Shown here in pieces: positions 1 through 64,000 of a DNA stretch of 64,000 nt. A program made the translations under genes and the position numbers. Source of the stretch: Arcticibacter eurypsychrophilus (GTDB lineage: Bacteria > Bacteroidota > Bacteroidia > Sphingobacteriales > Sphingobacteriaceae); NCBI RefSeq assembly GCF_001730525.1, contig NZ_MDFN01000013.1, forward strand, positions 1 through 64,000, written 5' to 3'. Under the pieces are notes generated by a model. The model ran no database searches. It worked only from the letters and a program-made list of their open reading frames with translations, and had not been told where the DNA came from. Within the stretch, counting starts at the first letter, position 1. Every line of letters begins with the position of its first letter.

Positions 1-140
1 TGAGTTTAATTTTTATCGGACAGCAGTGATTGCTATTATTATTTTTTCTTAAAATAAGTAGTTGTATATCTTAATTGTAACAATTTTTATATATATGATA
101 AGAAAATTTATTTCTAAAAAACATCTATCCAATTAACTTT

Positions 141-1365
141 ATGAAAAAAAAACTTAATCTTATCATTATTATGTTTGGCAGTAATAGGATGCCAAAAAGA
201 TGAAGAAGCCCCTCCTACGAATACTTTGGTGAATTCAATACAATTTAACGAAGGCAGACTTAAAATCACCAGTCTGCAATCCTTTAATGATTTAATGCAG
301 GAAGGACACGATCATTCAGATGACATTTCTTTTGTTCAGAACAAAATTTCCAGTACAGTTAGTAGTAGATTCATTTCATTAGAAATGAAGAAAAATACAC
401 TTACTTCAAAAATCGATGGTTTTAGTGTAAGCGAGGAAAATGGCAGTAATGCTACAATAGAAGATTTGGTTCCAGACCCAATTTTCGCATCTGTACTAAA
501 TGAGGACGGAGAAATTCAAATTGATAGCACTGTCTATAAAGTTACTTTGTATGGTACTTTCATGTTTCTAAGTGACAAATTGTCTTCGGTTGACAGCTTA
601 ATTGCTACTTTTGATAGTAAAAATAATAACCATGATTACAGCCCTTTTACTGGTTTAACCTCCGTTCAGGATAGATTTTTTAAGATAGGAGATGGTATAT
701 TTTTATATGATACCTATGGTTACACCAATGGATACAGACCAAATTATCTGGACGATGAGGAAGTGCTTCCAAGTAATCAGGAAAATTACTTGGCTGATTT
801 CACTATAGATACGGCGGAATACCCCACAGGGACAGACTCGAAAGTTAGTAACGCTTCAAGTCTCTCCAGTAAAAATAAATCTAATACAGTAAAATCCGAT
901 GAAGATATTTATAACCAGCTTGAAAATTATTCATTTGGTCCAAAAACACTGGTAGGTAAGCTACTTTCGTCTATTAGAGGTAGAGATGAAGTGCATACAA
1001 TAAACTTTGATAGTAAAAGACGTGTAAGAGTGAATTTTTACGATGCTAGCTATATAGTATATTCAGCAATAGGCGTATCGGTTAAAATGGAGAAAAAAAA
1101 TTGGATAGGGTGGTCAGGTACCGATGCAAGTGAATTACGTATTGGTTGGGACGCCATTCAATATAATGCTGGTACAGGTTTATCGTTGCAGATACCTACC
1201 AATGTAATCATTAATAGTTACCCTTATGAGCATCCGAGAAACTTGCTAAATAGGAAAAATTATACAACCACTAAATTAGAAACCACTGGAAAATTTATTG
1301 AAAGTGAGTATCGTTACATCTTTACTTTAGAAGATTATCAGTATGCGCTGAGTTTAAATAAGTAA
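141..1365 (+). CDS. Putative lipoprotein, frame broken at start-codon poly-A run
   Basis: No function recognised. The open frame runs to 1365 (about 400 residues) and has no ATG at its natural beginning. An ATG at 141 is followed by nine A residues. In that frame translation stops after about 20 codons. With eight A residues the same ATG would enter the long frame and give MKKNLILSLLCLAVIGC, a textbook lipoprotein signal with a lipobox ending in Cys. The long frame already reads LILSLLCLAVIGCQKDE before any internal ATG. A TTG at 175 would be the only nearby start, but it falls inside the signal peptide. The mature part is Ser/Asn/Asp-rich, consistent with a surface-exposed lipoprotein. The one-base difference may be a real mutation, phase variation, transcriptional slippage or a sequencing error. 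A hairpin follows at 1400-1435. Confidence 0.6.
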
Positions 1366-1399
1366 TAAAACTGTCAGTAAATATTAAGCAATATAAATT

Positions 1400-1435
1400 A
1401 ATTAAAGCGATTAACGTCTGTTATTCGCTTTAATT
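1400..1435 (+). terminator. Hairpin after the lipoprotein gene
   Basis: AATTAAAGCG (1400-1409) pairs perfectly with CGCTTTAATT (1426-1435) around a 16-base loop. It sits 35 bases after the lipoprotein stop codon and is a plausible terminator, although no long T tract follows. Confidence 0.45.
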
Positions 1436-1565
1436 ATAACGAAATAATACCACAAATTGAAGGTTCCTAAAAAATGCCTAGAGAATTTAGGGTTAAATGA
1501 AAAATACAAGATCCGGCATGAACTTTCCTGTAAGATTTAAGTAAGAGCTCGCACGTCTCTCTTGA

Positions 1566-2109
1566 CTACTCTTTCCCATGAATTTTAACCCCACGGTGTC
1601 TTAGGTATTTGTAAAGGGTCATTTTAGAAATCAAAAGCTCTTTAGCGATAGCGTCTACTCCTAATGTCCGCTCATTATACAGCGTTTGAGCAAGCATGGC
1701 TGTCCGTTCTGCCTCTTTAGACAAGCCCCTGCTTCGCCCTCCCTTTCTTCCACGAGCTCGGGCTGCTTCCAATCCGGATTTTGTTCTTTCCCTGATCAAA
1801 TCTCTTTCAAATTCAGAAAGCGAAGCAAAAATGTTAAAGATCAATCTGCCCTGAGCGGTGGTAGTATCAATATGATCATTTAAAGATACCAGGCCGACTC
1901 CTTTCTTTTCAAAATCCGAGGCCAATTCTAATAAGTGTTTTAAAGACCTGCCTAGCCGGTCAAGTTTGTAGATGTAAATCACATCCCCCTTTCGCAAGAT
2001 TTGTTGCATCGCCGAAAGTTCATGCCGTTCTGATTTAGTACCCGAAGCCTTTTCCTGGAATATTTGTTCGCAACCCTCTTTGTTCAAAGCGTCGAGCTGC
2101 ATCTCTAAG
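1566..2109 (-). pseudogene. Serine resolvase/invertase, 5' end removed by transposon end
   Basis: The readable 178 residues match a small serine recombinase. The catalytic-domain middle is present (KLDRLGRSLKHLLEL; FNIFASLSEFERDLIRERT), followed by a Gly/Arg hinge and a C-terminal helix-turn-helix (about residues 145-170). The N-terminal block that normally carries the catalytic Ser (YxRVST) is missing. The frame continues upstream only for Leu-Glu before Met-Gln-Leu-Asp-Ala-Leu, exactly as in the family motif NLxxQLDAL, and then runs into the transposon end beginning with TGT at 2110. The gene therefore lost about 17 codons at the insertion point. Without the nucleophile Ser it cannot be active. 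The ATG at 2102 is an internal Met, not a true start. Confidence 0.85.
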
Positions 2110-2160
2110 TGTAATGGTTAAAACGAATTCGTGAATTTAGCCAAAACGAATTCATGAAAA
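2110..2160. repeat. Transposon left end (L)
   Basis: This end begins with TGT at 2110. It contains two copies of AAAACGAATTC (from 2120 and 2143, period 23 bp) separated by GTGAATTTAGCC, then CATGAAAAG. It is the inverted counterpart of the sequences at 8458-8506 and 8719-8768. Outside it lies the cut resolvase gene. Confidence 0.85.
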
Positions 2161-2225
2161 GTTTAATTTCTACATCCTATATAAAGCGGTGCCTTATGCA
2201 ACAGTCCCATCTCTTTTGGAGACAG

Positions 2226-2253
2226 TTTGTGAACTTCGATTAAAGTTCACAAA
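2226..2253. other. Perfect 11-bp inverted repeat inside the left end
   Basis: TTTGTGAACTT (2226-2236) and AAGTTCACAAA (2243-2253) form a perfect stem around a 6-base loop. It lies between the transposon end and the esterase stop codon. It could be a terminator for the esterase transcript, or a recombination/regulatory site. The rest of 2161-2427 shows no gene. Confidence 0.4.
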
Positions 2254-2427
2254 TATGTTATTGTCATTTGTTGAGAATAGTACTTTTTATCCTGATACAA
2301 TCATGCACTTACAGGCCATCTATCTTTTAAAAAGTTGTCTGTAAATCTTGGCTTTTTTTCCTACCGTCTGATACAGAGTAGCATTAATTTAATCATGAGG
2401 TTCGGAGGAGTCAAAATGGTATGTAAC

Positions 2428-3636
2428 TTATTTCTGCAACTCCCGCAATTGAGTTCTGATTTCCCTAGATTCTGGATTCAGTTCGCCTGCTTTCTTATAA
2501 GCCTCGATTGCTTTCTGCTTGTCTCCTACATTGCTATATCCTTCACCCAAAGCAGCAAAAGCTTTGGAAGAAGAAGGATAATTGATTGTATTCATTTTCA
2601 AAAGCTTTAAGCCAAAGCTCACGTTAGCTGAACTTGCTACTAGCCATTCACCCCACTCATTAATATTTGATTCTTCAGGCAATATGGTGTATCCAAATTT
2701 CTCGGATAATAACTTATAGTGTTTCATAAGGTTATCAAAATTATCCTCTTTATAACTTAATGGGGAAAAACCCCACTGTCGATAAATAAATCGAAGCCCG
2801 TCATAGTATGATTTAATAGGGACGGTATTATGGTCCTCCATAGGGTAGTGGATAAACTTGTAATCTAATCCCTGGAGACTGCGCTTTTCAAGCAAAGAAT
2901 CCAGCGTTAGAAATGTGTTATGAAAAGCGGCCTTATTATAACGACCTTCGTCACCATTGCTTAAAAAAAACGTCTTAGATAAGGTGGAACCTGATTTCAA
3001 TGTTTCATCTGCTAATTTAAGAATATAGTCATGATCCCACCAAAGAGCCGGGCTTATTGCAATATATGCGTTAAACATATCAGGATAATTAATCAGACAA
3101 TTAATTGCTGTTGAGCCACCAAAAGAATGTCCTGCAAAAATGCGATATGGCTTGATTTTATAATTGAAATTCACGTATGGTATAAGTTCTTGGCGTATAA
3201 ATCTTAAAAATGACTCATTCCCTCCAGTGTTCTTAAATGCTACGGTATCCAAATTACCTGAAGAGTCAAAGCTCGAGTGAGAGGGTGTAAGGTCACGGTT
3301 TCGGTCTGTGTTTGTAATCCCTACAACTATCATCGGCGGAGCAACTTCTACATCTGCCCTACCGAAGAATTTTGAAAGTTCTACTAGCAGATTATAGTGA
3401 TTCTCGGCATCAAGAACATAAATTACCGGATATGCCAAATTAAGGTTTGCTGAATCCTTAGGTGCGTAAATCATTATCCGGCGGTCTTCTTTTAGTATTT
3501 CTGAATGAAGTGTTACAATATTTCCCTGGTTCGACATAATAGGTTCGACCTTTTGGGCACTCGCTAAAAAAGAAAAAAATAAAGACAGTGTGAAAAGAAA
3601 AAAAATGAAATGCTTTTTTGTTAAAGATGCTTCCAT
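2428..3636 (-). CDS. Exported alpha/beta-hydrolase esterase with C-terminal TPR
   Basis: This protein of 402 residues has an N-terminal signal peptide (hydrophobic core about residues 10-26, ending ASAQ). A putative esterase domain of the Fes/IroE/esterase-D type (PF00756-like) follows, with nucleophile motif GHSFGG (Ser171) and an MEDHNTVP segment that probably supplies the catalytic His. The last about 45 residues look like one tetratricopeptide unit (AFAALGEGYSNVGDKQKAIEAY). Family members hydrolyse esters such as siderophores, S-formylglutathione or antibiotic-like lactones; the substrate here cannot be told from sequence. It is cargo of the transposon, transcribed toward the left end and away from the transposase. 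The presence of an erythromycin-esterase fragment in the same element is suggestive but does not show a macrolide role. Confidence 0.8.
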   Translation of the reverse strand: MEASLTKKHFIFFLFTLSLFFSFLASAQKVEPIMSNQGNIVTLHSEILKEDRRIMIYAPKDSANLNLAYPVIYVLDAENHYNLLVELSKFFGRADVEVAPPMIVVGITNTDRNRDLTPSHSSFDSSGNLDTVAFKNTGGNESFLRFIRQELIPYVNFNYKIKPYRIFAGHSFGGSTAINCLINYPDMFNAYIAISPALWWDHDYILKLADETLKSGSTLSKTFFLSNGDEGRYNKAAFHNTFLTLDSLLEKRSLQGLDYKFIHYPMEDHNTVPIKSYYDGLRFIYRQWGFSPLSYKEDNFDNLMKHYKLLSEKFGYTILPEESNINEWGEWLVASSANVSFGLKLLKMNTINYPSSSKAFAALGEGYSNVGDKQKAIEAYKKAGELNPESREIRTQLRELQK

Positions 3637-3765
3637 GTTGGGTTTAATACGGTGACTGCAAAATAGAAAAAATTTCGACTAACTTAATTTAAATTTTTGC
3701 AAGAGTTAAAGTCTGAGTTATTACGTCTAACCAACCTTTAATTTAAATATAACATCCCACTGGAA

Positions 3766-4371
3766 TTAATCTTCTCTTAGTTTTCTGGTTCTTATATAGC
3801 TTTCAACTGTTAATCGGTTGACGCCTAAAATTCTGCCTATTGTAGACACTCCAACTTTCTTATCCAATAATTCCCTTATGGTGGCTTCCTTACCAGTTAA
3901 TTTTGTTTGTTTAGATAATGATCCTGCAGGACGACCAATCGGCAACCCTTCACTTTTCATCCTTGCCATCGCTTCTTTGGTACGTTGGGATATCAAGTTG
4001 CGTTCTATTTCAGCAGAAAGGGAAAATGCAAAAGCCAGCACTTTTGAAGAAATGTTATTGCCCAATTCATATCCTTCTTTTATAGCATATACCTTGCTTT
4101 CCTTCACCATACAATTATTTAAGATGCTCATTACTTCCATCAAATTTCTTCCTAATCTGGAAAGTTCGCTCACTATCAAAATATCGTTTTTCTTTAGATC
4201 GGTCAAAACCTTGCCAAGCTTACGGTCTTCGGAGCGCTTATTACCACTTACAGTCTCCTCAATCCATTCGTCAACGTGTATCCTTTTACTGGAAGAATAT
4301 TTTAAGATTTCAAAGCGCTGGTTTTCGACTGTTTGTTTGTCTGTTGATACCCGGATATATGCGTAAATCAT
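3766..4371 (-). CDS. Mpi-family serine site-specific recombinase
   Basis: This is a complete 201-residue small serine recombinase. The N-terminus has YIRVST with the catalytic Ser at residue 9. The expected SELSRLGR and LSAEIERNLISQRT blocks follow, then a GRPAGS hinge and a C-terminal helix-turn-helix (about 165-195). The protein most resembles the Bacteroidota 'master DNA invertase Mpi' group, whose founder flips capsule promoters in Bacteroides fragilis. Its place, 120 bases from and divergent to the transposase, fits a transposon-encoded resolvase that resolves cointegrates made by replicative transposition. I saw no pair of obvious inversion sites. The intervening 4372-4491 contains a twice-repeated TACCTTAA (about 4451 and 4469), a possible promoter or res-like region. 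Confidence 0.85.
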   Translation of the reverse strand: MIYAYIRVSTDKQTVENQRFEILKYSSSKRIHVDEWIEETVSGNKRSEDRKLGKVLTDLKKNDILIVSELSRLGRNLMEVMSILNNCMVKESKVYAIKEGYELGNNISSKVLAFAFSLSAEIERNLISQRTKEAMARMKSEGLPIGRPAGSLSKQTKLTGKEATIRELLDKKVGVSTIGRILGVNRLTVESYIRTRKLRED

Positions 4372-4491
4372 AGAAAAAGAGGAAAAGTTAGAGAAAGGGT
4401 GCTTTTTGATATTTAATTATACATCTATTTGGTAAAAATAAGGAATAATTTACTACCTTAAATGTAACGTACCTTAAGGACCCCTTTTTAT

Positions 4492-5196
4492 ATGAATACT
4501 TCTGAGATAGCCAGTCAGGATTTTATTCACTTTCAGGAATATCTGTATGTTAAAGGTATGTATTTGGCTGACCATCTTAAAATTCCTCAAAGCATTATCG
4601 ACACAGGAGCTCAGGCATATCTATCCATGTCCTCCACCGAATGGAAACATATTTTACATCAAGGATATAAATGGTTTGATTATAAGTCCATACCCATAGA
4701 AATCTTAATTAAGTATCAGGTTCCCTCACAGGAAGAGTTAATAGCAAAATTCAAAAAGTCATTATCCACTGAGGCGGCACCCGAGAATAAATTGTATCAA
4801 AATGAGATGCTGGCCATTCAAATCGCTTTAAACAATGCAGATTTATTCATTCCAGAATTTACCGCCAATTCAATTAGAAAGGAAAAGATTGCCAGTTATT
4901 GCAATTCATATGCTGTACTACTTTTACTTCAACAATTCACTCATCTCAAAGTTTATGAACAGTTTAACATATATCTGGCAGTATCAGATTCTAATTTCTC
5001 TTTTCAAACAAGAAGTCTTAATCATTTCTATGCTAAGACTAAGGATATAAAAAAATATGGGCTCTTAAGGAGTCTGCTTCATCAGGGTATTTCAAATAGG
5101 AATGCAGTAAAAATGTTTGAATACCATGAAAAGCTAATAAGTCATTTTACAGGGAAGGGAAAAAGCTTTCGCAAAGAGATATTTGCACAAATGTAA
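4492..5196 (+). CDS. Transposase N-terminal part (probable DNA-binding subunit or frame 1)
   Basis: This 234-residue protein has no catalytic motif. It is assigned from position directly before the DDE-domain gene and from segments such as YKSIPIEILIKYQVPSQEEL, which resemble the N-terminal region of Bacteroidota Mu-type transposases from memory. The stop at 5194-5196 is five bases before the ATG of the next gene, which lies in the -1 frame. A slippery heptamer at 5157-5163 in the correct register could produce a fused transposase of about 685 residues, close to the usual length of such enzymes. It may instead be a separate DNA-binding subunit, or the first half of a gene broken by mutation. 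Confidence 0.6.
   Translation: MNTSEIASQDFIHFQEYLYVKGMYLADHLKIPQSIIDTGAQAYLSMSSTEWKHILHQGYKWFDYKSIPIEILIKYQVPSQEELIAKFKKSLSTEAAPENKLYQNEMLAIQIALNNADLFIPEFTANSIRKEKIASYCNSYAVLLLLQQFTHLKVYEQFNIYLAVSDSNFSFQTRSLNHFYAKTKDIKKYGLLRSLLHQGISNRNAVKMFEYHEKLISHFTGKGKSFRKEIFAQM
5157..5186 (+). other. Candidate programmed -1 frameshift site
   Basis: The heptamer G GGA AAA (5157-5163) is in the zero frame of the upstream gene (GGA at 5158, AAA at 5161). The -1 frame is open from 5130 into the downstream DDE gene. Seven bases after the heptamer, GCAAA (5171-5175) can pair with TTTGC (5182-5186), a weak 5-bp hairpin at usual spacing. A purine-rich AGGGAAGGGA stretch lies at and just before it. Slippage here would join residue 224 of the first frame to 461 codons of the second. 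Confidence 0.5.
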
Positions 5197-5201
5197 ACAC
5201 G

Positions 5202-6548
5202 ATGCTAAGATCCAGGAATGAACCTGAGATTAGTTTAAGTGCCGTTAAGCATATTTTGTTAAAGACCTATAGGAAAAATTTAGATGATATAACCAGAAAT
5301 GGTGAGGCATGGATGAAAAACACCCTTCTTCCTTTTTTAATAAGGGAAGAGCCAGAATATCCCTGTGACCATTGGCAGATTGATGCCACTCGGCTTCAAA
5401 TCTTTTGTAAAGATGAAGCTAAACAGGGCTCTTTCTTATGGATTGCGGTGGTACTTGATGCTCATTCCCGAATGGTAATGGGGTTTGCAATCGGCGAAAA
5501 GGAATGCCCTGACTTATATACCAGGGCACTAAAAATCGCAATTGGCAGAAGTAGGTTGCTTCCAGCAGAAATATTAAGGGACAACTATAAGGGGTATACC
5601 CAGGACAGTGAATTAACGGACTTGATTGATCAGACGGAAAAAATGGGTGTCCGATGGCGCGCTCATAAAGTTGGTAATCCCCGGGATAAAGGTATCGTGG
5701 AACGCTTTTTTGGTGTTTTTAATACGGTCTTCTGCAAGGGAATAATCGGTTATACTGGAGAGGGTATAAAGAGTAGAAGTGTAAATGCACGGCCTAATCC
5801 TGATGATATGAAACTATATCGCAAGTATAAGCTGTTAAAAACCAAAGATCAAATCATCACCATCATTACAGAAGATATACATAAATATAATCAGGGCGGA
5901 ATCAATAAAAACGACATATCCCCAATCGAAAAATTCAAACTAAAGGAGACTAAGAATGCCATATCTATAGGTTCTGATGAATATGCATTGATCTTTTATA
6001 AAAAGAAAATCTTAAAAGTCAACCGATCTACGATTTGTATTCATTTAAATGGGTGTTCTTATTTCTATCAGCTAAGTGAAGTTGAGCATATCCTAAATTA
6101 CAATCGCGTCTGTGTTCAGGTGCATTATGACCCAGCTGACATGACAACTATTCACTTATTTACGGAAAACGACAGTAAGCCCATAACAATGCTAAGCAAA
6201 ATAAAGCCAGTATCACTCGCTCAAATTAATCATGATAAAGACGACGAAGCTAATCTGCACCGGTACTACGCTAAAAATCAATCTTTGATAAAACAACTGA
6301 GGGAAATAATTGAACAGCGTGAAGCTGCTATTGAAGCATTAGATTTACCGGTCTCCGTATTAAATTCGAATGTATCATTAGTGTTTCCCATTCTTAATGA
6401 AGCAGAAATGGACCTGAATGACCATTTACAACTTCCAATGGATGAGGCTTTGAAAAAAGATAAGATTTTCAAAAAGCATCGTTCCCTATACTCTGAATTG
6501 CAGGACTCATTATATAAAAAGAAGGGTTCTGTTAAACGATTACAATAA
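5202..6548 (+). CDS. DDE transposase catalytic part (TniA/TnsB/MuA-like)
   Basis: The 448-residue product contains a retroviral-integrase-type core. Asp61 is in HWQIDATRL, Asp127 in EILRDNYKGY and Glu167 in KGIVERFFG, giving a D-D-E triad with about 40 residues between the last two. A C-terminal beta-barrel-like region (about 255-330) and a charged coiled tail (about 350-448) follow, as in Mu-type transposases. The enzyme would cut and join transposon ends in the nucleus-free cytoplasm. It lies five bases after the preceding gene and overlaps the ATPase gene by one base (TAATG at 6546-6550), so the three are a translationally coupled unit. The ATG at 5202 may be used independently, or the part may be made as a -1 fusion. 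Confidence 0.85.
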   Translation: MLRSRNEPEISLSAVKHILLKTYRKNLDDITRNGEAWMKNTLLPFLIREEPEYPCDHWQIDATRLQIFCKDEAKQGSFLWIAVVLDAHSRMVMGFAIGEKECPDLYTRALKIAIGRSRLLPAEILRDNYKGYTQDSELTDLIDQTEKMGVRWRAHKVGNPRDKGIVERFFGVFNTVFCKGIIGYTGEGIKSRSVNARPNPDDMKLYRKYKLLKTKDQIITIITEDIHKYNQGGINKNDISPIEKFKLKETKNAISIGSDEYALIFYKKKILKVNRSTICIHLNGCSYFYQLSEVEHILNYNRVCVQVHYDPADMTTIHLFTENDSKPITMLSKIKPVSLAQINHDKDDEANLHRYYAKNQSLIKQLREIIEQREAAIEALDLPVSVLNSNVSLVFPILNEAEMDLNDHLQLPMDEALKKDKIFKKHRSLYSELQDSLYKKKGSVKRLQ

Positions 6549-7279
6549 TGGATCTTACAAGTTTTGACCTTTCTTTAATTCGAAAACCACCATCAGACTT
6601 GGTTCTTGAAACCAATGTATTAAGAACCATAACAGAAAATTGTCAGGATGCTTTGGAATACCACCGGATGATTGCTTTTATTGGCGACTCAGGCTATGGA
6701 AAAACTAAATCACTTCAATACTTTGCAGCTAAGAAAAAGAATGTTTACTATTTGGTGGTCGAAAAGAGCATGACTTCAAAGCGGTTCTACGTAGAACTTC
6801 TAAATGTGCTTGGTTTTACAAATTCATTTCGTGGAAGTGATCTAAACAATTTAATAAAAAGTATTAGCTTCCATTTGTGCCATTCCAAACAATCAAATTT
6901 ATTGATTATCGATGAAGCGGGCAAGTTCAATGCCAATCAGCTTTTGTTCTTGCACGAACTCCGTGACAATACAAAAAGCAATACCGGGATAATTCTTTCG
7001 GGTCCACCTTACTTCAATAAAAATATGGATCTCTGGAAGCTTGCAGGAAAGGAAGGGATACCCGAGTTATATAGAAGAATTCAGTCATGGATTCCATTGC
7101 CAGAGCCATCTATGAAAGAGAAAAAAGCCTATTGCTCGGAATTTGGTATATTAAATGATCTGGCTGATGAACTTGCAGATGAGTCAAAGGACTTTGGAAC
7201 GTTAGACAATAAAATTCTTGAGGTTAGAATAGCGGTCATTAAATATTTGAAGGCAACAGAAAAGAAAACCAATAAATAA
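6548..7279 (+). CDS. AAA ATPase transposition helper (TniB/TnsC/MuB-like)
   Basis: This 243-residue AAA+ protein has Walker A GDSGYGKTKS (about residues 46-55) and Walker B LLIIDEAG (about 119-126). A sensor-like LSGPP follows, then an arginine-finger region (ELYRRIQSW). Proteins of this group bind target DNA as ATP-dependent filaments and activate the DDE transposase. The start codon overlaps the transposase stop by one base. The stop lies only about six bases before a degenerate transposon end (7285-7316), which suggests the original element ended right after this gene. No TniQ-like gene is seen. Confidence 0.85.
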   Translation: MDLTSFDLSLIRKPPSDLVLETNVLRTITENCQDALEYHRMIAFIGDSGYGKTKSLQYFAAKKKNVYYLVVEKSMTSKRFYVELLNVLGFTNSFRGSDLNNLIKSISFHLCHSKQSNLLIIDEAGKFNANQLLFLHELRDNTKSNTGIILSGPPYFNKNMDLWKLAGKEGIPELYRRIQSWIPLPEPSMKEKKAYCSEFGILNDLADELADESKDFGTLDNKILEVRIAVIKYLKATEKKTNK

Positions 7280-7284
7280 AAATG

Positions 7285-7316
7285 CTTTTTCATTAATTCG
7301 TTTTAACCTTTACCAA
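7285..7316. repeat. Degenerate single-unit transposon end (R0)
   Basis: The sequence TTTTTCATTAATTCGTTTT followed by AACCTTTACCA matches the outer and inner borders of the other ends but holds only one repeat unit instead of two. It looks as if 23 bp were lost between the two direct repeats. It lies immediately after the ATPase gene in right-end orientation. With one binding site it is probably weak or inactive. Confidence 0.7.
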
Positions 7317-7512
7317 TGTCATTTAATTTTTCCTCAAACTTGCCAATTAGAAGAATACCCATTGGTAACTCATTTATTATAATTTTTAGCTAAAAGTGTT
7401 CGGTTTCATCTAATTATTATTGCGGTATTAAGGAAGGTTTAGATTAAAATTTTTAGGGGAGGCATGAACAAGTTAACAGATGTTAAATTTTCAATCATCA
7501 CATAAACTTTAA

Positions 7513-8214
7513 ATAGATTTGGCCATAGCTAATTCTGAAAAAACGATTATAAATCTTTTAACTTCCATTGAACTAACAGAAGAAAATCCTGAGCTTAAAC
7601 AAATTTATAGGTATTATATCAAAATCCTTTCTCAAAGCGTAAAACTTATGGCTTTACCTAACTGGTATGATCGGTATATTTTTCGTGATCAGTGTATGGC
7701 AGAGAACTGCATGTGGATAGCGGAAAGAAATCCAAATATAAAAGTACTTGTTTGGGCTCATAATGGTCATGTTAGTAAAAGCATTACAGACTCAGACATT
7801 CGTCCTATGGGGAGTTACTTAAAGGAAAAATATTCAAGTGGTTATTATGTATTAGGATTTGGCTTTAATAAAGGAGCTTTTCGTGCTCGGGTTGATAAGG
7901 AGTCAGGAATAGATGTAATGACTGTTCCCGAAGTAAAAAGTAATTTGTCTACTGACTTTATCTTCGGTCAGTGCAAGGATGAGAATTTTTTTATGGATTT
8001 TAAAAGTACAACTGGGAATCAGGTTGTTCAGGACTTTTTAAATCGCAAATTATACTCTCGTTATATTGGAGCAAGTTATAACGCAAAGAAAAGTGAGAAT
8101 GGCAAAGACATCAAGAAAGAACTGATTAATCTATATGATGGAATTGTCTTTTTTAAACAAACAATCGCAGCCTCACCGCAGCTTAAATTATGGCAGCAGA
8201 CGAAGAGTCTATGA
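7513..8214 (+). pseudogene. Erythromycin-esterase-family protein, 3' fragment
   Basis: The frame opens after a TAA at 7510-7512 and gives 231-233 residues with no good start codon (TTG at 7519 at best). It matches the C-terminal half of the erythromycin esterase/succinoglycan biosynthesis family: RDQCMAENCMWI followed by KVLVWAHNGHVS, then a GFGFNKGAFRA strand. Full-length members have about 400-450 residues. The N-terminal half, which contains the catalytic His and Glu in EreA/EreB, is absent, so the fragment should be inactive. It lies between the decayed end R0 and the intact end R1. It was probably captured when transposition used the outer end. No frameshifted N-terminal part is visible in 7317-7512. 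Confidence 0.8.
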
Positions 8215-8457
8215 TTTATTGCTTAAGCTCAAAGCGAGATTATGATTAATAGTCCTTTAACTTACCATTATTTAGGCCAGCTGTAATATCCAATTGCAAG
8301 TTAGTTTAGTATCGTTCATCAAGAAATGGAAATGTATATTTAACATAAAATCAGTTATTGAAGAATTATTACCCAAGCCATCCTTAAGGTTACTAGAAAA
8401 TGTGGATAAACGTTAAAGAAGGACTCGTATATAATACTATATATAAGAAATAGGCTT

Positions 8458-8506
8458 TTCATGAATTCGTTTTGGCCAAATTCATGAATTCGTTTTAACC
8501 CTTACA
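8458..8506. repeat. Transposon right end (R1)
   Basis: TCATGAATTCG occurs twice (from 8459 and 8482, period 23 bp). The first copy is followed by TTTTGGCCAAAT and the second by TTTTAACCCTTACA, ending ACA at 8506. This mirrors the TGT start of the left end. The inner flank (about 8401-8457) resembles the inner flank of the second right end at 8719. Confidence 0.85.
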
Positions 8507-8615
8507 TATAGGGAATTATGCAATTTCCGAAATAGCTAAAAGGCTACAGATGCCCATAGCCACTTGTTATCGATATTTAAGATATGTAAAAGAGAGCAAG
8601 GCAAGTGACGTTTGA
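8507..8615 (+). pseudogene. Serine resolvase C-terminal fragment
   Basis: From 8508 the plus strand reads IGNYAISEIAKRLQMPIA and continues TCYRYLRYVKES to a TGA at 8613-8615. This is the C-terminal helix-turn-helix of a serine resolvase. Its upstream part is cut by the transposon end R1. It is not the missing piece of the resolvase at 1566-2109, which keeps its own different helix-turn-helix. Too short to be functional. Confidence 0.8.
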
Positions 8616-8718
8616 TATAAACTGCAGAGCCGTGATCTTTTCACCAATCGGAAATCTTATATAAAAAGGGTAAACGGTGCAGAAGGAACGTTTTATAATA
8701 CGAAGTAAGAAATAGATC

Positions 8719-8768
8719 TTTCATGAATTCGTTTTGGCCAAATACACGAATTCGTTTTAACCATTATC
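8719..8768. repeat. Second transposon right end (R2)
   Basis: Two CATGAATTCG / CACGAATTCG units 23 bp apart are separated by TTTTGGCCAAATA and followed by TTTTAACCATTATCA. The preceding 60 bp (GGTAAACG...AGAAGGAACG...TAAGAAATAG) align with the inner flank of R1. It is therefore the end of a related but distinct element that presumably carried the resolvase fragment at 8507-8615. Confidence 0.8.
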
Positions 8769-9118
8769 AATATAACTAATTAAACCCTCATTTAAGTTGC
8801 CATTTAGCCTCTCTAAAATTCAAACCCGAAGAAGAAAATCATGAAAACCAATAAGAACATTAAGATGATGTAAATGTAAACCCGTATGAATTATTATTCA
8901 TGTAAAGGTAGATCTGTTTAACTGTCCGTTTTCTGTAAGGTATTTTCAGCTTGAGAAGTATATAATGATACTGATAAGATAGCAGTATGAATCCGGTATA
9001 AGTCCGACTGTAGGGTCTTTAAGTCGGACTTTCACCGGATTTATACCCGAATTATTTTGCTACAAATAACATCCATGTTATAAGAAGAACAGATTAAAAT
9101 CATGAGATTCCTATCTCC
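8769..9118. other. Intergenic stretch, junction of island and core genes
   Basis: No gene is visible in these 350 bases. They are AT-rich up to about 8985 and contain one strong hairpin (8990-9047) near the end of the permease gene. The boundary between the accessory island and conserved chromosomal genes lies in here. Confidence 0.6.
8990..9047. terminator. Strong hairpin with alternative outer pairing
   Basis: AGTCCGACT (9001-9009) pairs with AGTCGGACT (9022-9030). Outside it, AATCCGGT (8990-8997) can pair with ACCGGATT (9034-9041), while the overlapping GGTATAA (8995-9001) can pair with TTATACC (9041-9047). It lies 70 bases beyond the permease stop codon and probably terminates that minus-strand transcript. 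Confidence 0.5.
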
Positions 9119-11668
9119 CTATATCTCTTTCCTCAGCACTTCTAAAGGCGATCCGTTTAAGCTGCTCCGGCTATTAAACAAACCGATGGCAACCGTTAAC
9201 AAACAGACAGAGAAAAAGAGGATCAGAACAGGGATTAACTGAGGCGAAAAATCGGTCTCGAAATTGTACTTCGCTAAAGCCCAAGCTGCGGCAAATGACA
9301 ATATGATCCCTGTGAATGCAGCAAATGCACCCAGGAAAAAATATTCCATTCCAGTGATGACCAAGATCTGCCTGCTACTGGCACCCATTGTACGCAATAA
9401 AACGACCTCCCTCGACCGCTGGTATTTACTGATCAACACCGAGGTAATCAGTACCACGATGCCGGTTATGATGCTAAAACCAGCCATAAAACGAATTACA
9501 AAACCAATCTTACCCATAATCTCATCCAGAATATTCAATACCAGGTTCAGATCGATAATGGATACATTGGGAAAATTACGAATCACCGCCTGCTGAAAGG
9601 AAGCGGCTTGTTCAGGTGTGTTTAAACGCGTAATAAGCACATGAAATTGCGGGGCACTTTCCAGTACACCTGCAGGAAAAACAACCCTAAAATTGGTTTG
9701 TATGTTATTCCAATCCACTTCTCTGAGACTTCCTACTACGACAGGAATTGGGGCACCCTGCACATTGAATATCATTTTATCTCCGATCTTCACATGTAAG
9801 CGCTCTGCATACTTACTTTCCAGAGAGATTACAATATCTTTATCATTCTCATTAAACTGACCCACCCATTTACCCGCTGTGATTTTTTCCGTTGGTGTAA
9901 GATCTTTGCGGAAGGTCGCCCTAATTTCCGAATTGTAGGACCGATAGGAAAGGTCTAGACTAGAGTCCTTCCTTGCCTGTGTAGCCGTGATTCCACGAAT
10001 TTCTTCAATGCGCATAGTCACGATAGGAACCTGTTGGATCACAGGGAGGTGAAAGCTTTTTGTGAGGCTTGCAACGGCTGTTTTTTGTGAAGTTTGGATA
10101 TCAAAAAGCACCATATTGGGCTTATTTTCACTCGATGAGCTGGATACCTTTTTTATGAGAACATCCTGCACCAGGAGCAGCGTCCCGATAAATGAGGTAC
10201 CCAAACCGATGCAGACAATCAGGATTAAAGTCTGATTGTTAGGCCGGAATAAATTAGATAAACCTTGTCGCCACAAATAACTCCAGGACTCTGGGAAATA
10301 TGCTCTAACGAGCCAGATCAGCAATTGTGCAATACCTGCCAGAATCAAAAAGGCAACAACGATCCCACCTGTAAAAAAGAGGGCTTGTTTAACTTCTCTC
10401 AACTGCAGGTAACTGAATCCGGCCATGAAGGCAATAATTGCTAAGTAAACAACCCATTTTAAAGGGTCCTGAGCTGTTTTATCTTCACTAAGGCCTGCCC
10501 TAAGCGTGTTTAAAGGTGATACTTTTCGTACCGCAAGCAGGGGAAGCAATGAAAACAAGAAAGAAACAATCAATCCGGTTACAATCCCTTGCAGGATGGC
10601 CATAGGAGATATGCGGGAAGTAATTTCCAGAGGAAGAAAGTCTTTGAGTACCAGAGGAAGAACCTGCTGGATCGCGGTGCCGAGTAAAGCGCCAAGGATG
10701 GAACCAACAAAGCCGATAACTACGATCTGGATCAGGTAAATCAGGAAAGCCTGAGAAGCTGTGGCACCCAGACAACGTAAAATGGAAACCGATGCTAACT
10801 TTTCGCGGACGTAAATATGCACAGCACTAGCCACGCCAATACAGCCAAGTAAAAGAGCAACGAAACCAACGAGCGACAAGAATTTGGTCATGTTGCGGAA
10901 AGAATCGCCCGTATTCTCCTTTCTTGATTCAATAGTTTCCACTTCCATGGACGCCTTTTCTGCTTTCTTTCTGATTGTTTTGAGTTCCCGGGCTAGTTGC
11001 TCCGGACGGTTATACTTATAATAATAGGTATAGTTGATTCTACTCCCTTTTTGGAGCAAACCGGTTTTTTCAAGTGTAGCAAGAGGAATATATATAATGG
11101 GTGCGATCGCGGATGAAAAACCAGTTTGACCGGGTGCCCCGTTCAGGGTGCCTACTATGGCAAAAGTTTCGTTGCCAAGTTTAATTGAATCTCCATTTGC
11201 AGCACCATATTGGAGCATCAGTGTTTTGTCTACTAAAGCATGGCTACCTGTTTTAAATGTTTGTGCTGCAGAGGCAGGACTCGTTTCGATCTCCCCATAA
11301 TAAGGAAAACCACCTTCAAGAGCGCGTACCTGTACCAGTCGGCTAGCTCCACTTCGGGTAAAAAGCACCATGGAGGCGAAGCTTCTCTCTGTAGAACGGG
11401 CATCACCTAGCTTGGATAGATAGGTAATGATTTGATTTGAAGGCTTTTGATTGTCAGAAACAATAAGATCAGCGCCTGTCAAACTTGCCGCCTGAATGGT
11501 AATATCCCTATTTAAATTATCACCAAAGGAATAGATTGCAACCAGTGCCGCGATGCCCAGGATTATGGAAGAAATAAAGAGAAATAAACGCGACCTGCTT
11601 CTTCGGCTATCCCGCCAGGCCATTTTAAAGAGCCATGCCGTTTGATCTTTCATGCTCTTAGGATTCAT
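9119..11668 (-). CDS. ABC transporter permease, FtsX/YbbP type
   Basis: The 849-residue inner-membrane protein has an N-terminal membrane segment (about 24-45). A large periplasmic domain follows, then an FtsX-like three-helix block (about 260-390), further central helices, a second periplasmic domain and a second FtsX-like block at the C-terminus (about 715-840, with SREVVLLRTMGAS). This duplicated layout is that of E. coli YbbP. Such permeases work with a LolD/YbbA-type ATPase on lipids or lipoproteins in the envelope rather than classical uptake; the substrate is not known here. It overlaps the ATPase gene by 11 bases, and tesA is divergent on the other side, the same neighbourhood as in E. 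coli. Confidence 0.85.
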   Translation of the reverse strand: MNPKSMKDQTAWLFKMAWRDSRRSRSRLFLFISSIILGIAALVAIYSFGDNLNRDITIQAASLTGADLIVSDNQKPSNQIITYLSKLGDARSTERSFASMVLFTRSGASRLVQVRALEGGFPYYGEIETSPASAAQTFKTGSHALVDKTLMLQYGAANGDSIKLGNETFAIVGTLNGAPGQTGFSSAIAPIIYIPLATLEKTGLLQKGSRINYTYYYKYNRPEQLARELKTIRKKAEKASMEVETIESRKENTGDSFRNMTKFLSLVGFVALLLGCIGVASAVHIYVREKLASVSILRCLGATASQAFLIYLIQIVVIGFVGSILGALLGTAIQQVLPLVLKDFLPLEITSRISPMAILQGIVTGLIVSFLFSLLPLLAVRKVSPLNTLRAGLSEDKTAQDPLKWVVYLAIIAFMAGFSYLQLREVKQALFFTGGIVVAFLILAGIAQLLIWLVRAYFPESWSYLWRQGLSNLFRPNNQTLILIVCIGLGTSFIGTLLLVQDVLIKKVSSSSSENKPNMVLFDIQTSQKTAVASLTKSFHLPVIQQVPIVTMRIEEIRGITATQARKDSSLDLSYRSYNSEIRATFRKDLTPTEKITAGKWVGQFNENDKDIVISLESKYAERLHVKIGDKMIFNVQGAPIPVVVGSLREVDWNNIQTNFRVVFPAGVLESAPQFHVLITRLNTPEQAASFQQAVIRNFPNVSIIDLNLVLNILDEIMGKIGFVIRFMAGFSIITGIVVLITSVLISKYQRSREVVLLRTMGASSRQILVITGMEYFFLGAFAAFTGIILSFAAAWALAKYNFETDFSPQLIPVLILFFSVCLLTVAIGLFNSRSSLNGSPLEVLRKEI

Positions 11669-12362
11669 TTTCGGAAGAAATTACAGGTTGATCAGATACA
11701 ATTGCACCTCCCTTAATCCGGATGATGCGCTGAGTTCTTGCAGCTAGCTCGAGGTCGTGTGTAACCAGTATTAAGGTAGTCCCTGCTTCGCGGTTCAGTT
11801 CGAAGATGAGTTTAATGATCTTTTCACTGGTTTCGGCATCTAAATTCCCTGTAGGCTCATCTGCAAAAAGAATTTGTGGACGATTGGAAAAAGCACGGGC
11901 TAAGGCCACGCGTTGTTGCTCACCACCGGATAGCTGGGCTGGATAATGATGCCCTCGATCAGAAAGACCAACTTTTTCAAGCAGATCAAGCGCTACTGGC
12001 CTGATATTCTTTTCACCCCGGAGTTCCAATGGAACCATTACATTTTCTAACACGGTAAGTGTAGGCAGCAGTTGAAAATTCTGAAAAATGAAACCGGTGT
12101 ACTGACTTCTTACCTGCGCCTTTTGATCTTCATTTAATTGATCGATCCGAATATCATTAATCATCACAGAGCCTGTTGTGGAAGTATCTAAACCTGCACA
12201 GAGTCCAAGTAACGTGGTCTTCCCACTTCCCGAAGGGCCTACAATGGATACGGTGGCGCCCCGCTCGACGGAAAAACTTACATCGTGTAATACAGTAAGC
12301 GTTTGTCCGGCTCCTTTATAAACTTTACTGAGATGCTCAACTGTTAATATATTTTCTGCCAT
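11658..12362 (-). CDS. ABC transporter ATP-binding protein, YbbA/LolD type
   Basis: This 234-residue ATPase has Walker A GPSGSGKTT (about residues 40-48), Q-loop FQNFQLLP, signature LSGGEQQR, Walker B LFADEP and the switch His in VTHD. The sequence is of the MacB/LolD/YbbA group, partner of FtsX-type permeases. Its 3' end overlaps the permease gene by 11 bases, so the pair is co-translated. The 62-base gap to the divergent esterase gene must contain both promoters. Energy coupling for envelope lipid or lipoprotein handling is inferred from the family. Confidence 0.9.
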   Translation of the reverse strand: MAENILTVEHLSKVYKGAGQTLTVLHDVSFSVERGATVSIVGPSGSGKTTLLGLCAGLDTSTTGSVMINDIRIDQLNEDQKAQVRSQYTGFIFQNFQLLPTLTVLENVMVPLELRGEKNIRPVALDLLEKVGLSDRGHHYPAQLSGGEQQRVALARAFSNRPQILFADEPTGNLDAETSEKIIKLIFELNREAGTTLILVTHDLELAARTQRIIRIKGGAIVSDQPVISSENES

Positions 12363-12424
12363 TTAAACTAAACATAGATGTTCCTGTTTAAAATGAAGCT
12401 TTTATTTAACTTTAGGACATTATT

Positions 12425-13105
12425 ATGAAAAAACTATTCTTCTATTTATCTCTTATTCTAATTGCAACGAGCTGCACGAACAGAAATATGGATCAAAAAA
12501 AGGCTGCAAATGAAGCTTCAAACCAAAACAATACTAGCGAGAAACGAGAAACTAAAAATATATTATTCTTTGGGAACAGTCTTACTGCGGGTTACGGTCT
12601 GGAGGATCCTTCAAGTGAGTCCTTCCCTTCCTTAATACAGGAGAAAATAGATTCGTTAAAGCTGAGTTACAAGGCTATCAACGCTGGTTTAAGTGGTGAA
12701 ACTACTGCCGGAGGAAAGGGGCGGATTGGATGGCTTTTACGTACACATGTGGATGTTTTTGTGCTGGAATTAGGAGCAAATGATGGTTTGAGAGGCTTGC
12801 CGGTAACCGAAACGATTAAAAACCTGCAGTCGATAGTGGACACCGTTAAAGCGAAATATCCGGATGCAAAATTAGTTTTATTGGGCATGAAAGTGCCACC
12901 AAATATGGGAGGACGTTATGCTGCTGATTTTAATGCTGTATTTAAAACCATAGCAGATAAGAATAATATGCTACTTGTCCCTTTTTTATTGGAGAATGTA
13001 GCTGGGATTCCAAAACTCAATTTGAAAGATGGCATTCATCCAACTGCTCCCGGACAGAAAATAGTGGCAGAAAATGTGTGGAAAGAGTTGAAGAATATAC
13101 TGTAA
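12425..13105 (+). CDS. tesA: SGNH/GDSL arylesterase / lysophospholipase lipoprotein (TesA-like)
   Basis: The 226-residue protein has a lipoprotein signal (LILIATSC, Cys at about residue 17). A short polar linker and an SGNH hydrolase domain follow: block I FFGNSLTAGYGL with the nucleophile Ser, block II GLSGETTAGG, block III ELGANDGLRG and block V DGIHPTAPGQ with catalytic Asp and His. The block I residue before Ser is Asn instead of the usual Asp of GDSL, an uncommon substitution. E. coli TesA is a periplasmic thioesterase/lysophospholipase; here it would be membrane-anchored. It is divergent from the ABC pair, as in E. coli. It ends one base before the convergent sensor-kinase gene. Confidence 0.85.
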   Translation: MKKLFFYLSLILIATSCTNRNMDQKKAANEASNQNNTSEKRETKNILFFGNSLTAGYGLEDPSSESFPSLIQEKIDSLKLSYKAINAGLSGETTAGGKGRIGWLLRTHVDVFVLELGANDGLRGLPVTETIKNLQSIVDTVKAKYPDAKLVLLGMKVPPNMGGRYAADFNAVFKTIADKNNMLLVPFLLENVAGIPKLNLKDGIHPTAPGQKIVAENVWKELKNIL

Positions 13106-13106
13106 A

Positions 13107-15869
13107 TCAGTTCGTTTTCTCTAGAAATGGCCTTATTTTGGTAAAAAGATCAGCAGGCACAAATGGTTTCCAAACAAAATCGTTCATGCCTTTATCTGTT
13201 AATTCCTTTTTGCTAATATCCAACTTACTAGCAGTTAAAGCGATGATAGGAAGCTTTTTATATTTCTCTTCGGGTAATGCCCTGATATGCAGACAAGCTT
13301 CATAACCGTCCATAATAGGCATGTGGAGATCCATTAATACCAGATCGTACTTTTTCAGTTGAACCATGTCTAAAGCTTCTCGTCCATTCTCAGCAAACTC
13401 ACTCACGATCTCCCATCTTTTTAATACCTTTTGCACTACCATCCTATTAATGGGATTATCATCTACAACTAATACAAGGGAAGGGAGTGGTTTTTCTATA
13501 ACTAATTCTACTATATCTTCTGAAGACCGGTCTGTGCGTAAAAAAGGGATGGTAAAATAGAAGCAAGAGCCCTTGTCTTTTTCACTTTTTACATAGATTT
13601 CTGAGTGATGGATATGCAAAAGTTTCCGGGTTATCGCTAAGCCCAAACCAGTTCCTCCATATTTCCGGGTAGTGTCAGAACTTGCCTGGGCATAGGATTC
13701 AAAAATATATTTGAGTTTGTCGTTGCTTATTCCTATCCCGGTGTCTGTTACCTCAAATTTAATGGTAACCGTTGTATCATTTTCACACTTTAAAGAAAGA
13801 TTGACCTTAATTTCTCCTTTTTCAGTAAATTTAATGGCATTTCCAAGGAGGTTGATCAGGATCTGAAATAAGCGGGTTTTGTCTGCTTGTACATATTGAG
13901 GGATGCGGGGATCGATATGATAATGCAGCATAACATTATTTCTATTAACACGAAAATACATCGTTTCAACTGTAGAACTAATGAATTTACTGATATCAAC
14001 TGATCTCGATTCCAGTTCTACATTGCCGGTTTCAAGCTTGTTAAAATCAAGTACATCATTGATTAAAGCGAGCAAGTTTTCAGATGAAAACTTTAGCACA
14101 TCCAGGTTTTCTATTTGATGTTCCTGTGGCTTATCCTCTAAAAGGATTTGAGTCATACCAATAATCGCATTTAAAGGAGTGCGAATTTCATGACTCATCA
14201 CAGATAGAAAAGTCTCCTTTGCTTTCGCTAATTTAATAGCCTCTTCCCGGGCGTGTATAAGTTCAGCTTCCACTTTTTTCCTTTCCGTAATGTTGACACC
14301 AATGCATAATTGACGCTCCAAATCTCCTGAAGAGTTAAAGATGGGTGTATTCGAAATGTATAACCATATCTTGCTTCCATCCTTTTTATAAAAAAGATTA
14401 TCGATCTCATAAGGTTTTCTATTATCAAAAGCCGTTACTGCTTTCGAAATCAGTGACATATCCGTTTCTGGGCCCAATAGAAGACTTCCTATTTTTTTTC
14501 CTTTTAATTCGGCTAAAGTGTATCCTAAAGTTTGTTCAAACGCTTCATTAACCCAAAGCACCTGATCCTCTTTATCACGAATAAGAATTCCTACGGTTGA
14601 CTTGCTAGCTGCCAAACTTAAAGTTTGGAGTTCGATCTCCGCATTTTTATGATTAGTCACATCAGTTACTATCTCAATACTATTGATAGCCTCCCCTTTT
14701 TCATTCAAGATGATGGAATTCATTACAGAGAACCACCTTGGTTCACCATCTTTACGATAGGACAAAACATCTATATTATAGGACTTCTGGTCTGAGGTTT
14801 GCGTTCTTGCATATTCAATACTTTTTATATCTGTTTTTTTTCCAGAAAGAAAATCACCCAGCCTTTTGCCTAATAACTCATTCTCAGTATAACCAGTAAT
14901 CGTTTCAAATGCTTTATTTACCCAAATAACATGATTGTCAATATCATTGATAACCACGCCATTATTAACATGACACGCTACGAGGGAAAGCTGCTCGAGA
15001 CTCTGAGTTGATTTTTTATGTTCAGTAATGTCTCTTCCATTGGCAAGCCATCTTCCGTTTAAAAGCACATTACACCAGCTGTAATTGCGTACTTCATTAC
15101 TTTTGGTGACTACTCTTGTTTCCAGTTCAAATCGGCATTCTCCATTTTCAACCCTTTCTTTGATAGGAATCCATACGGCATCTCTTTCTCCGGGGATACA
15201 AAAATCCCAGATTGTTTTACCTATTAATTCATCTGCAGAATAGCCTATTATATTCTTCACCGAATCATTGATGTACTCGATCTGTCCTAACTCATTGGTG
15301 ATGCAATGTAAATCGCCGGAATTATTAAATAGTACATGAAATTCTTTTTCCTCATCAAGTAGATGCCGAAGTTCACGGTTTCGTTTTGCGGACTCCATAT
15401 GCACTAGAATTTCAGATGAAAATACCTGTAGCGTTTCGCGCTGTAAATCCGTTAGTAGTCCTGGTTTTGTATCTAAAACGCATAAAGTACCTAACCTGAA
15501 ACCTTCAGGCGAAATTAATGGCATTCCTGCGTAAAAGCGAATAGGCTCTGGTTCGGTTACAAAAGGATTTGCAGTGAAACGACTGTCCTTAAAGGTATCC
15601 GGAATTTCTAAAAGCACATCACTTTCTATAGCAAAGTTGCAAAAAGCAAATTCTCTTGATGTTTCACATAAATCAATACCTACTTTTGATTTAAACCATT
15701 GACGGTTTTCATGCAGCAAAGTAATCAGCGCAATGGGCTTCTGGCAAATTCGGGATACAAGCTTGGTGATCGAATCATATGTTATTTCGCTTTCTGTATC
15801 AAGAATTTGATAATTCTCTAATGCTTTAAGTCTCTTCGACTCTTGTTCATCTACAACATACTTATGCAT
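13107..15869 (-). CDS. Hybrid sensor histidine kinase, GAF-PAS-PAS-PAS-HisKA-HATPase-REC
   Basis: The protein of 920 residues shows no membrane segment and is likely cytosolic. A GAF domain lies at about 25-165, followed by three PAS/PAC units (about 170-290, 295-410, 415-535). The HisKA box is MSHEIRTPLNAIIG (His near 560), followed by an ATPase domain (N box INLLGNAIKFTEKG; GGTGLGLAI) and a receiver domain at about 795-915 with VDDNPINR and acceptor Asp in LVLMDLHMPIMDG. It would sense small ligands or redox state and pass phosphate within itself. No separate response regulator or Hpt gene is adjacent. It converges on tesA with a one-base gap. Confidence 0.9.
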   Translation of the reverse strand: MHKYVVDEQESKRLKALENYQILDTESEITYDSITKLVSRICQKPIALITLLHENRQWFKSKVGIDLCETSREFAFCNFAIESDVLLEIPDTFKDSRFTANPFVTEPEPIRFYAGMPLISPEGFRLGTLCVLDTKPGLLTDLQRETLQVFSSEILVHMESAKRNRELRHLLDEEKEFHVLFNNSGDLHCITNELGQIEYINDSVKNIIGYSADELIGKTIWDFCIPGERDAVWIPIKERVENGECRFELETRVVTKSNEVRNYSWCNVLLNGRWLANGRDITEHKKSTQSLEQLSLVACHVNNGVVINDIDNHVIWVNKAFETITGYTENELLGKRLGDFLSGKKTDIKSIEYARTQTSDQKSYNIDVLSYRKDGEPRWFSVMNSIILNEKGEAINSIEIVTDVTNHKNAEIELQTLSLAASKSTVGILIRDKEDQVLWVNEAFEQTLGYTLAELKGKKIGSLLLGPETDMSLISKAVTAFDNRKPYEIDNLFYKKDGSKIWLYISNTPIFNSSGDLERQLCIGVNITERKKVEAELIHAREEAIKLAKAKETFLSVMSHEIRTPLNAIIGMTQILLEDKPQEHQIENLDVLKFSSENLLALINDVLDFNKLETGNVELESRSVDISKFISSTVETMYFRVNRNNVMLHYHIDPRIPQYVQADKTRLFQILINLLGNAIKFTEKGEIKVNLSLKCENDTTVTIKFEVTDTGIGISNDKLKYIFESYAQASSDTTRKYGGTGLGLAITRKLLHIHHSEIYVKSEKDKGSCFYFTIPFLRTDRSSEDIVELVIEKPLPSLVLVVDDNPINRMVVQKVLKRWEIVSEFAENGREALDMVQLKKYDLVLMDLHMPIMDGYEACLHIRALPEEKYKKLPIIALTASKLDISKKELTDKGMNDFVWKPFVPADLFTKIRPFLEKTN

Positions 15870-16054
15870 TTGGGGACTATACGTATTAGTATACTTATAC
15901 TTTAAAACTACAAAAAAGATTTATTAAAACCACTATAGTTGATAGGGACATCGTACTATGGGAGAAATCTGATAAAAGTAGGTTCAACCAACAGCATGAT
16001 CATGGAGGCTGACAACCGTATACACGAGCATGATGAAGCTAGATTTTGACAATG

Positions 16055-16087
16055 TATGATATAATACCTTTTGATTGTTATATCATA
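16055..16087. terminator. Inverted repeat between transporter and kinase genes
   Basis: TATGATATAA (16055-16064) pairs perfectly with TTATATCATA (16078-16087), loop 13 bases, 50 bases beyond the transporter stop codon. It is AT-rich, so termination strength is uncertain. The rest of 15870-16136 shows no gene. Confidence 0.4.
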
Positions 16088-16136
16088 GCAATGTCCCGAT
16101 ATTTACCTATTTAATTTCAATATGCTTTCCAGATGC

Positions 16137-17003
16137 TTATTGAGCCCGATAAATAATAAAAATAGCAATTATAGCCAGCGCTATTCCGATTTTGTTGATC
16201 TTGCTCAGCTTTTCCTTAAATAAATAAACTCCTATCAGTGCACCCACTATGATCACACCAATATTCATTGCAGAAAAAACGACTGAGGGATTGTCCGGTA
16301 AAGCTCTATGAGCTTTTAAATAAAACAGAATGTTCCCAAAGTTGAAAACGCCCAAAATGATTCCACAAAATAGATTAATTATTCTGAATGTAGTCTTACC
16401 GATTAGTATAGCGATGACCAAAACAAGTACGGCAATTGCAAAAGCAAGCTGAAAGATTATGAACAAAGACGTAGTATAGGGGATCAACGTAAGTGCCGCT
16501 ATTTGTTTAAAAAACAGATCGATGATGCCCATTCCAACAAATACCAACAGGGGATAAAGCCAGTTTAAAACAGCACCTGTATTTTTAAGAGGTGTCTTAT
16601 GCCATGGGATCGTGCATATAATAGCTATAAAACCAATACTGATTCCAACAGATTTCAGGATTGAAACCGGCTCATTTAAGATAAGAAAGGTAAATACTAA
16701 CGGAATGAATAAGGAAAGCCGCTGTGCCAGATCTGTTCGAACAATTCCAGTGTACCGCACTGAAAGCCCAAGGATGATAAAAAGGGAAGGTAGCAGGATA
16801 GCGAGTAATACAAAAATATTTATGGGTGCTGAAGCCCAGTTAATTGCGCTGAAAGAGGGCCGGTAAAACGCATAGGTAAGCAGGGATGCAACTGCATAAT
16901 TCCATACAATAGCCTGAGGGACGCTAATTTCATATCTTCGAGCTAATTTAAGCAGGATGGATACGACTATATTGCAAGTTATGCTGAGAAGAATATAAAT
17001 CAT
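16137..17003 (-). CDS. EamA/DMT-family transporter
   Basis: The 288-residue, almost wholly hydrophobic protein has about ten predicted membrane helices in two repeats of five. The first repeat ends with an EPVS loop (FLILNEPVSILKSVG) and the second with FKEKLSKINKIGI, both typical of the drug/metabolite transporter superfamily (EamA). Such proteins exchange or export small metabolites. The substrate is unknown. It is a single gene, separated from xylA by a terminator, so a role in pentose use is not indicated. Confidence 0.8.
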   Translation of the reverse strand: MIYILLSITCNIVVSILLKLARRYEISVPQAIVWNYAVASLLTYAFYRPSFSAINWASAPINIFVLLAILLPSLFIILGLSVRYTGIVRTDLAQRLSLFIPLVFTFLILNEPVSILKSVGISIGFIAIICTIPWHKTPLKNTGAVLNWLYPLLVFVGMGIIDLFFKQIAALTLIPYTTSLFIIFQLAFAIAVLVLVIAILIGKTTFRIINLFCGIILGVFNFGNILFYLKAHRALPDNPSVVFSAMNIGVIIVGALIGVYLFKEKLSKINKIGIALAIIAIFIIYRAQ

Positions 17004-17075
17004 TTGCCAATTACAATTATTTGAGGTGTGGGCATCAAAGATAGTATAATGGCTTTGGCATTTCAGAGGTTTCTA

Positions 17076-17124
17076 TTTATCAAAAAAGGCTGAAATCTTT
17101 GATGATCCAGCCTCTTTTGATAAA
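17076..17124. terminator. Terminator after the xylose operon
   Basis: The 17-base arm at 17076-17092 (ending AAGGCTG) pairs with 17108-17124 (starting CAGCC) with one mismatch and a 15-base loop. It is flanked by A and T runs, so it can act on both strands. It lies just past the xylA stop. Confidence 0.75.
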
Positions 17125-17169
17125 CAAAATAGGTAATTAAAGAGCTATTTCGCTTGATTAGATTATCAC

Positions 17170-18501
17170 CTAAACATATCTGTTTATGACATTCTCCATG
17201 TATTCCTGCTTGCCGCTAATAGTTGCTGGCTCGCCATTTTCGATTGCATAATCTCTCAAATCTTGCAGCGTTAGCTTACCTTCTTCAAAAGCCTTGCCTT
17301 TACCCGAATCAAAAGATGCATAACGATCTTCTCTTACTTTTTTATAATCAGATTTTTGTAGAATAGCATCCGCTGCAATCAATGCATGTGCAAAAGTATC
17401 CATACCGCCAATGTGCGCATAGAATAGATCTTCTCTGTCTGTGGAATTTCTTCTGATCTTAGCATCAAAATTAACGCCTCCACCCTGCAGTCCACCTGCT
17501 TCAAGAAAGACCAACATACATTCAGTAAGTTCACCTGCATTATTTGGGAATTGATCCGTATCCCATCCATTTTGATAATCGCCTCTGTTTGCATCCAATG
17601 AACCTAGTAATCCTGCATCTGCAGCAACCTGCATTTCATGCTGCATGGTATGGCCAGCTAAAGTTGCGTGATTGACTTCCAGATTAATCTTAAAGTCGCC
17701 CATCAGATCATACTTTTGTAAAAAGCCCAAAACTGTTGCGGCATCATAATCATATTGGTGCTTAGAAGGTTCGCATGGCTTTGGTTCTATGAAAAAAGTA
17801 CCTGTAAAACCATTCGCACGTGCATAATCCTTTGCAGAATGAAGGAAACCAGCGAGATGTTCCTGTTCGCGTTTCATATTGGTATTAAGCAAGGACATGT
17901 ATCCCTCTCTACCACCCCAAAATACATAATTCTCGCCTTTAAGTGCGATAGTAGCATCCAAAGCAGCTTTAACCTGGGCTGCTCCGTGAGCTAGCACATG
18001 AAAATCAGGATTAGTTGAGGCTCCGTTCATGTAACGGCGGTGAGAAAACAAGTTGGCTGTAGCCCATAAAAGTTTCACTCCACTTTCTGCCTGTTTTTCT
18101 TTTGCATACTCCACAATTGCAGCTAAACGACGTTCGTTTTCTACTACGTCATTGCCATAGTCCACTAAATCTACATCATGGAAACAGTAATAAGGCAAGT
18201 TCATCTTGGTAATAAACTCAAACGCTGCATCCATTTTATCTTTAGCACGTTCAATTACATCCGTTTTCTCATCCCAGGGAAAGATGTGTGATGCACCACC
18301 AAATGGATCTGCTCCTGTACCATTGAATGAATGCCAGTACGAACAGGCAAATTTAAAATGATCTTTAAGTGTTTTTCCGGCAACAACACGATTCTCATCG
18401 TACCATCTGAATGCCAGTGGATTGTCTGATTCTAATCCCTCGAATTGGATCTGGCCGATTCCTTTGAAGAATTCTTTTTCGCCAGTAATTACATTTCCCA
18501 T
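17170..18501 (-). CDS. xylA: Xylose isomerase
   Basis: This 443-residue, full-length class II xylose isomerase converts D-xylose to D-xylulose in the cytosol with divalent metal ions. Recognisable blocks include [23 protein letters not shown] (catalytic His), [42 protein letters not shown] and SLDANRGD, which hold the metal-binding Glu, His and Asp residues. The gene follows xylulokinase by six bases and is the last of the operon, before the terminator at 17076-17124. Regulation by the divergent LacI-type protein is likely from context. Confidence 0.97.
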
Positions 18502-18507
18502 CGTATA

Positions 18508-19992
18508 TTATTTTATAATTAATTGTTCTTGTAGTATTTTTTTCCAGTCCTGATAAACAGGTTCATAAAATTCAGACTTGCCCGGTTCAATCAGTTGAAT
18601 TGCTTTGTTATTTTGAAAGGCTTCTTTTTCAGATCCAAAGACCCCTACTCCTATTCCTGCACCAAGGGCAGCACCTACACTTCCATCGTTATCGTATAAT
18701 TCTACGGGAACATTCGTCGCATTGACAAATGCTTCAGCAAAAAGTGCACTTTGAAACAGGTTTGCTTTACCGGCACGGATCACAGTAGGATACATGCCAT
18801 TCTCCCTCATGATATCAAGACCATAACGGAAAGCAAATGCAATACCTTCCTGAACGGCTCTAAAAATATGGTCAGCGGTGTGCAGGTTTAAGTCAATATG
18901 ATGAAACTGTGCCCCTATCAGCTTATTATTTAGCATGCGTTCTGCGCCGTTGCCAAAAGGGAGGATACGCAATCCTGCTGATCCGATGGCAATTGCCCCT
19001 GCTTTATGATTTATATCCGCATAGCTTAATCCATGGCCAAACGTATTCTTTGCCCAACGGTTTAAAATTCCGGTGCCGTTAATGCATAAAAGTACGCCGA
19101 GCCTTTTGTTTTCTGAAGAATGATTGACGTGAGCAAAGGTGTTCACGCGCGATTGGGGATCGTAGGACAACTGATCACTTACACCATAAATCACGCCGGA
19201 TGTACCTGCAGTGGCGGCTACTTCTCCTGGCTGCAGCACATTTAACGATAAGGCATTATTAGGCTGATCTCCGGATTTGTAGCTTACAGGAATTCCTTTA
19301 CGAAGCGATAACTGCTCTGCAATGATTTCTTTCAGGTAACCATGTTCAGAAAAAACAGGTTTCACTGGTGGAAATAGTTTTTTGTCAAATCCAAAGTAAT
19401 TTAAAATATCTTCAGACAGCTGGTCATTTTGGAAATCCCAGAAGATGCCTTCGGATAAAGAGGAAGGACTGGAGGTTATATCTCCGGTTAACTTCATGGA
19501 AATGAAATCGCCGGGCAACATCACTTTATCTATTTTGGCGTAAATCTCTGGCTGATTCTCTTTTACCCATGCTAATTTTGAAGCAGTAAAGTTTCCAGGA
19601 GAATTTAACAGATGGGAAAGACTCTTTTCTTCCCCTATTGCGTCAAAAGCGGCATTTCCAATTTCAACAGCACGGCTGTCACACCATATGATTGAATCAC
19701 GAAGTACCTGCTGTTGTTGATCGACAACTACTAGGCCATGCATCTGGTAAGCAATACCAATCGCCCCAATATCCTTGGGATCGAATGAACCTAAGGCATT
19801 AATCTTTAAGATAGCCTGAGAGACATGCTCCCACCACATTTCGGGTGATTGCTCTGCCCAACCGGGTTGTGGCGAGTTAATTTCAGTCTCTGTTTCCGGA
19901 TACTGAACCGAACTAATTGTTTTTTGGGTTGCCGGATCCACTACCGAAACTTTAATGGACGAGGTGCCTACATCGATTCCTAATAATAACAT
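18508..19992 (-). CDS. xylB: Xylulokinase (FGGY family)
   Basis: The kinase phosphorylates D-xylulose to xylulose 5-phosphate, the entry to the pentose phosphate pathway. The start at 19992 gives 494 residues beginning MLLLGIDVGTSSIK, the usual FGGY N-terminus. An upstream extension to 20070 lacks homology and overlaps the control region. Further motifs are QMHGLVVVD, IIWCDSRA, SGDQPNNALSLN and a C-terminal AGIGVGVFGS. First gene of the xylBA operon, six bases before xylA. The control region with a palindrome (20078-20100) lies upstream. Confidence 0.95.
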   Translation of the reverse strand: MLLLGIDVGTSSIKVSVVDPATQKTISSVQYPETETEINSPQPGWAEQSPEMWWEHVSQAILKINALGSFDPKDIGAIGIAYQMHGLVVVDQQQQVLRDSIIWCDSRAVEIGNAAFDAIGEEKSLSHLLNSPGNFTASKLAWVKENQPEIYAKIDKVMLPGDFISMKLTGDITSSPSSLSEGIFWDFQNDQLSEDILNYFGFDKKLFPPVKPVFSEHGYLKEIIAEQLSLRKGIPVSYKSGDQPNNALSLNVLQPGEVAATAGTSGVIYGVSDQLSYDPQSRVNTFAHVNHSSENKRLGVLLCINGTGILNRWAKNTFGHGLSYADINHKAGAIAIGSAGLRILPFGNGAERMLNNKLIGAQFHHIDLNLHTADHIFRAVQEGIAFAFRYGLDIMRENGMYPTVIRAGKANLFQSALFAEAFVNATNVPVELYDNDGSVGAALGAGIGVGVFGSEKEAFQNNKAIQLIEPGKSEFYEPVYQDWKKILQEQLIIK

Positions 19993-20077
19993 TTCTTTAT
20001 ATTGGTGGTTGATAATGCCAACGTTAGCGCAATTGTAAAAATAAATTCTGATATTAGAAAAAAAAATCATCTAAAAG

Positions 20078-20100
20078 GGCATACAATTTTATTGTATACC
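20078..20100. promoter_or_regulatory. Candidate operator between xylB and the LacI-type regulator
   Basis: Arms GGCATACAAT and ATTGTATACC flank a central TTT. One arm is the reverse complement of the other except for one base. The site lies 86 bases upstream of the xylB start and 65 upstream of the regulator start. It lacks the central CG of most LacI-family operators, so the binding protein is not certain. Confidence 0.55.
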
Positions 20101-20164
20101 TTTAAAAAAATATTTTTGTTTTAAAAAACAGAGCAATAAAACGGCATATAGGCCATTAGCTTAA

Positions 20165-21211
20165 ATGAAAAAAATTACAATTTTAGATATAGCAAAAGAG
20201 CTGGGTATCACATTTTCTACTGTTGCCCGGGCATTGAACGATCATCCAGCAATTAGTGCCAAAACTAAAATGGCTGTAAGAGAGACAGCAGAACGCCTAA
20301 ATTACAGGCAAAACAAAATAGCTTCTTCGTTAAGATCAGGCAAAAGCAATGTGATCGGTGTGCTGGTTCCAAGCTTACAGGTCACCTTTTTCAGTTCAGT
20401 TGTGTACGGTATTGAGCAGGTGATGAATGCCAACGGCTATAACATATTATTATATCAATCCAATGAAAAGCTGGAACAGGAAAAAAATGGAATTGAAACA
20501 TTTTTACAATCCAGGGTAGACGGTATTATTGCCTCCATCTCTACTGAAACCACGCACGTTGAGCATTATCAGGAAATCATTACCCGTAAAACTCCCTTAC
20601 TGTTTTTTGACCGTATCCCTACACAGTTATCTGTTCCTTCTGTAACGATTGATGATTATAAAGGAGGATTTATTGCGACAGAACATTTGATTAAACAGGG
20701 ATATAAACGTATTTTACACATTACGGCTGAGCAGGATATTGCCATATTTAAAGAACGATTACGTGGATATATAGATGCTTTACTGCATTATAATTTGAAG
20801 ATAGATGAAAATCTTATTATAAAGGGCAACTTTTCTCTTGCCTTTGGTAAACAGGTTATTCAGGAAGCAAAAATAAATGGTTTAAACTTTGATGCAGTGT
20901 TTGCATTAGAAGATTTTACGGCAATGGGTGTCATGCAGCAATTACTGGAATATAAGGTAAACATTCCGAAGGAAGTTGGTGTAATTGGCTTTGCTAATGA
21001 ATCTTTTGGAAGTCTGGTTACTCCTAACCTATCTACAATTGATCAGCAAACGCTCACTATGGGAAGAGAGGTTGCTAAATTATTCTTGAAACAGATTAAG
21101 AATGATACCTTGGAGGATCATCCGGAGCAAATTGTGCTGGATCCAATTTTGATTGTCCGTAATTCCTCCAATAAGAAAAAACCACATTTTAAGGTATCTA
21201 AATCAGACTAA
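20165..21211 (+). CDS. LacI-family transcriptional regulator (probable xylose regulator)
   Basis: The 348-residue protein starts with a LacI helix-turn-helix (ITILDIAKELGITFSTVARAL, residues 3-23) and a hinge helix (NKIASSLRSGKS). A periplasmic-binding-protein-like effector domain follows (VIGVLVPSLQVTFFSSVVYGIE; ... GVIGFANE). It is divergent from xylBA and separated by a 170-base region with a palindrome. It is therefore most likely the repressor or activator responding to xylose or a related sugar. The assignment to xylose comes only from position. Confidence 0.88.
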   Translation: MKKITILDIAKELGITFSTVARALNDHPAISAKTKMAVRETAERLNYRQNKIASSLRSGKSNVIGVLVPSLQVTFFSSVVYGIEQVMNANGYNILLYQSNEKLEQEKNGIETFLQSRVDGIIASISTETTHVEHYQEIITRKTPLLFFDRIPTQLSVPSVTIDDYKGGFIATEHLIKQGYKRILHITAEQDIAIFKERLRGYIDALLHYNLKIDENLIIKGNFSLAFGKQVIQEAKINGLNFDAVFALEDFTAMGVMQQLLEYKVNIPKEVGVIGFANESFGSLVTPNLSTIDQQTLTMGREVAKLFLKQIKNDTLEDHPEQIVLDPILIVRNSSNKKKPHFKVSKSD

Positions 21212-21359
21212 TCAATACCCAAGAATAAAATTTAATTCTATTAATAAATGCTCATGCTCAATATTTTAATTGGTCATTTCTATTGGTAAAACTTCAGATT
21301 TTATCACGTTAATCATTCCTGACATGCAGCATTTTAATTTGGCTAATGGTTGCTGAGGC

Positions 21360-21380
21360 TTAGTGTTTTAATTACACTAA
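21360..21380. promoter_or_regulatory. Palindrome upstream of galK promoter
   Basis: TTAGTGT (21360-21366) and ACACTAA (21374-21380) are a perfect inverted repeat with a 7-base centre. It ends 25 bases before the galK -7 box, near the expected -33 region, where a regulator would block or aid polymerase. Confidence 0.45.
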
Positions 21381-21405
21381 TGATTCCGAAAACCAAGTAA
21401 ATTAT

Positions 21406-21413
21406 TACATTTG
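21406..21413 (+). promoter_or_regulatory. Bacteroidota-type -7 promoter box of galK
   Basis: TACATTTG matches the Bacteroidota consensus TAnnTTTG. Transcription would start about 7 bases downstream, leaving a leader of about 14 bases before the galK ATG at 21434. Confidence 0.6.
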
Positions 21414-21433
21414 CCATTATCAGTAATAAAGCC

Positions 21434-22585
21434 ATGTTAGATAACCTTAAATTAAAATTTTCTGAACTATTTGGACAACAAAGCCAAAATACTTTCTTTG
21501 CTCCTGGACGTGTAAACCTTATTGGGGAACATATTGATTATAATGGTGGACTGGTTATGCCTTGCGCTGTAACTTTTGGAACTTACCTCTTAATTGCTCC
21601 AAATAAAGAGGGAATCTTTCGCTTCCACAGTACTAATTTTGAGGATGTATTGGAGATTCCATTACAGGACGACTATGAACGAACAGGAAAAGAATGGTAT
21701 AATTATCCATTAGGTGTAATTCATAATTTTCTTGTAGGTGGAAAAAATGTCCATGGACTCGATCTGTTGTTTTATGGGGATTTACCTATTGGTGCAGGTC
21801 TTTCTTCCTCTGCTTCTGTTGAAGTAGTCATGGCTTATGCCCTTAACACTATTTTTAACTCCGGATATTCAAAACTTGATTTAGTCAAGATCGCTAAAAA
21901 AGTGGAAAATGAATTCATTGGTGTGAATTCAGGTATCATGGATCAATTTGCTGTGACATTCGGTGAAAAAAATAAAGCCTTGAAGTTGGATTGTGAGACC
22001 TTGGATTATGAAGCTGTAGAATGTGATCTTGCTGATCATCTGCTCGCTATTATTAATACCAATAAGCCACGCAAACTGGCAGAGTCGAAATACAACGAAC
22101 GGGTAAGTGAATGTCAGGAGGCCCTGCAGGCTCTGCAATCCGTACTTAAAATAGAGAATCTATGCGAAATTCATACTGATACATTTAATCAGCATAAGGA
22201 CCTGATTAAAAATCCTATTGTTCAAAACAGGGCTAAACACGTTGTGGAAGAAAATGACCGTGTAATTGATGCAGCTAAAGCATTGGCCGCTCATAAACTA
22301 GCTGAGTTTGGTGTACTGATGTATGCTTCTCATGAGTCGTTAAAGACCCTTTATGAGGTATCAGGGGTTGAGCTTGACACTGTTGTTGATTTTTGTAAAA
22401 CCTATGATGGTGTTACAGGAGCAAGAATGACTGGTGCCGGATTTGGAGGTTGTGCCATTGCATTGGTCAAGAAAAATCAATTTGACGATTTCAGTAAGTC
22501 AGTTACTGACTATTATACTGCTAAAATTGGATACGCGCCTTCAGTATACAGTTCTGAAATTGGTACTGGTGTAGTTGAACTTTAA
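21434..22585 (+). CDS. galK: Galactokinase
   Basis: This 383-residue GHMP kinase phosphorylates galactose to galactose 1-phosphate (Leloir pathway). The galactokinase signature GRVNLIGEHIDYNGG (about residues 24-38) is present. So are the GHMP ATP-binding motif GDLPIGAGLSSSASVE (about 115-130), the catalytic Asp in GIMDQFA, and the C-terminal GARMTGAGFGGCAIALV. No galT or transporter is beside it. A SpoU methylase gene follows after seven bases and is probably co-transcribed. Confidence 0.96.
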   Translation: MLDNLKLKFSELFGQQSQNTFFAPGRVNLIGEHIDYNGGLVMPCAVTFGTYLLIAPNKEGIFRFHSTNFEDVLEIPLQDDYERTGKEWYNYPLGVIHNFLVGGKNVHGLDLLFYGDLPIGAGLSSSASVEVVMAYALNTIFNSGYSKLDLVKIAKKVENEFIGVNSGIMDQFAVTFGEKNKALKLDCETLDYEAVECDLADHLLAIINTNKPRKLAESKYNERVSECQEALQALQSVLKIENLCEIHTDTFNQHKDLIKNPIVQNRAKHVVEENDRVIDAAKALAAHKLAEFGVLMYASHESLKTLYEVSGVELDTVVDFCKTYDGVTGARMTGAGFGGCAIALVKKNQFDDFSKSVTDYYTAKIGYAPSVYSSEIGTGVVEL

Positions 22586-22592
22586 TTAAGAA

Positions 22593-23126
22593 ATGCATAA
22601 ACTCAAATTGGATGAACTCAACAGGGTAAGCGTTGATGAATTTAAAAAACAAAAAAAATTGCCTCTTACCATTGTCCTGGATAATGTAAGAAGCATGCAT
22701 AATGTGGGCTCTATTTTTCGTACATCAGATGCCTTTGCAGTAGAGAAAATTGTTCTTTGTGGAATTACAGGTCAGCCTCCTCACCGTGAGATTGAGAAAA
22801 CGGCACTTGGAGCGACTCAATCTGTCGAATGGATACACTTTGACTCCACACTAGAGGCCATTACCTCGCTTAAAGCTGATGGGCTAACCATCATTGCACT
22901 AGAACAGGCCAATAATAGTATCAGTTTGGACGAGTATAGTCCAATGCCTGATAAAAGATATGCTTTGGTATTCGGAAATGAGGTAAACGGTGTTTCTGAA
23001 GAAGTGATGGATAATATAGATACCTGTATTGAAATCCCTCAATTTGGCACTAAACATTCTTTTAATATTGTGGTATCAGCGGGTATCGTTCTGTGGGACT
23101 TTTATGTTAAGTTATCAAAAGCTTAA
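22593..23126 (+). CDS. SpoU/TrmH-family RNA 2'-O-methyltransferase
   Basis: The 177-residue protein is a compact SPOUT methylase. It contains motif 1 NVRSMHNVGSIFRTSDAF, motif 2 YALVFGNEVNGVSEE and motif 3 IEIPQFGTKHSFNIVVSAGI, which form the knotted SAM site. It lacks an N-terminal substrate-binding extension, so it is nearest to TrmL/TrmH-like tRNA methylases; the exact target is not clear. It is seven bases after galK and ends at the strong bidirectional terminator 23135-23190. Confidence 0.88.
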   Translation: MHKLKLDELNRVSVDEFKKQKKLPLTIVLDNVRSMHNVGSIFRTSDAFAVEKIVLCGITGQPPHREIEKTALGATQSVEWIHFDSTLEAITSLKADGLTIIALEQANNSISLDEYSPMPDKRYALVFGNEVNGVSEEVMDNIDTCIEIPQFGTKHSFNIVVSAGIVLWDFYVKLSKA

Positions 23127-23134
23127 CCTTAGAA

Positions 23135-23190
23135 GGTTCTAAACAAAAAATGCTGCTTTCTCTCGAAAGCAGCATTTTTTGTTTAGAACC
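23135..23190. terminator. Perfect 26-bp bidirectional terminator
   Basis: Bases 23135-23160 pair without mismatch to 23165-23190 around the loop TCTC. The GC-rich core TGCTGCTTTC is flanked by A6 and T6 runs. It separates the convergent SpoU gene and gltD and should stop transcription from both sides. Confidence 0.95.
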
Positions 23191-23223
23191 AATTTATATT
23201 TTATAGTTTTTAAAGTTAAAAAA

Positions 23224-24693
23224 CTAAGCGTACATGCTTTCAGCATCTTTACTTTCAAGAGAGGTATAACCAGAAAGAAACTGGTCTACTCTTCTGGCTG
23301 CTTCACGACCTTCAGAAATGGCCCAAACAACAAGTGACTGTCCACGGCGCATATCTCCGGCAGCAAAAACTTTATTTACGCTCGTTTGATAGACACCTTC
23401 CTGGGCACGTACATTTCCACGTTCGTCTAGCTCCACTCCTAGTTGTTCCAGTAATCCCACCTTTTGAGGAAATAAGAAACCCATGGCAAGGAATACACGC
23501 TGGGCAGGTAATACACGTTCAGATCCTTCCACTTCAGCAAACTTTATTGGTCTGCCAAAAACGTCAGTTTCCCATAGTACATCTACGATACGAATTCCAG
23601 TCAGATTACCATTCTCATCTCCAACAAATTCCTTCGTATTTACACTCCATGAACGGTTGCAACCTTCTTCATGAGAAGATGTGGTTTTAAGAATCATTGG
23701 GTAAGTAGGCCATGGCATGCTTTCTGTACGGGATGCAGGAGGCACAGGCATCAATTCAAATTGAATAATAGACTTAGCACCTTGTCTGTTAGATGTTCCT
23801 ACACAATCCGATCCTGTATCACCTCCACCAATTACGATAACATCTTTTCCGGTAGCAAGAATTTCTTCCCCCTGTACTTCAAGTTCGCTTACCCGTTTAT
23901 TCTGTTGTTTAAGGAATTGCATAGCATAATAAACACCTTTTAATTCCCTTCCCGGAGCTGGTAAATTACGAGGCATAGTAGAACCACCGGCCAATACAAT
24001 AGCATCAAAATCACGTAGTAATTCGTCAGCTAATATATGTACACCAACCTCTGTATTGCATTTAAACACAACACCTTCTTCCCGCATGATCTGAATTCGA
24101 CGCTCTACAACCCATTTCTCCAATTTAAAGTCAGGTATGCCATAACGAAGTAGTCCCCCTGCACGGTCATCTCTCTCAAAAACGGTTACCAAATGACCCG
24201 CTTTATTAAGTTGTGCAGCGGCAGCTAAACCTGCAGGACCTGATCCTATTACAGCGATCGTTTTTCCTGAACGGATTAAAGGCACTTTAGGTTTAACCAA
24301 TCCTTTTGAATAGGCTATTTCAATAATGTGCTTTTCAATTTCCTCAATGGTTACCGCAGGCTTATTAATACCCAAAACACATGAAGATTCACATGGAGCA
24401 GGACAGATTCGCCCTGTAAACTCAGGAAAATTATTGGTTGAAGACAAAATAGTATATGCTTCTTCCCAATTTTCCTTATAAACAGCATCATTGAATTCAG
24501 GTATAATGTTGCCAAGTGGGCAGCCTGAATGACAGAATGGTATTCCACAATTCATGCAACGGGCAGCCTGATTATTCAGCTTATCAGCTGCAAACATCGT
24601 ATTAAATTCTTTATAGTCTTGAATACGTTCTTCAGGTGATCTCTTTGAAGGAAGCTCCCTGGTGAATTCTTTAAAACCTGTAATTTTCCCCAT
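23224..24693 (-). CDS. gltD: Glutamate synthase (NADPH) small subunit
   Basis: The ATG at 24693 gives 489 residues starting [10 protein letters not shown]. An upstream TTG at 24699 is less likely. The N-terminal cysteine region [17 protein letters not shown] (about residues 44-60) binds iron-sulphur clusters. Two Rossmann folds follow: FAD site [13 protein letters not shown] (about 148) and NADPH site [13 protein letters not shown] (about 285). A C-terminal FAD motif [14 protein letters not shown] closes the protein. The subunit passes electrons from NADPH to GltB for glutamate formation from glutamine and 2-oxoglutarate. It begins two bases after the gltB stop. Confidence 0.96.
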
Positions 24694-24695
24694 AA

Positions 24696-27600
24696 TCAAT
24701 TTACTGGTTGATATTGTGCGTGTTGTAAAACTCTTTTATATTCTTTTGGAAACACTTTAATAAACTTTCGTGCTTCATCATTCCAGTTACTTAGCAGGAA
24801 TAAAGCAAGGCGACTTTGGGTCAGCTTGAGATGTGTATTCAACAAAGCAAGAATTTCTTCCTCATCTTCTCCAGTTAAAGGATCCAGATCAACCATTTCC
24901 GGATTGCAATTCTCTGCAAAAGTGCCATCAAGGTCGTAAACCCAGGCGATACCACCACTCATTCCAGCAGCAAAGTTACGTCCTGTTTTACCCAGGATTA
25001 AAGCTCTTCCTCCGGTCATGTATTCACAACCATGATCTCCAACACCTTCAACCACTGCTACCGCACCAGAATTACGTACTGCAAATCGCTCACCAGCCTG
25101 ACCGCGAACAAATAGCTCTCCGGCAGTTGCTCCGTATAGAGCTACATTACCAATGATGATATTATCTTCTGGTATAAGTGTACTTTCCGATGATGGATAA
25201 ATAGCAAGTCTGGCTCCAGACAAACCTTTACCTACATAATCATTTGCTTCACCTTCGAGCTCAAAACTTAAACCCTTAGCACAAAATGCACCAAAACTTT
25301 GTCCTGCAGATCCAGTGAACTTATAATTAATGGTATTATCAGGTAATCCTGCTGAATGATAGATTTTAGATACCTCATTTGAAAGCAATGTACCAATGGT
25401 CCGGTTTGTATTTCTTAATTCAAAAGATCCGAACACGGGAGTTTTATTTTCCAATGCCTGCTTTGCATGCTCCAATAACTTCCAATCCAGAATATCACTC
25501 ATACCATGATCCTGAGACTCACTATTATAAAGAGTAAGATGAGAAGGATTAGTAACCGGGAATAATATAGCAGAAAGATCTAAAGTTTTAGTCTTCCAAT
25601 GTGTGTTATCCTCACGTACTTTTAAAAATTGAGAGCGTCCAACCATATCGTTAATCGTTTTGAACCCAAGTTCAGCCATGATCTCTCTCAGCTCTTGCGC
25701 TATGAAGTGGAAAAGATTAACAATATGTTCGGGTTTACCGGTAAACAACTTACGTAATTCAGGGTCTTGAGTAGCAACGCCAACCGGACAGGTATTAAGA
25801 TGACATTTACGCATCATAATACACCCTCCTGCTACCAGAGCAGATGTAGCAACACCCCATTCTTCAGCTCCAAGAAGTGCTGCAATGGCAATATCCCTTC
25901 CAGTCTTAAGCTGGCCATCGGCTTGTAATACGACCCTGCTTCTTAATTTATTACGAACCAGTGTCTGATGTGCTTCTGCTAATCCAAGTTCCCAAGGCAG
26001 TCCTGCATGTTTAATAGAACTCAAAGGAGATGCACCTGTACCTCCATCATATCCGGCTATTAGAATTACATCTGCATGCGCTTTCGCAACTCCTGCAGCA
26101 ATAGTTCCCACGCCTGCTTTTGAAACTAGCTTTACGTTAATCCTGGCATCACGATTCGCATTCTTTAAGTCGAATATCAACTGCGCAAGATCTTCAATGG
26201 AATAAATATCATGATGTGGTGGTGGAGAAATCAAACCAACACCAGCAGTAGAGTGACGGACCTTTGCAATCCATTCGTCTACTTTATGTCCAGGAAGCTG
26301 TCCACCTTCACCAGGTTTAGCGCCCTGAGCCATCTTAATTTGAAGCTCATCCGCATTCGAAAGATAATACGATGTCACACCGAATCTTCCTGAAGCCACT
26401 TGCTTAATGGCGGAACGCATGGAATCGCCATTTGGCAGCAGCGTATAACGCATATCATCTTCGCCACCTTCACCTGTATTGCTTTTACCACCAATACGAT
26501 TCATTGCGATTGCCATTGTACTATGTGCTTCATGAGAGATCGATCCGAAAGACATGGCGCCTGTCGCAAATCTTTTCAAGATTAATTCGATAGGCTCAAC
26601 TTCCTCAATCGGAACAGGTTCCCTATGATGCGCAAACTCAAATAAGCCACGCAGCGTGTACATCTTCTTCGACTGATCATTTATATGCTTCGCATATTGC
26701 TTGTAAATAGAATAATCATTCGTTTTAGTCGCCTGTTGTAGTAAGTGAACCGTTTGAGGATTAAACAAATGTGCTTCTCCCCTACGTTTCCATTGATAAA
26801 TACCACCTTCAGGAAGCAGTTGTTCTTCGGGCTTCGCATGAACGAAACCATGATTGTGTTTAAAAAGGTTCTCCCTGGCAATCTCATCTAAACCTAAACC
26901 TCCTATACGGGTTACCGCACCGGAAAAATAACGATCGACAACCTGTTTATTGATCCCCAAAATTTCAAATATCTGTGCACCCTGGTAGGATTGAAGTGTA
27001 GAAATTCCCATTTTAGAGAAAATCTTTAACAAACCATCACAGATCGCTTTTATATAATTTTTAGCGAGATATTTATATTCTAAAGATGTTTCTAGTTTAT
27101 TCTCATCTTTCAGTGCATAAATAGAGGCAAGAGCCAGGTAAGGGTTGATTGCGCTTGCACCAAAAGCTAACAGACAAGCAAAATGATGCACTTCCCAAAC
27201 ATCTCCGGCTTCTATAACAAGACCAACCTGACCTCGGAATCCAAGACGTATAAGATGATGATGTACGGCAGAAACTGCTAATAATGAAGGTATTGGTGCA
27301 TGTTCGGAGTCTATTGCCCGGTCTGAAAGTATAAGTACTTCAAAACCATCATTTACAGCATCCTCGGCATAACGGCACAAACGCTGCAAGCCATTCTCTA
27401 AAGCTCCGGGTTGACCGTCTGCCTTAAAGTATGTCTGAATAGTTTTGGCATGAAACATGCCGGTATCGATACTTCTCAATTTCTCCAGTTCATAGTTTGT
27501 CAGGATAGGCTGCTTCAGCGCAACAACATGACAATGCATTTTATCCTCGTCCAGTAAATTACCATTGCTTCCGATAAAGGTAGCCAGACTCATGACCATC

Positions 27601-29201
27601 CGTTCCCGGATCGGGTCAATTGGTGGATTGGTAACCTGGGCAAAGTATTGCTTAAAATAACTGGAAATATGCTGAGGGCGATCAGAAAGAACAGCCAATG
27701 GAACATCAGTACCCATAGACCCGATTGGTTCCTTGCCATCAAGTGCCATCGGTTTAATGATGATTTCAATATCTTCACGAGAGTACCCGAATACCTGCTG
27801 ATATTTTAATACCGAATCGTTAGAAAGATTAGTAAAGGCCACCCTTGGCTCAGGAAGATCCTCGATATTGATCTTATAGTTTTCAAGCCATTCGCCATAA
27901 GGCTGACTTGAAGCGATAGAATGCTTGATTTCGTCATCAGTGATGATCTTTCCTTCTTTGAGATTGACCAAAAACATTTTACCAGGTTGAAGACGACCTT
28001 TTTTAATAATGATCTTTTCTTCAATAGGTAAAGCACCGGCCTCAGAAGCTACTATAATACGTTTATCATTTGTGATTGCGTAACGAAGCGGACGGAGTCC
28101 ATTTCTATCCAACAAGGCACCTATTTGCGTACCATCTGTAAAAGTTAATGCAGCAGGACCATCCCAAGGTTCCATTAACGTAGCATGAAACTCATAAAAG
28201 GCCTTTTTGATCGGATCCATCTGTTCATTGCCATCCCATGCCTCAGGAACCAGCATCATCATCACGTGAGGTAATGAGCGACCGGTATGCGCTAAGAGCT
28301 CCACAACATTATCCAGACAAGCCGAATCAGACTGACCTTTATCAATAACAGGAAGAACTATCTCCATTTCTTCCTTCGAAAAATAAGAAGAAGCATAAGA
28401 CCTTAACCCGGAATAAAACCAGTTTAGATTACCTGTTAGTGTATTTATTTCTCCATTATGAGCTAAAATCCGAAAAGGCTGAGCTAACTTCCATGAAGGG
28501 AATGTATTGGTAGAAAACCGACTATGTACCATACCAAAGGCTGATGTAAGCCTGGTGTCCTGAAGATCCTGATAATAGGTTCTCAACTGGTAAGTAGTCA
28601 ACTGTCCTTTATATACAATGATGCGACTGGATAAAGAGGCAATATAAAAATCCTCATTGGTGATTGATGTAGTAATCAATCGGCGGAACACATATAATTT
28701 CCGTTCAAAATCCTCGTCACTTAAAGAAGTGGCTGGACGACTTATAAATAGCTGTTCCACTGAAGGCTCAACAGCCAAAGCAGTCTGCCCTACCACAGAT
28801 CGATCCACAGGAAGCAACCTGAAGCCAAGAATTGTTAATCCTAATCGTTCAGAAGCGCTAATAATAGTGGTACGGCATGATTCCTTTTCATTAAGATCTT
28901 TTGGAAAAAAGATCATTCCCACCCCGTAGTGTCCGGGTTCAGTTAAATGAATATCAAGTGAGATACATTCCTCCATGAGAAATTCATGTGGAATTTGTAA
29001 TAATATACCGGCACCATCTCCGGAATCAGGATCACATCCACAAGCTCCTCTATGCTCCATATTCTCAAGAATAGTAAGCGCATCTGATACATTCTTATGT
29101 GATTTTTGTCCGTTGATATGAGTAATAAAGCCTACCCCACAAGAATCGTGTTCAAATTCAGGGCGATATAAACCCATCTGGTCATTTTCAGTTTGTTTCA
29201 T
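24696..29201 (-). CDS. gltB: Glutamate synthase large subunit
   Basis: With the ATG at 29201 the protein has 1501 residues. A longer start at 29249 adds a non-conserved extension. An N-terminal glutaminase domain begins at the self-processed nucleophile Cys in FEHDSCGVGFI (about residue 22). The central and FMN domains carry AGYDGGTGASPLSSIKHAG, and the 3Fe-4S cysteines are in CIMMRKCHLNTCPVG. The C-terminal beta-helix (GQSFGAFCAKGLSFEL...) is complete. It makes glutamate from glutamine and 2-oxoglutarate with electrons from GltD, the next gene. Confidence 0.97.
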   Translation of the reverse strand: MKQTENDQMGLYRPEFEHDSCGVGFITHINGQKSHKNVSDALTILENMEHRGACGCDPDSGDGAGILLQIPHEFLMEECISLDIHLTEPGHYGVGMIFFPKDLNEKESCRTTIISASERLGLTILGFRLLPVDRSVVGQTALAVEPSVEQLFISRPATSLSDEDFERKLYVFRRLITTSITNEDFYIASLSSRIIVYKGQLTTYQLRTYYQDLQDTRLTSAFGMVHSRFSTNTFPSWKLAQPFRILAHNGEINTLTGNLNWFYSGLRSYASSYFSKEEMEIVLPVIDKGQSDSACLDNVVELLAHTGRSLPHVMMMLVPEAWDGNEQMDPIKKAFYEFHATLMEPWDGPAALTFTDGTQIGALLDRNGLRPLRYAITNDKRIIVASEAGALPIEEKIIIKKGRLQPGKMFLVNLKEGKIITDDEIKHSIASSQPYGEWLENYKINIEDLPEPRVAFTNLSNDSVLKYQQVFGYSREDIEIIIKPMALDGKEPIGSMGTDVPLAVLSDRPQHISSYFKQYFAQVTNPPIDPIRERMVMSLATFIGSNGNLLDEDKMHCHVVALKQPILTNYELEKLRSIDTGMFHAKTIQTYFKADGQPGALENGLQRLCRYAEDAVNDGFEVLILSDRAIDSEHAPIPSLLAVSAVHHHLIRLGFRGQVGLVIEAGDVWEVHHFACLLAFGASAINPYLALASIYALKDENKLETSLEYKYLAKNYIKAICDGLLKIFSKMGISTLQSYQGAQIFEILGINKQVVDRYFSGAVTRIGGLGLDEIARENLFKHNHGFVHAKPEEQLLPEGGIYQWKRRGEAHLFNPQTVHLLQQATKTNDYSIYKQYAKHINDQSKKMYTLRGLFEFAHHREPVPIEEVEPIELILKRFATGAMSFGSISHEAHSTMAIAMNRIGGKSNTGEGGEDDMRYTLLPNGDSMRSAIKQVASGRFGVTSYYLSNADELQIKMAQGAKPGEGGQLPGHKVDEWIAKVRHSTAGVGLISPPPHHDIYSIEDLAQLIFDLKNANRDARINVKLVSKAGVGTIAAGVAKAHADVILIAGYDGGTGASPLSSIKHAGLPWELGLAEAHQTLVRNKLRSRVVLQADGQLKTGRDIAIAALLGAEEWGVATSALVAGGCIMMRKCHLNTCPVGVATQDPELRKLFTGKPEHIVNLFHFIAQELREIMAELGFKTINDMVGRSQFLKVREDNTHWKTKTLDLSAILFPVTNPSHLTLYNSESQDHGMSDILDWKLLEHAKQALENKTPVFGSFELRNTNRTIGTLLSNEVSKIYHSAGLPDNTINYKFTGSAGQSFGAFCAKGLSFELEGEANDYVGKGLSGARLAIYPSSESTLIPEDNIIIGNVALYGATAGELFVRGQAGERFAVRNSGAVAVVEGVGDHGCEYMTGGRALILGKTGRNFAAGMSGGIAWVYDLDGTFAENCNPEMVDLDPLTGEDEEEILALLNTHLKLTQSRLALFLLSNWNDEARKFIKVFPKEYKRVLQHAQYQPVN

Positions 29202-29465
29202 TAGACAATACAAATTACGATTTAAGGTTTTGACCTTATAAGTTGACACTTTAACAATACTTACGTTAAATTAAAGTTAACTAAAGCAAACATAACTTTT
29301 ATTAACAAGTTTTTAAAATAAAATACTGTATTTTATAATATTAATAATTCATTCAATTTATCAAAACAATCTCGCAGAATCCTATGGTGATAGAATGAAA
29401 TAATAATCCAAGATAAGGTATTTATATTTTTTTTCAAAATCATTTTCTAGTTTTATATAAATTAT

Positions 29466-29473
29466 TACCTTTG
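29466..29473 (+). promoter_or_regulatory. -7 box of the SRP RNA promoter
   Basis: TACCTTTG fits the Bacteroidota TAnnTTTG box and ends seven bases before the first G of the RNA, the expected distance to the start point. Confidence 0.7.
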
Positions 29474-29479
29474 ACCCAA

Positions 29480-29576
29480 GGGTTAGTCTTCTACGACCAG
29501 CTCCTCTTGAACTCCCCCAGGGTGGGAACACAGCAAGGGTAAAGAGTTGAGCGGTGCGATAGAAGGGGCTAGCCCC
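29480..29576 (+). ncRNA. ffs: Signal recognition particle RNA (small SRP RNA)
   Basis: The RNA folds into one long hairpin. The 5' GGGTTAGTCTTCT pairs with the 3' AGAAGGGGCTAGCCC, and the apical part has CTCCCCCAGGGTGGGAACAC followed by AGCAAGGGTA. This is the conserved helix 8 loop that binds Ffh, in the form typical of Bacteroidota. The 3' arm runs into nine T residues (29577-29585) and so also serves as terminator. It acts in co-translational membrane targeting. Confidence 0.92.
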
Positions 29577-29708
29577 TTTTTTTTTCTTAAAAATCCACAT
29601 TATTCTTCCTAACCAATTATCAAAGCTTTAACTTAGCCGGGCTGCATGGGTTTTCTCTATTAAGATTATTGCTGACTCCTGTATCCTTAACTAAAATTAA
29701 ACATTAAC

Positions 29709-30377
29709 ATGAAATTTTTTATCGACACTGCAAACCTTGCACAAATTAAGGAAGCCCATGACATGGGAATACTTGATGGAGTGACTACGAATCCAAGCCT
29801 GATGGCAAAAGAAGGCATTACTGGTCAGGAGAACGTAATCAATCACTATAAAGCCATTTGCGAAATTACAGATGGTGATGTCAGCGCAGAAGTTATTGCG
29901 GTTACATTTGATGAGATCATTGCTGAAGGCGAAGCCTTAGCTAAGCTACATCCAAAAATTGTAGTTAAAGTCCCTATGATCAAAGAAGGCGTTAAAGCAA
30001 TCAAATACTTTACTTCTAAAGGGATCAGAACAAACTGTACTTTGATATTTTCAGCTGGACAAGCATTACTTGCCGCGAAAGCCGGAGCAACTTATGTTTC
30101 TCCATTTATCGGACGTTTGGATGATATCTCTACTGACGGAGTTGCCTTGATTAAAGATATTAAGACTATTTACGCCAATTACGGGTACAAAACTCAGATC
30201 CTTGCTGCTTCAGTTCGTCACCCGATGCATATTCTTCAATGTGCATTAGTAGGAGCCGATGTGATCACTGCTCCCCTATCTGCTATTGCTGCTTTATTAA
30301 AACATCCTTTAACAGATAGTGGTCTAGCTCAGTTCCTTGCTGATCATGATAAAGCTGCTGCTAAAGTACTTGCTTAA
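29709..30377 (+). CDS. Transaldolase / fructose-6-phosphate aldolase family
   Basis: This 222-residue class I aldolase of the small transaldolase group begins [13 protein letters not shown] and has [14 protein letters not shown]. The Schiff-base Lys lies in VKVPMIKEG (about residue 88), followed by [11 protein letters not shown] and [11 protein letters not shown]. Members are either TalC-type transaldolases or FsaA-type fructose-6-phosphate aldolases, and length alone does not separate them. In Bacteroidota it usually serves as the pentose-phosphate transaldolase. It is a single gene with its own terminator at 30387-30411. Confidence 0.9.
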
Positions 30378-30386
30378 TTTTCTTAC

Positions 30387-30411
30387 ACGTCCGTAATTTC
30401 ATTACGGACGT
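30387..30411 (+). terminator. Terminator of the transaldolase gene
   Basis: ACGTCCGTAAT and ATTACGGACGT form a perfect 11-bp stem with a 3-base loop, starting 10 bases after the stop codon and followed by TTATTTATC. Confidence 0.8.
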
Positions 30412-30438
30412 TATTTATCTATTTTAAAGATAAACGCA

Positions 30439-31422
30439 ATGATATCTTCATCCGCCATTCCTGTTGATGTTCTAATTATTGGTGCCGGTCCCATTGGTTT
30501 AACCTGTGGAATAGAAGCCCAAAACGAAGGCCTTTCCTATGTGATAATTGAAAAAGGCTGCCTTGTAAACTCCCTCTACAACTATCCGGTCAACATGACC
30601 TTCTTTTCTACATCCGAAAAACTGGAAATCGGAAACATTCCTTTTGTATCCGTGAACAACAAACCCACACGAGCTGAAGCACTTGAATATTACAGAAGGG
30701 CGACAATCCATTATAATCTGAATGTTCGTTTGTTTGAAGAAGTAATTGAAGTACAAAAAACGAAAGGAGATTTCTTTGTAAAGACAGCTAAAGCTTCTTA
30801 CCAGGCAAAGAACATCATTATTTCGACAGGCTTTTATGATGTTCCTGTGAAATTAAATATCCCCGGCGAAGAGCTTCCCAAGGTAAAGCATTATTATAAT
30901 GATCCCCATTATTACGCTTTTCAAAACGTAGTCGTAGTTGGCGCAAGTAATTCATCCGTTGACGCCGCATTGGAAACTTATCGCAAATCCGCACAGGTAA
31001 CCATGGTCATCAAAGGATCAGAAATCAATAACAGGGTGAAGTACTGGGTGCGGCCTGATATTATAAACCGCATTAATGAAGGAAGTATAAAAGTCTATTA
31101 TAACTCCACACTAAAGGAAATAACACCTGATCAAGTTATTATTAATACTCCCGAAGGTGAAGTAACCATACCAAACGATTTTGTATTGGCCATGACAGGC
31201 TACCTTCCCAACTTCAGTTTCTTAAAGAATATGGGAGTTGAATGTTCGATTAATGATGAACAACTGCCCACCCACAATGAAGAAACAATGGAAACCAATA
31301 TACCCCATGTTTACCTGGCAGGAGTAGTTTGCGGTGGAATGAATACACACAATTATTTTATTGAAAATTCACGCGAACACGCAGAAAAAATAGCCAAACA
31401 TATTCATCTTAATATCGCTTAA
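30439..31422 (+). CDS. YpdA-type thiol-disulfide oxidoreductase (putative bacillithiol disulfide reductase)
   Basis: This 327-residue FAD/NADPH flavoprotein has the N-terminal dinucleotide motif VLIIGAGPIGLTCGIEA. It shows the YpdA hallmark NYPVNMTFFSTSEKLEIGN, a second Rossmann motif VVVVGASNSSVDAALE and a C-terminal HVYLAGVVCGGMNTHNYFIEN. YpdA in Firmicutes reduces bacillithiol disulfide with NADPH; whether this organism makes bacillithiol cannot be read from the window. It lies between two independently terminated or promoted genes and seems monocistronic. Confidence 0.88.
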   Translation: MISSSAIPVDVLIIGAGPIGLTCGIEAQNEGLSYVIIEKGCLVNSLYNYPVNMTFFSTSEKLEIGNIPFVSVNNKPTRAEALEYYRRATIHYNLNVRLFEEVIEVQKTKGDFFVKTAKASYQAKNIIISTGFYDVPVKLNIPGEELPKVKHYYNDPHYYAFQNVVVVGASNSSVDAALETYRKSAQVTMVIKGSEINNRVKYWVRPDIINRINEGSIKVYYNSTLKEITPDQVIINTPEGEVTIPNDFVLAMTGYLPNFSFLKNMGVECSINDEQLPTHNEETMETNIPHVYLAGVVCGGMNTHNYFIENSREHAEKIAKHIHLNIA

Positions 31423-31479
31423 TTGACGTTTTAATGACCGCATATCGTTATTTTTTCTAAAAATGGATTAAACTCACAG

Positions 31480-31487
31480 TATCTTTG
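31480..31487 (+). promoter_or_regulatory. -7 box of mqnC, probably leaderless
   Basis: TATCTTTG fits TAnnTTTG and ends only five bases before the mqnC ATG at 31493. A start point about 5-7 bases downstream would put the mRNA 5' end at or next to the initiator ATG. Confidence 0.55.
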
Positions 31488-31492
31488 CAGGG

Positions 31493-32617
31493 ATGAATAA
31501 CCAGGATCTGCTTAAGAGGGCGTTAACCTTCGATTTCCTAACACAAGAGGAAGGAGTTTTCTTATATAAAAATGCTTCTACTGCCGAGTTAATGTACACG
31601 GCTAATGAACTCCGTAAAAAACAAGTACCACATGGTAAAGTTACCTGGCAAATCGATCGTAATGTAAACACCACTAACGTTTGTATTGCCAACTGTAAAT
31701 TTTGCAATTTCTTTAGGCGTCCTGGGCACCCTGATAGTTATATCACCGATATTGAAACCTACAAAGTCAAGATCGAAGAGACTTTCCGCTTGGGAGGCGA
31801 TCAGCTGCTTCTTCAGGGAGGACACCATCCCGATCTGGGTTTGGCATTCTATTCTAATTTATTCAGACAATTAAAAGAACTCTACCCTACTTTAAAGTTA
31901 CATTCCCTTGGTCCTCCCGAGATTGCGCATGTTGCCAAGCTGGAAGGACTAAGTCATACCGAAGTTTTAAAAGAACTCATGGCTGCGGGATTAGACTCAC
32001 TACCAGGTGCTGGAGCTGAGATCCTAAATGACCGTGTCCGCCGGCTTATTTCTAAAGGCAAATGTGGTGGTCAGGAATGGCTGGATGTCATGCGTGCAGC
32101 ACATCAATTAGGTTTAGGTACTTCGGCTACAATGATGTTCGGACATGTTGAAACCATTGAAGAACGATTTGAACACTTAGTTTGGATCAGAGAAGTTCAA
32201 GCTGAAAAGCCAGCAGAAGCTCCAGGATTTATAGCCTTTATTCCATGGCCCTTTCAGGATGATGGAACATTACTTAAACGTGTAAGAGGGATTAAAAATG
32301 AAGTGTCCGCAGATGAATACATACGGATGCTCGCTTTAAGCCGCATCATGCTTCCAAACATAAAAAACATTCAGGCATCCTGGTTAACAGTAGGTAAAAG
32401 TGTTGCACAAATTTGTCTTCATGGTGGCGCAAATGACTTTGGCTCCATCATGATAGAAGAGAACGTAGTAAGTGCAGCTGGTGCACCGCATCGCTTTACT
32501 TCAGAAGGAATCCAACAATCGATCAGAGAAGCAGGTTTTGAACCTCAGTTACGTAACCAAAAATACGGATTCAGGGACGTTCCCTCTCAAATACAACAAC
32601 AAACCATTACATATTAG
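31493..32617 (+). CDS. mqnC: Cyclic dehypoxanthinyl futalosine synthase (radical SAM)
   Basis: The 374-residue radical SAM enzyme acts in the futalosine route of menaquinone synthesis. The 4Fe-4S motif is CIANCKFC (CxxxCxxC, near residues 64-71). Other blocks are LQGGHHPDLGL, SLPGAGAEIL and ATMMFGHVET, all typical of MqnC as opposed to MqnE or CofH. The TATCTTTG box a few bases upstream supports the start. Other mqn genes are not in this window. Confidence 0.93.
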   Translation: MNNQDLLKRALTFDFLTQEEGVFLYKNASTAELMYTANELRKKQVPHGKVTWQIDRNVNTTNVCIANCKFCNFFRRPGHPDSYITDIETYKVKIEETFRLGGDQLLLQGGHHPDLGLAFYSNLFRQLKELYPTLKLHSLGPPEIAHVAKLEGLSHTEVLKELMAAGLDSLPGAGAEILNDRVRRLISKGKCGGQEWLDVMRAAHQLGLGTSATMMFGHVETIEERFEHLVWIREVQAEKPAEAPGFIAFIPWPFQDDGTLLKRVRGIKNEVSADEYIRMLALSRIMLPNIKNIQASWLTVGKSVAQICLHGGANDFGSIMIEENVVSAAGAPHRFTSEGIQQSIREAGFEPQLRNQKYGFRDVPSQIQQQTITY

Positions 32618-32808
32618 TTTATTTTTTTTTAGCTTCAGATCTAAAGTAACTATAACGAATTGAGCTAGCCTCAGATGTAAAACATTATAAAATCAGACTG
32701 TGCCTCTTTACAAAAAACACGGTCTCCTTTTCTTTATTAAATTGAAACAAACAAAATCGCAGCTTGATACGTCATTCATAAAGTCAATTGTACCACAGAC
32801 TTTAAGAA

Positions 32809-33096
32809 ATGAAGAAGATCCAGCTTTTCAGTGCACCTACTATAGCAACCTTACAAACTGAAATAAATGAATGGCTTGCTGATAATAAAGACGCACACCT
32901 AATTGAGTCGAATATTACCAGTCTCTCCAATGTTAATCTATCAGGCACTGATGATATAGCAAAAGCAAAATTTGCCTTTTATATTCTATACTCACCTGCC
33001 AATGAAAGCGAACAAGAGAGTATCCTAGCTGCAGAGAAACAACAAATACCTTCAGAACTGATTGATCCGCGTAATATAATAGCTGAAATTAATTAG
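32809..33096 (+). CDS. Small conserved-looking protein, function unknown
   Basis: 95 residues, soluble, with no signal peptide. The N-terminal pattern KIQLFSAP...EINEWLADNK followed by a later FAFYILYSP weakly recalls short Cse60-like proteins, but this is a memory-based resemblance only. The flanking regions (32618-32808 and 33097-33370) show no other gene. No operon partner is evident. Confidence 0.6.
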   Translation: MKKIQLFSAPTIATLQTEINEWLADNKDAHLIESNITSLSNVNLSGTDDIAKAKFAFYILYSPANESEQESILAAEKQQIPSELIDPRNIIAEIN

Positions 33097-33370
33097 TATA
33101 CTGATTTTTGCAAACCGAATACTTTGGCTTTCCAATTAATTGACCATCATTTTGGACAATAACATTTGCTGTTCCTATATTTCGAACTGACGGTATTCAA
33201 ACACATTATAATGCCAAATTATTTTCTTCTGCTTACCCATTTTCTATTTTATCCCCATAAAAGTTTGAATTTCTTTTACTTACCAATTGAGAACTAAACA
33301 AACCAAAAGACACAATACACACTTGATCAATAAAACTGCCCAAACTATTCCATTTTAAGTGAGTTGTTTT

Positions 33371-34102
33371 ATGATGAAAATAACACCTGTAATTCTGTCG
33401 CTCTTTATATTAATGGGTTGCAGCAAGAATGAACCACCTGTCCTGAATACGAATGACCAGCAACTATCTGCGACTATTGTATCAGCCACAACTCCGCCAA
33501 AGCAATACTATCTTGCATTGGGCGATTCCTATACCATAGGAGAATCGGTAAGTCAGCAACAAAGTTTCCCCTACCAGCTTGTTACGAAACTCAATTTAAA
33601 GAATAAAAACTTTGAAGTTCCGACAGTTATAGCTAAAACAGGCTGGACAACCAGTGATTTGCAGAAAGCCATTGTAGCAGCTAAATTGACCAGAAAGTAC
33701 AACTTTGTCAGCTTATTGATTGGGGTAAACAACCAATATCAAGGATTATCAAAAACGACCTACCGCACACAGTTTCGTGACCTGCTGAACACGGCAATTC
33801 AATTTGCTGATGGCAAGGTCACTCATGTGTCAGTGATATCCGTTCCAGACTGGGGTTTAACCCCTTATGGAAAAAAGAGTGGAAGAGATCAAGCTAAAGT
33901 TTCAGCCGATATTGATGCTTTCAATGCCATTAATAGAGAAGAAACACTTGCACGAGGAGCCAGTTATACGAACATTACTCCCGCTTCAAGAAAAGTTACA
34001 TCCGATCCTTCACTAGTTGCTTCAGATGGATTGCATTATTCGGCAAAAATGTATACGATATGGGTAGACGCTATCATAGCCACATTTAATAGAGATAACT
34101 AA
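33371..34102 (+). CDS. SGNH/GDSL hydrolase lipoprotein
   Basis: The ATG at 33371 gives 243 residues starting MMKITPVILSLFILMGC, a lipoprotein signal with Cys17; the in-frame GTG at 33359 is less suitable. The hydrolase domain has block I LALGDSYTIGE (nucleophile Ser), an oxyanion-type GVNNQY in place of GxND, and C-terminal DGLHYS with Asp and His. It is a probable envelope-bound esterase or lipase of unknown substrate. It is distinct from the TesA-like lipoprotein at 12425. It ends at a shared terminator with the convergent dehydrogenase gene. Confidence 0.85.
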   Translation: MMKITPVILSLFILMGCSKNEPPVLNTNDQQLSATIVSATTPPKQYYLALGDSYTIGESVSQQQSFPYQLVTKLNLKNKNFEVPTVIAKTGWTTSDLQKAIVAAKLTRKYNFVSLLIGVNNQYQGLSKTTYRTQFRDLLNTAIQFADGKVTHVSVISVPDWGLTPYGKKSGRDQAKVSADIDAFNAINREETLARGASYTNITPASRKVTSDPSLVASDGLHYSAKMYTIWVDAIIATFNRDN

Positions 34103-34112
34103 ACTAACATTT

Positions 34113-34171
34113 AAATAGCCAGCTGCTTTTTAATTACTCCTACAGAGTCAGTTAAGAACCGCTGGCTATTT
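34113..34171. terminator. Bidirectional terminator between convergent genes
   Basis: AAATAGCCAGC (34113-34123) pairs with GCTGGCTATTT (34161-34171). The loop is long (37 bases). The right arm touches the stop codon of the dehydrogenase gene. Confidence 0.65.
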
Positions 34172-35169
34172 TATATTTCATTATCGGCCCGACCTTCTTT
34201 AATAAAGGAAACAAGGTTTTTAACCCCGCAGCTCACCATACTTTTGACCGCATTTTCAGTATAGAAAGCCATGTGCTGAGTCATAATCACATTTGGAAAT
34301 TGCCTGATATAAGCCATATCCCTATTAATTATAATGTCCGTTCTTCTGTCGAAATGATAAATCCCATCTTCGTTTTCAAACACATCAAGAGCCAATGCCC
34401 CTATTTTCTCCTTTTCAATACCTTCAATTACATCAGGCATATTCATCATTTCACCCCGGGAACAATTAACCAGAATTACACCATTTTTCATTTTTGAAAG
34501 CGAATTACGGTTAATCATTTTGACAGTTTGTTCCATTAATGGAACATGTAAACTAATAATATCCGATTCTTCGTATAGCGTCTCCAAATCAGTATAGATT
34601 GCTTTTTCTTTTACTTTGTCTTGCGGATAAGGGTCATAAGCCAGTACACGACAACCAAATCCGGAAAGAAAGTCAATAACCCTTGCACCAATTCTTCCTG
34701 TTCCGATAATCCCCACAGTCATATCCTTCATTTCCTTCCCCTGAAGTCCTTTTAACGAATAATCGTTAACGTTGCCCCGAAACATAGCCTGTTTGTATTT
34801 TCTCAGCGACATCAGAATCAGCATCAGTGTATAATCGGCCACACCATCAGGTCCGTAATCGGCATTACTAACCCTAATGTTTAACTTTCTTGCTACTTCA
34901 ATGTCAATATTATTAAACCCAACAGAACGTGTCGCCAGATAATGGATATTCATCTCTTTCATCTGGCGAAGAATATCACCCGATATTTTACCAATTCCAA
35001 GAATACAAATGCCCTGACAACCTTGAGCTAATGGAAGGGTATCCATATTTAACATTTTATGACTGAAAGTATACACTACATTAAGGTCTTGAGCAAGGTC
35101 TTCAAACACCTTCCTTTCATCGTCCCTTAACTCATACACCATTATTTTTATAGCGGGTTCTTGCTGCAT
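34171..35169 (-). CDS. D-lactate dehydrogenase / 2-hydroxyacid dehydrogenase (VanH-like)
   Basis: The start at 35169 (MQQEPAIKIMVYELRDDERK) gives 332 residues; the ORF could extend to 35253 but the extra part is hydrophobic and unlike the family. Features are TRSVGFNNID, SPDSVADY-like GPDGVADYTLMLILM, the NAD site GIIGTGRIGARV, DVFENE and the catalytic His in MTQHMAFYTE. The sequence pattern resembles VanH and fermentative D-lactate dehydrogenases. It reduces pyruvate to D-lactate with NADH, or acts on another 2-oxo acid. No VanA/VanX partners are adjacent, so a resistance role is not implied. Confidence 0.85.
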   Translation of the reverse strand: MQQEPAIKIMVYELRDDERKVFEDLAQDLNVVYTFSHKMLNMDTLPLAQGCQGICILGIGKISGDILRQMKEMNIHYLATRSVGFNNIDIEVARKLNIRVSNADYGPDGVADYTLMLILMSLRKYKQAMFRGNVNDYSLKGLQGKEMKDMTVGIIGTGRIGARVIDFLSGFGCRVLAYDPYPQDKVKEKAIYTDLETLYEESDIISLHVPLMEQTVKMINRNSLSKMKNGVILVNCSRGEMMNMPDVIEGIEKEKIGALALDVFENEDGIYHFDRRTDIIINRDMAYIRQFPNVIMTQHMAFYTENAVKSMVSCGVKNLVSFIKEGRADNEI

Positions 35170-35393
35170 TTGCTGTTTTCTTGTCTGATTGCCGACAATA
35201 TAAGGACATTCCTTTATAAATTGGAAGAAGAGTAAAGAAATCATAAATCTCATAAACAGCTAATAAATAGGCCAACGGTAAATCACCAAGTTCTCTTATT
35301 TATATCTTTTCTTATCGGTTTGATTGTAATATTTGAACACAAATTATATTAGCCTTTACAAAAAGCAGCTAAACCATCCTATCAATAATCATT

Positions 35394-37901
35394 ATGGAAG
35401 AAAATATAGATTTACAAGGATTGTCTCCTGAAGAAGTCGTTGCCAGTCGATTAAAAAATGGGGCTAACTCAGCCTTCACCGAAAACAAAAACCCTTTCTG
35501 GCAGATAGTGAAAGATGTAATAACAGAGCCTCTTTTCTTTATCCTTGTTTGCGCGGCCTCTATCTATTTTATCTTAGGCGATTACCAAGAAGGCATCATC
35601 ATGCTGGTGGCATTGCTTTTCATTTCTGCTATCTCCCTGTTTCAGGAAAACAGAAGCAGAAATGCGGTGGATTCTTTAAAAAAGCTCTCCAGCCCCCATG
35701 CTAAAGTAATCAGGGCTGGTGTAACCACAAATATTGATACCGAAGAACTCGTAATTGGCGATTTAGTAATTGTAGAAGACGGTAATATTGTTCCTGCTGA
35801 TGCAAAGATCTTAAAGTCAAATGATTTTTCCGTCAATGAAAGCTTACTTACCGGAGAGTCACTTGCCATTGCAAAAGACTTACATGAGCCGAATAACCAA
35901 CTATTTCAGGGAAGTACAGTCATGTCTGGCTCCAGCATTGCTCGTGTTGAAGTCATTGGAAAAAATACAGCTCTAGGTAAAATTGGACAATCCCTTCAGG
36001 AAATCGAAACCACTAAAACACCTCTACAAATTCAAATAAAAAGTTTCATCCGTTCCATGGTTATTTTTGGACTGATAGCTTTCCTCACTGTATGGGGTGT
36101 TAATTACTATATGTCAGGTAATCTGTTGCATGGCTTACTTCATGGATTAACGCTTGCCATGTCCGTATTGCCAGAAGAGATTCCGGTAGCATTTAGCACT
36201 TTCATGGCATTAGGTGCCTATCATTTGTATAAAAAAGGAGTCATTGCCCGCAGTCCTCATACCGTAGAAACACTAGGTGCAGCCACTGTAATATGCGCTG
36301 ATAAAACAGGAACTATTACAGAGAATAAAATGCAGATCTCTGCAATCTATGATTTCGAGACAGATAAAGACTACGACTATACAAAAGATGCTTTTAGCTT
36401 AAATAAGGTTCTTGAATATGCTTTATGGGCATCAGAAACTGATCCTTTTGATCAAATGGAGAAATCTATTCACCAGGTTTATGGAGAAGTAGCTCCCAAA
36501 GATGAAAGGAAAGATTTCGTTTTTATGCATGAGTATCCTTTGAGTGGAACCCCACCCATTATGACCCATGTGCTGAGCAATAACAAAGGCACTTCCATAA
36601 TAGCAGTGAAAGGTAGTGTTGAAGGTGTATTGAAGCAATGCAACTTGTCTCCTGATCAGAAAGCCAGCATCGTAAACAAAACAAAAAGTTATGCATCAAA
36701 GGGCTTTAGAGTACTTGCTGTAGCTAAATCAAATCAGGATTTATCCGGCTTACCTCTCACACAACAGGAATTCGAATTCGATTTCATTGGTTTAATTGCT
36801 TTTTATGACCCGCCGAAAGCAAATATGAAGAAAATTTTGAAGCAGTTCTATCAGGCAGGTATCAGTGTAAAAATGATTACCGGTGATTACCCTGAGACCG
36901 CAATTTCGATTGCTAATCAGATCCACTTCAAAAATAGTACATCCGTATTAACCGGTAAGGAAGTCATGGATATGGATCAAACCACGCTTTGCCAGCAAGT
37001 AAAAGTGGTGGACATGTATGCCCGCATGTTTCCGGAAGCAAAGCTAAAAATAATCGAAGCTCTTAAAGCGAATGGCGAGGTAGTGGCTATGACAGGAGAT
37101 GGTGTAAATGATGGACCAGCACTTAAAGCAGCTCATATAGGTATTGCTATGGGCTTGAGAGGTAGTGAAGTAGCCAAAAGTGCAGCTTCCCTAATTTTAA
37201 TGGATGATGATTTGAGTCACATGACCGATGCTGTAGCTTTAGGCAGAAGGATTTATGAAAACTTAAAAAAGGCCATTCAGTATATTATTTCCATTCATAT
37301 CCCAATTATTCTGATTGTAACACTCCCGCTCTTGCTCTTTTGGAAATTCACAGATATCTTTTCGCCAATACACGTAATATTCCTGGAACTCATCATGGGT
37401 CCTACTTGTTCCATCGTATTCGAAAACGAACCTATAGAAGCTGGATCAATGGAAAAGGCACCAAGAAAAATGAGCTCTTCCTTTTTCTCCTTTAAAGAAT
37501 TATCAGTAAGTATTATACAGGGATTCGCTATTACGGCTGCTTGTTTAGGACTCGGTTATTATTTTATGCTGAACGATCATAACGAAACACTGGTGCGTAC
37601 CGTAATATATACTACGTTGATTTTTTCTAATCTTTTTCTAACTTTTGCCAACAGATCATTCTACTATTCCGTAATTACTACCATTCAATACAAAAACATA
37701 TTTATTCCCATCATTATAGGCCTCTCATTAATCGTGCTCTTTCTATCGATCTACGCACCAGCTATTCAAAACATCTTTAAATTCGAGGCTTTAAACGGAC
37801 TTGATCTTTTACTTTGCCTTATTGTTGCTTTTGCTGGAGTAATGTGGATTGAACTATATAAGCTTTTTTATACCCGCCGACAATTAGTTAAAAAAAGTTA
37901 A
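35394..37901 (+). CDS. Cation-transporting P-type ATPase (P2-like)
   Basis: The 835-residue membrane pump has an N-terminal cation-ATPase domain and paired helices at about 43-80. The actuator motif LLTGES is present, followed by the helix motif VLPEEIPVAF in the ion path, the phosphorylation site DKTGT with Asp303, TGDYPETA, and the hinge TGDGVNDGPALK. Six C-terminal helices follow. The layout is of Ca2+/Na+/K+-type (P2) pumps. The PEEIP motif keeps an acidic residue where Ca2+ pumps have PEG, so ion choice is open. A two-component pair starts 50 bases downstream. Confidence 0.92.
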   Translation: MEENIDLQGLSPEEVVASRLKNGANSAFTENKNPFWQIVKDVITEPLFFILVCAASIYFILGDYQEGIIMLVALLFISAISLFQENRSRNAVDSLKKLSSPHAKVIRAGVTTNIDTEELVIGDLVIVEDGNIVPADAKILKSNDFSVNESLLTGESLAIAKDLHEPNNQLFQGSTVMSGSSIARVEVIGKNTALGKIGQSLQEIETTKTPLQIQIKSFIRSMVIFGLIAFLTVWGVNYYMSGNLLHGLLHGLTLAMSVLPEEIPVAFSTFMALGAYHLYKKGVIARSPHTVETLGAATVICADKTGTITENKMQISAIYDFETDKDYDYTKDAFSLNKVLEYALWASETDPFDQMEKSIHQVYGEVAPKDERKDFVFMHEYPLSGTPPIMTHVLSNNKGTSIIAVKGSVEGVLKQCNLSPDQKASIVNKTKSYASKGFRVLAVAKSNQDLSGLPLTQQEFEFDFIGLIAFYDPPKANMKKILKQFYQAGISVKMITGDYPETAISIANQIHFKNSTSVLTGKEVMDMDQTTLCQQVKVVDMYARMFPEAKLKIIEALKANGEVVAMTGDGVNDGPALKAAHIGIAMGLRGSEVAKSAASLILMDDDLSHMTDAVALGRRIYENLKKAIQYIISIHIPIILIVTLPLLLFWKFTDIFSPIHVIFLELIMGPTCSIVFENEPIEAGSMEKAPRKMSSSFFSFKELSVSIIQGFAITAACLGLGYYFMLNDHNETLVRTVIYTTLIFSNLFLTFANRSFYYSVITTIQYKNIFIPIIIGLSLIVLFLSIYAPAIQNIFKFEALNGLDLLLCLIVAFAGVMWIELYKLFYTRRQLVKKS

Positions 37902-37951
37902 ATTAGTAGACACTACAAATTGTCAACAGAATTTGTATCGATCTTGGATGT

Positions 37952-38629
37952 ATGAAGATTTTGATTGTAGAAGACGAAGAGAGTTTACAAAAAAGTATAC
38001 ACCAATACCTGATTTCAGAAGGTAATGTGTGTGACTGTGCTTCAACCTACAATAATGCCTATCAGAAAATCGCACTTTACGCGTACGACTGCGTATTGCT
38101 TGATTTAACCCTCCCTGATGGAGAAGGACTTCAGTTACTAAAATTTCTAAAAAAGATGAATAAGGCGGATGGCGTTTTAATCATCTCAGCGCGTGATGCT
38201 GTAGACCAGCGAATTGAAGGACTGAGCTTAGGAGCTGATGACTATCTCGTGAAGCCCTTTCACTTGTCTGAGTTATATGCCCGAATCCTGGCAATAATAA
38301 GACGACGTCAGTTTAATGGTAATGACCGGATCATTTTCAATGAACTGGAGATCGACAGTCAAGCCATGGAAGTCAAAGTCAACGCTCAAAAGGTATATTT
38401 CACAAGGAAAGAGTTTGATTTGCTTTTATATTTCATGTCCAATAAATCCAAAGTGATCTCAAAGTCTGCTGCCGCCGTACATATCTGGGGTAATGAGGCT
38501 GATATGGCTGATAGTTTTGATTTCATTTATACCCACATTAAAAACATCAGAAAGAAGTTAACCGATGCTGGTTGTAAAGACTACTTTCATTCTATTTATG
38601 GAGTAGGCTACAAATTCGTCGAATCTTGA
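37952..38629 (+). CDS. OmpR/PhoB-type response regulator
   Basis: 225 residues. The receiver domain (1-115) has acidic pocket EDEE, acceptor Asp51 in YDCVLLDLTLPDG and Lys in YLVKPF. A winged-helix DNA-binding domain (about 130-223) ends FHSIYGVGYKFVES. The gene overlaps the sensor kinase gene by four bases (TTGA at 38626), so they form a pair. The target genes may be the adjacent P-type ATPase and ApbE locus. Confidence 0.93.
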   Translation: MKILIVEDEESLQKSIHQYLISEGNVCDCASTYNNAYQKIALYAYDCVLLDLTLPDGEGLQLLKFLKKMNKADGVLIISARDAVDQRIEGLSLGADDYLVKPFHLSELYARILAIIRRRQFNGNDRIIFNELEIDSQAMEVKVNAQKVYFTRKEFDLLLYFMSNKSKVISKSAAAVHIWGNEADMADSFDFIYTHIKNIRKKLTDAGCKDYFHSIYGVGYKFVES

Positions 38630-39879
38630 AACTTTTCAGCAGGTACAACGGAGTATTATTGATGATTAGTTTTGCCGGATTCATCATCATAGGTTTTCTT
38701 TTTCACAGGACATTGAGCTACTATCTAAACCGGCAGATGGATGATCAGCTAGAAGAAGAGCTCTTGGAAGTAAAACAATATACAGCTGGTAAAAATAACT
38801 TATACCAGCCAAACACTTTTGAAGAGCTTGTTATCCAGTATAAAAAGACAGCTGAAAAAAGTAATACAAAAATCATTGCTGATACTGTTTTTTATAATAC
38901 AGAAAAGCACCAAATGGAAACGGGTCGATATCTTCAGTCCGCAATAACGCTTAATGGTGATCGATATAAGGTTTCAATTATTGCTTCAAAAGTAGAGAAT
39001 GAAGAACAGATTAAAAGCATTCTCAAGGTTATCATATTACCGGTCCTAGCATTACTAATTATCCTTTTACTGGTTAACCGATTTATGATCAGAAGTTTAT
39101 GGAATCCTTTTAAACAACTCTTGATTAACATTAAAGCCTTCAATGTCAATCAGGATGTTCCATTTAAGCCCGTTAAAACCTCTATAAAGGAATTCAGTGA
39201 CCTCAATAGCGCTTTTATTGATCTTTCATCTAAAGTAAAATCCGACTACAAAGAAATTAAACTATTCACAGAAAATGCTTCACATGAGATGATGACTCCT
39301 TTAGCGGTAATTAATTCTAAACTGGATACGATGCTGCAATCCCATTTATTAGGCAGAGAAGAAAGTGAGCTTTTGACCGACATGTATAAAGCAACGTCGA
39401 GACTGACCAAATTAAATCAGTCCTTGTTGATGCTTGTAAAAATTGATAATAATTTATTGAATGACCAGGAGGATATTTTAATTAGTAGGGCAATAGAAGA
39501 AAAAATCCTGCATTTTCAGGAACTGATTTTGAAAAGAAAATTGACTATTCACCTTCATCTTGAACCGACTACCCTATATATAAGTCAACAGTTACTCGAA
39601 ATTTTACTTAACAATCTTTTCAGTAATGCCATAAGACACAATATTGACACAGGATCAATAGACATCAATTTAACCGCTACAGAACTTATTTTTTCAAATA
39701 CGAGTGTAAATGGTGGTTTAGATGAGGTTAAGATATTTGAACGCTTTTATAAAGATACAACATCCGAAGGCACCGGTTTAGGTCTCTCGATTTTAAAGCA
39801 AATCTGTAACCGACTCCAATATGAGCTAAAATACACATATGAGCTAAATTTGCACCACTTCATTATTCGATTTTCATAA
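38626..39879 (+). CDS. Sensor histidine kinase
   Basis: 417 residues starting with TTG at 38626, which overlaps the regulator stop. The N-terminus MKLFSRYNGVLLMISFAGF matches that of similar kinases, supporting this rare start. Membrane segments lie at about 9-30 and 130-150, with a periplasmic loop of about 100 residues between. The HisKA box is FTENASHEMMTPLAVI, the N box LLNNLFSNAIRHN and the G box GTGLGLSI. Family members phosphorylate the paired OmpR-type regulator; the signal is unknown. Confidence 0.92.
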   Translation: MKLFSRYNGVLLMISFAGFIIIGFLFHRTLSYYLNRQMDDQLEEELLEVKQYTAGKNNLYQPNTFEELVIQYKKTAEKSNTKIIADTVFYNTEKHQMETGRYLQSAITLNGDRYKVSIIASKVENEEQIKSILKVIILPVLALLIILLLVNRFMIRSLWNPFKQLLINIKAFNVNQDVPFKPVKTSIKEFSDLNSAFIDLSSKVKSDYKEIKLFTENASHEMMTPLAVINSKLDTMLQSHLLGREESELLTDMYKATSRLTKLNQSLLMLVKIDNNLLNDQEDILISRAIEEKILHFQELILKRKLTIHLHLEPTTLYISQQLLEILLNNLFSNAIRHNIDTGSIDINLTATELIFSNTSVNGGLDEVKIFERFYKDTTSEGTGLGLSILKQICNRLQYELKYTYELNLHHFIIRFS

Positions 39880-39947
39880 TTAAAGAACCGCAATTTCTTA
39901 AACAGACTAGACATTACTGGCTAACAAACAATAATAACTATACTACC

Positions 39948-40382
39948 ATGAAACTATTATTTATAACGCTATTCTCCTTGCTTACCATACCTACCGTATG
40001 GCTGGGAAACTTTAATGTGGCAACAAAGGAAGCCAAAACATCCCATAAACTAATTTTACTTAACTTTTCAGGCTCAGATTGGTGTGGTCCATGTATTCGT
40101 CTTCGCAAAGAGATTCTAGAATCGGAAACATTTGAAAAATATGCCTCTGATCATCTTGTATTGGTGCGAGCTGATTTTCCTAGACAAAAAAAGAACCGTC
40201 TTCCGGCAGATCAGGTGAAACAGAATGAGGCACTGGCTGAAAAATACAATAACGAAGGAAAGTTCCCCTATACCCTGCTTATTGATGAACAGGGTAAGAT
40301 TTTAAAATCATGGGATGGGTTTCCCAATGAAACACCAGATAAGTTTGTGCAAGAAATCGAATCCGTTCATTTAAATCATTAA
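39948..40382 (+). CDS. Exported thioredoxin-fold protein
   Basis: 144 residues with an N-terminal signal peptide (about residues 1-21). A thioredoxin-like domain carries the active site SDWCGPCIRL and a cis-Pro region FPYTLLIDEQG. It would act in the periplasm as a thiol-disulfide reductase or isomerase. It starts the ApbE gene group, eight bases before apbE. Its substrate may be the Cys-containing lipoprotein encoded two genes downstream, which is an inference from context. Confidence 0.85.
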   Translation: MKLLFITLFSLLTIPTVWLGNFNVATKEAKTSHKLILLNFSGSDWCGPCIRLRKEILESETFEKYASDHLVLVRADFPRQKKNRLPADQVKQNEALAEKYNNEGKFPYTLLIDEQGKILKSWDGFPNETPDKFVQEIESVHLNH

Positions 40383-40389
40383 ACCCGGT

Positions 40390-41325
40390 ATGTCAGCAGA
40401 AGTATCCAGTAATCGAATTCTAAAACTCATGGGCAACCGGTTTGAATTTACAGTAATTTCAGACACGAAGGAGTCTGGAGCTAAAGCAATTGATACTGCT
40501 ATTGCTGAAATACAAAGGATTGAAGAATTATTATCTACTTTTAAAGATACCAGTCAGACGAATTACATCAATGAAAATGCAGGGATTAAACCGGTTCAGG
40601 TAGATGAGGAAGTGATTCATTTAATCCAGCGGTCATTAAAGATATCCGAATTAACACAGGGGGCATTTGATATTACCTATGGATCTATAGATAAAAGCTT
40701 ATGGAATTTCGACTTGAATATGACTAGCTTACCAAGCAGCGAAACTGCCCTTAAGTCTGTGAGCCTGATTAACTATCAAAATGTACTAGTTGACCCGGAT
40801 AACTCGACGGTCATGTTGAAACATGCTGGTATGCGCATAGGCTTTGGAGGAATTGGTAAAGGATATGCAGCCGACCGAGCTATGTTTGTTTTAAAGAACC
40901 TGGGCATCCAAAGTGGAATAGTTAATGCTGCTGGCGATTTGATTACCTGGGGCACACAGTTAAACGGAACTCCGTGGACAATTGGGATTGCAGACCCAGA
41001 CCAATCTACACGTCCATTTTCTTCATTAAATATCAGTAATACAGCAATTGCAACATCCGGAAATTACGAAAAGTACGCAACTATAAACGGGAAAAGGTAT
41101 TCGCACACCATTGACCCCAAAACGGGCTTACCTGTAAGCGGTATTAAAAGTGTCAGCATACTCGGTCCAAGCGCCGAGTTAGCTGATGCAATGGCTACTC
41201 CAGTTGTGGTAATGGGTGTACGGGTGGGACTCGACCTGATCAACCAGCTTAAACAAGTAGCCTGTATTATTATTGACGATTTTGACCGCATGTACACTTC
41301 AAAAAACATTAATGTGAAACGCTAA
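40390..41325 (+). CDS. apbE: FAD:protein FMN transferase (ApbE family)
   Basis: 311 residues. ApbE enzymes move FMN from FAD to Thr/Ser of target proteins such as NqrC or FMN-binding domains. Seen here are LMGNRFEFTVI, GAFDITYGS, FGGIGKGYAADRA and GIVNAAGDLITWG. The metal-site end has YSHTIDPKTGLPV and AELADAMATPVVVMG. Unlike most ApbE proteins it shows no signal peptide or lipobox; it starts directly with MSAEVSSNRILKLMGNRFEF. It lies eight bases after the thioredoxin gene and one base before the DUF4266 gene, clearly one operon. Confidence 0.9.
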   Translation: MSAEVSSNRILKLMGNRFEFTVISDTKESGAKAIDTAIAEIQRIEELLSTFKDTSQTNYINENAGIKPVQVDEEVIHLIQRSLKISELTQGAFDITYGSIDKSLWNFDLNMTSLPSSETALKSVSLINYQNVLVDPDNSTVMLKHAGMRIGFGGIGKGYAADRAMFVLKNLGIQSGIVNAAGDLITWGTQLNGTPWTIGIADPDQSTRPFSSLNISNTAIATSGNYEKYATINGKRYSHTIDPKTGLPVSGIKSVSILGPSAELADAMATPVVVMGVRVGLDLINQLKQVACIIIDDFDRMYTSKNINVKR

Positions 41326-41326
41326 T

Positions 41327-41557
41327 ATGGAATTTTCAAAAAAAGGAGTTTTCCTGTTTTGTGCAGGGCTAATGATGCTTAACCTCCTAAGCGCCTGTAG
41401 TACGGTTAAGCCATATCAAAAAAACCGCTTAAATGATGCTGATATGGCTTTATCAGCACGAAAAATACAAAAGTTCGAACAAAGTTTCCAGTTGTACCGC
41501 GAAGGCGGATCAGGTGCTAACGGAGGTAAAAGTGGTGGAGGTTGCGGCTGTAATTAA
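41327..41557 (+). CDS. DUF4266-type small lipoprotein with Gly/Cys tail
   Basis: 76 residues. A lipoprotein signal ends LLSAC (Cys near residue 24). A short conserved middle (NDADMALSARKIQKFEQSF) and the tail REGGSGANGGKSGGGCGCN follow. The Cys-Gly-Cys end could bind metal or take part in disulfide chemistry with the neighbouring thioredoxin. The family (DUF4266, recognised from memory) has no known function and tends to sit next to DUF3570 and ApbE genes. Confidence 0.82.
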   Translation: MEFSKKGVFLFCAGLMMLNLLSACSTVKPYQKNRLNDADMALSARKIQKFEQSFQLYREGGSGANGGKSGGGCGCN

Positions 41558-41572
41558 CTATCTGATCCAAAC

Positions 41573-42796
41573 ATGAAAAAGCTCTATTTGTATATTGCTG
41601 CTCTTTACCTCGGTATGTTCGGCACTTATGCACAAAATGCACATCAACTTCCTAGTGGGGATACCACTCATTATCAATCACGCAAACTTCATTTCGATGA
41701 AGCTAATTTTGTTTCGGCTTACTATCATCAGGATGGCAATAACTCAGCTGTAACCGGTGGTATTGGCACTGAAAAGCTAACAGATATTGCCAATACATTC
41801 GACTTGCAGTTGTCTAGATACAACAAGCAAGGAAAAAAAAATACATTTCTATTTGAATTGGGTGTAGATCATTATACCTCAGCGTCATCAGATAAGATCG
41901 ATCCGAACAGTATTTCTTCAGCTTCTATGTCTGATATCCGGATTTATCCATCGCTAAACTGGACGCATTCGAATGAAGAAACAGGTAATTCTTACGGCTT
42001 TACCGGCTCCTATTCTCAGGAATATGATTACCAATCCGTAGGTGCAGGATTTAATTTAAGCCGTTTATCCAAGGATAAAAACAGACAGTTTGACTTCAAA
42101 TTGCAGGCCTTTTTAGATACATGGACGGTAATCTTACCTGTTGAATTGAGAGGTACCAATAATGGATCAGGGTCAGAAGGTGACTCGCGGAGTGTGGGGA
42201 CAGAGCCAAGAAACTCATTTAACGCTTCTTTCGGTCTCTCACAAGTGATCAACAAAAGTCTACAAGTTGAGTTGATTGTCGAACCCGCTTATCAGCATGG
42301 TTTACTGGCAACGAAATATCAGCGAAATTACTTCACTGATGGCTCCTTACGCGCAGAAACACTACCCGGCAACCGCTATAAGTTACCCATCGGAGCAAGG
42401 CTGAATTATTTCCTTGGCGATAGATTTGTCATCCGTACTTTTTACCGCTATTATATGGATAACTGGGGAATAAGGGCACATACCGCTGAACTGGAAGTAC
42501 CAATTAAACTGAGTTCCTTTATCTCGATCAGTCCTTTTTACAGGTATAATGATCAAAAAGGAACACGCTATTTTGCACCTTATGGCCAACATGAACCGGC
42601 TGCACAATACTTTACTTCCGACTATGATTTATCCACTTTAAACAGCAGTTTCTATGGTACAGGGATTCGATTTGCACCCCCAAAAGGTGTTTTTGGCTGG
42701 CAACATTTGAATATGCTGGAATTAAGATATGGACACTATAGTCGATCCACAAGTTTGACATCCAACATTATTTCATTAAACTTGAAAATCAAGTAG
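41573..42796 (+). CDS. DUF3570-type outer-membrane-like protein
   Basis: 407 residues with a signal peptide (cleavage near TYAQ, residue about 20). A beta-strand-rich sequence follows, with alternating aromatic residues and a Lys-terminated last strand, consistent with an outer-membrane barrel. Family DUF3570 is recognised from memory by DEANFVSAYYHQDGNNSAVT and GIRFAPPKGVFGW. Its function is not established. It is the fourth gene of the thioredoxin/apbE operon, 15 bases after the small lipoprotein gene. Confidence 0.8.
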   Translation: MKKLYLYIAALYLGMFGTYAQNAHQLPSGDTTHYQSRKLHFDEANFVSAYYHQDGNNSAVTGGIGTEKLTDIANTFDLQLSRYNKQGKKNTFLFELGVDHYTSASSDKIDPNSISSASMSDIRIYPSLNWTHSNEETGNSYGFTGSYSQEYDYQSVGAGFNLSRLSKDKNRQFDFKLQAFLDTWTVILPVELRGTNNGSGSEGDSRSVGTEPRNSFNASFGLSQVINKSLQVELIVEPAYQHGLLATKYQRNYFTDGSLRAETLPGNRYKLPIGARLNYFLGDRFVIRTFYRYYMDNWGIRAHTAELEVPIKLSSFISISPFYRYNDQKGTRYFAPYGQHEPAAQYFTSDYDLSTLNSSFYGTGIRFAPPKGVFGWQHLNMLELRYGHYSRSTSLTSNIISLNLKIK

Positions 42797-42837
42797 TCAG
42801 ATGAGACCTTTAATTAAATTCATTTAAAAATTCAATC

Positions 42838-43467
42838 ATGGCAATTATTGAACCTGTCCGCAAGGATGTTGACAATCTACCTCACAATAAAAAGAATTCC
42901 CCTTCAATCCGTTTATGGCACTGGCTGAATGCCATTGCTATCACGGGATCGTTAATTACGGTATTAATCAATTCAACCTTATTTGAGGGACCGGCGATGA
43001 AAGCGACACAAGTTGCTAAAGATTTATCGCATGAACTGGAAGAACGGGTATGGAGTGTGCATATTTATTTTGGGTATGCCGTTGCAGCACTATTTTTATT
43101 CAGGCTTATTTTGGAGGCATTTCAGCTTACAGATCAAAAATTCATTAGAAGTATTAAAAGCGTATATCAAAGCTATTTTGTTACCGGGCAACGCACCCGG
43201 TTAGTACGTCATGAATTAACCGTCAAGATTCTATATATAGTATTCTATCTTCTCCTGACCGTTATGGTTGTAACCGGTTTAATAATTGCATTTCATACCG
43301 AGCTGGGCATTCCAAGACCATTGAGCCATAGCATAAAAGAACTGCACGGATTTTGTATGTATCCTATAATTGCTTTTATTTCAGTTCATATTGCAGGTGT
43401 AATTATGGCCGAAAGAAAAGATAGTAATGGTATCATATCGGATATGATTAATGGAGGCAAGAAATAA
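42838..43467 (+). CDS. b-type cytochrome, hydrogenase/formate-dehydrogenase subunit-like
   Basis: 209 residues with four membrane helices. Candidate haem ligands are His in RLWHWLNAIAI (about residue 28), WSVHIYFGYA (helix 2), LHGFCMYP and SVHIAG (helix 4). This is the pattern of the cytochrome b561/HyaC group that carries electrons between the quinone pool and a partner enzyme. No hydrogenase or dehydrogenase subunit is nearby, so in this locus it may feed electrons to the thioredoxin/ApbE/DUF4266/DUF3570 proteins. This is inference. A terminator lies inside the end of the convergent PAP2 gene. Confidence 0.85.
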   Translation: MAIIEPVRKDVDNLPHNKKNSPSIRLWHWLNAIAITGSLITVLINSTLFEGPAMKATQVAKDLSHELEERVWSVHIYFGYAVAALFLFRLILEAFQLTDQKFIRSIKSVYQSYFVTGQRTRLVRHELTVKILYIVFYLLLTVMVVTGLIIAFHTELGIPRPLSHSIKELHGFCMYPIIAFISVHIAGVIMAERKDSNGIISDMINGGKK

Positions 43468-43483
43468 TTAATCTTTAATTTTC

Positions 43484-44269
43484 TTAAAATTGGCGTAAAA
43501 ACATAAGTCCTGTATATCCTTGTTGATGTACAGGACTTATTAGTGTATTGACCTGTTTATTAGGAAACAATTTTGATTTAATAAAAGGATAGATCCAGTA
43601 AGAAATTTTAGTAGAAAGAATTCCGTATCCAGCACCAGCAATCACATCACTAAACCAATGTGCCTCATTATATAATCGTAAAGCTCCAGTTGCCGTAGCA
43701 ACCGTATAACCCATAATACTATACCATGGAGATTGATCCTTATATTCCTGATGAAGAAATTCAGCTGACATAAAGGCCGTTGCAGTATGACCCGAAGGAA
43801 AAGAATGGTAATTATCGCCATTAGGACGTAAGCGATGTGTAGCTGACTTCGTTGTGCTGACACTAACACTCATAATTGCTGCAGATATGAGCAATAAAGC
43901 CGAGCGATCTATCAAGTTGTGTTTACTTTTGATACCTGCTAAATCCAATCCATACACCGCAAATATCGGGGCATATTGAAGGTAATTATCAGCGTGCAGT
44001 GCAAAGTTAGGATGGTCTTCTCTCAGTTCGGCATTGGTACTAAAATCAAGCTGACCCAGTAATTTATTATGCAGTGCCGTAAATCCATAAGCGATAGCAA
44101 CAGCCGGAACAATCAATCCTTTTATTTCAGGGGGTCTATAGGCCGAAAACTCGCTTGCATTTAAAAGGGTATCTGTATCCTGGGAATTTATTTTCTGTGC
44201 GTAACTACTTGAATTGAAAAACCCTAACCAAACTACGATTAGGAATAATTTTAATTGAACTTGTATCAA
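43484..44269 (-). CDS. PAP2-superfamily membrane phosphatase
   Basis: 261 residues with a signal or first membrane segment (1-25). The PAP2 motifs are KSATHRLRPNG, the SFPSGHTA nucleophile-support motif, and RLYNEAHWFSDVIAGAGYG with the catalytic His. Such enzymes dephosphorylate lipid phosphates such as undecaprenyl diphosphate or phosphatidic acid at the outer face of the membrane. The last codons overlap a strong hairpin that also ends the convergent cytochrome transcript. Confidence 0.88.
   Translation of the reverse strand: MIQVQLKLFLIVVWLGFFNSSSYAQKINSQDTDTLLNASEFSAYRPPEIKGLIVPAVAIAYGFTALHNKLLGQLDFSTNAELREDHPNFALHADNYLQYAPIFAVYGLDLAGIKSKHNLIDRSALLLISAAIMSVSVSTTKSATHRLRPNGDNYHSFPSGHTATAFMSAEFLHQEYKDQSPWYSIMGYTVATATGALRLYNEAHWFSDVIAGAGYGILSTKISYWIYPFIKSKLFPNKQVNTLISPVHQQGYTGLMFLRQF
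43503..43540. terminator. Terminator inside the 3' end of the PAP2 gene
   Basis: ATAAGTCCTGTA (43503-43514) pairs perfectly with TACAGGACTTAT (43529-43540), loop 14 bases. It lies 36 bases after the cytochrome gene and within the last codons of the convergent PAP2 gene, serving the plus-strand operon. Confidence 0.7.
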
Positions 44270-44294
44270 AATAGGTATACCGTTGATGGTATAT

Positions 44295-44462
44295 CTAAGT
44301 TAGAAAGCAATTCTGTAGAGATTCTGTAGCGCTCCTGATCGTTTTTTCGGGTTGCTTAAATGCTTTTGCTTTCCCCTGGATGATGTTCTTTCCCCGGTAC
44401 TCACGGTAAATCACAGAACCTGCGGTTCCATGTACCATTCTTTTATTATCTATAGTTGCCAT
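44295..44462 (-). pseudogene. Truncated short protein (N-terminal remnant)
   Basis: A 55-residue frame starts at an ATG at 44462: MATIDNKRMVHGTAGSVIY, then REYRGKNIIQGKAKAF and a TAG at 44295. The first about 40 residues recall a Bacteroidota protein family (DUF6266-like, from memory) whose members have about 200 residues and begin with a G.vYR..RGK.i.q pattern. The remainder is missing, so this is probably a gene remnant. Confidence 0.5.
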
Positions 44463-44914
44463 AATTCGTATATATTTCTGTAAAGTAAAAACTTCAAAAT
44501 CTTTATAGTTAAACTAATGTTAATTCTTCTCAAATCTTCTTGCATAAGACATGAAACAACTAAAAAGTGTAATCGAAACAAAATAATCGCTACAATGATT
44601 ATAATTCAGAGCAAAAACAAACTGATAAAAATCCATACTAAGTCCGACTTATACTACCCCACATCGGACTCATCTTAGATGCTTATTGCATTCTTACCGC
44701 AATCATTATATCCAAATCCAGCACTCAACCATTCACTACTAAACTAAATCCTAATAAAAACACAAAGAAATTTCAATTAAAAAACAAAGAAATTCCTTTA
44801 AAGAACCAAACATATACCACACCTCAAAAGCCACTTTAAACCCTTTCCTCCCCTCCATTCAAACCCATTTTCCTCAATCACCATAATTTTAACTATTTTC
44901 ACATAAATTATCCG
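44463..44914. other. Long intergenic region, G-poor leader of the LytTR operon
   Basis: No gene is visible. The first part is AT-rich. AGTCCGA (44641-44647) and TCGGACT (44664-44670) form a small hairpin. From 44701 to 44880 the plus strand holds only five G in 180 bases and is rich in A and C, including two copies of ACAAAGAAATT. It may be an unstructured 5' leader of the operon starting at 44915. Confidence 0.5.
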
Positions 44915-45697
44915 ATGGCCCTGCATGCAATTATTGTTGATGACGAAGAATACAGCAGAAAATCACTGTATTTCTTAATTCAGGAACACTGTCCGGATGT
45001 TCAGGTTGACTATATTGCCCAGTCCGTTCAGCAAGCTCGCGAATATATAGCTAAGCATCCCGTCAACCTTGCCTTTTTAGATATTGCTATGCCACGCGAA
45101 AATGGCTTTGAGCTATTCTCCGCGCTGCATGACGAGGAAATCATGGTGATCTTCACCACTGCCTATGACCAATACGCCTTAAAAGCCATTAAAGCGAATG
45201 CACTGGACTATCTTCTAAAGCCCATAGATATTGATGAATTAAAGGAAGCCGTTCAGAAAGCAGTAAAACTAAATGAGCTTATAGCACTAAAAAAGACAGA
45301 AGGAACTCTTTCCCATCCTGATTTGCTATCTGAAAACACAAAAGATTTCAACTGGTCTTCTAAAATTACCATTTCACATACCCATGGATATAATGTCATT
45401 GATATAAAAGACATCATGTACGTAGAGGCGGACAGCAACTACTCCATATTTCACTTAAAAACTAGTGAAAAAATAATTACCTCAAAGCCTCTTAAAGAAT
45501 TTGAGACCTTACTGGAAGCAAATGGGTTTATGCGCATCCACAAATCAATTATTCTGAATTTCAGTTTTTTGAAGGAATACTCCAATAAAAACGGCCTACA
45601 AGTGGTGTTAAAAAATGACACCTATCTCCCTGTTTCCAGAAGAAAATCCAATGAGTTCCAGGAAAAATCGAAATTATATTTCAAGAAAATCATGTAA
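44915..45697 (+). CDS. LytTR-family response regulator
   Basis: 260 residues. The receiver domain has VDDEEYS and acceptor Asp56 in LAFLDIAMPRENG, plus Lys in LLKPIDIDEL. A LytTR DNA-binding domain (about 150-255) shows IMYVEADSNYSIFH, FMRIHKSIILN and YLPVSRRKSNEF. It is followed two bases later by the LytS-type sensor kinase gene, a typical Bacteroidota pair. A long G-poor region precedes it. Confidence 0.93.
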   Translation: MALHAIIVDDEEYSRKSLYFLIQEHCPDVQVDYIAQSVQQAREYIAKHPVNLAFLDIAMPRENGFELFSALHDEEIMVIFTTAYDQYALKAIKANALDYLLKPIDIDELKEAVQKAVKLNELIALKKTEGTLSHPDLLSENTKDFNWSSKITISHTHGYNVIDIKDIMYVEADSNYSIFHLKTSEKIITSKPLKEFETLLEANGFMRIHKSIILNFSFLKEYSNKNGLQVVLKNDTYLPVSRRKSNEFQEKSKLYFKKIM

Positions 45698-45699
45698 TC

Positions 45700-48657
45700 A
45701 TGGATCGGCTTTTTAATGATATTTGTCTCAAAGTGTTGATCAGGTACTTATTACTTAGCCTGCTATTTTTAAGCAGTATTACCGTTTTTGCCGAAACCTT
45801 GAATTTTAAAAATTATACGGTTAAAGATGGCTTAGCAAATTCGAATGTCTATTCTATATTTCAGGATCGGAAAGGTTTTATCTGGATCGCCACGGAAGGC
45901 GGTGTCAACCGGTTTGACGGGGAACGCTTTGAGCTTTTTACAATGGACAATGGCTTGTCTGATAATGAAGTACTTGAGATCCATCAGGATTCTAAAGGAA
46001 AAATCTGGTTTTTGACCTTAAATGGTAAGCTGAGCTACTACTGGAATGGTAAGTTTTATAATGCAAGTAATGATCCGGTACTAGAAAAAACTGCGGGTCA
46101 GGGGAGTTACACTTCTTTCTTTGAAGACTCTACTCATCGCCTTTGGTTTTCAACTAATCGAAATAATATCCTCTCGATAGATCCAGGAAATAAAGTTAGC
46201 TTCTTTTCTTCCCCTACGCATTCCTTTGTCAATGCATTTCTATTTGAAACACTTCAGCATCAAGTAGCTGCTCTTTCGGAACACTTCTTGTTTTTTTATA
46301 AAAATAATAAATTCATTAAAACTCCACTTAGAGACTATCCTCTTTCATCCAAATCTATCACACACGAAAAGACAACGAATGAAGTATATTTCTTGTCGGC
46401 CACACTGCTTCTTAAGCTCCGTGGAAAAGAAGCCATTCCTCTGGCAAAGATCAAAGGCTTAAAGGGTTTAGATGTGGGGAGTTTCCTCCTGGATAAAAAG
46501 GAGATGTGGATCGGCACCATGGGCAAGGGTTTATACCACTACAAATCATTTGACAAGCAACCCGAACATTATTTAAACAATTACACGGTATCTCATATCT
46601 TACGAGACAAGCAAGGTAATACATGGTTCTCGACCATAGGAAACGGCATCTTTATGCTGCCTTATCATAGCAACTTTATCCGGCATTTTACAGAAGCAGA
46701 TGGGTTGGCAGCAAATGCGATTAATCAGGTATATAAAATTAATGACAAGCTTATTCTAGGTTACAATGACGGGAATGTAGATCTCATTCAGCAGAGTAAA
46801 ATAAAGAAATTCGTACTACATTCTGATCATTTATATAATCCGGTTCAGGACTTTTTCTTTGAGAAAAAAAGTGGTTCTTTTTGGTACGGCTCTGAAAACA
46901 GCCTGATTGAGATACAAAAGAATGGAGAATATCAACATTATTTAAATGATCCTAAATGGGTATCCTACGCATTAAAATCATTTAGCGTGAGCAATTCAAA
47001 CAAAATAGCTGTTGCTTTAGCCTCAGGTGTGTACATTTTAAATAAAAATTTAAAAAAAGGGTCCTCCTATCCACCTACCAACTTACTGAAATCAACAAAT
47101 TTCCCCAATAGAGCGTATTGTGTTTTTTACGACTCCTCTAACGGATTATGGTTTTCAAACCTACAGGGCCTACATTATTATAAATTTGGGAAATTAGAAG
47201 CTTTATATAAAAAATATCCGCTGCTCAATCAGCGGATTACAGATGTTGCCGAAATCCCTGGAAACATGATCGTTTGTTCAACGTATGGTTTCGGCGTCCT
47301 GGTTCTCAAAAACTTTAAACTAATCCACGTTATTACCGTTAAAAACGGTCTTTCCAGTAATATTTGTAAAAATTTGTTTGTGGAAGGCCAGGCTGCCTGG
47401 GTGGTTACGGGTAAAGGGATCAGTAAAATAAAATTTAATTCTTCCGGTTATTCAATCGCAAATTACAACTCTGAAAACGGCCTTCTTTCTAACGAGATCA
47501 ATGATTTATATGTGGATCATGATACTGCTTATGTGGCAAGTAACAGTGGGCTGACTATTTTTAAAGAAACCGAACGGGCTAAACAACTTTCTTTGCCTAA
47601 TGTTATCATCAGGTCGATTGAGGTGAATAAAGATCAGATTACTTTAAAAGAGGCTAAGGATTTAAACTATAAGCAAAACAACATTACCGTTAATTTCATT
47701 AGTCTGGATTACACACATCCCCGGGAGGTAATCTATAGTTATCGCTTGGATAAAAGTTCGCCATGGACTGAAACTATTGAGAAAACCATCGAATTTAGTG
47801 CACTGGAGCCAGGTCAGTATTGTTTAGAATTAAGGGCGAGAAGTATGAATTCGGCCTGGACATTGCCTACTCAGCTGGTTATTTATATCAGCGGTCCCTA
47901 TTATAAAAGCTGGTGGTTTATAGTGGCTATACTTTTAATGGTGACACTCACTTTATTTTTTCTGATCCGCTATTACTATCGGGTTAAACAAAATAAAGAA
48001 AAAGAGGAGCTCCTGGTGAAGTCACACATTATTTCCTTGGAGCAGCAAGCCTTACAAGCGATGATGAATCCTCACTTCATCTTCAATGTGATGAACTCCA
48101 TACAGTATTTCATTAATACCAAGGATAATACGATGGCGAACCAGCTCCTGACGGGTTTTGCCAGACTGATTAGAAAAAATCTGGATATCTGTACGAAAAG
48201 CTATATCAGTGTAGAAGAAGAACTCTCTTATCTGAAGTTATATCTTTCATTGGAAAAGTTGCGTTTTGGTGAAAAAATGAGCTATAGCATTCAGATGAAT
48301 ACGGACATCGACCTGCAGGAGACTTATATCCCATCTATGCTGTTACAGCCCTATGTTGAAAATGCAATTTGGCATGGGTTGATGCCCATGGATAATCCAG
48401 GGGAGATTATCGTAACGTTGACGAATAACAAGCAAGAGCTTCTTTTAATTATACAGGATAATGGAGTGGGAATAGACAACTCCATCAATTCAAAAAGCAG
48501 TGATCATGTAAGCAGGGGAATGAAATTGACTCAGCAACGCATCAGTTTGTTAAATAAATTCAATCAGGACAGTATTTCTATTTCTGTGGCTCAAATAGCA
48601 TCAGGGGGTACATTGGTACGTGTTAAAATTCCTTTAAAACCGTTTACTCATTCATAA
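45700..48657 (+). CDS. Propeller-type sensor histidine kinase (LytS-like catalytic part)
   Basis: 985 residues. A signal peptide or first segment (about 14-32) leads to a large periplasmic beta-propeller of repeated two-component-regulator units, for example NVYSIFQDRKGFIWIAT...GVNRFDG. A Y_Y_Y domain (about 640-725) and one membrane helix (WWFIVAILLMVTLTLFFLI, about 738-756) follow. The cytosolic His_kinase domain has QAMMNPHFIFNVMNSI with the phospho-His and an ATPase end LLQPYVENAIWHG and DNGVGI. It probably senses a periplasmic ligand and signals to the LytTR regulator. Confidence 0.92.
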   Translation: MDRLFNDICLKVLIRYLLLSLLFLSSITVFAETLNFKNYTVKDGLANSNVYSIFQDRKGFIWIATEGGVNRFDGERFELFTMDNGLSDNEVLEIHQDSKGKIWFLTLNGKLSYYWNGKFYNASNDPVLEKTAGQGSYTSFFEDSTHRLWFSTNRNNILSIDPGNKVSFFSSPTHSFVNAFLFETLQHQVAALSEHFLFFYKNNKFIKTPLRDYPLSSKSITHEKTTNEVYFLSATLLLKLRGKEAIPLAKIKGLKGLDVGSFLLDKKEMWIGTMGKGLYHYKSFDKQPEHYLNNYTVSHILRDKQGNTWFSTIGNGIFMLPYHSNFIRHFTEADGLAANAINQVYKINDKLILGYNDGNVDLIQQSKIKKFVLHSDHLYNPVQDFFFEKKSGSFWYGSENSLIEIQKNGEYQHYLNDPKWVSYALKSFSVSNSNKIAVALASGVYILNKNLKKGSSYPPTNLLKSTNFPNRAYCVFYDSSNGLWFSNLQGLHYYKFGKLEALYKKYPLLNQRITDVAEIPGNMIVCSTYGFGVLVLKNFKLIHVITVKNGLSSNICKNLFVEGQAAWVVTGKGISKIKFNSSGYSIANYNSENGLLSNEINDLYVDHDTAYVASNSGLTIFKETERAKQLSLPNVIIRSIEVNKDQITLKEAKDLNYKQNNITVNFISLDYTHPREVIYSYRLDKSSPWTETIEKTIEFSALEPGQYCLELRARSMNSAWTLPTQLVIYISGPYYKSWWFIVAILLMVTLTLFFLIRYYYRVKQNKEKEELLVKSHIISLEQQALQAMMNPHFIFNVMNSIQYFINTKDNTMANQLLTGFARLIRKNLDICTKSYISVEEELSYLKLYLSLEKLRFGEKMSYSIQMNTDIDLQETYIPSMLLQPYVENAIWHGLMPMDNPGEIIVTLTNNKQELLLIIQDNGVGIDNSINSKSSDHVSRGMKLTQQRISLLNKFNQDSISISVAQIASGGTLVRVKIPLKPFTHS

Positions 48658-48766
48658 TGACCGATTACTCATTCGAAAATAAAAATTCAATGGCCAAACT
48701 TTATACTTGTGTTGTTCATCGCAGGATGTAAAGAAATTTAAGATATTTTTATCTAAGTGTGTGTTT

Positions 48767-48804
48767 AGCGGCTGAAGCTTCCCAAAAGTTTCACCGCTTT
48801 TTTG
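48767..48804 (+). terminator. Terminator of the LytTR/sensor operon
   Basis: AGCGG-C-TGAA (48767-48776) pairs with TTCA-CCGCT (48790-48798) with one bulged C, followed by T6. It lies about 110 bases after the kinase stop codon. Confidence 0.6.
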
Positions 48805-48848
48805 TTTATAGCCTCCTCCGTTTTTTCTTTTTCGTACCTTTATTCGCT

Positions 48849-49412
48849 TTGGAAGATCTAATTTTACATGTTGAAGCTTTGATATTCGCCTCAGAGCAAA
48901 GTATCTCTGCGAAGGATATTTGCCCTATACTGCTGGATGTTCATGAACAAGTCCTATCAGAGGAGGAGGTTGAAAGCATGATCGCAAGAATTAAACAAAA
49001 ATATGATCAGCCTGAATTTGCCCTGACACTTGTCGCTTTAAACGGTGGGTATCAGTTTTTAACTAAACCTGCGTATTATAAAAGTATCAATCAACTCCAG
49101 ATAAACCGGTCTAAAAGAAAATTAAGTCAGGCTGCCATGGAAACGCTCTCTATAATAGCTTACCGGCAGCCGGTTACTAAATTAGAGGTCGAACAGATTA
49201 GAGGCGTAAATTGTGATTATACCATACAAAAGCTGCTCGAAAAAGACTTGATATCGATTACAGGAAAGGCTGAAAGTGTGGGGAAACCACTTTTATATGG
49301 TACCAGTACCCTATTTATGGATCACTTTGGCATTAACACTTTTGCAGAACTTCCGCAATTAAAAGACTTACCCACAGAGATTAACGAGATAGGAAACTAC
49401 AAGGATGACTAA
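48849..49412 (+). CDS. scpB: Segregation and condensation protein B
   Basis: A TTG at 48849 gives 187 residues (LEDLILHVEALIFASEQSIS), the usual ScpB N-terminus and length. A longer reading from 48759 adds a Phe-rich stretch unlike ScpB and contains the preceding terminator. ScpB is the winged-helix partner of ScpA and SMC in chromosome condensation. Conserved blocks are LSQAAMETLSIIAYRQPVTK, VEQIRGVNCDYTIQKLLEKD and GKPLLYGTS. A TACCTTTA box at 48835-48842 would give a nearly leaderless transcript. scpA is not in the window. Confidence 0.9.
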   Translation: MEDLILHVEALIFASEQSISAKDICPILLDVHEQVLSEEEVESMIARIKQKYDQPEFALTLVALNGGYQFLTKPAYYKSINQLQINRSKRKLSQAAMETLSIIAYRQPVTKLEVEQIRGVNCDYTIQKLLEKDLISITGKAESVGKPLLYGTSTLFMDHFGINTFAELPQLKDLPTEINEIGNYKDD

Positions 49413-49563
49413 TAAGCCCTACCCTTATTAAGGAAAGGTTTTTTTTTAATTCAGCGAACACAATAAAACAATTTTAATTTATTGATTTATTGCTATTTTT
49501 ATGTGGAGCTACAAGGATTGAACTTATTGATTACGCCATAAAAAATTTAGAGCACAGAGCATT

Positions 49564-49701
49564 ATGAAAAATTCAGTAATTGACCCCAAAGAATTAAATA
49601 ACGAACTTTTTACCGATGACGATGATGATTTTGATACCCCTATTGACGACATTGGGGGATTGGATGACTTCAGCGACTTCGATGAGGATGATGATTATTA
49701 A
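49564..49701 (+). CDS. Acidic 45-residue microprotein
   Basis: ATG at 49564, TAA at 49699. The product has 16 Asp and 3 Glu among 45 residues, starts MKNSVIDPKELNNELF, and ends in Asp/Phe/Tyr-rich repeats. It has an upstream AT-rich region with a promoter-like TATTTTTA near 49493, and good spacing between scpB and the GNAT gene. No function is known. Acidic tails can mimic DNA or bind metal or basic proteins; nothing further can be said. Confidence 0.6.
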   Translation: MKNSVIDPKELNNELFTDDDDDFDTPIDDIGGLDDFSDFDEDDDY

Positions 49702-49784
49702 ACATTGAAAATTATTACGCATCGTCTTCATTCAGGATCTGCAAACCGATGCATGCAGAGGACACACCTGACAACCTGTTAAAT

Positions 49785-50903
49785 ATGATTATTACTGAAG
49801 TAAAAGAAAAAAAAGCAAAGAAGCAATTTTTAGACGTAGCGAGAATCATATACAAGGACTGTAACGTGTGGGTATCCCCTCTTGATAATGACATTGAGGC
49901 TGTTTTTAATCCGAAGAAGAACAATTTTCATAAACATGGCAGGATTACCAGATGGGTTTTAAAAAACGCATCTGGTAATCCTATAGGACGAATTGCTGCC
50001 TTTATTAATAATGAAAAAGCTTTTACTTATGCACAGCCTACGGGTGGAATTGGTTTCTTTGAATGTATAGATGACCAGCTTGCGGCAGATCTTTTGTTTG
50101 ACACAGCAAAAGCTTGGCTAATCGAGAATAGTATGCAAGCCATGGATGGCCCAATTAATTTTGGTGAGAATGATACTTTTTGGGGATTGCTTGTAGAGGG
50201 CTTCACTCAACCTTCCTACGGGATGAATTATCATCATCCTTATTACAAGAATTTATTTACTAATTACGGTTTTGAAGCGCTGTATGAACAAATTACGAAT
50301 CATCTGGACCTGAGTAAACCTTTTCCTGAGCGTTTTACAAAAATAGCCAATTGGGTAATTAAAAAACCTGGTTATACGTTCAAGCCATTAGATCCAAAAA
50401 AATTAGATGAATTTGCTTTAGATTTCATGGAGATCTATAATGATGCGTGGAAAAACTTTGAGAACTTCGTACCGATTAAGAATTCTACAATCATGGAAAC
50501 CTTTAATCAGATGAAGATCATCATGGAGCCTAATCTCATATGGTTTGCCTACGTAAACGATGAGCCTGCTTCATTCGTAGTTATTCTGCCTGATGCAAAC
50601 CAAATAATCAAATCATTTAGGGGCAAATTAGGCATTATTGAAAAATTGAAGTTTCTCTATTTCAGATGGAGAGGGGTTTCGCGTATGCGTGCAATTGTGA
50701 TGGGAACAAAACAGGCCTATCAGAAACATGGGCTGGAATCAGCCTTGTTTATTAAACTTGGCGAGTATGTTTTGCCACGCAACCAATATAAGGAACTGGA
50801 ATTGTCCTGGGTAGGTGACTTTAATGACAAAATGCTTTCGTTACATGAAGCCACTGGTGCTTCTTTTGGAAAAAGACATGTAACTATGCGTAAAATATTT
50901 TAA
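49785..50903 (+). CDS. GNAT-like N-acetyltransferase family protein
   Basis: With the ATG at 49785 the protein has 372 residues; a start at 49749 adds 12 unconserved residues. The N-terminus IITEVKEKKAKKQFLDVARIIYKDC...VSPL...FNPKKNNF and GRIAAFINN are typical of a Bacteroidota family annotated as GNAT-like (YghO-like). A second acyltransferase-like fold lies toward the C-terminus (FAYVNDEPASFVVILPD; GLESALFIKLGEYV). The substrate is unknown. It ends at a strong terminator before the convergent XRE gene. Confidence 0.75.
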   Translation: MIITEVKEKKAKKQFLDVARIIYKDCNVWVSPLDNDIEAVFNPKKNNFHKHGRITRWVLKNASGNPIGRIAAFINNEKAFTYAQPTGGIGFFECIDDQLAADLLFDTAKAWLIENSMQAMDGPINFGENDTFWGLLVEGFTQPSYGMNYHHPYYKNLFTNYGFEALYEQITNHLDLSKPFPERFTKIANWVIKKPGYTFKPLDPKKLDEFALDFMEIYNDAWKNFENFVPIKNSTIMETFNQMKIIMEPNLIWFAYVNDEPASFVVILPDANQIIKSFRGKLGIIEKLKFLYFRWRGVSRMRAIVMGTKQAYQKHGLESALFIKLGEYVLPRNQYKELELSWVGDFNDKMLSLHEATGASFGKRHVTMRKIF

Positions 50904-50939
50904 ATAATGTTCCCGATAATATTATCGGGAACATTATTA
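50904..50939. terminator. Perfect bidirectional terminator
   Basis: An 18-bp palindrome with core ATGTTCCCGATAAT and ATTATCGGGAACAT, arms extended by AATA and TATT, lies between convergent genes and overlaps the last bases of the XRE gene. Confidence 0.85.
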
Positions 50940-51278
50940 AGACAATACTTTAGTCTGTCTGAGTTCATCGAATAGATCGATGATCTTTTTTTGTAATGCA
51001 ATAATTTCAGATTCTCGCTCCCTTAATTTTTTATTACTGGTTTCCAGGTCAGAAATATATTTTTCCTGTTCTTCAGTATCGTTATAAGTAAGTAATTGAA
51101 TGATTGATAAGTTAAATAACTTTGCAATTTGTTCGAGTCTGGATAAATTGATATCTGTAATTCCCGTTTCAATTTTTGAAAATGCAGGAATTGAAATATC
51201 CAACCGTTTCGCCACATCCTCCTGACTCCAGCCATTCTGGTGGCGCAAAAGTCTGATTTTCTTTCCTAAAGTGTTCAT
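50937..51278 (-). CDS. XRE-family helix-turn-helix regulator with coiled coil
   Basis: 113 residues. The Cro/CI-type helix-turn-helix spans about 3-60 (GKKIRLLRHQNGWSQEDVAKRLDISIPAFSKIE). A C-terminal heptad-rich stretch (about 68-108, DLETSNKKLRERESEIIALQ) predicts a coiled-coil dimer. The ATG overlaps the mpl stop by four bases (ATGA), so it is the last gene of the tpiA/prmA/mpl operon. Its target is unknown. Confidence 0.85.
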   Translation of the reverse strand: MNTLGKKIRLLRHQNGWSQEDVAKRLDISIPAFSKIETGITDINLSRLEQIAKLFNLSIIQLLTYNDTEEQEKYISDLETSNKKLRERESEIIALQKKIIDLFDELRQTKVLS

Positions 51279-52657
51279 GTTTGTATGTTATATTGTTTTG
51301 CCTGAGCAATGGTACGTTGAGCGATACGATCTAAATCTAAACCACCAAAATTTCCAGAACTCATAAGAAGCAAGTTTTTCCCTTTATAATTAATACAACT
51401 CAAAAACTCGTCCAATATTTCACAATTGTTAAAAAATAATAACTTATTATTACCAAAAGCTTCTTTAACGACTGTTTCGTCGTATGGTTCCAACTGTTTT
51501 TCTTCAAAAGTTTTTTTGTTTATAAACACAATAGGGATATCTGCACGATCCATACTGCCCTTATATTCGGCCAGAAAATTCTTGTTTAGACTACTAAAAG
51601 TATGCAATTCAATAACGGCAACCAATTCGCGGTCTTCAAACTGGTCCTTTACTGCCTGTATGGTTGCTTTAAGTTTAGAAGGGGAATGAGCGAAATCTTT
51701 GTAAACGGCTGTATTTCCACTACTGGCTAAAAGCTCCAACCTTCTGGATGCTCCTTTAAAGGTTCCGATAGCTTGATAGAACTGGTCGTCAGCTATTTCA
51801 AGGGCTTTGCAAACGGAATGAGCAGCTTCCATGTTATACAAATTATGAGCACCAAATACGGATAAAGGAACTTCTTTCCCTTTGTAGTTGAGGTAAGTGA
51901 TACCTTTCCGGGTGACACTTTCAATAGCAGTGTATCCTTGTTTGGTTAGCAGTGACTGATCTTTGTCTATAACAGATTGTACAGTTTCATCATCCTGGTT
52001 ATAGAAAATTGTTCCTCCGGGTTCCATCGTTTTAAGGAACAAACTAAACTGCTCTACATAATTGTCGAACGTAGGGAATACATTGATATGATCCCAGGCT
52101 ATTCCACTTAAAACGGCAATATCAGCATGATATAAATGAAACTTAGGCCTTCTGTCTATTGGTGACGACAAATATTCGTCCCCTTCAATGATAATTAACG
52201 GGGCATCTGTAATTTTCACCATGGTCTCGAACCCGGCAAGCTGGGCACCTACAAGGTAATCAAAGTCGGTTCCACATGCATGTAATACATGCAGAATCAT
52301 GGAGGTAATGGTTGTTTTTCCGTGACTTCCGCCAATTACAACACGCTTCTTATCGCGCGATTGTTCAAATATGTACTCCGGATATGAATATACTTTAACT
52401 CCCAGCTCCTGTGCTTTTAAGAGCTCAGGGTTATCTGGACGCGCATGCATCCCTAAAATAACAGCCCTTAAGCCGGTATCAATGCGGCTGGCATCCCAAC
52501 CCATTTTAGCGGGATAGATGTCATGCTTTTTTAGTCTGGATGCAGAAGGTTCTTCAATGGTATCGTCTGAACCGGTTACCTGGTAACCTTTTAATTTAAG
52601 TGCAATAGCAAGATTATGCATTGCACTACCTCCGATTGCAATAAAATGTACGCGCAT
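51275..52657 (-). CDS. mpl: UDP-N-acetylmuramate:tripeptide ligase (murein recycling)
   Basis: The ATG at 52657 gives 460 residues starting MRVHFIAIGGSAMHNLAIAL; the longer start at 52699 overlaps prmA and lacks similarity. Mpl joins recycled L-Ala-D-Glu-meso-DAP to UDP-MurNAc. The nucleotide motif GGSHGKTTITSMI, the Mur-ligase acid residue region IIEGDEYLSSPIDRRPKF and DFAHSPSKL are as in Mpl/MurC. It lies 11 bases after prmA and overlaps the XRE gene by four bases. Confidence 0.94.
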   Translation of the reverse strand: MRVHFIAIGGSAMHNLAIALKLKGYQVTGSDDTIEEPSASRLKKHDIYPAKMGWDASRIDTGLRAVILGMHARPDNPELLKAQELGVKVYSYPEYIFEQSRDKKRVVIGGSHGKTTITSMILHVLHACGTDFDYLVGAQLAGFETMVKITDAPLIIIEGDEYLSSPIDRRPKFHLYHADIAVLSGIAWDHINVFPTFDNYVEQFSLFLKTMEPGGTIFYNQDDETVQSVIDKDQSLLTKQGYTAIESVTRKGITYLNYKGKEVPLSVFGAHNLYNMEAAHSVCKALEIADDQFYQAIGTFKGASRRLELLASSGNTAVYKDFAHSPSKLKATIQAVKDQFEDRELVAVIELHTFSSLNKNFLAEYKGSMDRADIPIVFINKKTFEEKQLEPYDETVVKEAFGNNKLLFFNNCEILDEFLSCINYKGKNLLLMSSGNFGGLDLDRIAQRTIAQAKQYNIQT

Positions 52658-52668
52658 AAAAATTAAAT

Positions 52669-53505
52669 TTATCCTTTTACTAATTTCAGGGAAGCCCAAT
52701 CATCGGTCAGTTTCTGATCAACGAGAATAAGCGAATATTTTCTGGCTTCCTTCAGCAGAATTTCGCAGTCGGCTTTATAAAATCCACTTAGGATCAATAT
52801 TCCGCCTTTTACCAGAGCCTCAGAATAACGCTCCATTTGGTCTAATAAGATATTCCGGTTGATGTTGGCCAATAGATAATCATATTGAACCGCTGGAATG
52901 GCTTCTTTTGACCCTAATAGGACCTTGATGAAACCTGCACCGTTATGGCTTGTGTTCTCCAGGGTACTATCATAACACAGCGGATCATAATCTATAGCGG
53001 TTAGATCTGTCGCTCCTCTTTTTGCAGCTAATATGGCCAAAATACCGGTTCCACAACCCATGTCTAATACGCGTTTATCTTTGAAATCCATTTCTAAGAT
53101 AAACTCCATGACCATGGCAGTGGTTTGATGATGCCCTGTTCCGAAGGCCATTTTAGGGTCGATTACGATCTCGTAGGGGTATTCAGGATGTGGCGCATGA
53201 AAGGTAGCACGGATGTAACAGGCGTCTTTGATCGTTAAGGGTTCAAAGTTACTTTCCCATACCTCATTCCAGTTTTTTCCAGGGATCAGATTTCTTTCAT
53301 GCGAGAAGTCAAACTGTTCCTTAAATGGAGATAAAACTTCATCAATGTTCAGACTTTTAGCTTGATCCAGGGAAATGTAGGCCTTAAATCCGGTTTCCGA
53401 CTCTTCAAAAGTGTCAAAACCTGCTTCTCCTAATGAATGGATAAGCAGGTCCTGATGTACTTCGTCTGTTGGTTTTACTTTAAATACAAACTCGTAATAA
53501 TCCAA
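52669..53505 (-). CDS. prmA: Ribosomal protein L11 methyltransferase
   Basis: 278 residues. The N-terminal L11-recognition domain precedes a Rossmann SAM domain with PKMAFGTGHHQTTAMV, VLDMGCGTGILAILA and DYDPLCYDST. The NPPY-like position reads LLANINRNILLDQM, the usual PrmA form. It trimethylates L11 on the ribosome. Starts three bases after the tpiA stop; same operon as mpl. Confidence 0.93.
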   Translation of the reverse strand: MDYYEFVFKVKPTDEVHQDLLIHSLGEAGFDTFEESETGFKAYISLDQAKSLNIDEVLSPFKEQFDFSHERNLIPGKNWNEVWESNFEPLTIKDACYIRATFHAPHPEYPYEIVIDPKMAFGTGHHQTTAMVMEFILEMDFKDKRVLDMGCGTGILAILAAKRGATDLTAIDYDPLCYDSTLENTSHNGAGFIKVLLGSKEAIPAVQYDYLLANINRNILLDQMERYSEALVKGGILILSGFYKADCEILLKEARKYSLILVDQKLTDDWASLKLVKG

Positions 53506-53508
53506 TTT

Positions 53509-54276
53509 TTATTTATTAAAAACTTTAGCAATATCGGTAAAATCGCGTGATTTAAGTGCAGCTCCACCAATTAATCCACCGTCAATGTCTTTCTGAGAGA
53601 AAAGCTCAGCTGCATTTTTAGGGTTGCAACTTCCACCATACAAAATTGTAGTATCTTCAGCTACAGCATCACCGTATCTGGCTTCAATTTCCTTACGGAT
53701 GAATGCGTGGATTTCCTGTGCTTGTTCCGGACTGGCTGTTACACCTGTACCAATAGCCCAAATTGGTTCGTAAGCCAATACAAGGGTAGAAAAATCGCCT
53801 GCTGGCAAGTCAAATACACCATCAGCAAGTTGTCTTTTGATCACATCAAAATGACTATTCGCATTTCTTTCCTGCAAAGTTTCGCCGATACAAAAGATTG
53901 GTTTTAAACCGGTTTTAATAACTGCTTTTACTTTTTCAGCTAATAACTGATCAGTTTCACCAAAATATTGACGGCGTTCTGAATGGCCTAAGATGACATA
54001 TTCGGCACCTACAGATTTCACCATAGAAGCGGAGATCTCACCTGTATAAGCTCCTGATTCTGCCTGGTGACAGTTTTGCGCGCCAATACTTACGTTAGTA
54101 GACTGGTTAGCCATTTGGCTTAAACTGTAAACATAAAGACTTGGAGGACAAACCACTAGCAATTGATCGCCGATAATTTCATCCTTAGCCATGTTTAGCA
54201 CTTCAGAGAACAAACTTAGTCCTGCTGAATAATCAAGGTTCATTTTCCAGTTTCCTGCAACAATTTTCTTTCTCAT
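53509..54276 (-). CDS. tpiA: Triosephosphate isomerase
   Basis: 255 residues, complete. It interconverts dihydroxyacetone phosphate and glyceraldehyde 3-phosphate. Seen are the N-terminal GNWKMNL with the substrate Lys, the catalytic His in YVILGHSERR, the catalytic Glu in VLAYEPIWAIGTG and the phosphate loop ILYGGSCNPKN and GGLIGGAAL. It lies four bases after the glmU-like gene and three before prmA. Confidence 0.97.
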   Translation of the reverse strand: MRKKIVAGNWKMNLDYSAGLSLFSEVLNMAKDEIIGDQLLVVCPPSLYVYSLSQMANQSTNVSIGAQNCHQAESGAYTGEISASMVKSVGAEYVILGHSERRQYFGETDQLLAEKVKAVIKTGLKPIFCIGETLQERNANSHFDVIKRQLADGVFDLPAGDFSTLVLAYEPIWAIGTGVTASPEQAQEIHAFIRKEIEARYGDAVAEDTTILYGGSCNPKNAAELFSQKDIDGGLIGGAALKSRDFTDIAKVFNK

Positions 54277-54280
54277 AATT

Positions 54281-55465
54281 TTAATTAAAATTTCTATAAT
54301 GTTTGGTTAAATCAAATACTTCGGATAGTATGTTTTTGTCTATGTCATCCAGGTCTTTGTTTCTGCGGTCGAATACGCGTTCGATAGTTTCCATGGCTTT
54401 ATCTAAACGGTATTCAATACTATGCTTTCCGCCACCCCATGAAAAGTCAGGTACAAAATTAGCAGGAAATCCAGCACCAAAAATATTGGCACAAATTCCG
54501 ACTACTGTTCCGGTGTTAAACATGGTATTGATACTACACTTTGAATGATCGCCCATCACAAGACCACAGAATTGTAAACCTGTATTTCGATAGTGACTTG
54601 TGGAATAATTCCACAATTTGACGTCAGTGTAGTTATTTTTAAGATTCGAATTATTGGTGTCAGCCCCCATATTACACCATTCGCCAATTACTGAATTACC
54701 GAGATATCCTTCGTGACCTTTGGAAGAATTACCCAATATGACTGCGTTATTCACTTCGCCTCCTATGCGGCAAAAAGGACCGATTGTGGTTTTGGGGTAA
54801 ATCTTGGTACCCATTTTGAGTTGCGACCCTTCACATAAAGCAAAAGCTCCCCTCATCATACTGCCTTCCCAGATCTGTGCGTTTTTACCGAGATAGATGG
54901 GTCCGTTGAGGGTATTGAAAATACTGCATTCTGCCTCCACTCCTTCTTCTACAAAAATATTATCCCCAAGTATCGTATTTGTACCGCTTAGACTGGCTGA
55001 ATTCCGCTTGCTGGTCAGTAATTTAAAGTCACGGATAATCTCCTGCTCATTGTTTAAGAAGATATGTTCGGGATAAACGAGGCGGGTAATGGAAAGCGGG
55101 TAATGGATTAGTTTAAAGCCATCCAGATTAAGATCGGGAATACCACTTTGTGCTACCCCTCCTTTTACGGCGATTAAGACTTCCTGCGTATATAGGGCAT
55201 CTCCATCCTTGAGCGCAGTTATGGCTTCCAGGAGTGCATCATCCGGACAGACAGATCCATTAATAAATATATTATCGGGCGTAGGATTAAATGGAAATTT
55301 CTCCTGGAGATAGGGCACCGTTAGATAAGCTGTATCACTTTTAAGATATTTAGCCCATTTTTTAGCTATTGTAAGTATGCCAACCCTTAATAGTGCTATT
55401 GGCCGCGTGTATGTTAAAGGTAACAGACTATCGCGTGCGGAATCATCAAATAAGATAATGGTCAT
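54281..55465 (-). CDS. GlmU-like sugar nucleotidyltransferase/acyltransferase family protein
   Basis: 394 residues. The N-terminal part (LFDDSARDSLLPLTYTRPIALLRVG) is a shortened nucleotidyltransferase-like domain without a clear GxGTR loop. The C-terminal two thirds form a left-handed beta-helix of hexapeptide repeats (about 165-340, for example NTILGDNIFVEEGVEAECSI). The group is often annotated as GlmU family or putative sugar nucleotidyltransferase. Its substrate is unknown; a role in envelope sugars is plausible given mpl in the operon. Confidence 0.8.
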   Translation of the reverse strand: MTIILFDDSARDSLLPLTYTRPIALLRVGILTIAKKWAKYLKSDTAYLTVPYLQEKFPFNPTPDNIFINGSVCPDDALLEAITALKDGDALYTQEVLIAVKGGVAQSGIPDLNLDGFKLIHYPLSITRLVYPEHIFLNNEQEIIRDFKLLTSKRNSASLSGTNTILGDNIFVEEGVEAECSIFNTLNGPIYLGKNAQIWEGSMMRGAFALCEGSQLKMGTKIYPKTTIGPFCRIGGEVNNAVILGNSSKGHEGYLGNSVIGEWCNMGADTNNSNLKNNYTDVKLWNYSTSHYRNTGLQFCGLVMGDHSKCSINTMFNTGTVVGICANIFGAGFPANFVPDFSWGGGKHSIEYRLDKAMETIERVFDRRNKDLDDIDKNILSEVFDLTKHYRNFN

Positions 55466-55480
55466 TAGGGCAAAAATAAA

Positions 55481-55509
55481 AAAAGTCCCGGCTGTATACC
55501 GGGACTTTT
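55481..55509. terminator. Terminator of rpmE2
   Basis: AAAAGTCCCGG and CCGGGACTTTT form a perfect 11-bp stem with a 7-base loop, with A and T runs on both sides. It ends the minus-strand rpmE2 transcript and separates it from the glmU-like gene. Confidence 0.9.
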
Positions 55510-55529
55510 AAAAAATATTTTAATAAATA

Positions 55530-55778
55530 TTACTTTTTAGGATAACGTGTACGGAATTTATCGATACGACCGGCAGTATCTACCAGCTTCATCTTACCTG
55601 TATAAAACGGGTGAGAGGTATGAGAAATTTCCAATTTAATAAGAGGGTAATCATTACCGTCTTCCCATTTAATGGATTCTTTTGTGTCAATACAAGATTT
55701 TGTAATGAAAGAATAGTCGTTTGACATATCTTTAAAAACAACTAATCTATAATTTTTTGGATGCAAATCAGCCTTCAT
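55530..55778 (-). CDS. rpmE2: Type B 50S ribosomal protein L31
   Basis: 82 residues. The sequence [20 protein letters not shown] and [21 protein letters not shown] matches type B L31, the zinc-free form with no CxxC motif. It bridges ribosomal subunits. It has its own terminator and probably its own promoter, because a 120-base upstream region separates it from the divergent desulfurase gene. Confidence 0.96.
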
Positions 55779-55952
55779 GATCTAAACTTTTTCAGGGCGC
55801 AAATATGAAACAAATTTTCATTACATCAAAATGTAATCACCATTTGTTTAAATTGTTTACCGGTTTAAGTTGCAAATATAGAATAATCATTCATTATGTC
55901 AAACTTATGACCCCTTTATGCGCCATTAAAATGACTAAAGCATTTGTTTTAG

Positions 55953-55960
55953 TAACTTTG
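55953..55960 (+). promoter_or_regulatory. -7 promoter box of the cysteine desulfurase gene
   Basis: TAACTTTG fits TAnnTTTG and lies 28 bases before the ATG at 55988, giving a leader of about 20 bases. Confidence 0.55.
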
Positions 55961-55987
55961 GATTGGTTTTAACTTGTACTACAAACT

Positions 55988-57184
55988 ATGAATCTTCCTG
56001 TTTATCTGGATAACAATGCGACTACACCGATGGATCCTGAGGTGCTTGAAACGATGTTGCCTTATTTTATGCAGAAGTTCGGTAATGCTGCCAGCAAGAA
56101 TCATTCTTTTGGCTGGATTGCCGAAGAGGCTGTAGATCATGCACGGAAACAAATTGCTGCTCTGATTAACGCGCAGGAGACTGAATTGGTGTTTACTTCT
56201 GGGGCTACAGAGGCTGTGAATCTGGCCATAAAGGGGGTATATGAAACATACAGAAGTAAAGGCAATCACATTATTACCTGTTTAACGGAACATAAAGCGG
56301 TGTTGGATACCTGTAAGCATATTGAACAATCAGGCGGCAACGTCACTTATTTACCAGTAAATAAAGATGGATTAATCAGTCTTCAGGAATTGGAAAAGGC
56401 GATTTCGCCCCAAACTATACTGATTGCGATCATGTATGGAAATAACGAAACGGGAGTTATTCAACCCATAAAAGAGATTGCTGAGATTGCGCAAAAACAT
56501 AATCTGTTGTTTTTTTGTGATGCCACACAGGCTGTAGGTAAAGTGCCTGTAGATGTACTGGCGGATGGCATACATTTGCTGGCGTGTTCTGCACATAAAA
56601 TGTATGGTCCTAAAGGAGTAGGCATCTTATATGTCCGCAGGAAAAACCCCAGAGTGAAAATCACGGCTCAGATTGATGGTGGTGGTCATGAAAGAGGAAT
56701 GCGTTCGGGAACCTTGAATGTCCCTGGTATCGTTGGGTTGGGTAAAGCTTCGGAACTCTGTTTACAAAAAATGAATTCAGATGCAATGCGGATCTGTTTT
56801 TTAAGGGATAAGCTGGAAAAGGCTCTTTTGCAGATTGAAGCTTCTTTTGTAAATGGAAGCATAAATCTGCGATTACCAAATGTATTGAATATATCTTTTC
56901 AACATGTAAACGGACAGGCACTGATGATGGCGCTGAAAAGCATTGCGGTATCCTCGGGATCAGCATGTACTTCTGCTTCATTGGAGCCATCCTATGTATT
57001 AAAAAGTTTAGGATTATCTGATGATCTTGCCCATTCGGCTATTCGATTAGGAATTGGCCGTTTTAATACGGAAGAGGAGATTGATTATACGATTGAACAA
57101 ATAATAAACGCAGTAAATCATTTAAGAGCAATTTCTCCGATTTGGCAGATGTATAAAGATGAAAATGAGTTAAATAAAGTATAA
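55988..57184 (+). CDS. Cysteine desulfurase (NifS/IscS family)
   Basis: 398 residues, PLP-dependent. It removes sulfur from cysteine for Fe-S clusters and thiolation. Seen are YLDNNATTPMDPEV at the start, the PLP Lys in LLACSAHKMYGPKGVG (about residue 201) and the persulfide Cys in AVSSGSACTSASLEPS (about residue 325). The long loop around that Cys points to class I (IscS/NifS). The A-type carrier gene follows after 86 bases, under its own promoter box. Confidence 0.95.
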   Translation: MNLPVYLDNNATTPMDPEVLETMLPYFMQKFGNAASKNHSFGWIAEEAVDHARKQIAALINAQETELVFTSGATEAVNLAIKGVYETYRSKGNHIITCLTEHKAVLDTCKHIEQSGGNVTYLPVNKDGLISLQELEKAISPQTILIAIMYGNNETGVIQPIKEIAEIAQKHNLLFFCDATQAVGKVPVDVLADGIHLLACSAHKMYGPKGVGILYVRRKNPRVKITAQIDGGGHERGMRSGTLNVPGIVGLGKASELCLQKMNSDAMRICFLRDKLEKALLQIEASFVNGSINLRLPNVLNISFQHVNGQALMMALKSIAVSSGSACTSASLEPSYVLKSLGLSDDLAHSAIRLGIGRFNTEEEIDYTIEQIINAVNHLRAISPIWQMYKDENELNKV

Positions 57185-57191
57185 TTTTTTG

Positions 57192-57199
57192 TAAATTTG
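57192..57199 (+). promoter_or_regulatory. -7 promoter box of the A-type carrier gene
   Basis: TAAATTTG fits TAnnTTTG, 71 bases before the ATG at 57271, suggesting a separate transcript with a leader of about 65 bases. Confidence 0.45.
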
Positions 57200-57270
57200 T
57201 AAACATACAGCATAGAAAAACGGCTACATCCCTTACTATTCTGCAGATATTAAAAAGTAAATAAAACAGC

Positions 57271-57597
57271 ATGATAACAGTAACAGAGAAAGCAAAAGCT
57301 AGAATCGACGATTTGATTAAAACATCGAATTATGATGAGTCTTACTTCCTTCGGGTTTCTGTTCAGGGTGGCGGATGCTCAGGATTGTCTTACAAGATGG
57401 ATTTTGATAACATAACTAAATCTGATGATCAGTTTTTCGAAGATAAGGGCTTAAAAATTGCCTTGGATATGAAATCGTTTCTTTACCTTGCTGGTACAGA
57501 ACTCGATTTTACAGACGGTTTAAATGGTAAAGGTTTTAATTTTATTAATCCGAATGCCACACGCACGTGTGGTTGTGGGGAAAGTTTTTCCGTTTAA
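57271..57597 (+). CDS. Iron-sulfur cluster assembly accessory protein (IscA/ErpA type)
   Basis: 108 residues. The A-type carrier has the three cluster-binding cysteines in VQGGGCSGLSY and at the end TRTCGCGESFSV. Such proteins accept Fe-S clusters and pass them to apo-enzymes. It follows the cysteine desulfurase gene, which fits a common pathway. The terminator is at 57618-57639. Confidence 0.95.
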   Translation: MITVTEKAKARIDDLIKTSNYDESYFLRVSVQGGGCSGLSYKMDFDNITKSDDQFFEDKGLKIALDMKSFLYLAGTELDFTDGLNGKGFNFINPNATRTCGCGESFSV

Positions 57598-57617
57598 AAA
57601 TACCAGATTTTAGATAT

Positions 57618-57639
57618 AAAGGGGCTTTATGCCCCTTTT
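57618..57639 (+). terminator. Terminator of the A-type carrier gene
   Basis: AAAGGGGC and GCCCCTTTT form a perfect stem with loop TTTAT, 20 bases after the stop codon. Confidence 0.85.
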
Positions 57640-57691
57640 CGTATATAAAACATAATTTATGTACCTTGTATTTCTTACCTATTATACTTAG

Positions 57692-59605
57692 ATGCACCTT
57701 AAAAGCAAATATAATACTGTACCCTCCCTATTGCGTAATGTAGTAGCAAATATCCATCCTGAAACTAACACCTTCCTGATCGATAAGGTGGACGATAAAT
57801 GGCTTAATATCAGCTATAAGGAAACACTTGATCAGGCAGATGCGGTTTCTTCCTATTTTTTAGGGATGGGTATTTCAAAGGGGGACCGTTTGGGTTTGAT
57901 TCTTGAAAACTCTCCTGCCTATGTGTATTATGATCAGGGACTTCAGCAAATTGGCGGGGTAAATGTATCAATCTACCCTACTCTTTCGGAAAGTGAAATC
58001 GAATATATTATTAATGATGCCGGACTAAAGACCATTATTGTCGGTACTCCTTTTTTACTTAAAAAGATCCTAAAAATCACTAATAATTGTCCTTGTTTGG
58101 AACGCATTATTCCAACCTTTGATGATTTCGATAAACATACAGAAGATCTGAATATTACTGCGGGAGTCATTGGCTTTAATCAGTTAATAGAGGAAGGTAA
58201 GGCATGCCTGAAAGACCGTAAACAACAGATTGATGCCTGCAGGGAAGCGATATTACCTACTGACTTGTCCGCGCTGATTTATACCTCCGGAACTACTGGG
58301 ATCCCTAAAGGGGTGATGCTGACTCATGGCAATTTTGTTGAAAATGCAAGGGTATGTTTGGAAATGATCACCGTGGTAAACAAGGATGATTTGTTTCTAT
58401 CTTTCTTACCTCTTTCCCATGTGTTTGAGCGAACTTGTTGTTACCTCATTTGCTGCACAAAGGGCTGTAAAATCGCTTTTGCTCAAAGTTTGGAGCTGCT
58501 GGCACGGAATATGGAAGAAGTGAAACCGACGATCATGGCTTGTGTGCCGCGACTTTTAGAGCGAATCCATGACAAGTCTATTAAAACAGGAACGCAAGAT
58601 GGTGGGCTTAAAGCGAAGATTTTTTGTTGGGCCTTGAGAATTGGGGAAGAATTCAGAAAAGAGAAAGAAAAGGGTAACAAACCAGGTATATTGCTGCGCA
58701 TGCAACAATCTATTGCTAGTAAACTGGTGTTCAGCAAAATAAAGGCTAAAACTGGGGGGCGATTAAAGTTCTTTATCTCCGGAGGAGCTGCTTTACCTAA
58801 AAATGTAGGGGAATTCTTTGGCAATCTGGATATAGTAGTACTCGAAGGTTTTGGGTTAACAGAAACATCACCAGTAATGTCCGTTACTGAATTTGACCGG
58901 CAGATTTATGGTACAGTTGGCCGGATTATTCCGGGTATTGAGGTTGGGATTCAAAACGTAGAAAGCAAGAAAATTTATACCATACAAACATATCTTACTT
59001 TCAACAAGGACTTTGTGTCTCCGGAAGGAGAAATTATTGTAAGGGGTCATTGTGTAATGAAAGGCTATTGGAATAAACCAGAAGAAACTTCGATAGTGAT
59101 CGATCAGGATGGCTGGTTTCATACTGGTGATGTAGGTCAGTTTTATGAAGGAAATCTGAAGATAACAGATCGGATAAAAAATATACTGGTTAACTCTTAC
59201 GGGAAGAATATCTACCCTACTCCTGTAGAAAACACCTATTTGAAAAGCAATAAAATTGAACAAATTTTCCTTATCGGAGATAAACGGGAGTACATTACGG
59301 CGATTGTTGTTCCTTCAAGAGAGGCTTTGCAGGAAACTTTTGGCTACAAGGATGAATTTTTCCTGCAGCCTGACATGTTTATAGAAGATGAAGCAGTGGT
59401 ATCCTGGATTGGTCAGGATATTAAAAGGCTTTCGAATGAGCTTGCTAAATTCGAACGGATTAAACAGTTCAAAGTGAAACGGAACCCGTTTTCTATAGAA
59501 GCTGGCGAGATGACGCCTTCCTTAAAAGCAAAGCGAAAAATTATAGAGAAAAAATATGCAGAGGATATTGACACACTCTATATGGAGGAAAGTTTCGGTG
59601 AGTAA
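57692..59605 (+). CDS. Long-chain acyl-CoA synthetase (AMP-binding)
   Basis: 637 residues, ANL superfamily. It activates fatty acids to acyl-AMP then acyl-CoA. P-loop LIYTSGTTGIPKGVMLTHGN (about residues 193-212), LEGFGLTETSPV, the motif WFHTGDVGQF with the ribose-binding Asp, and the catalytic Lys-region TPSLKAKRKII at the end are present. The cytosolic enzyme of this size matches the FadD15/FAA group. It is probably transcribed alone, with a terminator before it and a lysS promoter box after it. Confidence 0.9.
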   Translation: MHLKSKYNTVPSLLRNVVANIHPETNTFLIDKVDDKWLNISYKETLDQADAVSSYFLGMGISKGDRLGLILENSPAYVYYDQGLQQIGGVNVSIYPTLSESEIEYIINDAGLKTIIVGTPFLLKKILKITNNCPCLERIIPTFDDFDKHTEDLNITAGVIGFNQLIEEGKACLKDRKQQIDACREAILPTDLSALIYTSGTTGIPKGVMLTHGNFVENARVCLEMITVVNKDDLFLSFLPLSHVFERTCCYLICCTKGCKIAFAQSLELLARNMEEVKPTIMACVPRLLERIHDKSIKTGTQDGGLKAKIFCWALRIGEEFRKEKEKGNKPGILLRMQQSIASKLVFSKIKAKTGGRLKFFISGGAALPKNVGEFFGNLDIVVLEGFGLTETSPVMSVTEFDRQIYGTVGRIIPGIEVGIQNVESKKIYTIQTYLTFNKDFVSPEGEIIVRGHCVMKGYWNKPEETSIVIDQDGWFHTGDVGQFYEGNLKITDRIKNILVNSYGKNIYPTPVENTYLKSNKIEQIFLIGDKREYITAIVVPSREALQETFGYKDEFFLQPDMFIEDEAVVSWIGQDIKRLSNELAKFERIKQFKVKRNPFSIEAGEMTPSLKAKRKIIEKKYAEDIDTLYMEESFGE

Positions 59606-59626
59606 TGCTTATACCTGAATTTTACA

Positions 59627-59634
59627 TAAGTTTG
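59627..59634 (+). promoter_or_regulatory. -7 promoter box of lysS
   Basis: TAAGTTTG fits TAnnTTTG, 17 bases before the lysS ATG, giving a leader of about 10 bases. Confidence 0.6.
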
Positions 59635-59650
59635 CAAAAATTACAACATA

Positions 59651-61372
59651 ATGAGTATTGGTTTGTCCGAACAGGAAATTATACGCCGTGAGGCTTTACA
59701 ACAGCTCCGCAATTTAGGGATTAATCCTTATCCTGCTGAAGCTTATGAAGTAAATGTTACTACTGAAGAGATCCTTAAAAATTACCCTGAGGATAAAACT
59801 TTATATCAGAACATTAGCTTTGCTGGTCGGATTATGAGTCGCCGGATTATGGGAAGTGCTTCATTTGCAGAGCTTCAGGATTCCACAGGAAGAATGCAGG
59901 TTTACATTAAACGGGATGAAATATGTCTGGGGGAAGATAAAACACTTTACAACACGGTGTTTAAAAAGCTATTGGATATTGGGGATTTTGTTGGTGTAAA
60001 GGGATTTGTTTTCACTACCCAAACTGGTGAAATTTCTATCCATGTACTAGAACTCAAGTTATTATCTAAATCGCTTAAACCACTTCCTATCGTAAAACGC
60101 GATGAGGAAGGAAATATATTTGATGGATTTACTGATCCTGAAATGCGGTACCGTCAGCGTTATGTGGATCTTACGGTTAATCCTGATCTGAAGCAAATAT
60201 TCATCAAACGCTCCAAAGTGATTAGTACCATGCGTAATTATTTTGACGCACAGGGATGGATGGAAGTGGAAACGCCTATTCTGCAACCTATTCATGGAGG
60301 TGCGGCTGCAAGACCATTTAAGACCCATCATAATACATTGGACATGCCCTTGTTCCTTCGTATTGCGAATGAATTGTATTTAAAACGTCTGATCGTAGCA
60401 GGATTTGATGGGGTATATGAATTTGGTAAAATGTTCCGGAATGAAGGAATGGACCGGACGCATAATCCTGAGTACACTGCTATGGAAATCTATGTCGCAT
60501 ATCGTGATTATATCTGGATGATGGGCATGGTGGAAGAGTGCCTGGAGAAAGTTGCACTGGCCATACATGCTTCCTCTAAAGTAACAGTGGGCACTTATGA
60601 AATAGACTTCGCCGGTCCTTATGAGAAGCTGACCATGTTTGAGTCCATCCAGAAATATACCGGTATTGATGTTTCAGAACTAGATGAAGCAGGCTTACGA
60701 CAGGTTTGTCTTGATCTGAAGATTGAAACAGACCCATCTATGGGTAAAGGCAAACTGATCGATGAGATCTTTGGAGAGAAAGTGGAGGGAAATTTAATTC
60801 AACCTACTTTTATCACTGATTATCCATTGGAGATGACACCTTTGGCCAAAAAACATAGAAGTAAAGAAGGCCTTGTTGAACGATTTGAGCTATTTGTAAA
60901 TGGAAAGGAAATTGCTAATGCTTATTCAGAGTTAAATGACCCTATTGATCAACGTGCGCGGTTTGAAGATCAGCTATTGCTTGCCAATCGTGGAGATGAA
61001 GAAGCCATGGCAACGGATGAGGACTTCCTGAGAGCATTGGAATATGGAATGCCGCCAACTGCTGGATTGGGGTTTGGAATTGACCGCCTGGTGATGCTGA
61101 TGACGAATCAGAGTACGATTCAGGAGGTACTCTTCTTTCCTCAGATGCGTACAGAAAAGAAAATGAAGGTGGCTTCCATTGCTGATTATGAAGCTCTGGG
61201 CGTTCCTACAGAATGGGTTCCTGTATTGCTAAAAATGGGATTCAATACCGTGGAAGAGTTAAAAGCGGCAAATCCGAATAAGGTGTTTAATGATTTGGGT
61301 GGAATGCGTAAAAAACTAAAGCTGGATATCACTATTCCTTCCAAGGAAGTGGTGCTGGAATGGTTTGCATAA
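59651..61372 (+). CDS. lysS: Lysyl-tRNA synthetase (class II)
   Basis: 573 residues. The N-terminal OB fold (about 55-150, SFAGRIMSRRIMGSASFAEL) binds the anticodon. Class II motif 2 is in MFRNEGMDRTHNPEYTAMEIY and motif 3 in GLGFGIDRLVMLM. It is longer than E. coli LysS (505) by a C-terminal helix-hairpin-helix-like segment (about 510-573, VPVLLKMGFNTVEELKAANPNKV) common in Bacteroidota. It charges tRNA-Lys in the cytosol. Confidence 0.97.
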   Translation: MSIGLSEQEIIRREALQQLRNLGINPYPAEAYEVNVTTEEILKNYPEDKTLYQNISFAGRIMSRRIMGSASFAELQDSTGRMQVYIKRDEICLGEDKTLYNTVFKKLLDIGDFVGVKGFVFTTQTGEISIHVLELKLLSKSLKPLPIVKRDEEGNIFDGFTDPEMRYRQRYVDLTVNPDLKQIFIKRSKVISTMRNYFDAQGWMEVETPILQPIHGGAAARPFKTHHNTLDMPLFLRIANELYLKRLIVAGFDGVYEFGKMFRNEGMDRTHNPEYTAMEIYVAYRDYIWMMGMVEECLEKVALAIHASSKVTVGTYEIDFAGPYEKLTMFESIQKYTGIDVSELDEAGLRQVCLDLKIETDPSMGKGKLIDEIFGEKVEGNLIQPTFITDYPLEMTPLAKKHRSKEGLVERFELFVNGKEIANAYSELNDPIDQRARFEDQLLLANRGDEEAMATDEDFLRALEYGMPPTAGLGFGIDRLVMLMTNQSTIQEVLFFPQMRTEKKMKVASIADYEALGVPTEWVPVLLKMGFNTVEELKAANPNKVFNDLGGMRKKLKLDITIPSKEVVLEWFA

Positions 61373-61394
61373 ATAAAATACTTAACTTAAACTT

Positions 61395-61427
61395 AAAGGC
61401 CCGTAAACATAGAGTTTACAGGCCTTT
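61395..61427 (+). terminator. Terminator of lysS
   Basis: AAAGGCCCGTAAAC pairs with GTTTACAGGCCTTT with one mismatch, loop ATAGA, starting 22 bases after the stop codon. Confidence 0.85.
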
Positions 61428-61454
61428 CTTATTATTGTTATAAAATAACGTAAT

Positions 61455-61667
61455 ATGAATTTATCAAGCATTGAAATAACAGAAAATGAATATCTGATTA
61501 AACTAAGTAAAAGCGATTTTGATCTTTCGTTGATCAGCACACTTTTAAAAAGAATACAGGCAGAACACTTTTTCTCTTCTCAAAAATACAATGATGAGGA
61601 AGACATCATCAGTAAAAGAGTGAATTCTCCAAGAGAAAATTACTTTGATCATCTGGATGATAAATAA
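61455..61667 (+). CDS. Small hypothetical protein
   Basis: 70 residues, charged, no signal or membrane segment. It starts MNLSSIEITENEYLIKLSKS and ends in an acidic tail. It lies between two clear terminators (61395-61427 and 61662-61687), which supports a real short transcript. No family recognised; toxin or antitoxin identity was considered but there is no partner gene. Confidence 0.6.
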   Translation: MNLSSIEITENEYLIKLSKSDFDLSLISTLLKRIQAEHFFSSQKYNDEEDIISKRVNSPRENYFDHLDDK

Positions 61668-61687
61668 GCAGAACTAACTGCTTATTT
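61662..61687. terminator. Bidirectional terminator
   Basis: AAATAAGCAG and CTGCTTATTT form a perfect 10-bp stem, between the small hypothetical gene and the convergent TPR protein gene. The stem overlaps the stop codon of the former. Confidence 0.8.
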
Positions 61688-61704
61688 ATTTGATTACCTT
61701 TTCA

Positions 61705-62256
61705 TTATCTCGGTCTGAATCCTCTGGTTTGGACCTGTTGTTTGTCCATCTGCACCATCTGATCTTTCATCATTTTTATCTGTTCCGCTAAAAGCTTATT
61801 TTTATCTGCTTTTTTAGCTTCCTGCAGATACATAGTCGCTTCCCTCTTATTGCGCTTTGCCATAGCTATTCCTGCCAGGCTTAATTTTGCTAAAGCAATA
61901 TTATGATCCATCGTCATACCTAAGGTCAGTGCTTTCTTAAAGTATTTCTCAGACTGCAAAGGCGCCTTGCGAGATTCTATTAATCCAATTAGCAAGTGAA
62001 AATAACCGTGCTGCGCTTTTAATAGTTCAGATTCATAATTTTTAATCATCTTAAGCCACTTTCCAGCACCCTCCATATTTTCCTTCCGCAGGTAGTATTG
62101 TGCGATCAGCATCTTTTCGTTAAAGAAGAAGGTGACAAAAACAAGAATAGACAACAATAGTACAAGAACTCCCGTTCCCCAGAAACTAAAGAACATTAAA
62201 GCAACAGTTGCACCTAATAAGGCAAAACCTATTATTAATCTAACAAAATTCGGCAT
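61705..62256 (-). CDS. Membrane-anchored TPR-like protein
   Basis: 183 residues. Two adjacent membrane segments (about 6-24 and 27-46) are followed by a helical domain of tetratricopeptide-like repeats (about 50-150, for example QHGYFHLLIGLIESRKAPLQ) and a charged C-terminal tail. Function unknown; the layout suggests a cytosolic scaffold tethered to the inner membrane. It is divergent from ung by a 72-base gap. Confidence 0.75.
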   Translation of the reverse strand: MPNFVRLIIGFALLGATVALMFFSFWGTGVLVLLLSILVFVTFFFNEKMLIAQYYLRKENMEGAGKWLKMIKNYESELLKAQHGYFHLLIGLIESRKAPLQSEKYFKKALTLGMTMDHNIALAKLSLAGIAMAKRNKREATMYLQEAKKADKNKLLAEQIKMMKDQMVQMDKQQVQTRGFRPR

Positions 62257-62328
62257 ATATTTATTTCTTTGATGATTGAATGCAAATATCTGCTTTTATT
62301 TAGCATCTAAAGCAATAAATATAGAATT

Positions 62329-63003
62329 ATGACAGTACAAATTGAGGAATCCTGGAAAGAAGCACTTGCTGAGGAATTTGGAAAGGATTATATGAAACAA
62401 TTGAAAAACTTTCTTGTCGAGGAAAGAAACAACGGCAAGGTGGTATTCCCCCCCGGACCACTCATCTTTAATGCTTTCAATCAAACTCCTTTTCAATCCG
62501 TGAAAGTTGTTATCCTGGGGCAGGATCCCTATCATGGGCAAGGACAGGCTCATGGGCTCTCCTTTTCAGTTTTAAAGGGTATCGGCATCCCTCCTTCTCT
62601 AAGAAGTATTTATAAGGAATTACAAACAGACATACCCGGTTTTGAAATGCCCGTTCATGGAGAATTAACGCATTGGGCAGACCAGGGTGTACTAATGCTA
62701 AACGCAACCTTAACGGTCAGAAAAGCGGAACCTGCATCACACCATAAAAAGGGATGGGAGATCTTTACAGATCAGGCTATCAAAGCGCTTTCTGAAAATC
62801 GTAAAGGGCTCATTTTTCTGCTTTGGGGGAAAAATGCACAGGCTAAAATACCGCTGATAGATGGAACTAAACACAGCATTTTAACAGCAGCACATCCATC
62901 GCCTTATTCCGCATACAATGGTTTTTTTGGTTGCAAGCACTTTTCTAAAGCAAATGAGCTATTAAAAGCGCAAGGTTTATCAAAAATAGACTGGCAGATT
63001 TAA
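62329..63003 (+). CDS. ung: Uracil-DNA glycosylase
   Basis: 224 residues, family 1. It removes uracil from DNA as the first step of base-excision repair. The catalytic water-activating Asp is in VVILGQDPYHGQGQAHGLSF, and the Leu-intercalation loop with the catalytic His is TAAHPSPYSAYNGFFGCKHF. Its stop codon overlaps that of the convergent Lrp-type gene by sharing TTAA. Confidence 0.97.
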   Translation: MTVQIEESWKEALAEEFGKDYMKQLKNFLVEERNNGKVVFPPGPLIFNAFNQTPFQSVKVVILGQDPYHGQGQAHGLSFSVLKGIGIPPSLRSIYKELQTDIPGFEMPVHGELTHWADQGVLMLNATLTVRKAEPASHHKKGWEIFTDQAIKALSENRKGLIFLLWGKNAQAKIPLIDGTKHSILTAAHPSPYSAYNGFFGCKHFSKANELLKAQGLSKIDWQI

Positions 63004-63470
63004 TAGTTAAAAGGCAGAACAGCTTCTTTCTTACTTGTAGAAAGGATCATCATCGTCTGAAATGTCTTCACAACCTGAATCTTTCCAATCTTTTCCATGA
63101 TTAGTTTTTCATAGGATTTAATATCCTTAACATATACTTTTAAAATGAAATCACAGCCACCTGTCACATGATGACATTCTGTGATTTCATTTATCTTTTT
63201 CACTTCATCAATAAAAGTCTGAATGGTATTATTGTGATGAAAATCCAGCTGTATCTGTATGAATGTTTTAATGCCTAAACCAAGCTCCTCTTCATCTACA
63301 ACCGCATGATAACTTTTAATGATTCCTGAATTTTCTAATTTCCTCACTCGTTCCAGCGTTGGCGCTGGTGAAAGTCCAATTTCATTGGATAGCTGTAAGT
63401 TGGTTATTCTTCCACTTTCCTGGAGTCTTTTGATAATTTGTAAGTCTGTTTTATCCGGTTGAAATGACAT
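63000..63470 (-). CDS. Lrp/AsnC-family transcriptional regulator
   Basis: 156 residues. The N-terminal helix-turn-helix (about 8-55, DLQIIKRLQESGRITNLQLS) is followed by a RAM ligand-binding domain (about 70-150, ECHHVTGGCDFILKVYVKDI). Such proteins respond to amino acids. It is convergent with ung. The divergent Nramp transporter begins 109 bases away, so a regulatory link is possible but unproven. Confidence 0.92.
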   Translation of the reverse strand: MSFQPDKTDLQIIKRLQESGRITNLQLSNEIGLSPAPTLERVRKLENSGIIKSYHAVVDEEELGLGIKTFIQIQLDFHHNNTIQTFIDEVKKINEITECHHVTGGCDFILKVYVKDIKSYEKLIMEKIGKIQVVKTFQTMMILSTSKKEAVLPFNY

Positions 63471-63519
63471 AAGCGTAATTTATTGAGCGAATTTAAAACA
63501 AATTAAAAAGAAAGTATAT

Positions 63520-63535
63520 ATTAGATTAATCTAAT
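63520..63535. promoter_or_regulatory. DtxR/MntR-like palindrome upstream of the metal transporter
   Basis: The 16-bp sequence ATTAGATTAATCTAAT is a perfect palindrome. It resembles DtxR-family operators (TTAGG-type half sites). A further half site ATTAGATTT follows at about 63543. It lies just before the transporter's -7 box. Confidence 0.55.
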
Positions 63536-63544
63536 TCATTTAAT

Positions 63545-63552
63545 TAGATTTG
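63545..63552 (+). promoter_or_regulatory. -7 promoter box of the Nramp gene
   Basis: TAGATTTG fits TAnnTTTG, 27 bases before the ATG at 63579, and overlaps the extra half site of the palindrome. Confidence 0.6.
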
Positions 63553-63578
63553 CAAAACATGGAAAAGGGCGGTACAAT

Positions 63579-64000
63579 ATGAACGAATCTTTAGGGGAAG
63601 TACATTCTACAGTAACAACTGCAGGTAAAACAGGTTGGCGTAAATTACTTTCATTCCTTGGTCCCGCCTATCTCGTTAGTGTGGGCTACATGGATCCAGG
63701 AAACTGGGCAACCGATTTAGCTGGAGGAAGCCAGTTCGGTTATCAATTAATATGGGTACTGCTGATGTCCAACTTAATAGCACTTCTACTTCAATCTTTA
63801 AGTGCGCGACTTGGTATTGTTCAGGGACTCGATTTAGCACAAGCTTCCAGAAATGCCTATCCTCGCTGGGCAAATTTACCCTTATATATTTTAGCCCAAA
63901 TAGCGATAGTAGCCTGTGATCTTGCCGAAATAATCGGTATGGCTATTGGTTTAAACCTTTTGTTTGGCTTACCGCTGATCTGGGGAATTTCCATCACTAT
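63579..64000 (+). CDS. Nramp-family divalent metal transporter (5' part)
   Basis: The window ends inside this gene after about 140 codons. The N-terminus has the Nramp signature [23 protein letters not shown], with the metal-binding Asp and Asn of the DPGN motif. [20 protein letters not shown] and [20 protein letters not shown] follow. These proteins import Mn2+ or Fe2+ with protons. A DtxR/MntR-like palindrome and a promoter box precede the gene. A shorter frame from an ATG at 63559 stops after seven codons and is not the start. Confidence 0.94.

Follow-up and report, generated by a model that had tools for sequence, protein, structure and literature searches.

A putative Tn5053-like transposon of Arcticibacter eurypsychrophilus with outer ends in two serine-resolvase genes

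The window, which is the whole stretch of 64,000 nucleotides analysed from A. eurypsychrophilus contig NZ_MDFN01000013.1 (assembly GCF_001730525.1), carries a transposase gene, an ATPase gene, a serine recombinase gene and cargo between iteron-bearing ends (Table 1). Matches to the end motif with up to two mismatches were found six times in the window, while 0.24 were expected. The outer ends at 2110 and 8506 are inverted repeats with two iterons each and are 90% alike across about 61 bp. The transposase gene, tniA, is frameshifted and is read as two frames (4492-5196 and 5202-6548). No phage structural family was found among the window proteins in the Pfam scan. The best solved relative of TniA was a TnsB (7svw, E 2e-12) of a type V-K CAST. 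This group belongs to the Tn5053 clade according to PMC8649781. We consider the chances about even that these features make up a rare Tn5053/Mu-like transposon of the Bacteroidota, with iteron ends, tniA, tniB, an Mpi-type serine recombinase and cargo, that moves replicatively and prefers resolvase loci.

Table 1. Features of the element and its flanks in the window
Position	Strand	Feature	Evidence
1566..2108	-	Serine resolvase of Tn3-family tnpR type, 3' part from about codon 15	Gene cut by left end
2110..2175	-	Left end, two iterons 23 bp apart, terminus ATTACA at 2110, outward to the left	End model R1, 69.9 bits (sequence itself part of the training set)
2428..3636	-	Cargo, putative esterase with TPR-like C-terminal part	Pfam PF00756, 81 bits
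3766..4371	-	Own serine recombinase, Mpi type, divergent from tniA	Pfam PF00239
4492..6548	+	tniA, rve/DDE transposase	Pfam rve, 45 bits
6548..7279	+	tniB/MuB-like AAA ATPase	Pfam AAA_22, 56 bits; Pfam TniB below cut-off
7275..7313	+	Decayed single-iteron end, directly after tniB, canonical right-end position	End model, 19.3 bits
7519..8214	+	Cargo, erythromycin-esterase-family C-terminal fragment	Pfam PF05139, profile positions 188-358 of 358
8441..8506	+	Outer right end, two iterons, terminus CTTACA, outward to the right	End model, 77.3 bits (sequence in training set)
8508..8615	+	Second resolvase, C45-family serine resolvase, last 35 codons and stop	P0001; cut by 8506 end
8703..8766	+	Third right-facing end, after resolvase tail	End model, 72 bits (sequence in training set)

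The sequence-only reading had claimed that both outer ends cut serine-resolvase genes, and alignment to intact copies bore this out. Alignment of the left flank with an intact copy of tnpR, located on contig C19 of this genome, places its first base at nt 42 (486 of 541 positions identical), and its frame lacks about the first 14 codons. Its product shares 96.7% amino acid identity with the C19 resolvase, the gene of which is divergent from an adjoining split Tn3-family transposase. The missing 5' part of tnpR was absent from the window in searches made exactly and at a minimum of 29 of 42 bases, and tnpA was not found in the window. The right flank, aligned to the intact resolvase on contig C45, starts at nt 477 with 90 of 106 nucleotides identical. 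Both flanks are 3' parts of resolvase genes, from two different genes. The window showed no 5-bp duplication, with CTTAG outside the left end and TATAG outside the right end. The left end matched the left end of an element on the Pedobacter plasmid pA27BH1 at 94% across 50 bp, and the subterminal 127-174 bp of the right end were common to solo ends on contigs C43 and C49 (83-84%).

Only four close tniA-tniB elements were found; in three of them (in the window, on plasmid pEMTOL01 and in genome G743) an end falls within a resolvase gene. The elements on pA27BH1 and on pEMTOL01 of Emticicia are direct relatives of the window element that share its recombinase, tniA, tniB and ends; they differ from it in a right end directly after tniB and in a single continuous tniA frame. 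In the records examined, both are annotated as single genes and not as a transposon. In comparison with pA27BH1, amino acid identity was 92.5% for the recombinase, 69-72% for the main part and 56% for the N-terminal part of TniA, and 82% for TniB; the pA27BH1 recombinase matched NCBIfam NF009949 above the cut-off. The left end of the pEMTOL01 element interrupts a resolvase frame at nt 60. Two other ends speak against targeting: the right end of that element lies inside a gene read as IS3-like, and the left end of the pA27BH1 element adjoins an older end. A TniB search on plasmids returned only these two. Relatives were present in 2 of 395 genomes of the phylum sample and in 1 of 395 of the class sample, each count including the window's own genome, and the second genome of the phylum sample held a 31% relative. 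No relatives were confirmed by a peptide-pattern search of genome contigs or by a search of viral contigs.

The relatives bear on which ends belong together. The sequence-only reading had treated 2110 and 8506 as the two ends of one transposon. Both do abut resolvases, but further ends lie at 7275-7313 and 8703-8766, and the decayed end at 7275-7313 occupies the same place as the right ends of both plasmid relatives. Therefore, the ends at 2110 and 8506 may not have started out as a pair. It is possible, though less likely than not, that these two ends come from distinct elements that overlap, as the decayed end and the position of the right end on both plasmids suggest; against this, G743 is laid out like the window, with a decayed end after tniB (judged by eye), cargo, a strong outer end and a resolvase of the C45 family entered at about nt 216. 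Such an overlap would fit insertion with targeting as well as insertion without it. Insertions are stacked at the right side of the window, where the third end at 8766 lies downstream of the resolvase tail. This arrangement resembles the intact C45 resolvase with an end behind it, and window positions 8506-8735 matched C45 positions 4001-4226 at 77%. Stacked ends were also seen on C49. At three ends, on C45, on contig C143 of genome G020 and at 8766 in the window, a resolvase of the C45 type is found some 90 bp inward from the end.

Apart from the in-gene junctions, one end in genome G688 is separated from the start of a downstream, intact resolvase frame by 134 bp that contain an inverted repeat with 11-bp arms, which is the kind of position used by known res hunters. 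The end on contig C66 is doubtful, as G020 carries this truncated resolvase fragment too, with the same 5' border and without an end. A 5-bp duplication, the target duplication of the Tn5053/Tn402 family, was not demonstrated at any resolvase insertion. On pEMTOL01 there was no matching pair, and the flanks on pA27BH1 agreed only after a one-base shift.

We then analysed how often ends adjoin resolvases. The 43 ends were reduced to 39 non-redundant ones by dropping the pEMTOL01 internal repeat, two orthologous ends and one end with a 56-bp flank; weak ends were retained. Resolvase sequence was present within 200 bp outside 6 of 39 ends, in comparison with 129 of 6000 random control points (P = 2e-4, odds ratio 8.3). 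Ends and controls came from one and the same resolvase-rich DNA and were scanned alike with short fragments included; a long-chunk scan, which misses short fragments, gave 4/39 (P = 0.006). The two window ends had prompted the targeting idea and are not independent, so the counts were also computed without them. The result was 4/37 (P = 0.008), and 3/36 (P = 0.04) when the doubtful C66 end was also left out. At the junction itself, the corresponding values were 3/37 (P = 0.02) and 2/36 (P = 0.10). When only the four close tniAB elements were counted, 4 of their seven ends were at a resolvase (P = 8e-6); with the decayed end at 7313 in place of 8506 the count was 3/7 (P = 3e-4), and with the window left out it was 2/5 (P = 0.005).

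The remaining 33 of the 39 ends had no resolvase within 200 bp. Therefore, the association is not exclusive and is at most a preference, and the idea that all copies sit in resolvases was rejected. Targeting of resolvase loci, as proposed from the sequence alone, is supported but not proven: the expected enrichment of resolvases at the flanks of related ends was found, while the expected 5-bp duplications were not, and the copies lacking resolvase neighbours that were to speak against targeting did occur in part. The idea that the resolvases are merely cargo was also rejected, since C45-family genes occur without an end (E < 0.1, surrounding 1.5 kb), namely two in G050 and a frameshifted one on G020:C20. 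The scattered solo ends were not integron-like gene cassettes, as the C3 end lies on the strand opposite to both neighbouring genes.

We also modelled the res-like quasi-palindrome upstream of C45-family resolvases; its training sites came from near ends, so it is not used as main evidence. The window's genome has six strong sites (E < 1e-11) and a weaker one on contig C1 (E 0.007), and five of the six strong sites had an end within 2.3 kb. An end was found within 4 kb of one of three strong sites in G020, and with one of nine in G035 and G050 together.

Nesting without targeting is another possible, if tentative, account, in which insertion is tolerated anywhere and resolvase-rich islands of mobile elements yield resolvase flanks by stacking. 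The stacked ends, the resolvases lying inside ends, the 33 ends away from resolvases and the drop of the excess to P = 0.04 without the window and C66 all fit it, but controls from the same resolvase-rich DNA still differ from the ends by the odds ratio given above, and the targets are of different origin (Tn3 tnpR, a plasmid resolvase and the C45 family). It is improbable that the chimaeric junctions were made by homologous or illegitimate recombination between element copies, with resolvase fragments joined secondarily, and not by insertion into resolvase genes: the ends' flanks are unlike in the window and on pEMTOL01 and the border of the C66 fragment recurs in G020 without an end, but of the five junctions inside genes, four (both outer ends of the window, L and R1, and those of G743 and pEMTOL01) stand at an exact TTACA or CTACA terminus, as in transposition.

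The explanation that we favour, with about half confidence, is a Tn5053-like replicative element with a preference for resolvase loci, of which an intramolecular move between two resolvase genes would explain the unlike flanks. Such an element would transpose replicatively and favour serine-resolvase loci as targets, entering or adjoining them, in many cases close to where the gene begins and also deeper in the coding region. Res sites usually lie near the start of the resolvase gene. The window copy would initially have entered tnpR of a Tn3-family transposon; a later intramolecular transposition would have taken it to a second resolvase gene, of the C45 family. In the deletion product of such a step, one end would still border on the old flank and the other on the new one, and no duplication would match; the missing tnpA and tnpR 5' part are what such a deletion would leave. 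Recognition of the resolvase or of res would then fall to TniB/TniA. The lack of a tniQ match, the small set of four close elements and the position of most resolvase hits within coding regions count against this explanation. It is rather doubtful that the data reflect a Bacteroidota lineage with TniA and TniB only, which targets resolvase loci without TniQ by reading the gene or the resolvase-res complex directly, destroys the resolvase gene and leaves many solo ends.

If targeting is true, the Bacteroidota would have a transposon that seeks out other mobile elements. A related element with a resolvase preference but fewer proteins would also narrow the question of how res hunters sense resolvase to TniA and TniB.

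The window element was compared with two known systems. Bacteroidota Mu-like transposable phages resemble it in their rve transposase and, at the genome loci, in an adjoining MuB-like ATPase (24-31% amino acid identity); they differ in that the genome loci mostly have XRE-like repressors beside the transposase (by eye) rather than a resolvase. Hunting for res sites is described in PMC7765201 for Tn5053/Tn402 elements, vehicles for the spread of mercury resistance and class 1 integrons. With these elements, as described in PMC7765201 and PMC12217951, the window element shares tniA- and tniB-like genes, its own serine recombinase, inverted ends, what appears to be a preference for resolvase loci, a Tn3-family carrier in which it is nested and some copies without duplications. 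The tniA and tniB pair was recognised from rve and AAA/TniB-like matches, with the likeness to Tn5053 TniA drawn through the TnsB relative. A tniQ match was absent among the 8 window proteins and 8 plasmid proteins tested, other plasmid cargo being judged by annotation, and no res site was identified for the element itself. In contrast to Tn5053/Tn402, the recombinase is of the Mpi type and divergent from tniA, the Pfam TniB match is below the cut-off only, and no fixed orientation was observed. Five of the six resolvase matches lie inside the coding region and not between res subsites, the place used by Tn5053/Tn402, and one end is in a res-like position. The inverted terminal repeats of Tn5053/Tn402 are 25 bp; the outer ends of the window element, alike across about 61 bp, are longer.

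The window forms the beginning of contig C4 in a draft genome of 4.69 Mb. The sequence-only reading had placed both ends of the element inside serine-resolvase genes, and this observation proved real, since both flanks align to the interior of resolvase genes. The flank adjoining the left end comprises the 3' portion of a serine resolvase gene; contig C19 of the same genome carries an intact copy, to which 486 of 541 nt are identical. The C19 gene is divergent from a neighbouring split Tn3-family transposase, and for this reason the resolvase at the left end is taken to be a Tn3 tnpR. The right end cuts a different resolvase, of which the final 35 codons remain; this flank is closest to an intact copy on contig C45 (90 of 106 nt identical). 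The 5-bp words outside the two ends are unlike (CTTAG on the left, TATAG on the right), and neither tnpA nor the 5' part of tnpR was found within the 64-kb window.

Ends of the element and its relatives, with resolvase matches and other located features
Feature	Position	Resolvase match	Remarks
Window left end	2110	nt 42 of tnpR	position from the alignment to the C19 copy
Window tniA	4492-6548		two frames, break near 5155, local sequence G GGA AAA
Window remnant after tniB	7275-7313		single iteron only
Window right end	8506	nt 477	strong end, further out than the remnant; nt 477 is of the C45 copy
Window third end	8703-8766		after the resolvase tail
End on contig C66, same genome		nt 62	
G743 end		nt 216	
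pEMTOL01 left end		nt 60	first 20 codons of resolvase remain
G688 end		134 bp upstream of intact frame	inverted repeat with 11-bp arms between
Second Emticicia-type end, pEMTOL01	68210-68276 (L171 18210-18276)	none in flank	another recombinase of the element's kind lies about 9 kb away
Three consecutive ends, contig C49 (L074)	541-2288		same orientation, short genes between

Resolvase sequence at the ends was then analyzed: 4 of 43 ends were dropped, which left a non-redundant set of 39, and a resolvase profile was run against six-frame translations of their flanks. The same procedure was applied to 6000 points placed at random in the same DNA. The profile was built in part from resolvases of these loci and was applied equally to the controls. 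Six of the 39 ends had resolvase sequence in the 200 bp outside them, compared with 129 of the 6000 random points (p = 2e-4); at the junction itself it was present for 5 of 39 ends, compared with 86 of 6000 (p = 3e-4). The control is conservative, because the DNA under test consists of regions selected around ends and is resolvase-rich in its own right. Resolvase sequence was over-represented outside the ends, but 33 of the 39 ends had none nearby, and a 5-bp duplication was shown for none of the resolvase insertions. The right end of the Pedobacter plasmid pA27BH1, not among the six, lies about 145 bp upstream of a gene pair, the first encoding a CHC2/Toprim protein and the second a resolvase.

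Since the hypothesis arose from the two window ends, these do not count as independent evidence; their exclusion left 4 of 37 ends near a resolvase (p = 0.008). The C66 end is the weakest case, because the congeneric genome G020 has the identical fragment and border without an end, and its removal as well left 3 of 36 (p = 0.04). For resolvase directly at the junction, these two exclusions gave 3 of 37 ends (p = 0.02) and then 2 of 36 (p = 0.10). The genomes are mostly drafts, and close tniA-tniB elements number only four; of their ends outside the window, 2 of 5 matched resolvase (p = 0.005).

Between the window ends, the order is a cargo esterase, a Mpi-type serine recombinase, tniA with its rve domain, tniB, which encodes an AAA ATPase, and part of a gene of the erythromycin-esterase family. 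The tniA gene is interrupted by a frameshift at a sequence that we take to resemble a -1 slippery site; an ordinary frameshift or an error in sequencing is more probable, because both plasmid relatives keep one continuous frame. The TniA of pA27BH1 shows 71.5% amino acid identity to that of the window over a 448-aa part, and that of pEMTOL01 (Emticicia oligotrophica) 55%. Both plasmids carry close relatives with the canonical arrangement left end, cargo, recombinase, tniA, tniB and, immediately after tniB, right end, the position held by the remnant in the window. The 6.5-kb contig of G743, from another genus of the same family, starts within tniA, and its right side is similar to the window: tniB, an end decayed as judged by eye, cargo, a strong end and resolvase. 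Because of this similar layout, 2110-8506 may be a working unit. In a distant relative (G406, L168; about 30% amino acid identity), tniA, tniB and the serine recombinase all run in one direction.

An end model, R1, built from 12 sequences of the window genome, matched 8 of 301 genomes in a family sample (E up to 1e-3), 2 of 6 Arcticibacter genomes, and, at E up to 1e-4, 4 of 145 and 2 of 149 genomes in the genera of G050 and G176, respectively; these counts overlap. The window genome gave 16 matches in the family search; except on C4, each contig among the matches listed had a single end orientation, mostly as solo ends, and the subterminal sequences formed several groups. A 66-bp quasi-palindrome, present on C48, C45, C31, C66, C3 and C93, lies upstream of C45-family resolvases and also occurs without resolvase; 5 of the 6 strong sites in the window genome are within 2.3 kb of an end. 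One gene, presumably related to DUF6266 proteins, recurs near ends and palindromes at five loci (L112, L113, L115, L107 and L076).

The window flanks might alternatively reflect two overlapping elements or later recombination. Replicative movement of an element to a new site in its own molecule yields a deletion or inversion product that is bordered by the old flank on one side and by a newly joined flank on the other, and that carries no duplication pair. Such an intramolecular move fits the window, because the resolvase flanks are unlike and tnpA and the 5' part of tnpR were not found there; tnpR would be the old flank and the C45-family resolvase gene the new one. We infer that a single element picked a resolvase locus twice. 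No TnsA match was found among the proteins scanned in the window and the plasmids, other cargo being judged by annotation. One study predicts replicative transposition, via a cointegrate, for members of this clade that have a resolvase but no TnsA (PMC8649781).

Among the open-licence papers listed by the searches, none was recognised as describing such an element in Bacteroidota. PMC7765201 calls Tn5053/Tn402 elements 'res site hunters' and describes the order tniABQ-res-tniR, inverted repeats of 25 bp, duplications of 5 bp, which some copies on chromosomes lack, and a preference for one orientation; according to PMC12217951, most of their preferred targets are located between res boxes I and II. 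In contrast, tniQ was not found in the window element, its recombinase is of another type, and 5 of the 6 resolvase matches lie within the gene, so it is not filed as a Tn5053/Tn402 member. If the resolvase preference is real, the window element would nevertheless act like Tn5053/Tn402.
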